This document shows positions 1 through 39,076 of a DNA stretch of 39,076 nucleotides, one piece after another (position 1 is the stretch's first letter; each line of letters opens with the position of its first letter). The stretch comes from Candidatus Omnitrophota bacterium. GTDB taxonomy: Bacteria > Ratteibacteria > UBA8468 > B48-G9 > DTJG01. The notes beneath the pieces were generated by a model. It was not told where the DNA came from. It was given only the letters and a program-made list of their open reading frames with translations, and did not search any database. The position numbers and the translations under genes were made by a program. The stretch lies in assembly GCA_023484085.1 (NCBI GenBank), contig JAMDAS010000024.1, positions 1-39,076 of the forward strand, read 5' to 3'.

Positions 1-819
1 GGCGGGGTTTAATCTGTTTTTTAAGGGTGTTTCTATATGTATTATTTCTTTTTTCAGGGTATTGGAAAACTCCTGAATGTCAACATCAAGGAAAGTAACG
101 TCTTCTTTAAAGGATTTTGCTCTTGCTATAATATTTCCATTTTCGTCAGCAACAAAACTCTGGCCGTCAAATACGAGTTCATCCTGTCCGCCAACAAGAT
201 TAATGTAGGCAATTTTTATCTTGTTTTTTATAGCCTGCTTTGATACGATCTCTTCTCTTTCATGAATTTTACCCATATGGTATGGGGAGGCATTTATGTT
301 GAAGACAAGATTTGAACCGAGTTTGACTTCATTAATAATCGGGCTCGTATCAAGGTGCCAGATGTCTTCACATATACTTATGCTAAATGGAATATTATGC
401 CCATTTTTATTTAGCAGGAATACCGGGGTTTTTCTTCCTGCTTTAAAATATCTCTTTTCATCAAACACGCCGTAATTCGGTAAAAACGTCTTGTGGTAAA
501 CCCCGATAATTTTTTGAGCGCAGATTACAGCGGCTGCATTGTATAGTTTATTCCCGGACTTATCAACAAAACCGAGGATTGCAACAATGTCATCTATGCT
601 ATTTTTGATATGTTCTATTTCCTGAAGGTTTGCGTCCACAAACTGTTCTTTTAAAAGGAGGTCTTCAGGAGGGTATCCTGTAATAGCAAGCTCCGGAAAA
701 ACCACTATATCTGCACCCATCTCTCTGGATTGTTTTATGGATTTAAGAATTTTTTCCCCATTTCCTTTGATATCCCCTACAGTGCAGTTGATCTGGACAG
801 ATGCAATCCTGATTATCAT
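1..819 (-). CDS. nadE: Glutamine-dependent NAD+ synthase, N-terminal glutaminase domain (partial)
   Basis: This gene starts at an ATG (complement of 817-819) and stays open for 273 codons to the left edge, so it is cut by the window. The protein begins MIIRIASVQIN and is a carbon-nitrogen hydrolase (nitrilase) domain, with the three expected catalytic residues visible: Glu43 in FPELAITGYPPEDLL, Lys110 in YHKTFLPNYGVFDE and Cys150 in SICEDIW. The PPEDLL and PNYGVFDE signatures are those of the glutaminase half of NadE, which releases ammonia from glutamine for amidation of deamido-NAD+. The ATP-dependent synthetase half should follow beyond the edge and cannot be seen. It is the last visible gene of the minus-strand run starting near 14.6 kb; a hairpin repeat separates it from the glycosylase gene. 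A stand-alone nitrilase is the alternative but fits the motifs less well. Confidence 0.88.
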   Translation of the reverse strand, partial: MIIRIASVQINCTVGDIKGNGEKILKSIKQSREMGADIVVFPELAITGYPPEDLLLKEQFVDANLQEIEHIKNSIDDIVAILGFVDKSGNKLYNAAAVICAQKIIGVYHKTFLPNYGVFDEKRYFKAGRKTPVFLLNKNGHNIPFSISICEDIWHLDTSPIINEVKLGSNLVFNINASPYHMGKIHEREEIVSKQAIKNKIKIAYINLVGGQDELVFDGQSFVADENGNIIARAKSFKEDVTFLDVDIQEFSNTLKKEIIHIETPLKNRLNPA

Positions 820-851
820 ATTATTTTGATCTCATAATTATATGGAAGAGA

Positions 852-925
852 TAAGTTATGGATTGTTCTTTCCTGCTTTGTAAAAACGTTCTTTCAAACA
901 AATCCTCAAAGACAATCCAAACTTA
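852..925. repeat. 74-nt hairpin repeat, copy A
   Basis: This intergenic palindromic element lies between the glycosylase and NAD+ synthase genes. Its outer arms are TAAGTTaTGGATTG and CAATCCAAACTTA (13 pairs with a one-base bulge). Inner arms CTTTGT/ACAAAG are largely kept here, and the loop is A/T-rich. It is about 85-90% identical by eye to the copies at 17160, 18239 and 24408 and has the same length. The bulged base is A here and C in the others. The downstream tail (AAAAAATAAACTCCAACTTATT) resembles that after copy C. Confidence 0.8.
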
Positions 926-955
926 TCCTTAAAAAATAAACTCCAACTTATTATT

Positions 956-1582
956 TTATTTGAAGACTTCTCCGGTTTGGATAGACCAGAAAAGAAGGTC
1001 CAAGTGTTCTATCGGTATTTTTATTTCTTTTGAAAAGGCAAGCATCTTTTTTTCAATGTCAAGATATATTTTTTTTGTAAGAGTTGTTGGTATATGTGGT
1101 ATCACCTTATATTTCAGCAGATTTTTAAGGATATGCCTGTCAAGAATTGCAAGGGTTTTTCCCAGTCCTACGTTTCTTAAAAAATGGCTTGCTTCCTTAT
1201 ATCCCAAACCCTTTACATTACGAACGAGCTCTTCCCTGCTCAAGACAGGGTCGTTTGAATCATTCAGAAGTTTCATTATTCCAGGGAAAGATTTTTTGGC
1301 ATTTATAATATAGAAAGACTTGTTTTTGTGAAATCTGACTCCTGTAAGACATTTTTGGATTTCATCTGCTGTCCCGTTAAAAAGGAGTTCTTTTTTTTTA
1401 AGTGTAGTAATGGCATCCCAGCATTTTTTTGCTTTTGATTGCGGTGTAAGAAGGCAGAAACACATTTCAGTGAAGACCTTTTTTTCATCTTTTATGTTTA
1501 TTTCTTCAAAATTCCTGACCCGGGATAAAATCTCTTTTTTTCTATCTTTATATAATTTTTTAAGACTAAATATTTCTTTCAT
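956..1582 (-). CDS. N-glycosylase/DNA lyase, Ogg2 (archaeal-type 8-oxoguanine) family
   Basis: This is a 208-aa helix-hairpin-helix base-excision repair enzyme that would remove 8-oxoguanine and cleave the abasic site. Seen: the LLTPQSKA and GVRFHKNKSFYI segments typical of the family, then the HhH-GPD core VKGLGYKEASHFLRNVG followed by LAILDRHIL. Counting from the ATG at 1582, the Schiff-base lysine of GYKEASHF is Lys129 and the catalytic aspartate of ILDRH is Asp148, matching known Ogg2 enzymes in position. A TTG 21 bases upstream (1603) would add seven residues and overlap the preceding gene; I prefer the ATG because the length then equals the usual ~207 aa and it begins just after the upstream stop. 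Ogg2 is mainly archaeal with scattered thermophilic bacterial members. It is probably cotranscribed with the radical SAM gene. Confidence 0.88.
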   Translation of the reverse strand: MKEIFSLKKLYKDRKKEILSRVRNFEEINIKDEKKVFTEMCFCLLTPQSKAKKCWDAITTLKKKELLFNGTADEIQKCLTGVRFHKNKSFYIINAKKSFPGIMKLLNDSNDPVLSREELVRNVKGLGYKEASHFLRNVGLGKTLAILDRHILKNLLKYKVIPHIPTTLTKKIYLDIEKKMLAFSKEIKIPIEHLDLLFWSIQTGEVFK

Positions 1583-1583
1583 T

Positions 1584-2591
1584 TTATTTAAATATACCTG
1601 CAATTGGATGACCGCATCCTGGGCAATTGTTATCTTTTATGTTTTTTTCAAGTATCATATAGCCCAATCTTTTTATAACCGGCGTGGAACATTTGGGACA
1701 GAACGTATTTTCACCATTATTCCCGGGTATATTACCTGTATAAACATGTTTAAACCCATATTTTAATGCCTTTTCCCTGAATTTGTGAATTATTTCCACT
1801 CCTGTAGGATAATGTTCTGACATTCTGAATACTGGAAAAAACCGGGAAAAATGCCATGGTATCTGAGGGTCTATATTATAAAGATTTTCTGCCATAAGTT
1901 CAAATGTTTCATTATCATCATTATAGTCCTGTATAATAAGGGTTGTAACCTCAACCCATATTCCCAGTTCCTTCATTCGTTTTATAGTATTTATAACAGG
2001 CTGAAAATGCGCCTTGCATAGTTTCCTGTAAAAGATTTCATTCCCTTTCAGGTCAACGTTTGCAGCATCTAAATAAGGGGCAATCATATCAAGTGCTTCA
2101 GGGCTCATGTATCCATTTGTAACAAAACAATTTTTGATGCCTTTTTCTTTTGCTGATTTAGATATATCATAAGCCATCTCAAAAAATATTGTCGGTTCTG
2201 TGTATGTGTAGGATATACTTTCACACTTATATTTTAAGGCTCTATCTATTATCCGGGTTATATCTACTTCAGAAGTTTTGAATTCATAACCCATTCCCGG
2301 TGCCTGTGATATTTCATAATTCTGACAGAAACCACACTGGAAATTACATCCTACAGCAGCAATGGAATAAGAAGAACTCCCCGGTAAAAAGTGATAGAAT
2401 GGTTTTTTTTCAATAGGGTCCACGTTTTCAGCAACGGGTTTTTCATATACAAGTGTAAATAATTCACCGCACTTGTTAACTCTTACTCCGCAAATGCCTT
2501 TACTCCCGGGGCCTATTACGCAAAAATGATTACATAGATTACATTGAACGATATTGTTATCCTTTTTTTTATATAGATAGGCCGGGTGCAT
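1584..2591 (-). CDS. amrS: AmmeMemoRadiSam system radical SAM enzyme
   Basis: This 335-aa radical SAM protein has the cluster-binding motif GCNFQCGFCQN (Cys82, Cys86, Cys89), preceded by an N-terminal cysteine set (CNLCNHFC, Cys17-Cys24, and GICG near 34) and by the VYEKPVAENVDPIEKKPFYHFLPG stretch, both characteristic of the AmrS branch of pyruvate-formate-lyase-activase-like proteins. It ends with a zinc-ribbon-like pair, CPKC (298-301) and CPGC (323-326). In other genomes this family co-occurs with AmmeMemoRadiSam proteins A and B, which are not in this window; the reaction is not settled. It starts five bases after the PDZ gene's stop and is followed immediately by the glycosylase gene, so it is part of the same transcript. 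Family confidence is high and function is unknown. Confidence 0.88.
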   Translation of the reverse strand: MHPAYLYKKKDNNIVQCNLCNHFCVIGPGSKGICGVRVNKCGELFTLVYEKPVAENVDPIEKKPFYHFLPGSSSYSIAAVGCNFQCGFCQNYEISQAPGMGYEFKTSEVDITRIIDRALKYKCESISYTYTEPTIFFEMAYDISKSAKEKGIKNCFVTNGYMSPEALDMIAPYLDAANVDLKGNEIFYRKLCKAHFQPVINTIKRMKELGIWVEVTTLIIQDYNDDNETFELMAENLYNIDPQIPWHFSRFFPVFRMSEHYPTGVEIIHKFREKALKYGFKHVYTGNIPGNNGENTFCPKCSTPVIKRLGYMILEKNIKDNNCPGCGHPIAGIFK

Positions 2592-2596
2592 ATTTT

Positions 2597-3421
2597 TTAT
2601 TGAAGATGATACGTTAGAATTACGGGCTGATTATCCCTTAAAACCTGGACAGTTACTACACTTTGATGTGTTTGCATGATATTATTATATACGTGAAATG
2701 CCGTGGCAAGACTGTTAATTTTTACTCCATCCACACTTTGGACAACATCCCCGTTTTGAAGTCCCATTTGAACAGGCAGACTATTGGAGGGAAGATTATT
2801 AACGGAAAATCCTGCAACCTGTCCATTGTTGGCAACCTGCGGGATTAAACTCATGGTACTTAAAAGATTTTTGTCAGATGTTAAATCCTTGAGAGCATTA
2901 TCCGTATTAACATATCTGACAGGCATTATTTTCCGGGAAGCATGTGATACAAGATTATCAAGATTTACCCTGTGTGAATTTGAATTAAGAATATTAACAG
3001 GGGCTGCGTAAGATAAAGCCGTATTCTGTGAAGATATCCCATTATTCATACTAATCATTACCTGCTGATTATTATACCGGAATGTTACGGAATGTTTTTT
3101 TATTTTTAAAATTTCCGCATTTCCAACTGTGTCCTTCTGCGAATAAATGTTTTCCTGATTATTTTCAAGATTTTTGATTATTACCTTTGAATTTTTATCG
3201 GAAGAGTATAATATTCCCATAATCGTTATAACAGTATTAAGAGACGGTGGAGGAGGAACATTTTTAAGGATAGACGTAACAGCTGACGGTGGCGGTGGTG
3301 GAGGAGGAGGCTGTTGAGAAAAAATATTGCTTTTCAGTATGTCTGAATAATTATTTTCTGCAAATGAAAACCCTGTAATGAATAATAAAATAAAACCCAA
3401 AAATAATACTTTATTTTTCAT
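2597..3421 (-). CDS. Secreted PDZ-domain protein, GspC-like (type II secretion-like)
   Basis: About 274 aa counted from the ATG at 3421; a TTG at 3445 would place eight residues before the signal peptide, so the ATG is preferred. The N-terminus MKNKVLFLGFILLFITGFSFA is a signal peptide or signal anchor. A run of eight prolines follows near residue 37, then an HR-like beta domain (ITIMGILYSSDKNSKVIIKN, with QKDTVGNAEILKIKKHSVTFRY), an Asn/Ser-rich linker and a C-terminal PDZ domain (VQMGLQNGDVVQSVDGVKIN). That order (inner-membrane anchor, Pro-rich linker, HR, PDZ) is that of GspC, the type II secretion component linking inner membrane to secretin. Alternatives are another PDZ periplasmic adaptor. 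It follows the two giant surface proteins, which suggests a role in their export, though no other secretion gene of that class is nearby. Confidence 0.7.
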   Translation of the reverse strand: MKNKVLFLGFILLFITGFSFAENNYSDILKSNIFSQQPPPPPPPPSAVTSILKNVPPPPSLNTVITIMGILYSSDKNSKVIIKNLENNQENIYSQKDTVGNAEILKIKKHSVTFRYNNQQVMISMNNGISSQNTALSYAAPVNILNSNSHRVNLDNLVSHASRKIMPVRYVNTDNALKDLTSDKNLLSTMSLIPQVANNGQVAGFSVNNLPSNSLPVQMGLQNGDVVQSVDGVKINSLATAFHVYNNIMQTHQSVVTVQVLRDNQPVILTYHLQ

Positions 3422-3531
3422 ATTATTAATGAAACAATAATTCAAATATAGTAGAAGGCATATTTTCTCCGATGTATATATTTTTGTTATTTATATTATA
3501 TCAGAATCGGGAGTATTAAGCAAATTAAAGT

Positions 3532-6500
3532 CTACCTGTCGTATTTTTTTCTTTTAAGCAATTTAAACAAGAGCAGGATTAGAGATAGTAATACTACTAA
3601 AGGTCCAACCGGAGTTCCCCCCCCTCCACTGGATGAAGATACAGGAAGATTACCAAAAATGTTTCCGCTTGAATAGTTCTGCCCATTGGATGATGTTGCG
3701 TAGAGGGAAAATCCTGGATGTCCTGTGCTGGATGAATTTAGTGCAATCACTCTTGCATACCATGTTCCACCAGAGGAAACAGATACTATTTGTGACATTG
3801 TTCCTGTTGTGGTAGTCCCTGGTACTACAATAATAGTATCTGGATTAGCAATATCAGAAGGTACAGAGTTCCATGCTTCTATATAATAAGCAGTTTCTGT
3901 TGTTGTATTATCATTCCATGTTACAGTAAATCCATTAACACCTGGTAAAAATGTTAAATTTGTAGGATTCTGTCCTGATGGAAATGCAGAAGGTGTTGCT
4001 TCTGCTACATTTGAAGTTTCAGAGTTAGTCTGGTTAAAAGCTATTACCTGGTAATAATAAGGCCTGCCATCACAAAAATATCCTGAACCAAGATAATTTC
4101 CTGTAGAAACATCTATACCTGAATCAACAAAAGAATTATCAGTTGATGGAATTGCAGCGATTGTGGTAAAAGAAGGATTTGGATTTGACGGTGTTGGATG
4201 ATTTCTCTGTATATAAATCCCTTTAGCAGCTAATGGATTACTTGCATTTGTCCACTGAAGTGTGACTTCATTTTGTCCTGGAATAGCATTGAGTCCTACT
4301 GGTGCCTGTAAAATAGCAGTTGTAGTTATTGCTGTATTGGACCATTGAGAATATTGTATTGGACTTCCATTTTTAAATGCTCTTATCATATAAACATAAG
4401 TTGTATTCGCTGATACTGTTGTATCTGTCCAATTTAGTACTTGTCCAACTTGAAAGGTTGTTGTATCTGTATATGTATTACCTGATAAAATATATCTTTG
4501 AATCTGAAATCCTGTTTCACTTGTTCCAGTATACTGCCAGTTTAAATTAACCTGCCATGTGCTTCCCACAATCTGTGAACTTGCAGTTAAATTGGAAGGA
4601 GCAACAAGTCCACTGGGAGGTGGTCCAGATGATGGTGTGGCATAAGCATTTCCATATAAAGAGTAAGCACTATTTGATGTATAGGTATAGGCAGTATAGT
4701 AATAGGCTTTTCCATTAGTAAGTCCTGTATCTATATAAGACAAAGGGGTTGCTCCATCTACATAAACTATAGTTCCATCACCAATAGATTGCCCTACTGT
4801 GTATGTTGTTCCATTTGTGGGCTGGGACGTTGGATAACCTCCTACTTTACGAAGAATTAAAATACCTGTTTGGTTTGGTGGTAAAGTTTGCCAATTTAAT
4901 GTTATCTGGCTATTACCAGGTGTTGCTGTAAATACACCTGTTTGTGTAGGGCTTAAAAGCCAGTTAAAAATAGCTGATAAAACAGCCACCCGGCCATTAC
5001 TTGTTCCTGAAAAATTATTTATTCTTGCAAAATCAAACGGTAGGTACACAAGAGTCCCATTGGTTATAGGATTATAATATGTAAGTCCTGCTCCATCAGA
5101 AGATTGAGGTGCCCCAGGACCTGACGCACTGCCCGTTTCATAAAGAAAACAGAGAGATGCTCCTCCTTGAGGGTCTATTTCTTCAGGAAAATTTGATAAC
5201 TGAGAACTTGGGTCTAATGCTCCATCCGGATTAATAGTTTGAATATTATTTAATGTTTTACTTAAAGGGTTTGTTGAGATACCTGCTATATCATAAAGGG
5301 CAATATCATCTTGAATTTTATTCGCCATAAGAGTATTTGTATAAAATTGCGAACTTCCTATGTCATGGCCTATATTCTGTCCTATAACAAGAAGTTTTCC
5401 TCCTTCACTCAAAAAACTATCTACAGCAATTTGGTCAGAAGGGGAAAATGTATCATTATTGTTTTTCCCTGTAACCCATATAACCATTTTTTGATTTCCA
5501 TCAGAACCTTTGCCAAGATAAGATTTTAATGCCTCCCATGTAATTCCTCCATATTTATTTATCCCTGGTGTTTTTAAATAGGTTTGTCCTCCCCCTGATT
5601 GAGATTGTCCATTATATTGAATATTATTACCATCATACAGATTAATCACATTCCAAATAGTTGTATTAGTATTGTTATAGCCTAAATTGCCAAGAGCTTG
5701 ATATATGGCTGATATATACCAAATTCTGCTATCATAACAGGTATATGTATTATCAGTATTTGGATTTTCATATAAATAAACAAGATAAGGAGTATATGGT
5801 TCAAAAGGGGTAGAAGAAGGTTGATAATAAACAGGAAATGCACTAGAGTTTGTTATTGGATAAAGATTGTAGTTTGTATTGTCAGGACTATTAGAAGCAT
5901 TAGGATTTTGTGATTCTGTATAGAAATCTATAAGAGGATATCTATCTGCCCATCTAAACTGGTCATTAAGAACTAAAAGAACATCACTGGAAAAAGGATA
6001 TGTAAATTGATTATCTACATCAATATACATTCTGGTTTCTTTAGGGAGGTTGCTGGCGCTATTATTAGCAACACGCACAAAATAAAGCCCAGGGCCATTA
6101 CTGCCGGGTCCTGTATCTGTGCTGCCAAAATTTACAGTGTAAGTGCCAGTGCCACCGGATAATGGAAAATTTGTATTTTCACCAGGGTTGGAATCATTTA
6201 GACTGTATCGGGTATCAATAAAATCAGTCGTAAGTGATGATACAACTGCTGTATCTGTTATAGTAGAGCTTACTTTAAATGGATTGATATTGACATTAGA
6301 ACCACCCGGAATTGCATAAACCGGAATATTCAGGGAATCATATTGTAAGGCCGAAGAAGAGGTGGGATTTCCTGGATTTAAAGCCTGTATTTGTGGAGGG
6401 GATATTACTGTGGAAGAAATTTGTTGAGAAGGAATATATAGGGCAGGGTCTCCAAAAAATTCACATTCTACTATTGTTATATAATCATCTACAGACCATG

Positions 6501-8022
6501 TCGGTGAATTTATATTATAAAAATCGTCCAGTGCACTTGCATAAATAGTTCCTAAGTTTGTTTGTGCTGAAGAATTATTAGGATTAGATGTTGCCCGATG
6601 ATAATATTTTGCAAATTCTTCCATAAATTGAGGAAAATTTTTTTGATCTAAGTGTAAAATTCCATTAATAAAATAAAAATTTGGAAGAGTAAAAGGGATT
6701 TGTCTATCTGGTCCAATAAATGCTATTGCTCCACCAGAAGAAAGAAGAGATGATTTACCAAGAGAATTTCCAGATGTGTAATATAATGTATCAAAAGCAG
6801 TATTGTCATCTCCTGAAGAAATGATAACAGGAAGATTATAATTATCAGAAGGATAAGATTGAAAATCAGTTGTATTAATATTTGAACCATCATCAAAATA
6901 AAAATCATCAGGGTCTCCATTTCCTGAAAGTCCTGAAAGGTCATTATAATTTCCACTACCAATAAGATATACAAAACCATTATTTCCTGTAGAAAGTAAA
7001 GTATTTACATTAGTAGATGTAAAATATTGAGGGCTGTTTTGCGGATTTGTCAAAAAATATTTGCTGACATTCATCCCTGAAAGATAACTTTTATTATTAT
7101 AACCACCTTCTGTTGTACTATCCACAGCATTTATAATATTTAAGGCATCCATTTCACCCCAATATATGCGAGGAGTAGGAATTGGCGGTTCAGATTGACT
7201 AGATATACCCCTTATTTGACTGGAATAATTATAGATAGTATTCTGTCCTCCACCTGCAAAGGCAACATTTTTAAACCAGTTCCAGCTGTTTGCAGAATTT
7301 GCATTGTTATACCAATTTTGAATTTTAGTAATTATAGTATTTGCTTCATTGGTATTATTTACTGGGATTCTTGATATAGCATATTGGGGTGCAATACTTA
7401 TTAATCCAGATTGACCTGCACAAGCATAAATAAGGTCTGTAGGATACCAATTATGATGGTTTGAGCCAGTCTGTGTAGTACAATTAATTATATTTTGATT
7501 AGTTGGCACTAAAACATAATCTGCAGGTGGAATAGAAGCGGAATTTCCAAATAAAATAATATCCTGCATTAAAGGAGCTGACACAAATGCTGGCTGATAA
7601 TCCAGAGCATTTGAAAGGTCTAAAATAAATGAAAGTATTTGCCGGGCTAAATGGTGTTCAAGCCAAGGAGGTTTAACAGTATTAGTCCACCAATCTCCAG
7701 CACCGCTTGGATTAAAAGGATTAAGAACATCAGGATTTGCCAGAGGAGGTTCATTAGGTTTTCCATATAAATTCAACCAGTTAGAAACCGTAGGGTCGTT
7801 AAGAAAATATATTGCTGTTTGCATAGGAGTTCCAATAGGATTCGTCATACTTTCTTCAAAAGTTGCCAACTGTTCTGCCTGGGCGGTATATTGGGTAGTT
7901 GTTAAAATTATACATGAGGCATCAGTAAAAGTAGGATCTATTTCATAGGCAAAAAGAGTTTTAACCCACAAACAAAAAACTGCAAAAACAGCAAAAAGCA
8001 GAATAGAGATTTTTTTTATCAT
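3532..8022 (-). CDS. Gingipain-like (C25) secreted protein, apparently catalytically dead, with Fn3 domains and C-terminal sorting tail
   Basis: About 1496 aa. The start chosen is the ATG at 8022, which has AGGAAA upstream and lies just past the propeptide stop; an ATG at 8037 is also open. Residues 1-25 form a signal peptide. A peptidase C25-like region (about 30-540) includes DIILFGNSASIPPADYV and ISRIPVNNTNEANTIITKI, as in gingipains. The expected GHG reads GSG (Ser356), and the expected SSACxTGxFD reads SSGDDNTAFD with no Cys (402-411), so both catalytic residues appear lost. A GATase/Rossmann-like domain (~690-1030, MVIWVTG, GGKLLVIGQNIG) follows, then four Fn3-like domains (~1035-1440) and a tail GGGGTPVGPL, a hydrophobic helix and KRKK. 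The last ~250 residues are near-duplicated in the neighbouring 1493-aa protein. It is presumably exported and surface-anchored. The C25 assignment is motif-based. Confidence 0.72.
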   Translation of the reverse strand: MIKKISILLFAVFAVFCLWVKTLFAYEIDPTFTDASCIILTTTQYTAQAEQLATFEESMTNPIGTPMQTAIYFLNDPTVSNWLNLYGKPNEPPLANPDVLNPFNPSGAGDWWTNTVKPPWLEHHLARQILSFILDLSNALDYQPAFVSAPLMQDIILFGNSASIPPADYVLVPTNQNIINCTTQTGSNHHNWYPTDLIYACAGQSGLISIAPQYAISRIPVNNTNEANTIITKIQNWYNNANSANSWNWFKNVAFAGGGQNTIYNYSSQIRGISSQSEPPIPTPRIYWGEMDALNIINAVDSTTEGGYNNKSYLSGMNVSKYFLTNPQNSPQYFTSTNVNTLLSTGNNGFVYLIGSGNYNDLSGLSGNGDPDDFYFDDGSNINTTDFQSYPSDNYNLPVIISSGDDNTAFDTLYYTSGNSLGKSSLLSSGGAIAFIGPDRQIPFTLPNFYFINGILHLDQKNFPQFMEEFAKYYHRATSNPNNSSAQTNLGTIYASALDDFYNINSPTWSVDDYITIVECEFFGDPALYIPSQQISSTVISPPQIQALNPGNPTSSSALQYDSLNIPVYAIPGGSNVNINPFKVSSTITDTAVVSSLTTDFIDTRYSLNDSNPGENTNFPLSGGTGTYTVNFGSTDTGPGSNGPGLYFVRVANNSASNLPKETRMYIDVDNQFTYPFSSDVLLVLNDQFRWADRYPLIDFYTESQNPNASNSPDNTNYNLYPITNSSAFPVYYQPSSTPFEPYTPYLVYLYENPNTDNTYTCYDSRIWYISAIYQALGNLGYNNTNTTIWNVINLYDGNNIQYNGQSQSGGGQTYLKTPGINKYGGITWEALKSYLGKGSDGNQKMVIWVTGKNNNDTFSPSDQIAVDSFLSEGGKLLVIGQNIGHDIGSSQFYTNTLMANKIQDDIALYDIAGISTNPLSKTLNNIQTINPDGALDPSSQLSNFPEEIDPQGGASLCFLYETGSASGPGAPQSSDGAGLTYYNPITNGTLVYLPFDFARINNFSGTSNGRVAVLSAIFNWLLSPTQTGVFTATPGNSQITLNWQTLPPNQTGILILRKVGGYPTSQPTNGTTYTVGQSIGDGTIVYVDGATPLSYIDTGLTNGKAYYYTAYTYTSNSAYSLYGNAYATPSSGPPPSGLVAPSNLTASSQIVGSTWQVNLNWQYTGTSETGFQIQRYILSGNTYTDTTTFQVGQVLNWTDTTVSANTTYVYMIRAFKNGSPIQYSQWSNTAITTTAILQAPVGLNAIPGQNEVTLQWTNASNPLAAKGIYIQRNHPTPSNPNPSFTTIAAIPSTDNSFVDSGIDVSTGNYLGSGYFCDGRPYYYQVIAFNQTNSETSNVAEATPSAFPSGQNPTNLTFLPGVNGFTVTWNDNTTTETAYYIEAWNSVPSDIANPDTIIVVPGTTTTGTMSQIVSVSSGGTWYARVIALNSSSTGHPGFSLYATSSNGQNYSSGNIFGNLPVSSSSGGGGTPVGPLVVLLSLILLLFKLLKRKKYDR

Positions 8023-8026
8023 TTTC

Positions 8027-8605
8027 CTAGTTCCCATAAATATCTATTTCTCCTGAAGTAATCAGTATTACTTTTTTTGTTACCGGATTATACTGCACCG
8101 GATAAATGAATATATATAGGACATTATTATTCATTACAGTAGACTGGGTAAATGCTACAATTTTCCCGGGGAAACAGGAATTATCTGTATATATATTTTT
8201 ATCAGGATTATAAGTCAAACCTTGTGGTTGGGGGGCAATATTAAGCGTATTTTCAATGTCAATATATTTAGCATTTATGATTTTGATTCCTGTAATTTTT
8301 ATGTTAGGTGATAGATTAAGTTCAATAATTTTTACAGGTAAAAGAGGTTGCCCTGGTTTAGCCTGGAGAGTTAAGCCTGTAATATGGATAATGTCATAAT
8401 TGTTTATAGTTTGTCCTAATTCACATTGGCTTTGAGAAATATAAAAATTAATTTTTTGTATATTGCTCCCTGATGTTTGTCCCGATGACATTTGCAGTGA
8501 TTGTCCCGTCTGTAGATTTTTTTCACTTGAAAACATAAGCTGAGAGGCTTGAACATAACTGAACGCAGATAAAATAAAAAAAAGGCTAAAGATTATTTTT
8601 TTCAT
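8027..8605 (-). CDS. Separate C25-type (gingipain) propeptide protein
   Basis: About 192 aa from the ATG at 8605; an in-frame ATG at 8626 adds seven residues. It has a clear signal peptide (MKKIIFSLFFILSAFSYVQA). The body resembles the gingipain propeptide family: YDIIHITGLTLQAKPGQPLLPVKIIELNLS, then a PQPQGL segment and the closing YIFIYPVQYNPVTKKVILITSGEIDIYG. In known C25 proteases this region is fused N-terminal to the peptidase, which it keeps latent or chaperones. Here it stops with TAG at 8027-8029, four bases before the next gene's ATG, and that gene has its own signal peptide. The two would therefore meet after export as separate chains. The start overlaps the end of the upstream surface-protein gene by about 20 bases, which suggests translational coupling. 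Confidence 0.72.
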   Translation of the reverse strand: MKKIIFSLFFILSAFSYVQASQLMFSSEKNLQTGQSLQMSSGQTSGSNIQKINFYISQSQCELGQTINNYDIIHITGLTLQAKPGQPLLPVKIIELNLSPNIKITGIKIINAKYIDIENTLNIAPQPQGLTYNPDKNIYTDNSCFPGKIVAFTQSTVMNNNVLYIFIYPVQYNPVTKKVILITSGEIDIYGN

Positions 8606-11600
8606 GTTTTTTAATAATTTTAACATTAAAAATAAATTTAATCAACATTAAAATTGCAACTAATAATATTGTCAGAGGACCAACAGGAGTTCCTCCACCA
8701 CCGGAAAACTTGACTGATAACAGATTACCAAAAACATTTCCCCCTGAATAATCCTGGCCATTGGATGCTGTTGCATAGAGTGAAAAACCATGTGAACCTT
8801 GAGCAATAATCCTTGTGTACCATGGGCCTGAAGACGTGACTGATACGGTATGGCTCATTAAACCGGTTGTTGATGTTCCGGGAATCGTGATAATGCTGTC
8901 AGGATTTGTAATATCAGAAGGTATATTATTATCCCATATTTCTATGTAATAAGCGGTATCCGTAGATGTATTATTGGTCCATGTGACGGTAAATCCATTA
9001 TATCCGGGTAAAAACTGGAGATTTGCAGGATTTTGCCCTGCTGGAAAATCTGAAGGGATTGCTGAAGCAACGTTTGAAGTTTCAGAGTTTGTAGAGCTAA
9101 ATGCCACAACCTGGTAATAATAAGGCCTGCCATCAGAGAAATACCCGGAGCCAAGATAATTACCTGAAGCAATGTTATATCCTGAATCAACAAAAGTTTT
9201 ATTTGTTGATGGCAATGTAGTAATTGCTGTAAAAGAAGGATTTGGATTTGCAGGTGTAGGATGTTTTCTCATGATTATAAAACTATCAATCCCTGTAAAA
9301 TCAGTTATCCATTGCAGTGTAACCTCATTTTGTCCTGCAGTTACAGTAAGACTTAACTGTGCAAAAGTTACAACTATAGTATGGTTTATTGTCACGTTAT
9401 TTATTACGTATGGATTGACAACAGGCACTGACATTCCATTATCAGTAATACCTGCAAGCTGGTATCCTGTATTGGGGGTTATGGTAATAGACGCTGAACT
9501 GCCGTAATTGACTGTCTGGGTTACAGGTGAAACTGTTCCATTTCCACCATTGATTGATGCATTGACCGTCAAAGTGATAATGGAGAAGGTTACTACTACT
9601 GTATGATTTGCCGTCACGTTATTTATAGTATATGTTTCACCGGATGAATTGGTGATAGGTTCAGAAGTTCCATTATCAGTAATGCTTGATATTCCGTATC
9701 CTGTATTAGGCATTATGGTAATAGAGGCTGAATTTCCGGCTGTCACATTTTGAGTGGCAGGTGAAACTGTTCCATTTCCACCGCTGACTGATGCCGTTAC
9801 TGTATAAAGAGGGGCAAAATTTATAACTACCGTATGATTTGTCGTCACATTATTTATTATGTATGGATTGATAACAGGCATGGAAGTTCCATTATCCGTA
9901 ATAGTCTGTATCCCGTATCCTGGATTAGGCGTTATGGTAATAGATGCGGAACTGCCGGATACCACGCTTTGAGTGGCAGGCGATACTGTTCCATTTCCTC
10001 CGTTGACAGATGCCGTTACTGTATAAAGAGGGGCAAAATTTATAACTACCGTATGATTTGCCGTCACGTTATTTATAGTATATGTTTCACCGGATGAATT
10101 GGTGATAGGTTCAGAAGTTCCATTATCAGTAATGCTTGATATTCCGTATCCTGCATTAGGCGTTATGGTAATAGACGCCGAACTGCCGTAATTGACTGTC
10201 TGTGTTGCGGGTGAAACTGTTCCATTTCCGCCATTGACTGATGCATTGATTGTCCATGTGATAATGGAGAAGGTTACTACTACCGTATGATTTGTTACCA
10301 CATTATTTATCACATAAGGATTGGCAATGAGCATGGAAGTTCCATTATCAGTAATGCTTGATATTTGGTATCCTGTATTGGGTGTGATTGTAATAGATGC
10401 TGAGCCACCGGATACCACGCTTTGAGTGGCAGGCGATACTGTTCCATTTCCTCCGCTGACTGATGCCGTTACTGTGTATGCAGTAGCGAAAGCTACAACT
10501 ACCGTATGATTTGCCGTCACGTTATTTATAGTATATGTTTCACCGGATGAATTGGTGATAGGTTCAGAAGTTCCATTATCAGTAATGCTTGATATTCCGT
10601 ATCCTGTATTAGGCGTTATGGTAATAGAGGCTGAATTTCCGGCTGTCACATTTTGAGTGGCAGGTGATACTGTTCCATTTCCTCCGTTGACAGATGCCGT
10701 TACTGTGTATGTAAGGGATATAGAAAAAACTCCTCTGCCATGTGTAGAAGCTAAGAGAGTGGAATTATTAAACCATGCAAGTTGCTCAACGCAGACGTTG
10801 GCAGGTCCGTCATTTGTTGCATTCCATATGGTTCCGCCATCTGTACTGTCAAATATACCTGCGTCAGTGCCTATGTATAGCCATTGAGAATTGGATGGAT
10901 TAGTTGTGATACTGTAAACCGGTACCTGCGGTAAGCCACTTGAATTAGGGTCAATGTCAGTCCATGTATTTCCATTGTCAGCAGTAACCCAGATATTGTC
11001 AGACGTGTATCCGCCGAAGGTAACATATACCTGATTAGAATTATTCGGAGCAATGAAAATGCTTAAAACCATTTGAGCAGGAAAAGAACCTCCGCCGACC
11101 TGCTGCCATGTCGGAGTATTGATAGTACCTGTCATGCGATAGACAGTCCCATCATTATGTCCAACCCAGATGTCATTGGAATTACCATAAGCTACAGCGA
11201 TGGCACTGATATCAGAAGAAGTAGGAAGAGTGCTGCCATTAATGGACGTCCATGTTGGTGTTGAATTTTTTATATTCTGGCTGAGCCATAAGGATGTTCC
11301 GCCTGCCAACATTGTATTATTATTGTTTGGGTCAAGAATGAATGGAGCTATGAAATTTGCATTGCTGAAGGTATCACCCGGTTCATTAGTTAATTCAGAG
11401 GCTTGTGTTGCTCCGCCATCTGTAGAGCGAAAAATATCAAGATAAACGTATTCTCCATACAGATAATCACCGTCAGCAGTATCCACGGCCGTATCACCGC
11501 CATCACCGCCAAAAAATGCTGTCCATGCAGGTGAACCTGAATATAGTAAAGAGCCATTATCCTGTGCTCCCCCAATAATTGGAGTGATATTGTTGTTTTG

Positions 11601-13067
11601 TGCAGCCACTGCTGTGGAATGACCCGCCACGCTATAAAACTGGGTAATAGCCAATCCATTATTCAATTCCGTCCATCCGCTGGTCGTAGTCACTGCAGTA
11701 ACGTCATTTGCAAAATAGAGTCCGCCATCATCACCAAAATAGACCTTGCGGTCAGTACTTCCGTTATAACCCGGGTCAGATATAATGACATGATGGTCAG
11801 CATGAGGGCTTGTAGGAGTATTTGTCCAGTCACTGATTTGGGTCCACGTATTACCGCCATCAGTGGATTGCCATAAATTAAGTCCGCCAATAACAAGATG
11901 ATTGGAATTTGTCGGTGATACCCAGATTGTGTTTGCATACCAACCCTGGGACAAATGGTCAGGTGTACTAATATATGTCCATGTTTGTCCTCCATCAGTG
12001 GACTTATAAATATCACCGTCCATCTTTTGTCCATTAATAACAGACTGGTTATTGGTATTATCATACGAGGCATAAACAAGATTTGAAGTGCTTTTGGCAT
12101 AAGATAGTTCAGCACGACCATACATAGGCGTTCCAAGATTAGAGACCGTCCATGTTTGTCCTCCATTCGTAGAATACTCAATTGCAACTGTTCCGGTATT
12201 ATATGGGTCATCTATGTCTGCAACTGCATTGGACGAATTATTTGGGTCAAAAGCCACATCAAGACTTCTTCCTGTCGCAACCTCTGTCCATGTACTTCCA
12301 CCATTAGTACTGCGATAAATACCGCCTGTAACAAAGGTAGATTCACCTGTAGCATAACCTCCTGTAGCAGCAAGCATGGTTGTTCCATCAGGGCTAATGG
12401 CAATCCGGTTAACAAAGTACCAGTCAGAATTATTTGTTGGGTTAGTTGAAGGCAACAATTGCCACGTACTTCCATTATCAGTGGAATAGAAAATCCCATA
12501 ACCACGAATAGCATCACCGTTATAAAATCCTTCTCCGGTTCCTGCATATAGATACCCATTTACTGGATTCTGTGCTATGGTACAAATTGAAAGATTGGGC
12601 AGAAAATCATTCACAGGATTCCATGAGGCTCCTGCATTAGAGCTAACCCATAGACCCCCTCCTACACTGCCTACTAATATATGATTTGAATTTTGGGGGT
12701 CTATCCATATGGACCTGATTCGTCCACCGATGTTATTCGGACCCAAAGAAACCCAGCTAAGATTAGAAATTCCGGCGTTTTGCCATATAATCTGACTCTG
12801 ACTCAAACCTAAAGCAGATGCTGCTTTTTCCTGTCTGTTAACCATTGCCGCACGTTCGGCAACACCCTGTATATAACCATTTGGCTTGACGAGACCATTT
12901 GAATCTCTCAACTGTAAATACCTGAAATGTGCCTCTGCCTGAAAATAATCAGGAGGACTTGAAAAAGACCTGTTGACAGGAGATGAATATAAATTTTTAA
13001 CCGGCAGTAAGATTGAAAAAAAAGTTATAAAAATAATAGATGCAAAGATGATTATATCGTTTTTCAT
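8586..13067 (-). CDS. Asp-box (BNR/sortilin-like) beta-propeller surface protein with six tandem repeats and C-terminal sorting tail
   Basis: This 1493-aa exported protein starts with ATG two bases after the rex stop. Residues 1-30 form a signal peptide. About 95-785 are a beta-propeller with many Asp-boxes (STDNGSTW, STNGGSTW, STDGGQTW, STDGGNTW) and the opening LGPNNIGGRIRSIWIDP typical of large secreted BNR proteins. About 786-1237 hold six tandem ~72-77-residue repeats (GGNGTVSPATQ, ASITITPNTGY, ITDNGTS, INNVTxNHTVVV), similar to the divergent InlB-B/Flg_new-type repeats. Fn3-like domains follow (~1240-1445), then GGGGTPVGPL, a hydrophobic helix and KIIKKHEKNN. No catalytic site is evident, so adhesion or ligand binding is the likely role (inference). 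The C-terminal ~250 residues match those of the C25-like protein. Confidence 0.82.
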   Translation of the reverse strand: MKNDIIIFASIIFITFFSILLPVKNLYSSPVNRSFSSPPDYFQAEAHFRYLQLRDSNGLVKPNGYIQGVAERAAMVNRQEKAASALGLSQSQIIWQNAGISNLSWVSLGPNNIGGRIRSIWIDPQNSNHILVGSVGGGLWVSSNAGASWNPVNDFLPNLSICTIAQNPVNGYLYAGTGEGFYNGDAIRGYGIFYSTDNGSTWQLLPSTNPTNNSDWYFVNRIAISPDGTTMLAATGGYATGESTFVTGGIYRSTNGGSTWTEVATGRSLDVAFDPNNSSNAVADIDDPYNTGTVAIEYSTNGGQTWTVSNLGTPMYGRAELSYAKSTSNLVYASYDNTNNQSVINGQKMDGDIYKSTDGGQTWTYISTPDHLSQGWYANTIWVSPTNSNHLVIGGLNLWQSTDGGNTWTQISDWTNTPTSPHADHHVIISDPGYNGSTDRKVYFGDDGGLYFANDVTAVTTTSGWTELNNGLAITQFYSVAGHSTAVAAQNNNITPIIGGAQDNGSLLYSGSPAWTAFFGGDGGDTAVDTADGDYLYGEYVYLDIFRSTDGGATQASELTNEPGDTFSNANFIAPFILDPNNNNTMLAGGTSLWLSQNIKNSTPTWTSINGSTLPTSSDISAIAVAYGNSNDIWVGHNDGTVYRMTGTINTPTWQQVGGGSFPAQMVLSIFIAPNNSNQVYVTFGGYTSDNIWVTADNGNTWTDIDPNSSGLPQVPVYSITTNPSNSQWLYIGTDAGIFDSTDGGTIWNATNDGPANVCVEQLAWFNNSTLLASTHGRGVFSISLTYTVTASVNGGNGTVSPATQNVTAGNSASITITPNTGYGISSITDNGTSEPITNSSGETYTINNVTANHTVVVAFATAYTVTASVSGGNGTVSPATQSVVSGGSASITITPNTGYQISSITDNGTSMLIANPYVINNVVTNHTVVVTFSIITWTINASVNGGNGTVSPATQTVNYGSSASITITPNAGYGISSITDNGTSEPITNSSGETYTINNVTANHTVVINFAPLYTVTASVNGGNGTVSPATQSVVSGSSASITITPNPGYGIQTITDNGTSMPVINPYIINNVTTNHTVVINFAPLYTVTASVSGGNGTVSPATQNVTAGNSASITIMPNTGYGISSITDNGTSEPITNSSGETYTINNVTANHTVVVTFSIITLTVNASINGGNGTVSPVTQTVNYGSSASITITPNTGYQLAGITDNGMSVPVVNPYVINNVTINHTIVVTFAQLSLTVTAGQNEVTLQWITDFTGIDSFIIMRKHPTPANPNPSFTAITTLPSTNKTFVDSGYNIASGNYLGSGYFSDGRPYYYQVVAFSSTNSETSNVASAIPSDFPAGQNPANLQFLPGYNGFTVTWTNNTSTDTAYYIEIWDNNIPSDITNPDSIITIPGTSTTGLMSHTVSVTSSGPWYTRIIAQGSHGFSLYATASNGQDYSGGNVFGNLLSVKFSGGGGTPVGPLTILLVAILMLIKFIFNVKIIKKHEKNNL
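9352..10710 (-). repeat. Six tandem ~220-bp coding repeats inside the surface-protein gene
   Basis: These direct repeats encode six copies of a beta-strand-rich module. Odd-numbered copies are longer and carry EPITNSSGETYTINNVT; even-numbered copies replace this with a shorter NPYxINNVxxNHT segment, so the order is long-short-long-short-long-short. DNA identity between same-class copies is very high, which implies recent expansion of a two-module unit. Confidence 0.85.
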
Positions 13068-13069
13068 TT

Positions 13070-13720
13070 TTACATTTTTTTTACAATATATGTAAGGGTC
13101 ATTAGTTCAGAAGCCATGTCAACGTTACGGACAAGAATATCTTTTGGTAAATTCAGGTTTACAGGGGCAAAATTAAGTATACCCTTTATTCCGCTATTAA
13201 CAAGCTTCTCAGCGATTCCCTGCGCAAAATCTGCAGGCACAGTAATAATGGCTATTTTTATATTTTGTTCAGGTATAATCGTATCTATCTTTGAAATATC
13301 CTCAATTTTTACTCCTTCCCATACCTTACCTATTTTACCTAAATCAGTATCAAAAGCGCAATAAACCTTTAAGTTGAAATTTAAAAAACCAGGGTAACCC
13401 AGAAGAGCAGAACCGAGTTTTCCAACACCAACAAGCGCGATTTTAGGTTCTTCATAAATACCAAGAATAGTTTCAAGATTTCCAATTAAAAGGTTTATAT
13501 TATATCCTACGCCCTTTTTACCCAGGGAACCAAAATAAGAGAGGTCTTTTCTAAACTGCTCTGGTGTTATATTGAGATATTTTGTGATTTCAGAGGATAA
13601 AACATTTTCTTTTCCTGTTTGTTTTTGATTTTTTAAGGTTCTTAGATATAGACTGAGTCTTTTGATTGTTTCAAATGGAATTTTTTTCTTTTTTACAATT
13701 GTATTGTTATTTTGTTTCAT
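13070..13720 (-). CDS. rex: Redox-sensing transcriptional repressor Rex
   Basis: This 216-aa protein has the Rex architecture. The N-terminal winged helix (IPFETIKRLSLYLRTL, SSEITKYLNITPEQFRKDLSYFGSLGKKGVGYN) is followed by a Rossmann NAD(H)-binding domain starting IALVGVGKLGSALLGYPGF, with AFDTDLGKIGK after the second strand, and the closing GILNFAPVNLNLP and VRNVDMASELMTLTYIV. Rex senses the NADH/NAD+ ratio and represses fermentative or respiratory genes. The start ATG at 13720 has no clear Shine-Dalgarno; TTGACT and TATAAT boxes lie so close that the mRNA may be almost leaderless. Reading continues two bases later into the giant surface-protein gene, an unusual partner. A half Rex box (TTGTTAA) overlaps the start and could mean autoregulation, but the second half is not recognisable. 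Confidence 0.93.
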   Translation of the reverse strand: MKQNNNTIVKKKKIPFETIKRLSLYLRTLKNQKQTGKENVLSSEITKYLNITPEQFRKDLSYFGSLGKKGVGYNINLLIGNLETILGIYEEPKIALVGVGKLGSALLGYPGFLNFNLKVYCAFDTDLGKIGKVWEGVKIEDISKIDTIIPEQNIKIAIITVPADFAQGIAEKLVNSGIKGILNFAPVNLNLPKDILVRNVDMASELMTLTYIVKKM

Positions 13721-13728
13721 TGTTAAAT

Positions 13729-13758
13729 ATTATAATATATTCTAAGGTTTATAGTCAA
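13729..13758 (-). promoter_or_regulatory. Promoter-like sequence for rex and the surface-protein operon
   Basis: On the minus strand, TTGACT (13753-13758) and TATAAT (13729-13734) are separated by 18 bases in the gap between the SDR and rex genes. Transcription would start only a few bases before the rex ATG. A TTGTTAA half-site at 13720-13726 lies next to it. Confidence 0.5.
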
Positions 13759-13763
13759 ACTTA

Positions 13764-14576
13764 TTATCCCCGGGTTTTTCCTCCTGCTATATTTATTGTT
13801 GTTCCTGTTATGTATCCTGCAAAATCTGATGCAAGAAAACAAACAAGCTCAGCAACCTCATTAAGTTTTCCGGTTCTTCCAATAGGAATAGAAGATTTTT
13901 CATAACCTGCTTTTAACTGTTCAACTGTTATCCCTCTTGTATATGCCAATGCCCTTTCATATTCAGGACTTCTTAAGGCGGTGGGTTCAAGTATACCCGG
14001 AGCAACTCCGACAACCCTTATATTGAATTTTCCAAGTTCTTTTGCCCAGCTTCTTGTATATGAGTAGAGGGCGGCTTTTGTCCCTGCATATATACTTTGT
14101 CCTTCAGAACCCTCAAGACCACTTTCTGAAGACATATTGATAATAACACCCGATTTTGCTTTAATCATTTCTTTTGCGACTGCCTGCGCGCACAGGTATG
14201 CACCCTTCTGATTAATGGCAACAATCTTATCAAAAACCCCCTCTGTTACCTCTTCTTTACCTTTGGGGTCTACAAGCAGTCGTGGAATATTAATCCCGGC
14301 ATTGTTAACAAGAACGTCTATTTTTTTAAATTTTTCAATAGTGGTTTTTACCATATCTTCAACACTTTTTTTATTGCTGACATCTGTCTCAATAAAGTAA
14401 GCTTCTCCTATAAATAATTTTTTTATTTCATCCACTAATTCATTGCCGAGCTTTTCATTTATGTCAGCGATAACAACCTTCATTTTGTTCCTGTAAAAAT
14501 TTGAGACAATTTCCCTGCCTATACCCAATGCTCCGCCGGTAACAATTCCCACCTTATTTTCAAGATTTATTTCCAT
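13764..14576 (-). CDS. SDR-family dehydrogenase, sorbitol-6-phosphate 2-dehydrogenase-like
   Basis: This 270-aa classical short-chain dehydrogenase has the cofactor motif TGGALGIG (residues 13-20), NNAG near 91, and the catalytic Ser-Tyr-Lys set in NMSSESG and YAGTKAA. The C-terminal half (GILEPTALRSPEYERALAYTRG, the following EQLKAGY segment, IPIGRTGKLNEVAELVCFLAS and the final NIAGGKTRG) matches, from memory, sorbitol-6-phosphate 2-dehydrogenases of Firmicutes rather than FabG, so a sugar-phosphate or polyol substrate is likely. The start ATG has AAAGGAAT upstream. It lies 43 bases before rex on the same strand and could be cotranscribed with it. Substrate assignment is tentative; SDR membership is certain. 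Confidence 0.85.
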   Translation of the reverse strand: MEINLENKVGIVTGGALGIGREIVSNFYRNKMKVVIADINEKLGNELVDEIKKLFIGEAYFIETDVSNKKSVEDMVKTTIEKFKKIDVLVNNAGINIPRLLVDPKGKEEVTEGVFDKIVAINQKGAYLCAQAVAKEMIKAKSGVIINMSSESGLEGSEGQSIYAGTKAALYSYTRSWAKELGKFNIRVVGVAPGILEPTALRSPEYERALAYTRGITVEQLKAGYEKSSIPIGRTGKLNEVAELVCFLASDFAGYITGTTINIAGGKTRG

Positions 14577-14629
14577 TTCTTATTCCTTTGGTTTTCATGA
14601 AAAAAATGATTTTCATCTGTTTTTTAAAA

Positions 14630-14658
14630 TTGAATTTTTTTTGTAATTTTGATATTAT
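14630..14658 (+). promoter_or_regulatory. Promoter-like sequence for the Lon-like protease gene
   Basis: TTGAAT (14630-14635) and TATTAT (14653-14658) are separated by 17 bases in the divergent gap between the SDR gene and the protease gene. The implied start of transcription is about 60 bases before the ATG at 14725. Confidence 0.45.
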
Positions 14659-14724
14659 ATAACAAGATTGATAAAAAAGTAAAAACTATTTTCAGAAAAA
14701 ATCATAAAATAAGAAGGAGAAAAA

Positions 14725-17151
14725 ATGGCTATAAGAGCTTTGGAACCGGAAAAATTAAGAGCAAAGATTGATATTTCAACACTCGGATTCACTACAACCG
14801 AGGAAATAATACCCTATGAAGGAATTATTGGACAGGAAAGGGCCGCACATGCCCTTGAATTTGGCCTTTCCATCACCCAGGATGGATATAACATATATGT
14901 TTCAGGTATACCTGGAAGCGGTAGAGTTGCTGCTGTTGAAAGCACAGTAAAAAAAATTGCTGAAAAACTGCCCATTCCTGATGACTGGTGTTATGTTCAT
15001 AATTTTTCACATCCTGACAATCCAAAATGCCTTAGGTTCCCACCGGGTAAGGCAATTATTTTTAAAAAAGACATGCAGATACTTATAGATGACCTGCAGG
15101 TGGACGTTCCAAAAGCTTTTGAAAGCAAATTCTATGAAGAACAAAAAAATCTCATTGTAAGGGATTTCCAGAATAAAAAGGATGAACTTATACGTGAAAT
15201 AGAGGAAGATGCAAAACGGGCAGGTTTCAATTTAAAAAGTACCACTTCAGGATTTATGTTTATTCCTGCAGTAGAGGGAAAACCTCTTTCCGAAGAGGAC
15301 CTTGAGAAATTATCTGATGAAGCAAAAAAAGAAATAAGAGACAAGCAGGAGATTCTTTACGAACAGCTATCAGAAATATTAAGACAGATAAAACAGGCGG
15401 AAAAAACAATAAAAGAAAAACTTGAAGCCCTTGAAAGAGATACAGCACTTGCGACTATAAAACCGAAGATTGAAGACCTGAAAGATAAATACAAGGATTT
15501 TTCAGACGTTATATCCTACCTGGATGAGGTTTTAAATGATACGGTTGAAAACGTTGAAGCATTTGGAGATAAAAAAGAAATGGAAATTCTTCCCGGTTTA
15601 AAACTTCCCGCGAGGGAAAATCCTCTTATAAAATACGATGTTAATGTGCTGATAGACAACTCCCAGATAAAAGGGGCGCCTGTAATAAAGGAAAGCAATC
15701 CAACATATTACAATCTTACAGGAAGAACGGAATACAGACCATCTCTTGGAGCAATGTTTACTGATTTTACAATGATTAAACCCGGCTCTTTTCATCGTGC
15801 AAATGGCGGATATTTAATTTTAAACACATTAGATCTTCTCAGAAACTATTTTGCATGGGATGCAGTCAAGAGCACCATAGAAAATAAAGAGATAAGAATA
15901 GAGGACATAAATGAACAGTTCAGGATTATAAGCACACCTTCCCTAAAACCCCAGCCTGTTCCCGCGAGAGTAAAAGTAATTCTTATCGGAAATCCGCTTT
16001 TACATCTTCTTCTATATACATACGAAGAAAGTTTTAATAAACTTTTCAAGGTAAAGGTTGATTTCAGTACAATAATGGAAAAAGATAACAAGGGGATAAA
16101 TGAATACGTTTCTGTTATAAGCAGGATTGTTCGTGAAAACAGTCTTAAACATTTGGATAAGACTGCCGTGGCAAAAATTATAGAGTTTGGGTCAAGGATA
16201 ATTGAGGACCAAAAAAAAATTTCAACCCATTTTATAGAAATATCCGACCTTATAAAAGAAGCAAACTTCTGGGCAGAAAAAGACAATGGTTCTTCTCTAA
16301 TATCCGCAAAACACATAACAAAGGCAATTGAAGAAAAAATATACAGGTCAAATTTAATAGAAAAAAGAATAGAGGAACTGATACATGATAATACAATTAT
16401 GGTTGACGTGGATGGTAATACAACAGGACAGATAAATGGCCTTTCTGTTATGAGTATCGGGGACTATATGTTTGGAAAACCTTCAAGGATAACTGCAACG
16501 ACATACATAGGACGGGGTGGGGTTATAAATATTGAAAGAGAGGTAAAACTTTCCGGTTCCATTCATAACAAGGGATTTCTTATTTTAAAGGGTCTGCTCG
16601 GGGAAAAATTCGGGCATAAATATCCCCTGATTTTCAATTCTACAATATGTTTTGAGCAGACATACCAGGAAATTGAAGGGGATAGCGCTTCCTCAACTGA
16701 ATACTATGCCCTCATTTCATCCCTGTCAGGGATTCCCATTAAACAGGGAATTGCGGTTACAGGCTCTATTAACCAGAAAGGGGAAATCCAGCCCATAGGC
16801 GGGGTAAATGAAAAAATAGAGGGATTTTATTCTGTATGTAAACTAAAAGGACTGACAGGCCAACAGGGTGTCATTATTCCGGAAAGCAATGTAAAACATC
16901 TGATGTTAAAAGAAGAAGTTATAGAATCTGTCCGGGAAAATAAATTTCATATCTGGGCTGTAAAAACCGTTAACGAAGGAATTGAAATTCTTACAGGGGT
17001 TCCGGCAGGTGAAAAAGGTAAAGATGGTTCATATCCTGAAAGAACCGTAAACTATGCGGTAGGTAAAAAACTTATTGAACTTGCAAGAAAATATCATAAT
17101 ATGGAAGAAATTACAAAACCCCCAAAAACAAAATCAAAAAAGAAAAAATGA
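14725..17151 (+). CDS. Lon-like ATP-dependent protease (AAA_32/LonB-like, S16 family)
   Basis: This 808-aa protein has a strong AAGGAG 7 bases before the ATG. It begins with the LxxxxDISTLGFTTTEEI and GQERAAHALEFGL entry of the AAA_32 Lon-related family, then the P-loop-like GIPGSGRVAAV (61-71), where Arg replaces the usual Lys, as is common in this family. A charged coiled-coil insertion spans about 130-260, followed by FTDFTMIKPGSFHRANGGYLI and an AAA lid. The C-terminal S16 domain has catalytic Ser654 (EGDSASS) and Lys697 (GGVNEKIEGF), 43 residues apart as in E. coli Lon. It lacks the N-terminal LON substrate domain and membrane segments, so it is a soluble quality-control protease. The tail is Lys-rich. 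It is monocistronic and convergent with era. Confidence 0.9.
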   Translation: MAIRALEPEKLRAKIDISTLGFTTTEEIIPYEGIIGQERAAHALEFGLSITQDGYNIYVSGIPGSGRVAAVESTVKKIAEKLPIPDDWCYVHNFSHPDNPKCLRFPPGKAIIFKKDMQILIDDLQVDVPKAFESKFYEEQKNLIVRDFQNKKDELIREIEEDAKRAGFNLKSTTSGFMFIPAVEGKPLSEEDLEKLSDEAKKEIRDKQEILYEQLSEILRQIKQAEKTIKEKLEALERDTALATIKPKIEDLKDKYKDFSDVISYLDEVLNDTVENVEAFGDKKEMEILPGLKLPARENPLIKYDVNVLIDNSQIKGAPVIKESNPTYYNLTGRTEYRPSLGAMFTDFTMIKPGSFHRANGGYLILNTLDLLRNYFAWDAVKSTIENKEIRIEDINEQFRIISTPSLKPQPVPARVKVILIGNPLLHLLLYTYEESFNKLFKVKVDFSTIMEKDNKGINEYVSVISRIVRENSLKHLDKTAVAKIIEFGSRIIEDQKKISTHFIEISDLIKEANFWAEKDNGSSLISAKHITKAIEEKIYRSNLIEKRIEELIHDNTIMVDVDGNTTGQINGLSVMSIGDYMFGKPSRITATTYIGRGGVINIEREVKLSGSIHNKGFLILKGLLGEKFGHKYPLIFNSTICFEQTYQEIEGDSASSTEYYALISSLSGIPIKQGIAVTGSINQKGEIQPIGGVNEKIEGFYSVCKLKGLTGQQGVIIPESNVKHLMLKEEVIESVRENKFHIWAVKTVNEGIEILTGVPAGEKGKDGSYPERTVNYAVGKKLIELARKYHNMEEITKPPKTKSKKKK

Positions 17152-17159
17152 GGTTTGCT

Positions 17160-17262
17160 TAAGTTCTGGATTGCTCTTCTCATCTTTGTAAAAACATTCT
17201 TTCAAACAAAGCCTCAAAGACAATCCAAACTTATTTCAAATACCGTTCACTGAGTATTTACA
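17160..17262. repeat. 74-nt hairpin repeat, copy B, with 3' tail
   Basis: The core is 17160-17233, with outer arms TAAGTTcTGGATTG and CAATCCAAACTTA and inner arms CTTTGT/ACAAAG. It is followed by a tail ending CCGTTCACTGAGTATTTAC (to ~17262) that recurs at 20097-20116. It sits between the convergent lon-like and era genes, where a hairpin could end transcription from both sides. Confidence 0.85.
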
Positions 17263-17284
17263 AAAAAGAAAAAAATTAAATAAT

Positions 17285-18187
17285 TCAATAAATGTTTGCA
17301 CCTGTATAGCCAAACCTTCTATATACGTCAGGTCTGTTTCTCCAGTCTTCTATGACTTGGACTTTCAACTGTAAATAAACCTTCTGTCCTGTGAAAAATT
17401 CCAGTTCTTCTCTTGCCTTTATTCCTATGTTTTTTATTTTTTCACCATTTTCACCGATTATTATTTTTTTCTGGTTGGGTCTTTCTACGATAATATTGGC
17501 TTTTACCACTAACATATCAGGATTTTTATTGCCTTTTTGAATATCCTCAAGTTCAACGGCAACACTATGAGGCACTTCCTGGTAGGTGGCTTCAAAAACT
17601 TTTTCCCTTATAATTTCCACTATTTCATATTCCCTGGATAAAGATGTAGTATCTTCTGCAGGTAAAAGCATTTCTCCTTCAGGAAGATATTTTATGATGG
17701 CTTTCTCTATCTCTGAAACGTTTGTTTTTATTAGTGCGGAGAATGGCATTATCTCAGAGAATTTAAATTTTTTGTTTGATATATCAATCAATGGAAGAAT
17801 TTGTTTATAATCAGGCATTAAATCTATTTTATTGATTCCAAGAAGTACAGGCTTGTTCCTGATTTTTTTTATACTTTGAAGTATTTCCTCATCTTTATTT
17901 ATCCATCCTTTACTTTCAATAAGAAATAAAATAATATCTGTTTCTTTTATTGCAGAATAAATGTTTGAAACAAGTGTTTCATCCAATCGTGTTCTTGGTT
18001 CATCAAATCCGGGCGTATCAATAAACAATATCTGGTAATTATCCGTTGTCCTGTTTCCGATAATTTTAAATCGTGTCGTTGAGGGTCTTTTTGAAACAAT
18101 GGAAATTTTTTCTCCTATAATTGCATTAAGAAGAGTTGATTTCCCGACGTTTGGTCTGCCAATTATTGCAACTGTTCCGGTTTTCAT
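17285..18187 (-). CDS. era: GTPase Era
   Basis: This 300-aa ribosome-assembly GTPase has G1 GRPNVGKST (10-18), G2/effector segment RPSTTRFKI, G3 DTPGF and G4 NKIDL, followed by the C-terminal KH domain (VERPNQKKIIIGENGEKIKNIG, then EELEFFTGQKVYLQLKVQV, ending WRNRPDVYRRFGY). Length equals the usual ~300 aa. Era binds 16S rRNA near the 3' end and couples 30S maturation to growth. It is divergent from the M16 peptidase gene and convergent with the Lon-like protease, so it is probably transcribed alone. No strong Shine-Dalgarno is visible before the ATG at 18187. Confidence 0.95.
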   Translation of the reverse strand: MKTGTVAIIGRPNVGKSTLLNAIIGEKISIVSKRPSTTRFKIIGNRTTDNYQILFIDTPGFDEPRTRLDETLVSNIYSAIKETDIILFLIESKGWINKDEEILQSIKKIRNKPVLLGINKIDLMPDYKQILPLIDISNKKFKFSEIMPFSALIKTNVSEIEKAIIKYLPEGEMLLPAEDTTSLSREYEIVEIIREKVFEATYQEVPHSVAVELEDIQKGNKNPDMLVVKANIIVERPNQKKIIIGENGEKIKNIGIKAREELEFFTGQKVYLQLKVQVIEDWRNRPDVYRRFGYTGANIY

Positions 18188-18208
18188 GGATTATATTTTA
18201 ACTTATTT

Positions 18209-18237
18209 TTGTATTTTAAGGAATTTCCTGGTATAAT
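18209..18237 (+). promoter_or_regulatory. Promoter-like sequence ahead of the M16 peptidase gene
   Basis: TTGTAT (18209-18214), a 17-base spacer and TATAAT (18232-18237) lie immediately before repeat copy C. If active, the hairpin repeat would form the start of the peptidase mRNA leader (about 130 nt). Confidence 0.4.
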
Positions 18238-18238
18238 A

Positions 18239-18312
18239 TAAGTTCTGGATTGCTCTTCTCATCTTTGTAAAAACGTTCTTTCAAACAAAGATTCAAAGAC
18301 AATCCAAACTTA
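18239..18312. repeat. 74-nt hairpin repeat, copy C
   Basis: Full-length copy in the divergent era/M16 gap, with the same outer and inner arms as the other copies. The tail after it (AGTAAAAAATAAAACTC, then AACTTATT) resembles the tail of copy A, not that of copy B. Confidence 0.85.
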
Positions 18313-18375
18313 TTACAGTAAAAAATAAAACTCAACTTATTTTTATAAATCTTACTAAGGGGAAAGGGAGATAAG

Positions 18376-19644
18376 ATGGATTGGGATATTTTTAGGATTT
18401 CAAATGACATTCCTGTAATATACAAAGAAAAAACTGATGGTTTTTCTACCGCATTAGCAGTATGGATAAAAATAGGCAGCAGGTATGAACCATCTGCGAT
18501 TAACGGAATTTCTCATTTTACTGAACACATTCTTTTCAAAGGGACCAAAACAAGAACTGCACAGGATATCAAAGAGTCAATAGAGGGAAAAGGCGGGAGT
18601 TTTAATGCCTTTACTTCAGAAGAGCTTACCTGCTATTACATAAAAATTCTTGAACAGTATCTTGATACGGCATTTGACGTTCTGTCTGATATGGTTAAGA
18701 ATCCTCTTCTTGCCTCACAGGACATAAAAAATGAAAGAAACGTTATCATTGAAGAGATAAAAATGTATTATGATACTCCGGCAAGGTTTGTTCATGACCT
18801 TTTTGACCAGACGATATTTGAAAACCATCCATTGGGATGCCTTATTTCAGGGACAGAACAAACTGTATCAGCAATTACAAAAGAGTACATTTCCGGGTTT
18901 ATTAAAAAATATTATTCAAATAAAAATATTGTCATCAGTGCATGTGGAAAGTTTGACAAAGAAAAAATCAAAACCATGGCAGAGAAATATTTTTCTTCTG
19001 TTGGGGGCATGGAAAAAACAAATTTTATTCCCTTTGAAGGTAAAGATTGCGGCCCAAAAGTAAACATAAAAATCCAGAAAACAGAACAGGCGCATTTTTG
19101 TCTCGGGTGCAGAACATATCAAAAAGAAGATGAAAGGAATTTTATTTTAACGGTTTTAAACGTTATATTGGGTGGAAACATGAGCAGCAGATTGTTTAAT
19201 GAGGTCAGGGAAAAAAGAGGGCTTGCTTACGAAATCAGAAGTTATGCAAAAAGTTATTATGACACAGGAAGTTTTGTTATTTCTGCCGGGCTTGCACTTC
19301 CAAAATTATCTGAATGCATGGAAATAATATGCGATGAATTTAAAAAAATTCTTAATGAAAAAATCAGTGAAGAAGAGATTACCCGTGCAAAGGAATTTAT
19401 TGTTTCCCACGTGCTTATGGGATTGGAGGATAACCTGGAATATTCCATGTGGCTGGGAGAACAAATGGCAACAAAGAAAAAACTCCATACCATTAAAGAA
19501 ATAGAGGAAAAAATCAGAGCCGTATCTGCTGAAGACGTCTTAAAAATTTCATCTGAGTTTTTAAGAAAAGAAAATCTTTATTTTGCAATGATAAGCTCTG
19601 AAGATAAAAAAGATGAAGTTATGAACATTCTTGAAAGGTTCTGA
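18376..19644 (+). CDS. M16 family zinc peptidase (pitrilysin/processing-peptidase-like)
   Basis: This 422-aa single-chain M16B-type protein has the inverted zinc motif HFTEH (His47, Glu50, His51) in GISHFTEHILFKGT, with the third ligand predicted at Glu127 in NVIIEEIKMYYDTP, exactly 76 residues after His51 as in the family. The C-terminal half carries the RLFNEVREKRGLAYEIRSY signature, so both halves of the clam-shell fold are present. Such enzymes degrade or process peptides and are usually cytoplasmic in bacteria; no signal peptide is seen. The start ATG has GGGAG 6-7 bases upstream. The stop TGA shares its last base with the next gene's ATG, so it is coupled to the HU gene. Confidence 0.93.
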   Translation: MDWDIFRISNDIPVIYKEKTDGFSTALAVWIKIGSRYEPSAINGISHFTEHILFKGTKTRTAQDIKESIEGKGGSFNAFTSEELTCYYIKILEQYLDTAFDVLSDMVKNPLLASQDIKNERNVIIEEIKMYYDTPARFVHDLFDQTIFENHPLGCLISGTEQTVSAITKEYISGFIKKYYSNKNIVISACGKFDKEKIKTMAEKYFSSVGGMEKTNFIPFEGKDCGPKVNIKIQKTEQAHFCLGCRTYQKEDERNFILTVLNVILGGNMSSRLFNEVREKRGLAYEIRSYAKSYYDTGSFVISAGLALPKLSECMEIICDEFKKILNEKISEEEITRAKEFIVSHVLMGLEDNLEYSMWLGEQMATKKKLHTIKEIEEKIRAVSAEDVLKISSEFLRKENLYFAMISSEDKKDEVMNILERF

Positions 19645-19919
19645 TGATAAAAAAAGATTTTATAAAAAAAATTTCTTATCAGACAGGTTTAAACGATGGA
19701 ATTGTAAAACTTATTATTGAAAGATTCCTGAGAGAAATAAGAGCTGCCCTGTCAAGGCAGGAACGGATCGAAATAAGAAATTTTGGTGTTTTTTATATAA
19801 AAAACACCAAAGCAAAAAAAGGAAGAAACATGAAAACAGGGGAAACAATTGACATACCGGAAAGACAAAAAATTGTATTTAAGCCCACAAAAATATTTCA
19901 CATGGAGAATAAACAATGA
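19644..19919 (+). CDS. HU/IHF-family DNA-binding protein
   Basis: This 91-aa histone-like protein has the usual length and layout. An N-terminal helical dimerisation part (KKDFIKKISYQTGLNDGIVKLIIERFLREI) precedes the beta-arm region (IEIRNFGVFYIKNT, KKGRNMKTGETIDIPERQKIVFKP). The arm proline-like motif is GETIDIPER rather than a typical HU RNPQTG, so it may be an IHF-like or specialised paralogue. It would bend and compact DNA as a dimer. Its ATG overlaps the M16 stop by one base and its TGA overlaps the start of the following small lipoprotein, so the three genes form one coupled transcript. Confidence 0.9.
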   Translation: MIKKDFIKKISYQTGLNDGIVKLIIERFLREIRAALSRQERIEIRNFGVFYIKNTKAKKGRNMKTGETIDIPERQKIVFKPTKIFHMENKQ

Positions 19920-20023
19920 AAAAAAGAATATTTATAATGCTATTATTTGTTATTGGTATTGCATTGATAACACTTCTTACTGCATGTTCCTTTTCTTACT
20001 CTATGCATAATCCCTTTCATTAA
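19916..20023 (+). CDS. 35-aa putative lipoprotein
   Basis: This very small gene overlaps the HU stop by four bases (ATGA). Its product starts MKKRIFIML, has a hydrophobic core and a lipobox-like LLTAC with the Cys at residue 24, and ends with only 11 further residues (SFSYSMHNPFH). Processing would leave a tiny acylated peptide. The start/stop overlap and correctly placed lipobox argue that it is real; no homologue is recognised. It could be an entericidin-like small lipoprotein, but nothing shows that function. Confidence 0.55.
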   Translation: MKKRIFIMLLFVIGIALITLLTACSFSYSMHNPFH

Positions 20024-20026
20024 TTC

Positions 20027-20116
20027 GTAAATATTCACTAAACATTGTTAATAATTTACTTAAAAGCCTCAAAGACAATCCAAACTTATTTCAAACACCG
20101 TTCACTGAGTATTTAC
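20027..20116. repeat. MITE-like element with partial hairpin repeat (copy E)
   Basis: The right part (20066-20088) is the 3' 23 bases of the hairpin repeat, followed by the same tail as copy B (CCGTTCACTGAGTATTTAC). The left end GTAAATATTCACTAAAC is an imperfect inverted match (14 of 17) to that tail's end, so the segment is bounded by terminal inverted repeats. It lies between the convergent lipoprotein and membrane-protein genes. Confidence 0.55.
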
Positions 20117-20123
20117 TAAATTT

Positions 20124-20465
20124 TTATTTGGATTTATGCGTCTTTTTTTCACTTTTAGGTGAAGATGATGGTGAAGAAGGCGGAATCTGTGGAACAACCG
20201 GTACCATCATTGTTGGAGTATGCCTGTAAACATGCATATAATAATTCATCCTGTTAACGTTGTTTTTTAATGGCATTGTCTGGCACATACCAACTATCCA
20301 ATAATAGTAAACACCAAGAGCAAAAAGAATTATAGAAAGAACAACAGAAGTAACCCCTTTCCTTCTGTTTACTTCAGATATAATCAATCCTAACACAAAG
20401 CAAAGAAAACTGAGCCCGATTATTATTGTTGCCAACATATATCCATCCTGAAATCCAATATCCAT
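20124..20465 (-). CDS. Small membrane protein of unknown function
   Basis: This 113-aa protein is not recognised. The ATG has a strong AAGGAGG upstream, which supports translation. Seen: two hydrophobic helices (about 8-30, LATIIIGLSFLCFVLGLII; about 38-56, VTSVVLSIILFALGVYYYW) separated by a short basic loop NRRKG, then a hydrophilic C-terminal tail rich in Pro and Ser and ending KSEKKTHKSK. The basic loop and tail suggest both lie in the cytoplasm (positive-inside), an inference. It is 37 bases downstream of tsf on the same strand and may be read through from rpsB-tsf, in the place where pyrH or frr often follows in other bacteria. Confidence 0.7.
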   Translation of the reverse strand: MDIGFQDGYMLATIIIGLSFLCFVLGLIISEVNRRKGVTSVVLSIILFALGVYYYWIVGMCQTMPLKNNVNRMNYYMHVYRHTPTMMVPVVPQIPPSSPSSSPKSEKKTHKSK

Positions 20466-20502
20466 CTTATCCTCCTTTTTGTTATTGTGTGAATATTATA
20501 TT

Positions 20503-21054
20503 TTATTCCCCGATTTGAAATCTTGCAAATTTCGTTACTTTTATGTTTTCTCCAAGTTTTGCAATCTTCTCTTTTATGTAATCCTCTACAGTTATGGCAT
20601 TATCTTTTACAAATGGCTGATTTAAAAGAACCTTTTCTTTAAAAAATTCCTCTAATTTTTTCTCTGCGTCCTGTCCAAAATTTTTTTCTTTTTCTTTAAT
20701 GATATCAACAGGAATAGATTCCTTTGTAATCCATACAGGAGATAAAGCTGTAATGTGAAGAGAAATATTTTTTATCAGTTCTTTAAAATCATCGGTTCTT
20801 GCAACAAAATCACTTTCACACGTAACCTCAACAAGAACGCCGATTTTCCCGTTTGTGTGTACGTAACTCCCGACAAGTCCCTCTTTTGTTTCTCTTGATT
20901 CTTTTTTTTCAGCAATTTTTATACCTTTTACTTTAAGAAGTTCAAGAGCTTTTTCAACGTTATCACCGGACTCCTCCAATGCCTTTTTACATTCAATCAC
21001 ACCAAGACCTGTTTTTTCTCTTAATGCTTTAATTTGTTCTATCTGACTGGACAT
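20503..21054 (-). CDS. tsf: Translation elongation factor Ts (short form)
   Basis: This 183-aa EF-Ts recycles EF-Tu-GDP to EF-Tu-GTP. It has the N-terminal UBA-like domain (IKALREKTGLGVIECKKALEESG with the following DNVEKALELL) and the core EGLVGSYVHTNGKIGVLVEV followed by CESDFVART, whose SDFVA motif contacts the EF-Tu nucleotide pocket. The length matches the short class (as in Thermus) lacking the duplicated C-terminal core subdomain and coiled coil of the E. coli protein. The ATG lies inside the end of rpsB (26-base overlap) behind GAGGAGGAAA, so it is coupled to S2 translation. Confidence 0.95.
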   Translation of the reverse strand: MSSQIEQIKALREKTGLGVIECKKALEESGDNVEKALELLKVKGIKIAEKKESRETKEGLVGSYVHTNGKIGVLVEVTCESDFVARTDDFKELIKNISLHITALSPVWITKESIPVDIIKEKEKNFGQDAEKKLEEFFKEKVLLNQPFVKDNAITVEDYIKEKIAKLGENIKVTKFARFQIGE

Positions 21055-21772
21055 TTTCCTCCTCTACATTTTTTGCTTTTTCCACAATTTCTTTTTCATT
21101 TTTTGCTTCAAGTACCGATTCTGTAAGTTTTGAGAGAACAACCTGGATAGACTTATATCCATCATCATTTGCAGGAATAGGATAATCAATAACGTTGGGA
21201 TTACCATTGGTATCTACAATCCCTATTATTGGAATTCCTTTCTTCCTTGCTTCGTTAACTGCATTCGTCTCTTTTCTTGTATCCACAACAATGACGGCTG
21301 AAGGAAGGTCATTCATATATCTTATGCCACCAAATTTCTTTAAAAGTTTATTTTTTTCCTTCAGGATAAGGCTGATTTCTTTTTTTGTATAATAATTAAT
21401 TTCCCCTGACTTTTCTAATTTCTCTATTTCATCAAGACGTGATATACGTTTTTTTAAAACATTAAAATTGGTCAACGTTCCGCCTATCCATCTATAATTT
21501 ACATATGGCTGGTCAGTTTTTTCTCCCATTTCCTTTACAATATTCTGTGCCTGTCTTTTCGTTCCTACAAAAAGAATTTTTTTGTTTTGCAGGGCAGTCT
21601 TTTTTAAAAATTCTGCAGCCTTGTAAATTTTGTCAACAGTTTTTTCAATGTCAATAATGTATATTCCCTGTCTTTTACCAAAAATATATGGCTTTATTCT
21701 TGAATCAAATTGTCTTGAGGGATGGCCAAAATATGCACCGACTTCAAGTAATTCTTTTACATTAACTTCCAT
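21029..21772 (-). CDS. rpsB: 30S ribosomal protein S2
   Basis: This 247-aa protein has the full S2 length. Recognisable parts are LLEVGAYFGHPSRQFDSRIKPYI, ILFVGTKRQAQNIV, RWIGGTLTNF, MNDLPSAVIVVDTRKETNAVNEARK and PIIGIVDTNGNP with IPANDDGYKSI. The C-terminal tail is acidic and its coding sequence overlaps tsf by 26 bases. The ATG has AGGAGA upstream, and a clear promoter precedes it. The rpsB-tsf order is the standard bacterial one. Confidence 0.97.
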   Translation of the reverse strand: MEVNVKELLEVGAYFGHPSRQFDSRIKPYIFGKRQGIYIIDIEKTVDKIYKAAEFLKKTALQNKKILFVGTKRQAQNIVKEMGEKTDQPYVNYRWIGGTLTNFNVLKKRISRLDEIEKLEKSGEINYYTKKEISLILKEKNKLLKKFGGIRYMNDLPSAVIVVDTRKETNAVNEARKKGIPIIGIVDTNGNPNVIDYPIPANDDGYKSIQVVLSKLTESVLEAKNEKEIVEKAKNVEEENVQSDRTN

Positions 21773-21827
21773 TATTTCTCCTGTATGTTATTGTTAATTT
21801 TTTATTCGTAATATTTACAAAGTAGAT

Positions 21828-21855
21828 ATTTTACTTTTTTTTAGCAGGCTGTCAA
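21828..21855 (-). promoter_or_regulatory. Promoter for rpsB-tsf
   Basis: On the minus strand a perfect TTGACA (21850-21855) and TAAAAT (21828-21833) are separated by 16 bases. The implied leader before the rpsB ATG is about 45-50 nt. Confidence 0.6.
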
Positions 21856-21860
21856 ATTTT

Positions 21861-21908
21861 CGCCAAAAAAATTTCTGCATCAACGGAGTTAAATTTGATT
21901 TTTGGGCG
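21861..21908. other. Imperfect inverted repeat in the rpsB/aroA divergent gap
   Basis: CGCCAAAAAAATTT (21861-21874) can pair, with two small bulges, with AAATTTGATTTTTGGGCG (21891-21908) around a 16-base loop. It lies between the rpsB -35 box and the aroA start, and could be an operator or a leader hairpin; no known riboswitch class is recognised. Confidence 0.35.
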
Positions 21909-21923
21909 CTAATAACTTACAAT
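21895..21923 (+). promoter_or_regulatory. Possible aroA promoter
   Basis: TTGATT (21895-21900), a 17-base spacer and TACAAT (21918-21923). The predicted start of transcription would fall very close to the AGGA Shine-Dalgarno (21929-21932) of aroA, which makes this assignment uncertain. Confidence 0.3.
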
Positions 21924-21937
21924 AAAACAGGATAAAA

Positions 21938-23233
21938 ATGAAAATCACTGTTTATAAAACTACACACTTAAAAGGTAATGTCTTAATTCCTTCATCAAAA
22001 TCGCATACAATCAGGGCAGTTATCATTTCTTCACTTGCAGACGGAGTATCAGAAATTGAAAATGCTCTTATTTCTTCTGATACGACTGCGGCGGTTGAGG
22101 CATGCAGGTCTCTTGGTGCAGAAATTTCAGTCTCAGGAAATAAATTAACCATCAGAGGTTTTAATGGTGTTCCCCAAAACCCGTCAAAGACTCTTGACAT
22201 GGCCAATTCAGGAACGTCATTAAACCTTATTCTTGGCATTGTTTCTCTTGGCAATTTTGAAACTGTTCTTGATGGAGATGAATCATTAAGGTCAAGACCC
22301 GTTAACCCTCTTTTAGATGCTCTAAACCGGCTTGGTGCAAAAGGAGAATCTGTGTTAAACAATGGAAAACCTCCAATAAAAATAAGAGGGAAAATAAAAG
22401 GAGGAATGACAAAAGTTGATGGAATGAGCTCCCAGTTTGTTTCTTCACTGCTTATATCCACCCCTCTATGTGAAAATGATACTGAGATAGATGTTTTTAA
22501 TATTCATGAAACCCCATATATTGATATGACCATTACATGGCTGAAAGAGCAGAACATAAGATTTGACTATAAAAAGGATTTTTCCTGGTTTAGGGTATAC
22601 GGGAAACAAACGTATAAACATTTTAAAAAGAGAATACCTGGCGACTGGAGTTCAGCAGCTTTTCCAATTGTTGCAGGCGCAATTACAGGGTCAGACATAT
22701 TTATTGCAGGAGTTGACGTTAATGACGTCCAGGGTGATAAGGCAATAGTTGAGTATTTAAGAAAAATGGGTGCAGACATAACAATGGAACAAAATGGACT
22801 GAGGATAAGAGGCTGTCCGCTTAAGGGTGCTGACATAGACTTAAATGCCACGCCGGATGCCTTACCTGCAATGGCGGTTGCCGGTTGTTTTGCAAAAGGG
22901 GAAACAAAACTATATAATGTAGCACAGGCAAGAATAAAAGAAACAGACAGGATAAAGGTTATGACAGGGGAATTAAGGAAAATGGGTGCGGACGTTAAAG
23001 AACTTAAAGATGGTCTTGTGCTCAAAAGAAGTTCATTAAGAGGAGCAAAGGTTAATGGCCATTATGACCACAGGGTTGTTATGGCTTTATCCCTTGCAGG
23101 ACTTATTGCAGAAGGAGAAACAGAGATAGATACAGCTGAATCTGTGAATGTGACGTTTCCGGGATACTGTGAAATGATGCAAAAAATTGAGGCAAAAATA
23201 AATATAGAGGAGGAAGGATATGCTGGGAAATAG
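21938..23233 (+). CDS. aroA: 3-phosphoshikimate 1-carboxyvinyltransferase (EPSP synthase)
   Basis: This 431-aa enzyme transfers the enolpyruvyl group of PEP to shikimate-3-phosphate, the sixth step to chorismate. Seen: PSSKSHTIRA with the Lys-Ser that binds phosphate, LDMANSGTSLNLILG (the NSGT loop), DGDESLRSRPVNPLLDAL, DGMSSQFVSSLLIS, GDWSSAAFPIVAGAI, the conserved ATPDALPAMAV and ARIKETDRI, and the final DHRVVMALSLAGL followed by SVNVTFPGY. The length is typical. It heads a plus-strand aromatic-amino-acid cluster with aroC, aroE and pckG, and its end overlaps the aroC start by 14 bases. Confidence 0.96.
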   Translation: MKITVYKTTHLKGNVLIPSSKSHTIRAVIISSLADGVSEIENALISSDTTAAVEACRSLGAEISVSGNKLTIRGFNGVPQNPSKTLDMANSGTSLNLILGIVSLGNFETVLDGDESLRSRPVNPLLDALNRLGAKGESVLNNGKPPIKIRGKIKGGMTKVDGMSSQFVSSLLISTPLCENDTEIDVFNIHETPYIDMTITWLKEQNIRFDYKKDFSWFRVYGKQTYKHFKKRIPGDWSSAAFPIVAGAITGSDIFIAGVDVNDVQGDKAIVEYLRKMGADITMEQNGLRIRGCPLKGADIDLNATPDALPAMAVAGCFAKGETKLYNVAQARIKETDRIKVMTGELRKMGADVKELKDGLVLKRSSLRGAKVNGHYDHRVVMALSLAGLIAEGETEIDTAESVNVTFPGYCEMMQKIEAKINIEEEGYAGK

Positions 23234-24371
23234 TTTTGGCAGATTATTCAGGGTAACAACATGCGGAGAATCATACGGAAAAGGGGAAGGTTCTGGTCTT
23301 GCTGTTATAGTTGATGGCGTTCCTGCAGGTTTAAAAATTACAGAGGAATACATCCAGAAAGAACTTGACAAGAGAAAACCAGGTGTCGGTAAACTAAACA
23401 GTCCCAGATTGGAAACGGATAAATGTACAATATTTGCAGGAATTGGACAGGACAGGATAACTACAGGGGCACCGCTGGGAATAATTATTTATAACGTAGA
23501 TACCCAGGATGTCCATATCCAGCAATACAGGGAATACAAAGATATATTCAGACCAGGTCATGCAACGTATCCGTTTTTTCTCAAATATGGTGAGTTTCAG
23601 GACTGGTGTGGCGCAGGAAGGTCATCAGGAAGAGAGACTGTTGCAAGAGTGGCAGGTGGAGCAGTAGCAAAGTTTATTCTGGAACGGGAAGGCATTGAAG
23701 TCATTGCATATACAAAAGAGTGTATGGGTATAATAGCAAAAGACATGAGTTTTGAAGAGATAAAGAAAAATTATATGAGAAATGAGATTAATTGTCCAGA
23801 CCTTGAAACAGGCGAAAAAATGGAGAAAAAGGTGCTTGAAATAAAAGAAGAGGGAGACACTGCCGGAGGAATTATTGAAGCGATTGTTCATAATATTCCA
23901 CCGGGAATTGGAGAGCCTGTGTTTGATAAATTAAGCGCAACTATTGCCCATGCAGTATGCAGTATCGGCGCAGTAAAAGGCATTGAGTTTGGAGCGGGAT
24001 TTAATGTTGCAAGGATGAAAGGGTCTGAAAATAATGACCAGCCATATATTACCAAAGAAGGGAAGATAAGGTTTAAAACAAATAATGCCGGCGGATTTTT
24101 GGGAGGAATGAGTGATGGAGAAGATATTATTGTAAGGGTTGCTGTAAAACCGACACCCACAATATCTATAGAACAAACGTCCATTAATATGAAGAATATG
24201 AAAGAGAAAAAATTAAAACCAATAACAAGAAGAGACCCGACCCTGCTGGCAAGAATTTATGTTGTAGTGGAAAGTATGATGGCAATCGCCGTTCTTGATG
24301 GCATATACATGGCACGGGCTTATGATGCAATGACAAAACTTGATGAAAAGTGGCTGAATTTAAAAAAATAA
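23220..24371 (+). CDS. aroC: Chorismate synthase with variant GESYG motif
   Basis: This 383-aa enzyme forms chorismate from EPSP using reduced FMN. It begins LGNSFGRLFRVTTCGESYGKGEG; the family signature is GESHG, so the His normally proposed to protonate the flavin (His17 in the fungal numbering) is Tyr here (codon TAC). The second catalytic His is present in FRPGHATYPF, and GAGRSSGRETVARVAGGAVAK is intact. The third signature reads GGMSDGEDIIVRVAVKPTPTI, close to the usual GGISNG. The rest of the fold appears complete, so it is either an active variant or affected by one base change. The start overlaps aroA behind GAGGAAGG. Confidence 0.93.
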   Translation: MLGNSFGRLFRVTTCGESYGKGEGSGLAVIVDGVPAGLKITEEYIQKELDKRKPGVGKLNSPRLETDKCTIFAGIGQDRITTGAPLGIIIYNVDTQDVHIQQYREYKDIFRPGHATYPFFLKYGEFQDWCGAGRSSGRETVARVAGGAVAKFILEREGIEVIAYTKECMGIIAKDMSFEEIKKNYMRNEINCPDLETGEKMEKKVLEIKEEGDTAGGIIEAIVHNIPPGIGEPVFDKLSATIAHAVCSIGAVKGIEFGAGFNVARMKGSENNDQPYITKEGKIRFKTNNAGGFLGGMSDGEDIIVRVAVKPTPTISIEQTSINMKNMKEKKLKPITRRDPTLLARIYVVVESMMAIAVLDGIYMARAYDAMTKLDEKWLNLKK

Positions 24372-24407
24372 CTCAAATTCTATTTACACAAAGACTAAAG
24401 TAAGAAA

Positions 24408-24481
24408 TAAGTTCTGGATTGCTCTTCTCATCTTTGTAAAAACATTCTTTCAAACAAAGCCTCAAAGACAATCCAAACTTA
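24408..24481. repeat. 74-nt hairpin repeat, copy D
   Basis: Full-length copy between aroC and aroE, ending 16 bases before the aroE ATG. Outer arms extend to AATAAGTT/AACTTATT. It occupies the place where an aroE ribosome-binding site or translational coupling from aroC would be expected. Confidence 0.85.
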
Positions 24482-24497
24482 TTTTATAAACTATGCT

Positions 24498-25271
24498 ATG
24501 GATATTAAAGGAACCACAAAAATTACAGGAGTTTTTGGAAACCCTGTTGAGCATTCCCTTTCCCCTGTTTTTCAGAATGCGGCTTTTCAGGCAACAGGTC
24601 TTGATTACGTATATATCCCGTTTCTTGTCCTGCAGGAGAATTTAAAAAAGGCCGTTGACGGAATACGGGCATTGAATATAAAAGGTGTAAATATAACAAT
24701 TCCGCATAAATCAAACGTCGTGAAACTCCTTGACGACATTGATGATGACGTAAAAATTCTTGGTGTTGCAAATACAATTCTGAATGAGAATGGAATTCTA
24801 AAGGGATTTAATACTGACGGGAAAGGATTTATCCGTTCCATTCAGGAAGATGGAGGATTTACCCCGAAAGATAAAAAGGTTTTGATTCTTGGTGCAGGTG
24901 GAACTTCCTATGCAATAGCCGGACGGCTTATAAAAGAAGGGATTTCAAGTCTTATTATTTGTAACAGAACAAAGGAAAAGGCAATTTTATTAAAAAATCA
25001 TCTGGAAAAAAAATTTACGTTTTTTCCTGTGAAAATAATTAATTTTGAAGAAAGAAAAAACAAAGATTTGTTAAACGGTGTAGATTTACTTGTTAATACC
25101 ACTTCCTGTGGAATGAAAGAGGGAGATGAACTTTTAATATCTGAAGAAGTCCTGCATAAAAATTTATTTGTTTATGACGTTGTATATAACAGAAAAACAG
25201 AACTTATAAAAATGGCACAGGATAAAGGATTAAGACACTTGAATGGGCTATCAATGCTTACAGCAACATAA
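24498..25271 (+). CDS. aroE: Shikimate 5-dehydrogenase, C-terminally truncated by a stop codon
   Basis: 257 aa to the TAA. It would reduce 3-dehydroshikimate with NADPH. Seen: GNPVEHSLSPVFQNAAF at the substrate site, catalytic Lys71 in NITIPHKSNV and Asp107 in FNTDGKGF, the Rossmann loop VLILGAGGTSYAIAG, NRT after the second strand, and VNTTSCGM. The end reads NGLSMLTAT and stops, whereas the family continues ML(V/I)YQGA with a C-terminal helix. That missing part is present in the same frame directly after the TAA. The truncated chain lacks the conserved Gln of YQGA that contacts shikimate. No Shine-Dalgarno is visible before the ATG. It may be a pseudogene, a read-through gene or a sequencing artefact. 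Confidence 0.85.
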   Translation: MDIKGTTKITGVFGNPVEHSLSPVFQNAAFQATGLDYVYIPFLVLQENLKKAVDGIRALNIKGVNITIPHKSNVVKLLDDIDDDVKILGVANTILNENGILKGFNTDGKGFIRSIQEDGGFTPKDKKVLILGAGGTSYAIAGRLIKEGISSLIICNRTKEKAILLKNHLEKKFTFFPVKIINFEERKNKDLLNGVDLLVNTTSCGMKEGDELLISEEVLHKNLFVYDVVYNRKTELIKMAQDKGLRHLNGLSMLTAT

Positions 25272-25391
25272 ATCTATCAGGGGGCAATATCATTTGAAAT
25301 CTGGACAGGAATAAAAGCACCTGTAGAAGTAATGAAAAAATCTATACAAAAGGGGAGAATTAATGGCTACTGCATTAGAAAAATGGGTTAA
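25272..25391 (+). pseudogene. Displaced C-terminal coding remnant of aroE
   Basis: Directly after the aroE TAA the same frame reads IYQGAISFEIWTG followed by IKAPVEVMKKSIQKG and stops at 25389-25391, overlapping the start of pckG. This is the normal C-terminal helix of shikimate dehydrogenase. The join differs from the family by about four codons (ACA GCA ACA TAA) between ML and IYQG. Confidence 0.75.
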
Positions 25392-27132
25392 TGAGCAGGC
25401 AGAACTTACAAAACCGGATAAGATTTACTGGTGTGATGGTTCTGAAGAGGAAAAACATCGTTTAATTGAGACAGGAAAGAAAGAAGAAAAAATTAATGGT
25501 AACCCGGTTTTTTTTCAACTGAATCATAAATTATGGCCCAATGCCTACCTTCACAGAAGTCATCCCTCAGACGTTGCAAGAACAGAGCATCTTACCTATG
25601 TCTGTTATCCGGAAAAAGAAGATGCAGGTCCAAACAATAATTGGATGGGAGCTGAGGAGGCAAAAGCAAAGATTAGAAAATTATTTGATGGATGTATGAA
25701 AGGAAGGACAATGTATGTTCTTCCTTATTTAATGGGACATCCTGACTCTCCTTATGCAAAACCCTCAGTACAGGTGACAGATATTAGTTATGTTGCTGTA
25801 AGCATGGGGATAATGACAAGGATGGGCAAAAAAGCCCTGGAAAGAATAGGCAGCAGTGAAAATTTTGGAAAGGGTCTGCATTCCATAGGGGATTTAAACC
25901 CGGAAAAAAGATTTATCATGCACTTTCCCCGGGAGAATCTTGTCCAAAGCATTGGTTCCGGTTACGGGGGAAATGCTCTCCTTGGAAAAAAATGTTTTTC
26001 TTTAAGAATTGCCTCATATCTTGGTTTACAACAGGGATGGCTTGCAGAACACATGCTTATTATTGGTGTTGAAACACCCACAGGAAAGATTCACTATATC
26101 TTAGCGGCTTTCCCTTCAGCATGTGGGAAAACAAATCTTGCAATGCTTGAATCAACACTTCCAGGGTATAAAGTATGGACTCTTGGAGATGACATAGCAT
26201 GGATTAACATAGGACCTGATGGACGGCTTTATGCTATTAATCCTGAAGCAGGATTTTTTGGCGTGGCACCCGGAACCTCTATAAAAACAAATCCCAATAT
26301 GATGAAAACCTTAAAAGCAGGAACGTGTTATACTACATTATTTACAAATGTCGCTTTAAATTTGAAGACAAACGAACCATGGTGGGAAGGTATTAATGAA
26401 GATACCCCTGAAAATATGCTTGACTGGCAGGGAAAAGAATTTATTCCTGCACAGGGAAAGACTGCGGCACATCCAAATTCCCGATTTACAGTATCTATTA
26501 AACAATGTCCCACTATTTCATCAGAATTTGATAATCCTGCAGGTGTTCCAATTTCTGCGATTATTTTTGGAGGAAAAAGAACACAGATGATACCGCTTGT
26601 ATCTGAAAGTTTTGATTGGATAAATGGCGTTTTTTCAGGCGCAAGAATGGGTTCTGAGACAACTGCTGCTGCTACTAACAAAGTAGGAGTTTTAAGAAGA
26701 GACCCTATGGCAATGCTTCCCTTCTGCGGATATAATATGGCTGATTATTTCAGACACTGGATTGAGTTTGGCAAAAAATTTAATAATCCACCAAAAATTT
26801 TTTCTGTTAACTGGTTCAGGAAAGATGATAATGAATTTTTATGGCCTGGTTTTGGAGAAAACATAAGGGTTTTAAAGTGGATTATTGACAGGATTGAGGA
26901 AAAAGTGGGAGCAAAAGAAACACCCGTTGGGTTTATCCCTGATATAAATGACATAGAAACAAGCGGATTGGATATACCAGAAGAAAATCTGAAAAAATTG
27001 TTTGAAATAAAAAAAGATGAGTGGACAGAGGAAATAAATGATATTGAAAAATTCTTTTCACGATTTGGCAAAAGAATGCCCCAGGAAATATGGAAAGAAT
27101 TTGAAAAATTTAAAAATCACTTACAATCTTAA
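25363..27132 (+). CDS. pckG: Phosphoenolpyruvate carboxykinase (GTP)
   Basis: This 589-aa enzyme interconverts oxaloacetate plus GTP with PEP, CO2 and GDP. Seen: the kinase-1a P-loop with the active-site Cys, AAFPSACGKTNLAML (from about residue 247), the kinase-2 motif GDDIAWI, substrate-binding NWMGAEEAKAKI and FGGKRTQMIPLVSESFDW, and NWFRKDDNEFLWPGFGENIRV. These are hallmarks of the GTP-dependent class, and the length is right for it. The ATG has AGGGGAG upstream and lies inside the aroE remnant. Supplying PEP fits its position behind aroA-aroC-aroE, since PEP is consumed twice in chorismate synthesis, though a gluconeogenic role is equally possible. Confidence 0.97.
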   Translation: MATALEKWVNEQAELTKPDKIYWCDGSEEEKHRLIETGKKEEKINGNPVFFQLNHKLWPNAYLHRSHPSDVARTEHLTYVCYPEKEDAGPNNNWMGAEEAKAKIRKLFDGCMKGRTMYVLPYLMGHPDSPYAKPSVQVTDISYVAVSMGIMTRMGKKALERIGSSENFGKGLHSIGDLNPEKRFIMHFPRENLVQSIGSGYGGNALLGKKCFSLRIASYLGLQQGWLAEHMLIIGVETPTGKIHYILAAFPSACGKTNLAMLESTLPGYKVWTLGDDIAWINIGPDGRLYAINPEAGFFGVAPGTSIKTNPNMMKTLKAGTCYTTLFTNVALNLKTNEPWWEGINEDTPENMLDWQGKEFIPAQGKTAAHPNSRFTVSIKQCPTISSEFDNPAGVPISAIIFGGKRTQMIPLVSESFDWINGVFSGARMGSETTAAATNKVGVLRRDPMAMLPFCGYNMADYFRHWIEFGKKFNNPPKIFSVNWFRKDDNEFLWPGFGENIRVLKWIIDRIEEKVGAKETPVGFIPDINDIETSGLDIPEENLKKLFEIKKDEWTEEINDIEKFFSRFGKRMPQEIWKEFEKFKNHLQS

Positions 27133-27167
27133 GGTAAGAAATAAATTTGAGTTTCTAATTTCAATTT

Positions 27168-27665
27168 TTACCAGTTTTCCCAGTGAAGAACTTCTGACAA
27201 ACTCCTTTTTTTAGGACTGGGGGTTTCTTCCGTGTATCCCAGAGGAATCAAGGATATAAGCTTATACCCTTCAGGGACGTTCAGGAGTTTTCTTATGCTT
27301 TCCGTATACTCTTTTTTATCTCCTGCAACCCAGCAGCTTCCCACTCCTAATGCCTTGGCTGCCAAAAGTATGTTTTCCGTTGCCGCTGAGCCGTCCTCAA
27401 GATAGTATTTTGTATCTTTGCAGAATACCGCAATACAACAGGGTGCATCAGCAATAAATTTTCCATGCTGGGTTATGTCTGCCACTTCCTTTCTTTTTTC
27501 AGGGGATGTAATGGCGACAAATTCCCATGGCTGGACGTTTACTGCCGTGGGAGCAAGTCTTGCACAGTCAATAATTTTTTCAATTGTTTCCTTTGATACA
27601 GGGTCTTTCTTAAATTTTCTTATACACCTTCTGGTTCTGAATACTTTGAGAACGTCATTTTCCAT
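27168..27665 (-). CDS. Nitroreductase-family FMN oxidoreductase
   Basis: About 165 aa from the ATG at 27665, which follows AGGAGG at a proper distance; an ATG at 27680 overlaps that Shine-Dalgarno and is less likely. Family features are FRTRRCIRKFKKDPV (FMN phosphate site), ARLAPTAVNVQPWEFV, a NILLAAKALGVGSCWVAG segment and the closing LIPLGYTEETPSPKKR. Such proteins reduce quinones, nitro-compounds or flavins with NAD(P)H as homodimers; the substrate cannot be told. It is the last gene of the minus-strand carbohydrate-type cluster, 24 bases after the Gfo/Idh/MocA gene, and convergent with pckG. Confidence 0.9.
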   Translation of the reverse strand: MENDVLKVFRTRRCIRKFKKDPVSKETIEKIIDCARLAPTAVNVQPWEFVAITSPEKRKEVADITQHGKFIADAPCCIAVFCKDTKYYLEDGSAATENILLAAKALGVGSCWVAGDKKEYTESIRKLLNVPEGYKLISLIPLGYTEETPSPKKRSLSEVLHWENW

Positions 27666-27689
27666 ATTTTTCCTCCTCATTAAAAAAAT

Positions 27690-28760
27690 TCAAGAAGCTA
27701 AATGTACAGGTTTTTTTGTTTCTGCGGATTTGTACAATGCTTCAATAATTTTTGCTACAGTTATTATTTCTTTGGGGCTGGTTATGGGTTCTTTGTCTTT
27801 TCTTATGCATTCAACAAAATGTTTTGCTTCTTCAAGATATGAATCAACGTTTGCCAAAACAGGAGAGATATCTGTAAGAACACCATCCATTTCTGAAAAA
27901 ATTTTTAAGGGTGGCGTATCAGAACTTGAATACTGTGCACCTGATTTTGTTCCAAACAGGGATATTTTCAAACCTGTTTCAGAATTTCCTGCCCAGCTTG
28001 CCTCAATAAAGAGAGAGCCTCCATTTTTAAATTGTACAAAACCAGAGGCAAGGTCTTCAACGTCAAATGTTTTTCCCATCCTGTCGCCTATTCTTGATTC
28101 TGAAGGCGGCCATCCTCCATCAGTTGCAGAATCCTTGAATTTGTTGAACGTTGTCCCCATGACAGTTTCCGGTTCCGGACAACCCATCAGATAAACAACA
28201 AGGTCTAAAATATGAACTCCAACGTCAAGCAATGGGCCTCCACCTGAAAGCTTTTTTGTCGTGAACCAGCCGCCAAGTCCCGGAATACCCCGTCTCCTGA
28301 GATAGCTTGCTTTTGCATAGTATATGTTACCGAATTCACCTTTTTCAACCATCTTTTTTATTACATAGGCATGGCTTGTAAATCTTTGCGGAAACGCACC
28401 CATAAATTTTTTACCTGTTTTTTTTGCTGTTTTGATTATTTCATCTGCTTCTTTTCCTGTTAAGGCAAGTGGTTTTTCACAGAGGACATGCTTGCCATTT
28501 TCCATAGACTGGACAGCCTGTTCCTTATGAAATACGTTAGGTGAGGCTATTACCACGATGTCTAATTGTTCCTTTATAACGTCTTCCCACCTTGTAAATT
28601 TTCCGGGGATTTTAAATTTGTCAGCAATCGCATCAAGCTTTTCCTTGTTTATGTCACATATACATGCTACTTCTGTTTCTTCTATCTTCTGAAAATTTGG
28701 AATGTGCGCAACCTGTGAAATTCCACCTGCACCTATTATCCCGACTTTTAATTTCTCCAT
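27690..28760 (-). CDS. Gfo/Idh/MocA family oxidoreductase 1
   Basis: This 356-aa NAD(P)-dependent sugar or cyclitol dehydrogenase-like protein has the Rossmann motif VGIIGAGGISQVAHIPNF (6-23), the conserved CEKPLALTG (about 93-101) with the family's catalytic-type Lys, and a C-terminal substrate domain with GGGPLLDVGVHILDLVVYLMG, whose Asp-His pair is typical of the active site. AGGAGA precedes the ATG. It lies in one run with a nitrilase and a second family member, implying stepwise oxidation or epimerisation of an unusual sugar. The substrate is not predictable. Confidence 0.92.
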   Translation of the reverse strand: MEKLKVGIIGAGGISQVAHIPNFQKIEETEVACICDINKEKLDAIADKFKIPGKFTRWEDVIKEQLDIVVIASPNVFHKEQAVQSMENGKHVLCEKPLALTGKEADEIIKTAKKTGKKFMGAFPQRFTSHAYVIKKMVEKGEFGNIYYAKASYLRRRGIPGLGGWFTTKKLSGGGPLLDVGVHILDLVVYLMGCPEPETVMGTTFNKFKDSATDGGWPPSESRIGDRMGKTFDVEDLASGFVQFKNGGSLFIEASWAGNSETGLKISLFGTKSGAQYSSSDTPPLKIFSEMDGVLTDISPVLANVDSYLEEAKHFVECIRKDKEPITSPKEIITVAKIIEALYKSAETKKPVHLAS

Positions 28761-28826
28761 TTTTTCTCCTTATCTTTCTCCTGGTAACATGATTTTTTCC
28801 GTTGTTTTTTATAACGGGTTTTTCAA

Positions 28827-29744
28827 CTACAGACCACCGTTATCTTTTCTTGTCTTCCTGCTTTGGTCAAAATAAGCAGGCAGGGTGGTAATTTTAAATT
28901 CCTTGATAAGTTCAGATACTTCCAATCCTTTCTTAAGACTTGTGATTACGCACGTGGCTTCATCTCTTAAATCTTCAAGTATTATATCCCCCTTATATTT
29001 GTTCAGCATGTTTTCTATTTTGGAGAGGTTATTATCCATATGGACAACCCTGCGGTTCAGATTTAAAACAGTTGTGGTGTATGGAAAAACATCACTGGTT
29101 CTTCCAACAGTCGCACCCGTACAATCAATAACCCTGTTATTATCAAACCATGTGCTTCCCATGATATTAAAACCATATCTTACTGCCCACATATCAAGTA
29201 ATCTACCACCGGGAAATGCAGAAGAAAAAAGGAGTAATTCTGTCCCCTGTCTAAAATAAATTTCCGCCAACTCAGAAAAGTTTATATCAAAACAGATAAC
29301 CCCTCCTATTCTTCCAAAATCGGATGAATATGAGATGGGTTTCTTCCCGGGTATTATATGACATTTTTTTATTTCATCAATCATGGGGGTAACCTTGTCA
29401 TAAATCCAGACGGGTTTACCATTTCTGTCAAGCAGAACAATGCTGTTATAGAAAGATTTCCCAGACTGCCGCAGTAATCCAAAAGCGATATAAGAGTGGA
29501 ATTTTTTTGCAAGTGATGAAAGTTCTTCACTGATAGGCCCATCAATGGATTGTGCCGATTTTTGTGTTTCAGCATAGGAACACGCACAGGGACAATTGGC
29601 AAACATTTCAGAAAGCAGGATAATATCCGGCTTATCAGCACCGAGCTTTTCAATTCTTTCCCTAACTTTTTTTAAAATTACAGAAGCCTCTTCTTTTATG
29701 CCTGATTTTACTGAATTGACTATTGAAAGCCTTATCTGTCTCAT
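28827..29744 (-). CDS. Carbon-nitrogen hydrolase (nitrilase superfamily)
   Basis: This 305-aa protein has the nitrilase triad in place: Glu46 in LLSEMF, Lys117 in IYDKVTP and Cys151 in GVICFDINF. It lacks extra domains. Members hydrolyse amides or nitriles; the absence of biotinidase, NadE or Lnt features leaves an amidase acting on a small N-acyl or carbamoyl compound as the best guess. The start is five bases after the stop of the upstream Gfo/Idh/MocA gene, without a clear Shine-Dalgarno, so translation may be coupled. Sitting between two sugar oxidoreductases, it could remove an amide from an amino-sugar derivative (inference). Confidence 0.88.
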   Translation of the reverse strand: MRQIRLSIVNSVKSGIKEEASVILKKVRERIEKLGADKPDIILLSEMFANCPCACSYAETQKSAQSIDGPISEELSSLAKKFHSYIAFGLLRQSGKSFYNSIVLLDRNGKPVWIYDKVTPMIDEIKKCHIIPGKKPISYSSDFGRIGGVICFDINFSELAEIYFRQGTELLLFSSAFPGGRLLDMWAVRYGFNIMGSTWFDNNRVIDCTGATVGRTSDVFPYTTTVLNLNRRVVHMDNNLSKIENMLNKYKGDIILEDLRDEATCVITSLKKGLEVSELIKEFKITTLPAYFDQSRKTRKDNGGL

Positions 29745-29749
29745 GTTTT

Positions 29750-30931
29750 TTATAAAGAAAGTATCTGGTATTCGTCAGGACCAAAACGAACAGGTAAGCC
29801 GAGCTTACAGGATTCTATTGCTTTTAAAACCATCATGGTTACTTTTGCTCCGGATAAAACATCACAGGGCGATGGAGCAAGCCCTCTTACGCACTGTGCA
29901 AACTGGTCAAGATGAGCATAATGTCCTTTCTCAGGAAATCCTATGAAGATTTCATTATTATGCTGTTTAGTCCGCTCCTGAATTGTTTGCCGGGCGGATT
30001 CATAAAAAGCCTCTATTCCCTTTTTATCTGTCCTGACGCGAGTGTCAGGGCTTGGATACGTTCTCCTAAATGGTTCTCCTTCTATTCCTGACACCCTTAC
30101 TTCCATTGAATGGTCAACGGCAATCATTGCCCCTTTATATGTAATTTCAATAAGTTCTTTTGGGTAATCCAGTGTCCCACATCCACTATGCGCCAGTGTT
30201 GCAAGCGAACCATCATTATATCCGATTAATATCGTAAAATCTGTCCGGGACGAGCCCATTACGTAAATATTTACAGGTTCCCTTACTCCCATAAATAAAT
30301 TCGCAAGGTCTATAAAATGTGCCATTTCGTTTAATATCATACCATCTTCAAATGACCATGGTTTCCATGTAAGAATATCATCATTTATCCGGATAAGAAC
30401 CTGGCAGTGATTTTCCTCTGGTATCTGCGGACGAAGCCATGAGTTCCGGTCAAGACGCCATGAAGGGATTTTCGGGTTTGCTTCATATTTTTGCAATACT
30501 GCCAGTGCATCTTTTACTGCTGGTGAGGACCTTCTGTTATGTCCTACACAAAATGGAATTCCGCTTTTACGAACCGCTTTCAGGATATCTCCTATCTCCC
30601 TGCTGTTAACTGCCATGGGTTTTTCAACATATACACCTTTTTTTTTCTCCGCGGCTTCAGAGATAAACTGTCCTCTAAGTGAATGTGTGGTTGCAAGGAC
30701 TACAAAATCTATTTCCGTGTCATTCAGAACATCTGAATAATTTGTTGTGGTATGTAAAACTCCATACTGTTTTGCTTTTTCACTTAACATCTGTGTATTA
30801 ATGTCACACAACCATTTTAATTTTAACCGGGGATTTTTTATAATATTGGGTATATGCTGGCCTGTTGCCATTGCTCCACATCCCACTACTCCAACCTGTA
30901 ATGGTTTTAAAGTATCTTTTTGTTCTGTCAT
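29750..30931 (-). CDS. Gfo/Idh/MocA family oxidoreductase 2
   Basis: About 393 aa from the ATG at 30931 with GGGAG upstream; a TTG at 30946 overlaps that Shine-Dalgarno and is rejected. Motifs: Rossmann VGVVGCGAMATGQHIPNI, VYVEKPMAVNSREIG with the conserved Lys-Pro, FCVGHNRRSSPAV, and a C-terminal half with MILNEMAHFIDLANLFMG in place of the usual substrate-site helix. It diverges clearly from the other Gfo/Idh/MocA protein in this cluster, so the two probably act on different intermediates. It is tightly packed with the enolase-superfamily and nitrilase genes. Confidence 0.92.
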   Translation of the reverse strand: MTEQKDTLKPLQVGVVGCGAMATGQHIPNIIKNPRLKLKWLCDINTQMLSEKAKQYGVLHTTTNYSDVLNDTEIDFVVLATTHSLRGQFISEAAEKKKGVYVEKPMAVNSREIGDILKAVRKSGIPFCVGHNRRSSPAVKDALAVLQKYEANPKIPSWRLDRNSWLRPQIPEENHCQVLIRINDDILTWKPWSFEDGMILNEMAHFIDLANLFMGVREPVNIYVMGSSRTDFTILIGYNDGSLATLAHSGCGTLDYPKELIEITYKGAMIAVDHSMEVRVSGIEGEPFRRTYPSPDTRVRTDKKGIEAFYESARQTIQERTKQHNNEIFIGFPEKGHYAHLDQFAQCVRGLAPSPCDVLSGAKVTMMVLKAIESCKLGLPVRFGPDEYQILSL

Positions 30932-30953
30932 TTTATTTTCTCCCAAGGTTATT

Positions 30954-32357
30954 TTATTTTTTCAAATCTACCTGTTCAGGTAATTTTCTCTTTATTTTAT
31001 CTATACAATATCCAAATCCAGGTCCTTTAAGCGTAGAAAGATTTATCCTGCCATGCCTTCTTTTATAAATACCAGGGTGAACTTTTTTTTCCGGTTTTGA
31101 GACATCAGGATAAAATTGCATACTATTTGTTTCTACACCCATAATAGTACCGGCATATGCTGCAAGAAGTACATGCGGAATCTGAGCAAGCATTGGATTG
31201 GATAAATCCTGTACCATTAAAGGCATTCCATAGGCTTTTGCCCAACAAAGACTTAGTATAGCACCAGTCTGGGTTTTACATGTTTTAAGTGCAACTCCAC
31301 TCCAGCCAAGACTCCTGCCCAATCTTATCATCTGCCAGTTATGAGCGCTTTCATCCATAAAAAGAGGTTTTCTTGCTGATACGCTATGAACGTCTATCTG
31401 ATTCTCCTCTAATTCATAAGGAAAAGGCTGTTCTACATACAGAAGCATACCATAAATTCCCGGCTCATTTTTCATTAACCTGTCTAAAATATCAGATACG
31501 TAAAACGGGTCGGTTACCGTGCAGTTAAAATCCGAACTCAGCCACAAGACGTCATTTTTTAAAGCTTTTTTTCCTGCACTTACCAATCTTTGATAATCCC
31601 ATATGGCATCATTTCCCCGTAATTTTACTTTTAAACATTTAAGTCCGTCTTTTTTTATCCAGTCTTCAAGAATAACAGGATACCCATCATCAGGTTCTTT
31701 TCCTGTGAGCTCTGATTTCTCAATAGGGTCTTTCCCCCCGATAAGGTGCCAGGCAAACAGATTTTCCTCTCTTTTATTCAGGAGAAAATCTGAAGGGTAT
31801 TTTTTTAAAAAAGAGATACCTGAGTCTTGTTCTGGTTCAAGGAAGTGAGATAAATCAAAATTCATGTATTTTTCATTATATGTTTCATAAGTAGGAATAT
31901 TATGTATAATTCCAAAAGCATCATGCAAGGCAATGTCAAAAGCAGAACAACATACCAACCCGGCTAAATATGGAACAGGCTGGGAATTTTTGCGACTGCG
32001 ACGATTAAATTCATCAAGAATTTTTGGTAATAGATTTTTTTGAAAGTTATAGCCTATATCAACAGGATGACCCCAAAAATTAAAATTCTTCCACTTTATG
32101 GCTATTTCAATACAAAGATTTTTTAATGCCGAGTGTCGTTCCTCGTAAGAGATATTACCCGGCCATACCCATTGGACACTTAGAGGTGTTTCACCCCACC
32201 CTTCTGCACTTTTTCCTTTCCTGTCCTCCACTTCCATGCAAACACGGGCACACGTGACAGAAGTAAGGGTTTCCGGCCCGAATTTAATTGGGACCCGTGT
32301 TTCCACAGGTAAAAAATAGATACGGATATTTTTGGGTTTTATATCTGTTGTTTTCAT
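30954..32357 (-). CDS. Enolase-superfamily (mandelate racemase/muconate cycloisomerase-like) enzyme
   Basis: This 467-aa protein is long for the family (usually 360-400), with an enlarged N-terminal capping part. In the barrel I see LKVKLRG (Lys243-Val-Lys245, the KxK base motif), metal-ligand candidates Asp276 (SSDFN), Glu309 (VEQPF) and Asp335/Glu336 (MDES), spaced as in the superfamily, and ALKTCKTQTGAIL with a Lys that could be the opposite-face base. Reaction type would be abstraction of a proton alpha to a carboxylate, as in sugar-acid dehydratases or racemases. With Gfo/Idh/MocA partners, a sugar-acid step is plausible. It begins about 110 bases after the CBM9-like gene. Confidence 0.82.
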   Translation of the reverse strand: MKTTDIKPKNIRIYFLPVETRVPIKFGPETLTSVTCARVCMEVEDRKGKSAEGWGETPLSVQWVWPGNISYEERHSALKNLCIEIAIKWKNFNFWGHPVDIGYNFQKNLLPKILDEFNRRSRKNSQPVPYLAGLVCCSAFDIALHDAFGIIHNIPTYETYNEKYMNFDLSHFLEPEQDSGISFLKKYPSDFLLNKREENLFAWHLIGGKDPIEKSELTGKEPDDGYPVILEDWIKKDGLKCLKVKLRGNDAIWDYQRLVSAGKKALKNDVLWLSSDFNCTVTDPFYVSDILDRLMKNEPGIYGMLLYVEQPFPYELEENQIDVHSVSARKPLFMDESAHNWQMIRLGRSLGWSGVALKTCKTQTGAILSLCWAKAYGMPLMVQDLSNPMLAQIPHVLLAAYAGTIMGVETNSMQFYPDVSKPEKKVHPGIYKRRHGRINLSTLKGPGFGYCIDKIKRKLPEQVDLKK

Positions 32358-32466
32358 GAATTTTTGTATATTTTAAACCTTTTTTTTTATATGTCAAAAT
32401 CTCGCGTTGTGCTCTCCCCCATTAGACACAAAACAGGTGATTGAGTTAAAAAAGGTGATAGACGTA

Positions 32467-33219
32467 TCAATCAAAAATCAGTGGATTGTAATCATCAAGC
32501 GAATGGAAACCAAACCGGGCAAATCTCCTAAGATGTGCTGAAGAAGAAAGTTCCACACCGTTCTCCAGATAATAGGAGTAATCATACCGGCAAAAAGCAC
32601 CATACCAAATATCCCACTTTTGAGGTGGGATTGTAATACCTTTCATTTTCATTGAAAGTGATGAAAATGGAATTGCTTCTTCAAGAGTCCATCCTTTATC
32701 AACGTCATGCCAATTATTCAACGTACCATTAATTTTTATTTTGACTTTTACGTGGGCATCAAACGTGGAATTACGCCAGTATCCATACCTTGGATAAAAA
32801 CCCGCGTAAACAGTACCCAAAGGGTTAATGTCTATCTCAAAATAATGAAGACTCTTAAGAGATGGCCTAAGAAAAACCTCAAAAACGTCATCATCAAATA
32901 CAGGCCCATTCTGTTTTTTCACATACCCGATAATATCCTGATCTTCCATATTGGCTTTGATATAAAGATATTGATTATCGTACAAAAGATAAACTTTTGT
33001 TTGTGTTGTCGCCGGAACATCGGGTTTGTCCGTTCTCCAGAATTTCGGTATAACACCTGCTCTGCTCCAATCCGATTTTCCTGGAAATCCATCTGTGTTC
33101 AACTTACCTTCAACTCTATGAACGTACCATCTTTGTGAATTATCCACGGCATGTGCTGAAACTACAAAATTAGCAAGACATATCCATACTCCCAACACCC
33201 CCAATGTTAATTTCTTCAT
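32467..33219 (-). CDS. Secreted CBM9/DOMON-like carbohydrate-binding protein
   Basis: About 250 aa from the ATG at 33219; a start at 33267 would put 16 residues before the signal peptide and is unlikely. MKKLTLGVLGVWICLANFVV plus SAHA forms a signal peptide. The mature part is a single beta-sandwich like CBM family 9: LNTDGFPGKSDWSRAGVIPKFW, then TKVYLLYDNQYLYIKANMED, DDDVFEVFLRP and FEIDINPLGTVYAGFYP, with closing DKGWTLEEAIPFSSL and WDIWYGAFCRYDY. No catalytic motif is seen, so it should bind a glycan outside the cytoplasm. It precedes the sugar-processing genes and follows the large secreted glycosidase. Confidence 0.8.
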   Translation of the reverse strand: MKKLTLGVLGVWICLANFVVSAHAVDNSQRWYVHRVEGKLNTDGFPGKSDWSRAGVIPKFWRTDKPDVPATTQTKVYLLYDNQYLYIKANMEDQDIIGYVKKQNGPVFDDDVFEVFLRPSLKSLHYFEIDINPLGTVYAGFYPRYGYWRNSTFDAHVKVKIKINGTLNNWHDVDKGWTLEEAIPFSSLSMKMKGITIPPQKWDIWYGAFCRYDYSYYLENGVELSSSAHLRRFARFGFHSLDDYNPLIFD

Positions 33220-33285
33220 TTTGCTTCCCCCCCTGCTTGGTTGGTAAATATTCGTAAATATTAACAAAATTCTTTTTTGTCATAC

Positions 33286-36200
33286 TCATTTATTACTGAT
33301 TTTAACAATCTTCAGATCATCAAAAAAAACGGGTTTGTTAGAAGAATTATATAATCCTATAAAACCATATCCTCCTTCCAGGGATTTTCCGGTCAAGAAC
33401 TCACCGGTAAATTTCTGCCACTTGTTCGTGGTTTTACCCTGCCCCAATATCAGGGGACCAATTTTCGCATAAACCCCTTCCGGACTGTTTGATTTAATCC
33501 AGATAGATACGTGGTACCGCGTATTAGAATTGAACGCGCCGTCTTCAGGAAAGGCATAAATAAATTTTTCATTCTTTTGAGGTGCATCAATCCGCAGACA
33601 ATACCTGCCTCTGTGTGCGTCCCCAACAAGATGGATTCTTCTATACCCCGCCCACTGATCACCTGCCGTAAATGTCATCCACCAGTCTGGTTTTTTATCC
33701 CCGGCGCTGTCCATCTCAAAATCACCGTTGGGTACAACAGGCATCACACCCCGGACAACCTCAATTCTTTTGCCGTTAACATAGAGAACTGCCTTCATCT
33801 GCGAAATTTCATTCAGTCTGTCGCGGCCAGTAACAGTAACAGGAATATCTGTTTCATTGTCAGGAGCTATCGTAAACTCAGACGGTGCACTCACCTGTAA
33901 AGGAAATGGTGCGTTTACATAAAGACTACCCCTCACAGAATTGCTGCTTAGATTGCGAAGCCAGACATGGTAAGAACCCGGATTTCCCCGGAAATCTGCA
34001 ATCACAGGATTATTAACCACAACAAAATTGTATGTAGTGAATATTCCCTGACCGGTCTGGATATCGCAGAAAACGTCATACCTTCTGTTAATTTTTGCAG
34101 AAGTAGAAACTGTAACCGGTACCTCCACGGTTATTGTTCTGTACGGCGCCACAGGCCCGAATTTTACAGAATCAGGTACAGCCCAGCCTTCAGGCAGACG
34201 CAATTCGGCAGTTCCACTCATCGGCTTTGCATTTATGTTGGTAATTTTCAGGGTTAGTGAACGGGTCAGACCTGGTGTGCTCACAGGGTTAAACGACCAT
34301 TCCACAACTGGCGGAAGGACATTAGATAAAACAATAGAAGACATCTCGGATTCCGGTACCGGAAAAGTGTACAAATTACCATCTTGCGTTCCATGCACAG
34401 GAAAACATTTTCCATCAAATGTCCATGCTTCAGCTGCCGTGACCGGTCCGAATCGTTTAGTGTTAAGCGTAACCGTTGCTCCTTTTTGAACAGGAAAATT
34501 TATCATGTTTACAACAGCACCCCGTGTCTGACCTTTGTTATACAGAAACCAGCGCCCTATTACTCCACGGAATGGAGCATTTTGCCATGAACCATCGTAA
34601 GTATATTCCGGAACCATAACTTCGCCTTTAGCATCTCTAACAGTCAATCCCACGGTGTCCATGAAACGGGAATCATACAATAAACTTTTGACCGCACGAC
34701 GCAGATTAAGCACCCGGCGTGGCCATTCGTTTTTTTCAGATACAGGGTCATCCTGATTATATGCACCATTGGGACCGATAATCTGCTCAAACCGCGCACC
34801 GACCTGCCAGATAAACCGTTCGCGCTCATATCCTCCGAACCTTTCTGCCAGTCCACCGTTCCAGCCACCGTCAATAAGTATCTGGTCCGGGTCACAGTAC
34901 CTGTAAAATTCCAAACGATTGAGTACACCAGATGTCATACGCAAATCAAGATACTGACCATACACATCATTGGCGAATTCCCCGGATGACGTATAGTACG
35001 GGTCTTTCGCAAGGGAGGCTTTTTTAATTTTTGCAAGGGCGTCCAGCGTGGCTGGCATCCAGTTTCCATAAGTGTCAAAACCGTGGTACAGTCTGCCGGG
35101 CAGTCCTGCGTCCGGAGATATAAAGTTGAGCTGGTCATAATACATACCGTCAGCACCCCAGTCAAGATATTTTTCCGTCCAGTACATGAGCCACTTGCGC
35201 CATCCGCGCGAAGCAATTGCCATTTCTGTCTGGGCAAACCTGCTTTTTTTCAAATGCGCATAATCGCCTGTAAAGGAATAAATTGTATTCCGGGTATAAA
35301 AGTCATTGCCGGGAATCCAGATGTTTTTGGGTAAACGGGTCTTTGAAAAAGTGCCAATGCGGGAATAATATCCATATCCTGGTGCCCACAAATAAAAGTT
35401 TAAATATGGGGTGTAGAAACCCCCGAGGGCACGGCGCACAGCAAGTTTCTGTGAGAATTCCCGCGAGGAACCCCATGTGAGACATAGATAAGGGTATAGT
35501 CCACAATAGCCTGAATCCGCTCCATCAAGCATCTGCCTGTTGGCTGCCATAAGTTTAAAACCTGTAGGTGAAATCGCATCCCATCCATATACAGGAAGTG
35601 AGTTGGAATTCTGGCCGCACCACGCATCCACTAACCACTTGACGTACTGCGGTACTTTGCACGATTTAAGTTCTTTCTTCACCACATATTTACGGTAAAT
35701 GTCCGCTCCCTGGTGCCAGTCTCCACCTGTCACGGCAATACGGTAAATTCCGCTTGTCCACGATTTACCGGGACGTACAAGGATACGTTCGCACGGTGAC
35801 AGAGTTTCACCGCCGGAACTGTCTCCGCCATAGACAAATCCGTAATCATTAAACTGCGGATCCTCTATATCTTCATACAAACCTTGTTTATTGTCCCATA
35901 TCATTGCCCAACGCATGGCTGTTCCCCAAACGGTTGTAAGTCTATCTTTGGCAGGGTCCTGCCATACCTGGCCCCAGGATTTGAACATAGCAATCCAGTC
36001 TTTCTTGGGATTTTTACCGAGACTAATTCCATTGATCACAGGGAACCTTATTTCAGCAACTTCAAGTTTCGTTGGGTTGTCTATCTTAAGCCTCCACTCC
36101 ATCTGTCCGTCCGGATGCAGGTTCATTGTAATACGTACATGAATTCCACAGGAAAGAGTGTAATTCATTGTTAGTATCCGATTTTTCCCTGACCTGGTGA

Positions 36201-37896
36201 TTGCAACGTTGTCCAGCGTACCATTGTAAAGGTCCTGGGTAAACGGAGATAAAAAACCAGGCTTTTTCACCAGCAGGCTTACCAGAGCATCATGAAGTGC
36301 AGATGCCTGCGATATGAACGCACCGGCTTTTTTGTCATAGATACTTTTGATTCCATACGGGTCTATTTCCATTCTGACCCGGCTGTTTTCTATTGTTTTA
36401 AAATTATGGGAACCTGCGGTATATTGAACCTCTCCACCTCTGAAAAAAGGAGGATATTTACCTGGAATTCCCTGCATTATAATGTGAAACATGAGACTGT
36501 CTTTACCGCCACCCAAAATCGGAAGAAAGGCCAATCCTGTCTGTGGATTAAATCGTTTCCATGTCACACCATTGTCCGTGCTAACTTCATATACAATTCG
36601 TTTGGTGCTGCCCGAAATGTTGAATGTGACTTTGTCCCATTTCTTTACGTCAAACGGATATATCGGTGCAGTCCACACTTCGCCAGTCACAGGTCCATGG
36701 TATGAAGAAACCATACTTGCCGTATCAGGAGGGGTTTTTGTATTTTGTGATAACACCAGCACGTTTAGACGCGCTCCGCCCATATAGGTCATATGAAAAG
36801 TATGTGTGCCCGGCACAAGGTTGTATTCACGACCTTTCAGCCACTGCCATCCCTCGTCCGGACCACGGTTGCCATCCATAACGATGCCGCCTGCACCATC
36901 CACGTCCTCAGTATGATTCCATCCACCTTTCCACGGGAAATAGGCTCGTTCCCACATGACGTACCGACCTGCGGTTGTTACCGTGAACGTCCATAGCGCT
37001 GAATTAACGTAATCTATGTACGCATTACCTGAAGCATCCATGTTCGGCTCGTGCCCGCCGGTATCCAACGAAGAAGCAAGTACTGCTTCCATTACGATGG
37101 GTTCACTTCCGCGCTGGACAAACGTTCCGGTAAATCGTGCACCTGTGCCAAAAGACGTCATATCCGCACTTTTTTCAACCCGCAGGTTTTGGGTTACAGG
37201 AACCCCGGTATTTACTGCAGGAACCCGGCTTATCGCCACTCCTGCAAGCGCAAAAATGTTAGCATTCGGGTTGTTTATCTGAATATCCGACTGCGGGTTT
37301 ATCCGGATATCCCCGCCATTGCACCGTTTGGTGAAAAATGCATATTTCAGACGCATGCTTACGGTCTTCCACTTCTTATCACCCTTGAGAACAACTCCGT
37401 TGGGAAACTCATCAGGGTAACGCCATGCTCCTGCGGGTTCATTTCCATATTTTACCCGTGGGTCTGAAGAATCGTATTGGATGTAAAACCGCCCCGGACC
37501 TCTGTCAAAGTAGTGAATTGTCAGAAGAATTTCGTTGTTCCTGCCGAGCCATTTGTTTACTTTATCCCACGGCTCAGTCACAAAATAAAACATACCCGGC
37601 TGACCGTTATCAGCCCTTATGGATTGTGCACAGGATACCCCGGAAAATTTCGCGGAACTAATATCTCCTTCGTCGCATTTCAATGACAACAAGGTTATAC
37701 CATTGGTTTTCTCAATAATGGTCGGACCACCAAAAACAATATATTTACTGTTTCCATGGTTTGGAATCCAGGACGGCATATTTTTACAAAACGCAGGCTT
37801 ACACAATAATAGCATCATTGCTGCAACACATATGCCGACCCATACCTTAATCTTGATATATACTTTTTGTCCAGAACCTCGCATATGCATCCCCAT
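33286..37896 (-). CDS. Giant secreted glycoside hydrolase-like protein (DUF6259-like) with carbohydrate-binding modules
   Basis: About 1536 aa from the ATG at 37896; the frame is open to an ATG at 37974, but those residues are hydrophilic and no Shine-Dalgarno supports them. A signal peptide (KVWVGICVAAMMLLLC) starts near residue 17. Then come an N-terminal beta-domain, a wall-type CBM-like segment with VMWERAYFPWKGGWNHTEDVDG, a galactose-mutarotase-like beta-sandwich (MRMEIDPYGIKSIYDKKAG style) and a TIM-barrel region with WCGQNSNSLPVYGWD and LDWGADGMYYDQLNF (~915-930), whose Asp is a candidate nucleophile. Two Ig-like domains and a C-terminal CBM4/9-type domain (VVPNGDFEMDSAGDKKPDWW) follow. 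Architecture matches uncharacterised DUF6259 glycosidases; substrate is unknown. Base composition is richer in GC than the left part of the window. Confidence 0.78.
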   Translation of the reverse strand: MGMHMRGSGQKVYIKIKVWVGICVAAMMLLLCKPAFCKNMPSWIPNHGNSKYIVFGGPTIIEKTNGITLLSLKCDEGDISSAKFSGVSCAQSIRADNGQPGMFYFVTEPWDKVNKWLGRNNEILLTIHYFDRGPGRFYIQYDSSDPRVKYGNEPAGAWRYPDEFPNGVVLKGDKKWKTVSMRLKYAFFTKRCNGGDIRINPQSDIQINNPNANIFALAGVAISRVPAVNTGVPVTQNLRVEKSADMTSFGTGARFTGTFVQRGSEPIVMEAVLASSLDTGGHEPNMDASGNAYIDYVNSALWTFTVTTAGRYVMWERAYFPWKGGWNHTEDVDGAGGIVMDGNRGPDEGWQWLKGREYNLVPGTHTFHMTYMGGARLNVLVLSQNTKTPPDTASMVSSYHGPVTGEVWTAPIYPFDVKKWDKVTFNISGSTKRIVYEVSTDNGVTWKRFNPQTGLAFLPILGGGKDSLMFHIIMQGIPGKYPPFFRGGEVQYTAGSHNFKTIENSRVRMEIDPYGIKSIYDKKAGAFISQASALHDALVSLLVKKPGFLSPFTQDLYNGTLDNVAITRSGKNRILTMNYTLSCGIHVRITMNLHPDGQMEWRLKIDNPTKLEVAEIRFPVINGISLGKNPKKDWIAMFKSWGQVWQDPAKDRLTTVWGTAMRWAMIWDNKQGLYEDIEDPQFNDYGFVYGGDSSGGETLSPCERILVRPGKSWTSGIYRIAVTGGDWHQGADIYRKYVVKKELKSCKVPQYVKWLVDAWCGQNSNSLPVYGWDAISPTGFKLMAANRQMLDGADSGYCGLYPYLCLTWGSSREFSQKLAVRRALGGFYTPYLNFYLWAPGYGYYSRIGTFSKTRLPKNIWIPGNDFYTRNTIYSFTGDYAHLKKSRFAQTEMAIASRGWRKWLMYWTEKYLDWGADGMYYDQLNFISPDAGLPGRLYHGFDTYGNWMPATLDALAKIKKASLAKDPYYTSSGEFANDVYGQYLDLRMTSGVLNRLEFYRYCDPDQILIDGGWNGGLAERFGGYERERFIWQVGARFEQIIGPNGAYNQDDPVSEKNEWPRRVLNLRRAVKSLLYDSRFMDTVGLTVRDAKGEVMVPEYTYDGSWQNAPFRGVIGRWFLYNKGQTRGAVVNMINFPVQKGATVTLNTKRFGPVTAAEAWTFDGKCFPVHGTQDGNLYTFPVPESEMSSIVLSNVLPPVVEWSFNPVSTPGLTRSLTLKITNINAKPMSGTAELRLPEGWAVPDSVKFGPVAPYRTITVEVPVTVSTSAKINRRYDVFCDIQTGQGIFTTYNFVVVNNPVIADFRGNPGSYHVWLRNLSSNSVRGSLYVNAPFPLQVSAPSEFTIAPDNETDIPVTVTGRDRLNEISQMKAVLYVNGKRIEVVRGVMPVVPNGDFEMDSAGDKKPDWWMTFTAGDQWAGYRRIHLVGDAHRGRYCLRIDAPQKNEKFIYAFPEDGAFNSNTRYHVSIWIKSNSPEGVYAKIGPLILGQGKTTNKWQKFTGEFLTGKSLEGGYGFIGLYNSSNKPVFFDDLKIVKISNK

Positions 37897-37993
37897 TACT
37901 ATAGAATTACTTTTTTTATCAGGTATAATTCGTAAATATTCAGTAAACCCCGTCTGTGCACTACGCACAAACATAAAGAGGATTTACAATCTC

Positions 37994-38035
37994 AAGAAAG
38001 AGAACCACGCCCTTACAGGCGTGGTTCTCTTTCTT
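37994..38035. terminator. Perfect 18-bp hairpin, bidirectional terminator
   Basis: The left arm AAGAAAGAGAACCACGCC (37994-38011) pairs exactly with 38018-38035 around the 6-base loop CTTACA. A/T-rich outer pairs give a T-rich 3' end in both directions. It lies 18 bases beyond the prepilin stop and ends that transcript, separating it from the glycosidase gene. Confidence 0.85.
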
Positions 38036-38052
38036 TCCACCAATAAAAATCT

Positions 38053-38964
38053 TTAATAACTTACTGCAGGATTAATAGTAAATGGCCAGTCATACTGATC
38101 ATTGGCCGAATATCCAACATATCCAGGGGTTTTCGTCGGTGTACCATTACCAACATAATACTCTGTTTTGTTCAGAATAGATTGACTATACCACTTTACG
38201 TGACCATCACAGAAAAGCAGGTCTGCCCCTCCATTATGTCTGTATACCCAATGTGAGTCATCGCTCCAACCCTGCCAATCACAACTCCCAGCTCCGCCGC
38301 CCCACCCTGGATACCCGCTTTCTCCAATTTCCAGAGTTTCCCCAGGATGTCTCAGCATGCTCTCATTAACTGAACCAGTAGGGGCAATATATACCCAATT
38401 TAATCCCAGCTGATCTTCAACATTACTCATATCATACCCCATATTAAAGCCATACCCACCTTCATAATCATATCCATATTGAGTAGTCTGATATAGCGGA
38501 GGGTGAGAGGGTGGAGAATATAATTCCAGCCAGTCAGGGTCATAGAAAACATGCCAGTTTTTTACATATGGATACAACCAAAGCACCCATGTCGCCCACT
38601 CCCCATTATTGCCCGGGTCCGAGTATCCCTGAGAAACCTCCCACTTACCCCAGTAATCGTAATTGCCACCAGAGACACCAAATGCAGGATAAAACCCATT
38701 ATAGTCATTCAGATACATTGACATTGCCAACCCCAACTGATTTAAATTTGCCATATCCACTGCCTGTCTTGCTTTTTCTCTTGCTTTTGCTAATGCTGGT
38801 AGTAACATCGCTGCAAGAATCGCTATGATGGCTATTACCACCAGTAATTCTATTAACGTAAATCCTTTTTTTCTTTCTTCTTTCCGCCATAAATCCACCC
38901 CAAAGACTGGCGGACTAACGGATTGGCGGATGCTTCGTTTTACTCCGCACATTACATTTCGCAT
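38053..38964 (-). CDS. Prepilin-like protein (type II secretion/H-X9-DG type)
   Basis: About 303 aa from the ATG at 38964, chosen because AAGGAGG lies 8 bases upstream; a further in-frame ATG at 39033 lacks such support. The prepilin peptidase site is KKG^[24 protein letters not shown] (cleavage after Gly34, Glu at +5), giving an unusually long 34-residue leader. The hydrophobic helix is followed by [10 protein letters not shown] and [21 protein letters not shown], and the C-terminus has [13 protein letters not shown], the H-X9-DG-style ending. Such pseudopilins are greatly expanded in PVC and Lentisphaerae-like genomes, where their exact roles (secretion or surface display) are unclear. It may open the carbohydrate cluster but is separated from it by a strong terminator. 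Confidence 0.88.
38906..38929. repeat. Three tandem 8-bp repeats in the prepilin leader
   Basis: ACTGGCGG, ACTAACGG and ATTGGCGG follow one another on the plus strand, encoding part of [10 protein letters not shown] on the minus strand, between the start codon and the processing site. The 24-base block is in frame and lengthens the leader. Confidence 0.6.
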
Positions 38965-39076
38965 TTTATTTTCCTCCTTTTCGGCATTTCTGCCGATTGT
39001 TTCCACCCCCATCGGATGTATCCTCAGGTACAAAGTGGAAAAAGATTTTATAAGCCATACTATTAGTTTACTACGC

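Follow-up and report, generated by a model that had tools for sequence, protein, structure and literature searches.

Two giant secreted proteins encoded next to each other in the genome of an uncultured bacterium end in a tripartite tail that we designate PVGPL-CTERM: the last ~35 residues, made up of a Gly-rich stretch, a P-V-G-P-L-A-like motif, a short membrane helix and a Lys/Arg end. Taking all the evidence together, the best explanation, and one that we consider likely, is that PVGPL-CTERM is a sorting signal cut by a dedicated divergent rhomboid and used for surface anchoring. Vibrio and Myxococcus have systems in which a tail is cut and the protein anchored, and the present one is probably a version of these that has not been described. 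This explanation draws on the observed tails and their C-terminal position, a candidate protease, the co-distribution of tail and protease, a suffix swap in related genomes and linkage to GspC. The first-pass annotation had raised the possibility of an undescribed C-terminal sorting variant, and the recovery of further tails together with a co-distributed rhomboid candidate supports it.

The window (the whole stretch of 39,076 nucleotides that was analysed) encodes P0001, a 1501-aa C25-peptidase-like protein (3532..8037, minus strand; PF01364, E = 7e-26) with a signal-peptide-like N-terminus based on hydropathy, and P0002, a 1493-aa secreted protein with Sortilin/BNR and InlB-type repeats (8586..13067, minus strand; PF15902, E = 8.5e-22; PF18998, E = 1e-23). 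The translations of both carry the C-terminal tail. The two proteins can be aligned only at their C-termini, where 162 of 268 residues are identical (60%, E = 5e-91), and their N-terminal parts match different Pfam families, in agreement with the initial description of near-duplicate C-termini of ~250 residues on otherwise unrelated proteins. The common ending that had been described, GGGGTPVGPL followed by a hydrophobic helix and a basic tail, is likewise present in both as the motif, a hydrophobic stretch and a Lys/Arg tail. However, the ~250 residues had been treated as one module with its sorting tail, and only the last ~35 behave like a sorting signal. The shared region consists of a ~215-residue, two-domain fn3/Ig-like module (3649..4302 in P0001 and 8715..9371 in P0002, both minus strand), which precedes a ~35-residue tripartite tail (SSSSGGGGTPVGPLVVLLSLILLLFKLLKRKKYDR at 3535..3639 and VKFSGGGGTPVGPLTILLVAILMLIKFIFNVKIIKKHEKNNL at 8589..8714, both minus strand). 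Matches of the module to the Pfam fn3 and Kre9_KNH Ig-like families are weak, and those to PDB sequences, all glucanase or chitosanase chains, are marginal (E = 0.04). A low-confidence structure model of module plus tail, built on a two-sequence alignment, is strand-rich (pLDDT 45).

The match reported at the DNA level is real, with 69% identity over 249 aligned codons, but it is not the trace of a recent copy. Synonymous divergence in the shared region is high (dS ~1.0) and dN/dS is ~0.29, which rules out a recent gene duplication and marks the similarity, as judged from these rates, as old and constrained at the protein level. The tails are only 55% identical at the DNA level, below the module.

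Several features of the two genes lie outside the shared region. The C25 catalytic residues of P0001 are apparently lost, with GSG and SSGD opposite the GHS and QGC of relatives in a part where the alignment is weak; a homologue in a related genome (G014) likewise appears inactive by the same weak alignment. A separate 199-aa C25 propeptide ORF (8027..8626, minus strand; PF08126, E = 1e-11) has its own signal-like N-terminus and shares 11 nt with the beginning of the P0001 gene, whereas the G014 homologue is a single protein of 1824 aa; the separate ORF is either a split zymogen or a frameshift. In P0002, six divergent InlB B-repeats (window positions 9356-10804) are tandem DNA repeats of 219-234 nt, with identities of up to 96% in alternation.

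The genome containing the window is a 906-kb MAG of 62.6% completeness, and the genomes with which it was compared are incomplete MAGs as well. Searched as a DNA pattern, GG-x-P-V-G-P has four matches in the 906 kb, every one of them C-terminal, and the reversed-motif control has none in the same genome. Thus, the motif exceeds chance expectation. The four tails belong to P0001, P0002, a 2537-aa protein on contig C6 and a protein at the edge of contig C26. A profile built from this genome alone and run against 145 others found tails (E < 0.01) in three, G001, G029 and G033. With a wider profile and 386 genomes, the carriers within the class were again only these three and the window's own genome (G000), that is, 4 of 35 class genomes, with 16 tails among them (4+3+7+2). 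The further tail-bearing proteins that the first-pass annotation had proposed to look for thus exist. Among weak matches outside the class, the one in G062 is a Cys-bearing, MYXO-CTERM-like tail and the others are not PVGPL tails.

Nearly all of the 16 tails have ~20 residues from the motif to the end, and none has a Cys in the signature. The helices are short, with ~11-12 uncharged residues after the P, and the Gly run is missing in some tails of G029 and G033 (DSGSLPVGPLAAG). Based on hydropathy only, the N-termini of the complete tail proteins are signal-like, and in most of these proteins the internal hydropathy maximum is below those of the tail and the N-terminus.

A candidate for the sorting protease, also sought after the first reading, is encoded in the same genome as P0001 and P0002 (C12:4869-5495). 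This rhomboid scores 61.7 bits against the rhombosortase model TIGR03902 (E = 4e-17) and only 28 bits against the general rhomboid model, and the rhomboid-model search found no other convincing rhomboid in this genome. In a TIGR03902 scan of 146 genomes, the intact copies of G000, G001 and G033 fall at 62-75 bits (individual scores 61.7, 62.5 and 75.1), all under the curated cut-off of 84, a split copy in G029 scores 44 and 26 bits, and other class members reach at most 37.5 bits. The C12 rhomboid has its catalytic Ser in GLSGITYG and its His in VCHLAG. GLSG and CHxxG are invariant in the intact copies, which keep the catalytic Ser and the TM6 His. All three also have the active site GLSGITY and lack the His of SGxxH, which replaces GlpG Tyr-205 and is nearly invariant in rhombosortases (PMC3237569).

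In a tree of class rhomboids, the three intact copies group together with 100/100 support at the end of a long branch, and the 13 ordinary rhomboids, from 13 class genomes, lie separately. Their own profile gives 353-387 bits for these three, which are its members, and at most 27 for the rest. By sequence comparison, the divergent rhomboid is closer to rhombosortase than it is to ordinary rhomboids. A low-confidence structure model from a two-sequence alignment (pLDDT 55) had no meaningful match among PDB structures using Foldseek, and a tblastn search of plasmids for rhomboid relatives gave one weak match, to an ordinary rhomboid. The exosortase that had been named as an alternative (PF09721) occurs in 0 of the 35 class genomes and is ruled out as the partner of the tail. 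In G029, the rhombosortase-like gene (L034:1300-1961) lies in two overlapping frames while seven tail proteins persist; the split reflects either an assembly error or decay.

The tail carriers are exactly the four class genomes with the divergent rhomboid, counting the split copy of G029. Tail and rhomboid coincide in 4 of 4 versus 0 of 31 genomes (Fisher test, P = 1.9e-5 by genome and 0.011 by genus), a co-occurrence that rests on two genera representing two independent lineages. The tail profile and TIGR03902 searches are independent routes to the same four genomes.

The module also occurs without the tail, in six rhomboid-negative genomes. Each of the six has, behind the module, a CFI-box-CTERM domain (NF041770) scoring over the curated cut-off. 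In three of them (G018, G023 and G025) the protein with module and CFI-box-CTERM is encoded 8-11 nt upstream of gspC. The P0001 homologue of G014 (32% identity over 1056 aa), whose gene lies 7 nt upstream of gspC, has CFI-box-CTERM at its C-terminus as well. We read the alternation of tail and CFI-box-CTERM behind a homologous module as a suffix swap, the same kind of argument that Haft and Varghese made for GlyGly-CTERM (PMC3237569). CFI-box-CTERM resembles the PVGPL tail in being a C-terminal suffix on homologous secreted class proteins, including module-bearing proteins next to gspC. It differs in being a ~69-residue domain of other sequence and in occurring in rhomboid-negative genomes, although G033 has both suffix types. 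Large secreted proteins of the class commonly carry the domain (L104, L105, L108, L109, L132-L137, L119), and several of them are encoded directly upstream of gspC; we found no paper naming it in the literature searched.

The GspC-like gene reported to follow at once (2597..3445, minus strand) lies on the same strand, 86 nt downstream of P0001. Its product has a C-terminal PDZ domain (PF13180, E = 4e-6) and a GspC homology region scoring 91 bits with NF041515 (E = 8.5e-26) and 43 bits with TIGR01713, both under the cut-offs. Because the class homologue in G033 adjoins gspD (over its cut-off), gspE and gspF, the homology identifies the window gene as a real relative of the type II secretion system (T2SS). 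Of the remaining gsp genes that were to be looked for, these three are present in this relative. However, 31 of the 35 class genomes have GspC, which rules out a neighborhood specific to the tail. The class-wide GspC search detected none in G001 and G029, two tail-bearing genomes that are each 90% complete. In G001, the gene for a 478-aa tail protein (L112:3307-4740) is flanked by GspF-like and pseudopilin genes. In the window, gspC also adjoins a radical SAM gene of AmmeMemoRadiSam type, assigned by eye (1584-3445), a pair that is conserved in many class genomes (L122, L138, L140, L144-L149) and for which no link is obvious.

The tail-bearing proteins are probably T2SS substrates, and the layout of module and tail upstream of a PDZ-bearing GspC is that of the VesB system. 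Surface display of the V. cholerae GlyGly-CTERM protein VesB requires the rhombosortase RssP and the T2SS (PMC6219818), and its Ig fold holds secretion information that depends on the PDZ domain of EpsC/GspC (PMC12369372). In the same species, the CTERM alone leads to membrane association, and passage through the outer membrane requires a second signal (PMC13393428). By analogy, PVGPL-CTERM proteins would first be exported by Sec and then retained in the inner membrane by the tail. The C12 rhomboid would cut at or near the Gly/PVGPL motif, and the new C-terminus would probably be linked to a lipid, in parallel with the action of rhombosortase on VesB. The fn3/Ig-like module may hold the information for secretion, like the VesB Ig fold, which acts through the GspC PDZ, and the T2SS would carry the proteins out.

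How far this system is distinct from GlyGly-CTERM (TIGR03501) and rhombosortase (TIGR03902; RssP in V. cholerae) is the closest question, and that it is a bona fide but sequence-divergent member is quite possible, at somewhat less than even chances. Mechanistically, membership overlaps with the preferred explanation. It would account for the shared tripartite architecture, with a Gly-rich, Cys-free signature (the Gly run being absent from some G029 and G033 tails), a Leu-rich helix and a basic end, and for a rhomboid partner that is closest to TIGR03902. The two systems also share secreted cargo of unrelated families, many targets per rhomboid, co-distribution and a T2SS context. Against it, TIGR03501 matched none of 14 tails at E ≤ 10, the best related tail model for the same tails being NF038115 (E = 0.014). 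The PVGPL tail adds its P-V-G-P-L-A motif, which persists in tails that lack the Gly run. The rhomboids stay under the TIGR03902 cut-off, have SGITY rather than SGxxH (PMC3237569), and in TM6 have CHxxG rather than AHxxGxxxG. The likeness to GlyGly-CTERM and rhombosortase that the first-pass annotation had seen therefore holds for architecture, the absence of Cys, cargo and co-distribution, and fails for both models and for SGxxH. Because of these three failures, our reading of the sequences is that the PVGPL system works like a rhombosortase system but should not be filed as a member.

It is unlikely that the tail is a simple uncleaved membrane anchor inherited with the shared domain, the rhomboid being unrelated. 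A Gly linker, hydrophobic helix and basic residues would suffice for stop-transfer, and cleavage is a deduction from sequence. However, a specific motif recurs at a nearly fixed distance from the end of unrelated proteins in four genomes, the tail occurs only where the special rhomboid does, module homologues elsewhere bear a different suffix, and the helices are short. Processing by another enzyme, for example a CPBP-type myxosortase (TIGR03901) or an unknown protease, with a coincidental rhomboid, is very improbable. Among curated tail models, the tripartite MYXO-CTERM comes closest to P0001 (15.2 bits, cut-off 20), but the invariant Cys that its signature requires is missing, and a rhomboid is the candidate partner in the present case. 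PEP-CTERM tails share a Pro-containing motif, helix and basic cluster, but their exosortases are absent from the 35 class genomes. A coincidence of 4 of 4 versus 0 of 31 is unlikely even by genus.

Relative to the preferred explanation of a rhomboid-cut sorting signal, a more far-reaching proposal is offered tentatively, as something we would sooner doubt than assert: that a second, independently specialised rhomboid lineage of SGITY type is the dedicated PVGPL-CTERM sorting enzyme in an uncultured phylum, with a detachable fn3/Ig-like T2SS module and with CFI-box-CTERM in rhomboid-less relatives. In a 2011 survey, most rhombosortase systems came from Proteobacteria, and Planctomycetes and Verrucomicrobia contributed single cases (PMC3237569). 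If the sorting explanation is true, an uncultured lineage would have a rhomboid from a different sequence class that is paired with a tail of its own, and rhomboids would have been recruited for sorting in a wider range of bacteria or repeatedly. Intramembrane proteases would gain a new set of natural substrates, and surface anchoring would be connected with the cargo of the T2SS. The suffix swap also offers a handle on the CFI-box-CTERM domain.
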